Assembly: GCA_965371325.1 (NCBI GenBank)
Contig: CBDUXZ010000129.1
Span: 1 to 6,216 of the forward strand
Direction: 5' to 3'
Length of the DNA: 6,216 nucleotides
Source of the DNA: CBDUXZ01 sp965371325 [NCBI: uncultured bacterium]
Lineage (GTDB): Bacteria; JAUYMQ01
A model generated the notes under the pieces. It was not told where the DNA came from. It saw only the letters and a program-made list of their open reading frames with translations, and searched no databases. Shown piece by piece: positions 1-6,216 of the stretch. The translations under genes and the position numbers were made by a program. Every line of letters starts with the position of its first letter. Positions within the stretch are counted from its first letter, which is position 1.

Positions 1-650
1 CCCTCTTTGATTTCACTTTTCCCGCGGTTGCGCTAACGGCAGGGAGGAGGATTTCGCGGAGGCTGGCGGCCAACTTCGAAGAGACCAGAATCGAAGACCT
101 CTGGCTGAAGTTCTACTGTGTGTCCAGCAACCTGACCCGGGCCGGAGAGACGGTTCATCATGAGGGAACGGTCTGGAAGCGGGTCAGGGCGAGCATCTCA
201 CTCCCGGGAATCATGCCACCCGTTTTTCACGAGGGCGATCTGCTGGTGGACGGGGGCGTGACCAATAATCTTCCGGTCGATGTAATGCGCTCTGTTTGCG
301 GGGGAGGCACCGTCATCGCGGTCGACGTGTCACCCAAGGCGGGCAGCAGGCATCAGGCGCCCTTTGGAGAGTCGCTGTCCGGATGGCGCGTGATTTCAAA
401 CAGGGCCAATCCCTTCGCCGAATCCATGGATGTGCCCACTATCGCGAATGTGCTCATGCGGACAACCCTGCTTGGAAGCTCCGGCCGTCAGGCAGCGATG
501 ATCCAGCAGGCGGATCTGTGTATTGCTCCCGACTTGAGTGACTTCGGCCTCCTCGAGTTTCGCGCCTTCGAGAAGATAGAAGATGTCGGTTACCGGCACG
601 CCGTTGAGCAGCTAAAGGAATGGGCGGCCACCGGGGCGGCTACCCGGTGA
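1..650 (+). CDS. Patatin-like phospholipase, NTE (neuropathy target esterase) type, C-terminal part; 5' end outside window
   Basis: The reading frame is open from the first complete codon at position 3 to TGA at 648-650, giving 215 visible residues, so the gene starts left of the window. A GTG at 120 is internal: homology-like sequence continues upstream, with a D-x-T-x-P segment at visible residues 3-7 and the NTE-style IEDLW..F.CVSSNLT block at 30-45. Further on come a SISLPGIMPP stretch and the patatin catalytic DGG motif (Asp at visible residue 83, followed by GVTNNLPVD). The DGG Asp is the second member of the Ser-Asp dyad; the GxSxG nucleophile lies outside the window. The family hydrolyses (lyso)phospholipid acyl esters at membranes. 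Many bacterial NTE members carry N-terminal cyclic-nucleotide-binding domains, which cannot be checked here. An acyltransferase gene on the same strand follows after 73 bases, suggesting a lipid-turnover pair. Family assignment is firm; substrate is unknown. Confidence 0.9.
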   Translation, partial: LFDFTFPAVALTAGRRISRRLAANFEETRIEDLWLKFYCVSSNLTRAGETVHHEGTVWKRVRASISLPGIMPPVFHEGDLLVDGGVTNNLPVDVMRSVCGGGTVIAVDVSPKAGSRHQAPFGESLSGWRVISNRANPFAESMDVPTIANVLMRTTLLGSSGRQAAMIQQADLCIAPDLSDFGLLEFRAFEKIEDVGYRHAVEQLKEWAATGAATR

Positions 651-723
651 CCGCAGGCGCGGTGCCCACATCGCACATGGTCCAAGACCTCTCCTTCTGA
701 CCCAGGCTCCCGGCGATCCGCCT

Positions 724-2040
724 ATGCACGCGTTCATTCGATTTGTCCTGGAAAGGCTCGTCCGCCTCTTCTACCACACGATTTCCGTTTCCGGCGCAGG
801 GCGGATTCCTGCAAGCGGGCCCGTTATCGTGGTGGCCAACCACCCGAATGGACTGATAGATCCCGTCATCCTGGGACTGGGGCTTGATCGGCCGGTGGCG
901 TTTCTGGCCAAGAGCACCTTTTTCAGCAATCCGGTCGCCCGGGTTGCGATGGACGCCTTTGGCGCCATTCCCGTCTTCCGCGCATCCAATGGCGCAGCCA
1001 CCGGGAAGAACGAAGAGACCTTTGCGCGCTGCCGGGCCCTACTTGCCCACCAAGGATGGGTGGCACTTTTTCCGGAGGGGACCACGCACGACGAAACGAC
1101 CCTCAAGCCCTTCAAGAGCGGCGCTGCGCGCATCGCGCTCAGCGCCCTCGAGGAGGCCGGCCCCGCGCTCGGGCTTCAGGTCCTTCCCGTCGGACTGATG
1201 TATGAAGATAAACAGGTTTTCCGCTCCCGCGTCGCGCTGGGCGTGGGAGAGCCTTTCGATCTTGCCGCATACCTCGATGAGTATAAGGAGAACCCGCGCG
1301 GGGCTGTTCAGAAGGTGACGGGGCTCATCCAGGAATCGCTCGGACAGGTCACGCTCGAGGCCGAGAACCACGCGTTGTGGCGCGGCTTCGTGGCTGTGGC
1401 GGCCTGGACCAACCCCGATGCGGCCGGCAACCTCGCCGCTCGGGAGGAACGCGCACGCGAGTTGGCCGCCGCTTACCACCGTCTCGTCGCGAGCGATCCC
1501 GATCGTGCCGACGAAGTGATCGCGTTCATTCGCCGCTTCGTTCGAATGCTTCAGGCGGTCGGGATCGACGATCCATTTCGGCTCGATACCGGTGACAAAC
1601 CGGGTGTTGCCGCGGTCACCGCGTCACTGTTGCAGCTTCTGCTGCTCCTGCCTCTGGCGCTCATCGGCGCCCTGTTCGGATGGTTGCCCTACCGGCTCGT
1701 ACGCCCCCTTGCCAACAAGCTGTCGGGGGGTAAGGTCGAGCTCATCGGAACAATCAAGCTGCTCCTCGGGGTGGTGATATTGACAATCTCCTACGTCTCC
1801 GAGGCGGCCCTCGCGGGAAACTGGCTCGGATGGCCGACGGGTTTGGCAACACTGGTCCTCGCGCCTTTGACGGGCCTGGTCGCCCTGCGCTTCGACGAGC
1901 GTCTTGCGCTACGGAGAGAGTCCCTCCGCGCCTACTGGCTCAGGGCAACGCAGGCGGGCGTGGCAGAGGAAATCAAGTCGCGCCGCCGGGAGTTATCCGA
2001 AACGGTGGAGCTCGCCCTCGGGAAAACTGCCGGCACATGA
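724..2040 (+). CDS. PlsC-superfamily glycerolipid acyltransferase, yeast Gat1/Gat2-like, with C-terminal membrane segments
   Basis: A 438-residue protein with the four acyltransferase blocks in order. The block I catalytic motif is NHPNGLIDP (His40, Asp46). A block II region runs AKSTFF (62-67) to GAIPVFRA (80-87), block III is FPEGTTHDE (116-124), and a proline-containing block (LPVGLMY, 154-160) is followed by FRSR (166-169). The His-Asp spacing is H-X5-D rather than the usual H-X4-D. Together with PEG..HD and FRSR this recalls the yeast glycerol-3-phosphate/dihydroxyacetone-phosphate acyltransferases Gat1/Gat2. The C-terminal half has three hydrophobic segments near 297-320, 341-363 and 366-389, so the enzyme is probably an integral inner-membrane protein. 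It should transfer acyl groups to a glycerolipid precursor; whether to sn-1 or sn-2 cannot be told. ATG at 724 is the first start that keeps the N-terminal helix; the ribosome binding site is weak. It lies 73 bases after the lipase gene on the same strand. Confidence 0.88.
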   Translation: MHAFIRFVLERLVRLFYHTISVSGAGRIPASGPVIVVANHPNGLIDPVILGLGLDRPVAFLAKSTFFSNPVARVAMDAFGAIPVFRASNGAATGKNEETFARCRALLAHQGWVALFPEGTTHDETTLKPFKSGAARIALSALEEAGPALGLQVLPVGLMYEDKQVFRSRVALGVGEPFDLAAYLDEYKENPRGAVQKVTGLIQESLGQVTLEAENHALWRGFVAVAAWTNPDAAGNLAAREERARELAAAYHRLVASDPDRADEVIAFIRRFVRMLQAVGIDDPFRLDTGDKPGVAAVTASLLQLLLLLPLALIGALFGWLPYRLVRPLANKLSGGKVELIGTIKLLLGVVILTISYVSEAALAGNWLGWPTGLATLVLAPLTGLVALRFDERLALRRESLRAYWLRATQAGVAEEIKSRRRELSETVELALGKTAGT

Positions 2041-2079
2041 TTCGTCCGTCACTTCGTTGCACAAGTCGCTACAGATGCT

Positions 2080-2110
2080 CCGGCGAAAGCCGGGATGCCG
2101 GCGTCATCCC
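2080..2110. repeat. Cluster of overlapping inverted repeats (alternative hairpins) between the acyltransferase and cyclase genes
   Basis: Three arms follow each other: CCGGC (2080-2084), GCCGG (2089-2093) and CCGGC (2098-2102). The first and second form a perfect 5-bp stem with a GAAA (GNRA-type) loop. The second and third form a 5-bp stem with loop GATG. A third option pairs GGGATG (2092-2097) with CATCCC (2105-2110). The folds exclude one another. There is no U-tract, so it is not a standard terminator. The word pattern (CCGGCGAAAGCCGG plus GTCATCC) resembles small interspersed palindromic repeats I recall from many GC-rich Gram-negative genomes; only one copy is in this window. It overlaps the upstream-most ATG of the next gene. 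Confidence 0.6.
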
Positions 2111-3918
2111 TGGAACGTTATCTGTGTGATATGCTCGCGCCCATGAGCCGCCGCCTGCATCTCTCGCCCGAAGCCCGCACAACGATGCGCCATCTGCTTC
2201 ACCAGATGCGCACGCCCATCGGCCAGATTCTGGGCTACAGCGAGATGCTGGAGGAAGAGGCGCGTGAACGCGGCCAGGATGACTTCGTCCCGGATCTGGA
2301 GAAGATTCGGAACGCTGCGAACAAACTTCTGAGCTTCGTGACGGACACCTTCGAACCGGCCAGCGACCCGCCAGCTTCCCCGAAAACCACTGACAGCGCC
2401 GCCACTGCCGCGGCTCCCGCCGTGGCGCAGACAACGCCCCGGCCCGGGACCAGAATCGCTCCGCCATCCGGTGCGCCAGTGCCCGAACCTGCTCTGGGAT
2501 CCATTCTCGTAGTTGATGATGAGCCCGATAACCGTGATCTCCTTTCCCGTCGTCTCGAGCGGGCGGGACACAAAGTCGCGACCGCCGGGGAAGGGCGCGA
2601 AGCGCTCCATCTCATCGAAGCGAACGATTTCGACCTCATCCTGCTCGATGTCATGATGCCGGGCATGAACGGCTTTCAGGTGCTCGACGCCATTCGCAGT
2701 TCACGCTCGTTCTACGATCTACCGGTCATCATGGCGACTGCTTTGGGAGGAAGCCATGACACGGTGGAAGCGCTCCAGCGCGGCGCCAACGATTACGTGA
2801 CCAAGCCCTTTGACTTCCCCGTCGTCCTTGCCCGGGTGAGAACACAGCTCGCCCTGAAGCACGCCGCCCGGGAGATCACCGAACTCATCCAGCAGCTCGA
2901 AACCCGTAACACTTTCATCCGCCGCACCTTCGGACGCTATGTCTCCGACGAGGTCGTCTCGGCAGTCCTCGAAACCCCCGGCGGACTCGAGATCCGGGGC
3001 GAGAAGCGCCGTATTACCACGATGATGAGCGATGTTCGCGGCTTCACCGCGCTGACCGAATCTCTGACGGCGCAGCAGATCGTCTCCCTCCTGAACATCT
3101 ACCTGGGGCGAATGTCCGACGTGATCCAGCTTCATGGCGGCACGATCGAGGAGTTTATCGGCGACGGGATCATCGCCTTCTTCGGGGCGCCCATCACCTA
3201 CGACGATGACGCCGCGCGATCGGTCGCGGCTGCGCTCGCCATGCAACTCGCGATGGAGGGGGTGAATCAGCAGAACCGCAAGTCGGGCCTCCCGGAGATC
3301 GAGATGGGGATCGGGATTGCCACCGGTGAAGCAATCGTGGGGAACATCGGATCCGAAAGGCGTGCCATGTACGGCGCCATCGGGAGCACCGTGAACCTGG
3401 CGGCACGTATCGAGACCTACACTCTCGGCGGCGAAATCTACATCGACGATGAAACCCGGAACGAAATCGGCGACATTCTGAAAATGGACCGTGTGCAGGA
3501 AGTTCACCCGAAAGGTTTCGATGAGCCGATTAACATCCATCGTGTCATCGGAATCGGGGGACGGTACGATTTGGCGCTGCCCGACCAGGAAGAGGTGTTG
3601 ACAGATCTCGCCAGGGCGCTCTCAGTGCGGTTCGCCGTTGTGAAGGGGAAAAGCGTCGGAGGAAGCTCCCGGACGGGAGACATCCTGGCGGTTTCGAGGA
3701 GGAACGCAAGGCTTCGTTCATCCGGGCCGCTGCTCGAATCGTCGAACCTGCGGGTAGAAATTCTGGATGAGGCCGGCGAGCCGATCGCCGGCGCCTTTTA
3801 CGCGAAGGTTGTCGAGGGCGCGGAGGCGGAGGAAACCGGCCTCCTTCGCTTCACGGGGCGCTCTCCCGCGCTCAGCGCGGCGCTGGATGAGGCGCTGGGT
3901 GAAACGTCATCGGAGTGA
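2095..3918 (+). CDS. Multidomain signalling protein: HisKA-type H-box domain, receiver, class III nucleotide cyclase, PilZ-like tail
   Basis: 607 residues from ATG 2095. Residues 23-85 form a histidine-kinase dimerisation domain with H-box HQMRTP (His36) and second helix, but no ATPase domain follows; a Pro/Ala-rich linker (88-132) does. The receiver spans about 136-253 (acidic pair Asp141/Asp142, phospho-acceptor Asp185, Thr215, Lys237). A helical linker leads to the cyclase domain (about 305-485). It has both metal-binding Asp (Asp313 in SDVRGF, Asp357 in IGDG) and the transition-state pair Asn434/Arg438, so it looks active. Purine-selecting positions are Glu353 and Gly427, not the Lys and Asp/Thr/Ser of adenylyl cyclases. 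The tail (about 500-590) looks PilZ-like but lacks RxxxR and has AVSRRN where DxSxxG is expected, so c-di-GMP binding is doubtful. No membrane segment: cytoplasmic. ATG 2095 sits in a hairpin repeat; ATG 2131 or 2143 would also keep all domains. Converges with the response-regulator operon, 19 bases between stops. Confidence 0.9.
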   Translation: MPASSLERYLCDMLAPMSRRLHLSPEARTTMRHLLHQMRTPIGQILGYSEMLEEEARERGQDDFVPDLEKIRNAANKLLSFVTDTFEPASDPPASPKTTDSAATAAAPAVAQTTPRPGTRIAPPSGAPVPEPALGSILVVDDEPDNRDLLSRRLERAGHKVATAGEGREALHLIEANDFDLILLDVMMPGMNGFQVLDAIRSSRSFYDLPVIMATALGGSHDTVEALQRGANDYVTKPFDFPVVLARVRTQLALKHAAREITELIQQLETRNTFIRRTFGRYVSDEVVSAVLETPGGLEIRGEKRRITTMMSDVRGFTALTESLTAQQIVSLLNIYLGRMSDVIQLHGGTIEEFIGDGIIAFFGAPITYDDDAARSVAAALAMQLAMEGVNQQNRKSGLPEIEMGIGIATGEAIVGNIGSERRAMYGAIGSTVNLAARIETYTLGGEIYIDDETRNEIGDILKMDRVQEVHPKGFDEPINIHRVIGIGGRYDLALPDQEEVLTDLARALSVRFAVVKGKSVGGSSRTGDILAVSRRNARLRSSGPLLESSNLRVEILDEAGEPIAGAFYAKVVEGAEAEETGLLRFTGRSPALSAALDEALGETSSE

Positions 3919-3937
3919 GCGGCGAGACTGCCGTTCC

Positions 3938-4321
3938 TTATATTAGCCCTCCCCTCCCCCCCCCCAGGAGTTTCTCCATCTTCTCGAGAAGCCGCTTCAA
4001 CTCCACCGGCTTGGTGTCGAAGTCATCGCAACCCGCTTCCAGCGCCTTCTCGCGGTCCCCCTCCATCGCGTGCGCCGTGAGTGCGATAACCGGTATGGTC
4101 TTGGTGTCCGGATTTGCCTTCAGCTCCCGGGTCGCGTCCCAGCCATGCATCACCGGGAGACTCATGTCCATCAGAATGAGATCCGGACACTCCGACTTCG
4201 CCGAGACAACGCCCTCCGCCCCGTCCACGGCGGTGACCACATCGTAACCACGTTTGATGAGCCGCCGCGAGAGCATATCCCGGTTCAGCTCGTTGTCCTC
4301 GACCAGCAAAATCTTGGGCAT
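3938..4321 (-). CDS. Single-domain response regulator (DivK/CheY-like)
   Basis: A 127-residue stand-alone receiver. It starts KILLVEDNELNRDML (acidic Glu8/Asp9), has a phospho-acceptor Asp in LILMDMSLP (Asp52), Thr in IALTAHA and the Lys of TKPVE. The length is that of one receiver plus a short glycine-rich tail, with no output domain, so it must act by shuttling phosphate or by protein contact, as DivK, Spo0F or CheY do. It follows the hybrid kinase gene after 21 bases and has a strong ribosome binding site, so it is almost surely co-transcribed and is a likely phosphate partner of that kinase. The NRDMLSRRL segment is close to NRDLLSRRL in the receiver of the facing cyclase protein, suggesting related interaction surfaces. 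The C-terminal GGGRGGLI tail is encoded across a run of ten G and is probably disordered. The name DivK-like rests on architecture, not on proven orthology. Confidence 0.93.
   Translation of the reverse strand: MPKILLVEDNELNRDMLSRRLIKRGYDVVTAVDGAEGVVSAKSECPDLILMDMSLPVMHGWDATRELKANPDTKTIPVIALTAHAMEGDREKALEAGCDDFDTKPVELKRLLEKMEKLLGGGRGGLI
3956..3965. repeat. Homopolymer tract of ten C (ten G on the coding strand)
   Basis: Ten consecutive C on the plus strand, flanked by further short C runs (CCCT, CCCCT), lie in the last codons of the minus-strand response-regulator gene and encode its Gly-Gly-Gly stretch. Loss of one base would move the frame to a TAA that overlaps the present end, leaving a tail of similar length. 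Gain of one base would read past the normal stop into the convergent gene. It is also a place where sequencing error is likely. Confidence 0.85.
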
Positions 4322-4331
4322 GGTTCAGGTT

Positions 4332-4337
4332 CCTCCT
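4332..4337 (-). promoter_or_regulatory. Strong Shine-Dalgarno site for the single-domain response regulator
   Basis: On the minus strand AGGAGG, within GAGAGGAGGA, lies ten bases before the ATG at 4321, in the 21-base gap after the kinase stop codon. It fixes the start of the response regulator and indicates efficient independent translation initiation within the operon. Confidence 0.8.
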
Positions 4338-4342
4338 CTCGG

Positions 4343-6216
4343 TCAGGCCGACGCCTCGGGCCAGGCGAGCGTCCCGACCAAACTCCGCACCTCGTCAAGC
4401 AACTGCTGCTTTGTATAAGAGCTTTTCTCCAGAATCCGGACCACACTCCCCTCCAGTCGGGCGCGATCCTCGGCCGTAATATCCTTTGCCGTGACGATGA
4501 GCACGGGGATCTCCCGCCAGGCTTCGTTTGCACGGAGCCTGTCCACGCACTCGAACCCGTCCATCTCAGGCATCATGAGGTCCAGCAGAATGAGGTCGGG
4601 CACGGCCCTGGCAACGCACTCGAGCGCCACGCGCCCGTTCTCCGCCTCCACCACCTTCCACCCCGCACCCTCCACCCCCCGCCGCATCATCTCCCGGATG
4701 GCCGGGTCGTCGTCGACAATGAGCGCCGTCGCGCGGGCATTGTCGGAAGGCGCGTACTTGCGAAGCACCGCACCGAGTTGATCCCTGTCAATGGGCTTGG
4801 TCAGAAACCCGGAGGCCCCCAGGGTGTAGCCCATGTTCCGGTCGTCGGTCATGGTCACCAGGATGACCGGGATGTTCGCTACCGCCGGGTCGGCTTTGAG
4901 ACTGCCTAGTACCGCCCAGCCATCCATGTGCGGCATGAGAACGTCGAGGGTGATCAGGTCGGGATGGTGCTCGCGTGCCAGGCGCAGCCCCTCTTCCCCG
5001 CCCGCAGCCGGGATGACACGATACCCCTCCCCCTTCAGGAAACGGCAGATCAGGTCCAGGGCTGCCGGGTCGTCATCGATCACCAGCACCGTCGCGCCAT
5101 CCCGAAGCGACGCGGCAGTCCCCAAGCCAGGTGACGGCGTCATCTCGGCCTCCTGCGCAGCGGCGCTCGGCGTCCGGGCGGGCAGATGAATTTCGAAACA
5201 CGAGCCCTCCCCCGGCGCGCTCGTCACATCGATGCGCCCACCCAGCATCTCGCAGAACTTCTTCGTGATCGGAAGCCCCAATCCGGTGCCGCCGTACTCC
5301 CTCGTCGTCGATGCCTCCGCCTGGCCGAATTCCTCAAAGATCTTCCCGCGCTGCGCCTCATTCATACCGATCCCGGAATCCTTTACCCGAAAGTGAAGCC
5401 AGTCCCCTTCCCGCCCGCTTTCGCGTGTGACATCAAGACTGATCGTTCCATTCTTGGTGAACTTGCTCGCGTTGCTGAGGAGATTGAAGAGCATCTGGCG
5501 CAGCTTGGTCAGGTCGCAATGCATGGTGCCCAGCCCTTCGAGGGTACCGACCTCGAGGGTATTCTCGTTCTTGCTCATCATCGGCTTGACGGTGCCTTGC
5601 ACGCCCCGGACGGTTTCGGCCACGTCGCAGTCCTCCAGGTAGACCTCCATCTTCCCGGCCTCGATCTTGGAGAGATCGAGCACCCCGTTGATGAGAGTCA
5701 GCAGGTAGCGGCCGGAGCTGAGGATCTTGTCGAGATCGGGAAGGTACTCCTCGTTGTCGTCGTCCCGGGCTTCTTCCTGGAGGATCTCGCTGTAGCCGAT
5801 GATCGCGTTCAGCGGCGTGCGGAGCTCATGGCTCATGCTGGCGAGGAATTTGCTCTTCGCTCGATTGGCCTCGAGGGCTGCGGCCCGCGCGGCCTTCGCC
5901 TCTTCGTAATAGCGCGCGTTCCGGATTGCCGCCGAGAGCTGGGTTACATAGCGGCGAATAAGCTTGATTTCGTCCTGCGTCAGGTTGAATTGCTCGCGCG
6001 TGCTCCCAAAAAGGATGGCGCCGTCGACTTCGTTTTCGACCTCGATGGGGCAGAACAGGAGGGACCTTGCACCGCTGATTTTGTGAATACGCTTGTCGGA
6101 GGGGCTCATCATCGCCACTATCTCGGGTGAAACGTCGCCCACGAAAAAGGGCCTTCCCGACTTCACCACGTGGACGATACCGCTGTTCACCTCGTCCATG
6201 GGGATGTTCTTCTCAC
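4343..6216 (-). CDS. Hybrid sensor histidine kinase with GAF domain and two C-terminal receivers; 5' end outside window
   Basis: The frame is open to the right window edge: in-frame codons EKNIP precede the Met at 6199, and the GAF domain is already under way, so the true start is outside. Numbering from that Met: GAF remainder 1-95; coiled-coil-like, alanine-rich linker 96-118; HisKA with SHELRTPL (His124); ATPase domain with N-box NLLSNASKFT (Asn239, Asn243), G1 DSGIGM (274-279), F-box FEEFGQA and G2 GGTGLGL (303-309), all intact. Receiver 1 spans about 370-482 (Asp419, Thr449, Lys468). Receiver 2 spans about 490-608 (Asp540, Thr570), where Lys592 lies in ILEKSSY with no following Pro. No membrane segment is visible, so this is probably a cytoplasmic sensor with input through GAF. 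It heads an operon with the stand-alone receiver. Partners are probably that receiver and possibly the H-box/receiver of the facing cyclase gene. Confidence 0.94.
   Translation of the reverse strand, partial: EKNIPMDEVNSGIVHVVKSGRPFFVGDVSPEIVAMMSPSDKRIHKISGARSLLFCPIEVENEVDGAILFGSTREQFNLTQDEIKLIRRYVTQLSAAIRNARYYEEAKAARAAALEANRAKSKFLASMSHELRTPLNAIIGYSEILQEEARDDDNEEYLPDLDKILSSGRYLLTLINGVLDLSKIEAGKMEVYLEDCDVAETVRGVQGTVKPMMSKNENTLEVGTLEGLGTMHCDLTKLRQMLFNLLSNASKFTKNGTISLDVTRESGREGDWLHFRVKDSGIGMNEAQRGKIFEEFGQAEASTTREYGGTGLGLPITKKFCEMLGGRIDVTSAPGEGSCFEIHLPARTPSAAAQEAEMTPSPGLGTAASLRDGATVLVIDDDPAALDLICRFLKGEGYRVIPAAGGEEGLRLAREHHPDLITLDVLMPHMDGWAVLGSLKADPAVANIPVILVTMTDDRNMGYTLGASGFLTKPIDRDQLGAVLRKYAPSDNARATALIVDDDPAIREMMRRGVEGAGWKVVEAENGRVALECVARAVPDLILLDLMMPEMDGFECVDRLRANEAWREIPVLIVTAKDITAEDRARLEGSVVRILEKSSYTKQQLLDEVRSLVGTLAWPEASA

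Follow-up and report, generated by a model that had tools for sequence, protein, structure and literature searches.

A cyclase gene beside two-component genes

The window, by which we mean the whole stretch of 6,216 nucleotides analysed, holds a gene for a cyclase of 607 residues. Downstream of it, and convergent with it, lie the genes of a single-domain response regulator and a hybrid histidine kinase. From the N to the C terminus, Pfam and the predicted model lay out the cyclase as a lone DHp domain, a receiver, a linker, a class III cyclase domain and a C-terminal barrel. Its start codon is uncertain, with an alternative ATG at codon 17. The preliminary description of this DNA dealt with the catalytic pocket; the wider layout, with its lone DHp, its receiver and C-terminal barrel and the linked kinase genes, is described here.

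2095–3918, + strand: cyclase gene, 607 aa (ORF list; Pfam HisKA, Response_reg and Guanylate_cyc; predicted model)
2167–2352, + strand: lone DHp domain, aa 25–86 (Pfam HisKA, modelled helical hairpin, no HATPase)
2200–2202, + strand: predicted phospho-acceptor His36 of the cyclase DHp (conserved His in the DHp alignment)
2503–2838, + strand: receiver (REC) domain, aa 137–248 (Pfam Response_reg, E 2.4e-31)
2647–2649, + strand: predicted phospho-Asp185 of the cyclase receiver (conserved receiver residues)
2929–2940, + strand: FGRY motif in the helix entering the cyclase domain (alignment with Cya2)
3001–3555, + strand: class III cyclase catalytic domain, aa 303–487 (Pfam Guanylate_cyc, identity with Cya2, superposition on 2w01)
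3151–3153, + strand: Glu353, first purine-specifying residue (codon gag, read in the DNA)
3373–3375, + strand: Gly427, second purine-specifying residue (codon ggc, read in the DNA)
3601–3897, + strand: C-terminal six-strand barrel plus helix, aa 503–601, predicted PilZ-like fold (predicted model, Foldseek, VIA)
3938–4321, − strand: single-domain response regulator, 127 aa, predicted phospho-Asp52 (Pfam Response_reg)
4343–6214, − strand: hybrid histidine kinase, GAF–HisKA–HATPase–REC–REC (Pfam; 5′ end outside the window)

The full-length model of the cyclase has a mean pLDDT of 82 and a pTM of 0.54. At the left edge of the window lies a patatin-like gene, truncated there, with its front part outside the window. 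Its product has no match in 67 other loci (a set that leaves out L028–L096 and L137–L228), and the acyltransferase of the window has one weak match among the same 67. Therefore, this pair is not part of the module in those loci. In plasmid and phage searches all matches were below 60% identity, and a scan of viral contigs gave one Cya2-type cyclase, L234, distinct from that of the window.

The catalytic domain and its relatives

The domain is a class III nucleotidyl cyclase by its Pfam match (PF00211, 73.8 bits against a cut-off of 21.9) and by its catalytic residues. Asp313, Asp357, Asn434 and Arg438 are all present in the translation, as the preliminary description had claimed. It had also placed Glu353 in EFIGDG, three residues ahead of Gly356-Asp357, and Gly427 directly after Tyr426, and both placements are borne out by the translation and by the codons. 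The alignment with the Synechocystis guanylyl cyclase Cya2, proposed there as a check, runs at 51% identity, with Glu and Gly, and not Lys, in the matching columns. Since this alignment has no internal gap and the Glu and Gly of Cya2 fall in the same columns, the residue register is secure. Where a canonical adenylyl cyclase has Lys at the first specificity position, the window protein has Glu353, and its Glu-Gly pair sits in an alignable Cya2-like domain, as in Cya2-type enzymes. The best matches among solved structures are 6fht, a phytochrome fused to the Cya2 domain, and 2w01, Cya2 itself. The modelled cyclase domain superposes on the 2w01 chains at 0.9–1.5 Å, with a target TM of 0.95–0.97, ahead of CyaB, CyaC and RhGC. 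An ordinary adenylyl cyclase was rejected for the window protein on the basis of Glu353, clade and the Cya2 match.

Cya2 carries Glu and Gly at the two specificity positions, as stated in the available part of PMC4215837, which makes it a stronger precedent than the preliminary description, citing it for Glu, had said. According to the excerpts of PMC5995499, wild-type Cya2 constructs are GTP-specific and E488K, in which Lys replaces that Glu, is ATP-specific, each with minor conversion of the other nucleotide. In the accessible text of a review (PMC4284465), the GTP preference of Cya2 arises from faster turnover, not from tighter binding. The warning that an automatic 'adenylate cyclase' label would mislead was apt, as the PDB molecule name of Cya2 itself reads 'ADENYLATE CYCLASE'. 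The earlier view of an active enzyme with a non-adenylyl pocket is well supported, and more strongly than first claimed, by the intact catalytic residues and the likeness to Cya2 at both specificity positions. Of the two specificity positions on which it relied, the second does not decide the matter by its Gly: the two nearest relatives, L001 and L097, have Ala there. The GTP-bound structure of another guanylyl cyclase, in the portion of PMC7384201 available, suggests that specificity depends chiefly on the Glu and less on the other position. Pocket residues alone are weak predictors of substrate.

A scan of named genomes returned 27 related loci, with 25 Glu-Gly pairs, one Glu-Ala and one Lys-Thr, a count that is biased because one of the two search patterns demanded Glu. 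A wider set came from a profile search of 12 chosen genomes (55 matches, 30 of them read as loci) and of 282, 369 and 297 genomes drawn from three groups. It comprises 83 different domains, that is, 86 minus three rows of L025 and L026 that were fragments. All 41 domains scoring above 300 bits have Glu, as do 16 of 30 at 230–300 bits (14 lack it) and 1 of 12 below 230 bits, where the other 11 have Lys; these score bands are not independent of the residue, because the rows that went into the profile carried Glu and the 27 loci of the first scan are part of the set. Each of the 41 top-scoring domains retains the four catalytic residues.

A tree of 85 domains, the 83 plus Cya2 and CyaB, in which the bootstrap is not fully settled, gathers 72 rows, including the window and Cya2, in a clade with support of 100/97. 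Within this clade 58 rows have Glu, 13 have another residue and one, the Lys-Ser row L090, has Lys. The remaining 12 of the 13 Lys rows, among them the adenylyl cyclase CyaB, fall outside, as does one Glu-Gly domain, L056. The window protein groups with L001 (Myxococcota) and L058, both Glu-Ala, at 100/98, and its neighbour L001 hints at a Myxococcota origin for the window. The protein is thus a member of the clade of Cya2, apart from the Lys-Thr adenylyl cyclases.

The C-terminal extension (aa 482–607) is modelled at a mean pLDDT of 91 as a six-strand barrel with a helix. Foldseek ranks 1–25 are all PilZ or PilZ-containing entries, some of which we take to be PilZ though their titles do not say so; the best E is 5.7e-4 and four entries lie at E ≤0.001. 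VIA gives Z ~8–12 for the barrel against PilZ entries. The Foldseek and VIA matches to the model point to a PilZ-like fold for this extension. The motif [DN]xSxxG occurs in 0 of 19 aligned rows, and RxxxR within the first 45 residues in 1 of 19, L026, which is not the window protein. A c-di-GMP receptor by motif was rejected for the barrel, these canonical binding motifs being missing. The extension recurs in Cya2-type relatives, among them the enzyme of Synechocystis salina (L005), and many gammaproteobacterial relatives lack it. The Cya2 extension is important for stimulating activity and was structurally uncharacterised in 2018, according to excerpts of PMC5995499; the window model supplies a predicted fold for it.

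The DHp-receiver front end and the linked regulator

The lone DHp matches Pfam HisKA at 30.7 bits against a cut-off of 26.9. It is modelled as helices 25–58 and 62–86, with pLDDT of 86–94 over residues 31–80 and lower values at the ends. Over 52 aa it shares 40% identity with the DHp of the hybrid kinase in the window. By Pfam, HATPase_c was absent from the window cyclase and from the families matched by 22 aligned relatives. A complete histidine kinase was rejected for the cyclase protein, the HATPase being missing behind the DHp. In the alignment of the 22 relatives a DHp region is present in 19, the exceptions being L010, L098 and L099, and Pfam recognises HisKA in 15 of the 22. None of the 19 DHp-bearing rows has lost the acceptor His, and the DHp model used for finding relatives was built from His-bearing sequences. 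L025, outside that alignment, also has the acceptor His, with a search pattern that required a His. The receiver residues D141, D142, D185 and K237 are present in 22 of 22 rows. In marine-type gammaproteobacterial relatives the DHp motif drifts from HxxRTP to HDLLNA while the His is retained, which suggests that the His is in use. The model and the alignment together show a helical hairpin with a conserved acceptor His, as in DHp-type phosphotransferases.

The window regulator is 46–75% identical to 12 regulators of related loci, and Asp52 is present in 13 of 13. A related regulator, adjoining or nearby, shares the contig in 17 of the 19 distinct DHp-receiver-cyclase loci; since ten of these loci supplied the regulator model, independent evidence comes from the copies in the remaining loci and from the genome-wide view. 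Full-length copies score 198–211 bits and other receivers in the same loci at most 120 bits. In L117 the regulator lies ~0.9 kb from the cyclase, in L012 one gene stands between them, and in L097 only a regulator fragment is left at the contig end. The exceptions are L025, which is cut by the contig end, and L125, which has no copy nearby and one elsewhere in its genome (G837). A kinase like that of the window occurs in 14 of the 19 loci, a total that includes the window and a truncated copy in L014; it was not found in the other five, one of which, L097, has two kinases of other types. In the gammaproteobacterial loci the linked kinase has no detected receiver of its own.

In a scan of 16 genomes (only 150 of the candidates scored in three of them), 13 have one regulator copy of at least 190 bits, and the other three (G002, G011 and G012) reach at most 130 bits. 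In these three, no DHp was detected in the Cya2-type cyclases examined. In 11 of the 13, regulator and cyclase lie on one contig. In G091 the regulator adjoins a second, degenerate cyclase and a regulator fragment lies beside the intact one. In Synechocystis (G003) it is encoded elsewhere in the genome and the cyclase lacks a DHp. Likewise, L010, L098 and L099 encode a receiver and cyclase without DHp, with the regulator 1.3–6.2 kb away. Therefore, DHp and regulator are not strictly tied.

Across the genomes drawn, the regulator family (E up to 1e-42) occurs in 34 of 282, 28 of 297 and 40 of 369, with scores spread over 149–211 bits without a clear break. In the same draws, 22, 4 and 8 genomes passed the threshold applied for Cya2-type cyclases. 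Both are found together in 6, 3 and 6 genomes against ~2.7, 0.4 and 0.9 expected, counts in which the three centre genomes are included by construction, a few others contributed rows to the models, and only the best candidates per genome were scored. A regulator dedicated to this cyclase was rejected, since the family is commoner than Cya2-type cyclases and has other partners. Ten partner proteins were hand-picked from 92 loci and domain-scanned. Five carry a lone DHp before the receiver (two with GGDEF, one with SpoIIE in Synechocystis locus L227, and two with no recognised catalytic output in the stretch examined). The other five have no DHp in front (two SpoIIE proteins, a Ser/Thr kinase, an HD protein and a kinase). 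Since the same regulator adjoins DHp-REC proteins whose outputs are GGDEF or SpoIIE, the DHp tracks the relay and not the cyclase, and the DHp-receiver front end is common to several outputs.

A proposed phosphorelay to cGMP and its possible readers

The neighbouring sensor kinase appears to switch the cyclase through an unusual relay piece built into the cyclase itself, and the same wiring appears in several bacterial groups. On balance we favour, with fair confidence, a Cya2-type guanylyl cyclase that is run by phosphorelay through its own lone DHp. Guanylyl cyclase activity of the window protein, converting GTP to cGMP, is very probable. The enzyme would work as a homodimer in which Glu353 recognises the edge of the guanine, and the PilZ-like barrel would assist catalysis in the way of its counterpart in Cya2. 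The receiver is likely to be the point of control, through two-component phosphorylation. In this mechanism, phosphorylation of the cyclase's own receiver would set its activity, presumably raising rather than inhibiting it. The phosphate would most likely come from the neighbouring hybrid kinase, then pass to the single-domain regulator or to a receiver of the kinase, next to His36 of the lone DHp and finally to Asp185. For the specific route from kinase to regulator to DHp His to receiver Asp, we regard the case as evenly balanced. The sporulation relay consists of a separate kinase, Spo0F, Spo0B and Spo0A; the proposed route would copy its logic, with the last two steps placed in one chain. 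The lone DHp would take the part of a phosphotransferase such as Spo0B or ChpT, in this case as a fusion with the output protein. In the algal 2c-Cyclops, phosphotransfer from kinase to receiver keeps a guanylyl cyclase active, according to the available part of PMC6284317.

The main rival to the relay through His36 is a docking role for the DHp. The protein would still be a guanylyl cyclase, but its DHp could be a remnant kept for docking or dimerisation, a platform for the phosphorylated, DivK-like regulator, and the kinase would phosphorylate the receiver directly. DivK acts on kinase DHp domains, and the window regulator presumably resembles DivK-type proteins; DHp helices dimerise, which would suit a dimeric cyclase. 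In addition, the three loci whose cyclases have no DHp still keep the regulator on the contig. The retention of the His in every DHp-bearing row despite the drift of the motif around it argues against a mere platform, and we consider the docking role unlikely, though it is the reading that presses hardest on the relay.

Other doubts concern the catalytic domain. CyaG, by the title of a cited reference, is said to be an adenylyl cyclase and a possible ancestor of guanylyl cyclases; this, the position of L056 outside the Cya2 clade and the dependence of the Cya2 preference on turnover count against the relay-driven guanylyl cyclase as a whole. An adenylyl or dual-specificity enzyme in spite of Glu353 would agree with the weakness of pocket residues as evidence and with the Crp-family gene beside three gammaproteobacterial relatives, which scores best against the model of the cAMP receptor CRP, though at half the cut-off. 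Yet the closest characterised enzyme, Cya2, is a guanylyl cyclase with the same residue pair, and its constructs turn over little ATP according to the accessible text of PMC5995499, so that we hold this alternative to be improbable. Most improbable of all is a catalytically weak or inactive signalling remnant. Such decay has a parallel in L228, a degenerate relative next to the same regulator family with Ser and Lys at the specificity positions and Val for the catalytic Asn, but the window protein and all 41 domains above 300 bits have kept the four catalytic residues.

CyaC of cyanobacteria is a kinase-receiver-adenylyl cyclase that makes cAMP and has a full kinase in the same chain. Like the window protein, it joins two-component parts to a class III cyclase driven by a receiver, whereas the window cyclase lacks the ATPase half, its kinase is encoded separately, and the catalytic domains are 33–34% identical. 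Spo0B and ChpT, free-standing proteins in which a degenerate ATPase-like half persists, are models for the role proposed for the window DHp, which instead stands alone and is fused to an output. Cya2 (Synechocystis PCC 6803, 2w01) shares with the window protein the 51% identical catalytic domain, the Glu-Gly pair, the FGRY linker motif (mentioned for Cya2 in the excerpts of PMC5995499) and a homologous C-terminal extension, seen in the close relative L005 from S. salina. Its front differs, being a CHASE2 sensor with a membrane segment (PMC5995499, same excerpts) in place of a lone DHp and receiver. The opsin-kinase-receiver-guanylyl cyclase 2c-Cyclops of green algae is alike in that phosphotransfer to its receiver keeps its cyclase active (PMC6284317, available part), but it is eukaryotic, light-inhibited and a single chain with a complete kinase. 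In Xanthomonas campestris, XC_0250/XC_0249 link cGMP synthesis to the gene of a cNMP-binding GGDEF receptor (PMC3770947, in part), and a receptor of this layout stands beside a relative of the window enzyme in L120. In XC_0250, by contrast, Leu and Ala replace the catalytic Asn and Arg, and a phosphorelay is absent from the portion of PMC3770947 available.

Cya2 was the sole confirmed bacterial guanylyl cyclase according to the accessible text of the 2014 review (PMC4284465), and a small number of others were reported later or in the same period (PMC3770947, available portion). Among the matches listed in the open-access literature, judged by titles and the beginnings of abstracts and with most subscription papers out of scope, we found no lone DHp-receiver guanylyl cyclase and no PilZ fold for the Cya2 extension. 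The catalytic domain belongs to a known kind, and the architecture and gene linkage are the new part. In the window protein a Cya2-type cyclase would come under a two-component circuit that can be traced, and in some relatives candidate cyclic-nucleotide receptors adjoin the enzyme; together these offer a concrete set of bench tests. A broader reading, which we put forward tentatively, is an exchangeable phosphorelay cassette (kinase, one regulator family, and a DHp-receiver adaptor fused to the output) that feeds cGMP synthesis in several phyla, with the receptor often next door, including a Ser/Thr kinase-cNMP fusion, and with the Cya2-type C-terminal extension as a repurposed PilZ fold. If true, bacteria would possess a cGMP network that is still largely unexplored and includes their own equivalent of the cGMP-dependent protein kinase.

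No cyclic-nucleotide receptor was found in the window's 6.2 kb, in which the patatin-like gene is present only in part. A search for cNMP-binding proteins in the 12 genomes gave matches close to the cyclase in several of them. By profile scan, a cNMP-binding ORF lies within 700 bp of the cyclase or overlaps it in 19 of 68 distinct loci, closely related gammaproteobacteria making up 10 of the 19, and none was found within that distance in the other 49, the window included. The 68 loci remain after six duplicate rows were dropped and include some cyclases without Glu; the profile was seeded with seven domains, most of them from the 19. For L014, L016, L021, L024 and L025 the neighbour is supported by this in-house profile only. 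On bacterial Ser/Thr kinases, the available text of PMC1262709 does not name cyclic-nucleotide domains, and that of PMC11032199 mentions one once among kinase-associated domains. By Pfam, Crp-type factors stand beside the cyclase in L008, L015, L018, L020 and L023, and a Ser/Thr kinase fused to a cNMP-binding domain in L012, L099, L100, L104 and L110. The cyclase of L104 is Asp-Ser (L065 row), so its cNMP neighbour goes with a non-Glu cyclase. Other Pfam-recognised neighbours are a GGDEF fusion in L120, a sigma-54-type protein in L019 and two small proteins in L098. In L230, the same place as L228, the neighbour is a large cNMP-binding protein whose other matches fall below the cut-off.

Kinase fusions adjoining Cya2-type cyclases

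Genes for a Ser/Thr protein kinase fused to a cyclic-nucleotide-binding domain adjoin cyclases of the Cya2-type clade, the tree clade that holds the window cyclase and Synechocystis Cya2, in the following compared loci (coordinates within each locus):

L012 5842-7209 (-)
L099 8287-9900 (-)
L100 8457-9995 (+)
L104 8588-10141 (+)
L110 4563-6578 (+)

The layout of these bacterial fusions resembles that of the cGMP-dependent protein kinase.

Atypical and degenerate cyclases

The purine-specifying residues, Glu353 and Gly427 in the window cyclase, vary among its relatives. In the tree, L066, L068, L070 and L079 form a sub-branch within the Cya2-type clade; their cyclases have Ala or Gly at the first of these positions and Ser at the second, with the catalytic residues intact. 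Further cyclases are encoded at:

L073 1-2496 (+), chain with two Cya2-type cyclase domains (alignment)
L228 1649-3376 (-), degenerate DHp-receiver-cyclase adjoining a full-length regulator
L234 1-1656 (+), fusion of a PAS-like sensor with a Cya2-type cyclase that has the Glu-Gly pair, on an IMG/VR 'viral' contig

In L073, Gly aligns at the first metal Asp position of the second domain, and by sequence the two domains look as if they were an internal pair. In the alignment, the two specificity residues of L228 are Ser and Lys, and Val replaces the catalytic Asn; the same genome holds a cyclase copy with intact residues (L097). The L234 cyclase has a similar C-terminal extension, the PAS and extension labels being assigned by eye, and the viral origin of its contig in IMG/VR is doubtful.

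Window neighbours and recurring front ends

Upstream of the window cyclase lie:

3-650 (+), patatin-like phospholipase gene, cut by the window edge; top NCBIfam match RssA, below cut-off
724-2040 (+), acyltransferase gene, following the phospholipase gene

This pair was absent from the 67 other loci compared with the window.

The lone DHp-receiver front end of the window cyclase recurs beside members of the same family as the window's single-domain response regulator in L205, L222, L227, L198 and L203 (Pfam), and also in L213 and L200 (in-house profile and inspection by eye). Where recognised, the outputs behind these front ends are GGDEF and SpoIIE. One chain in L198 carries two DHp copies.
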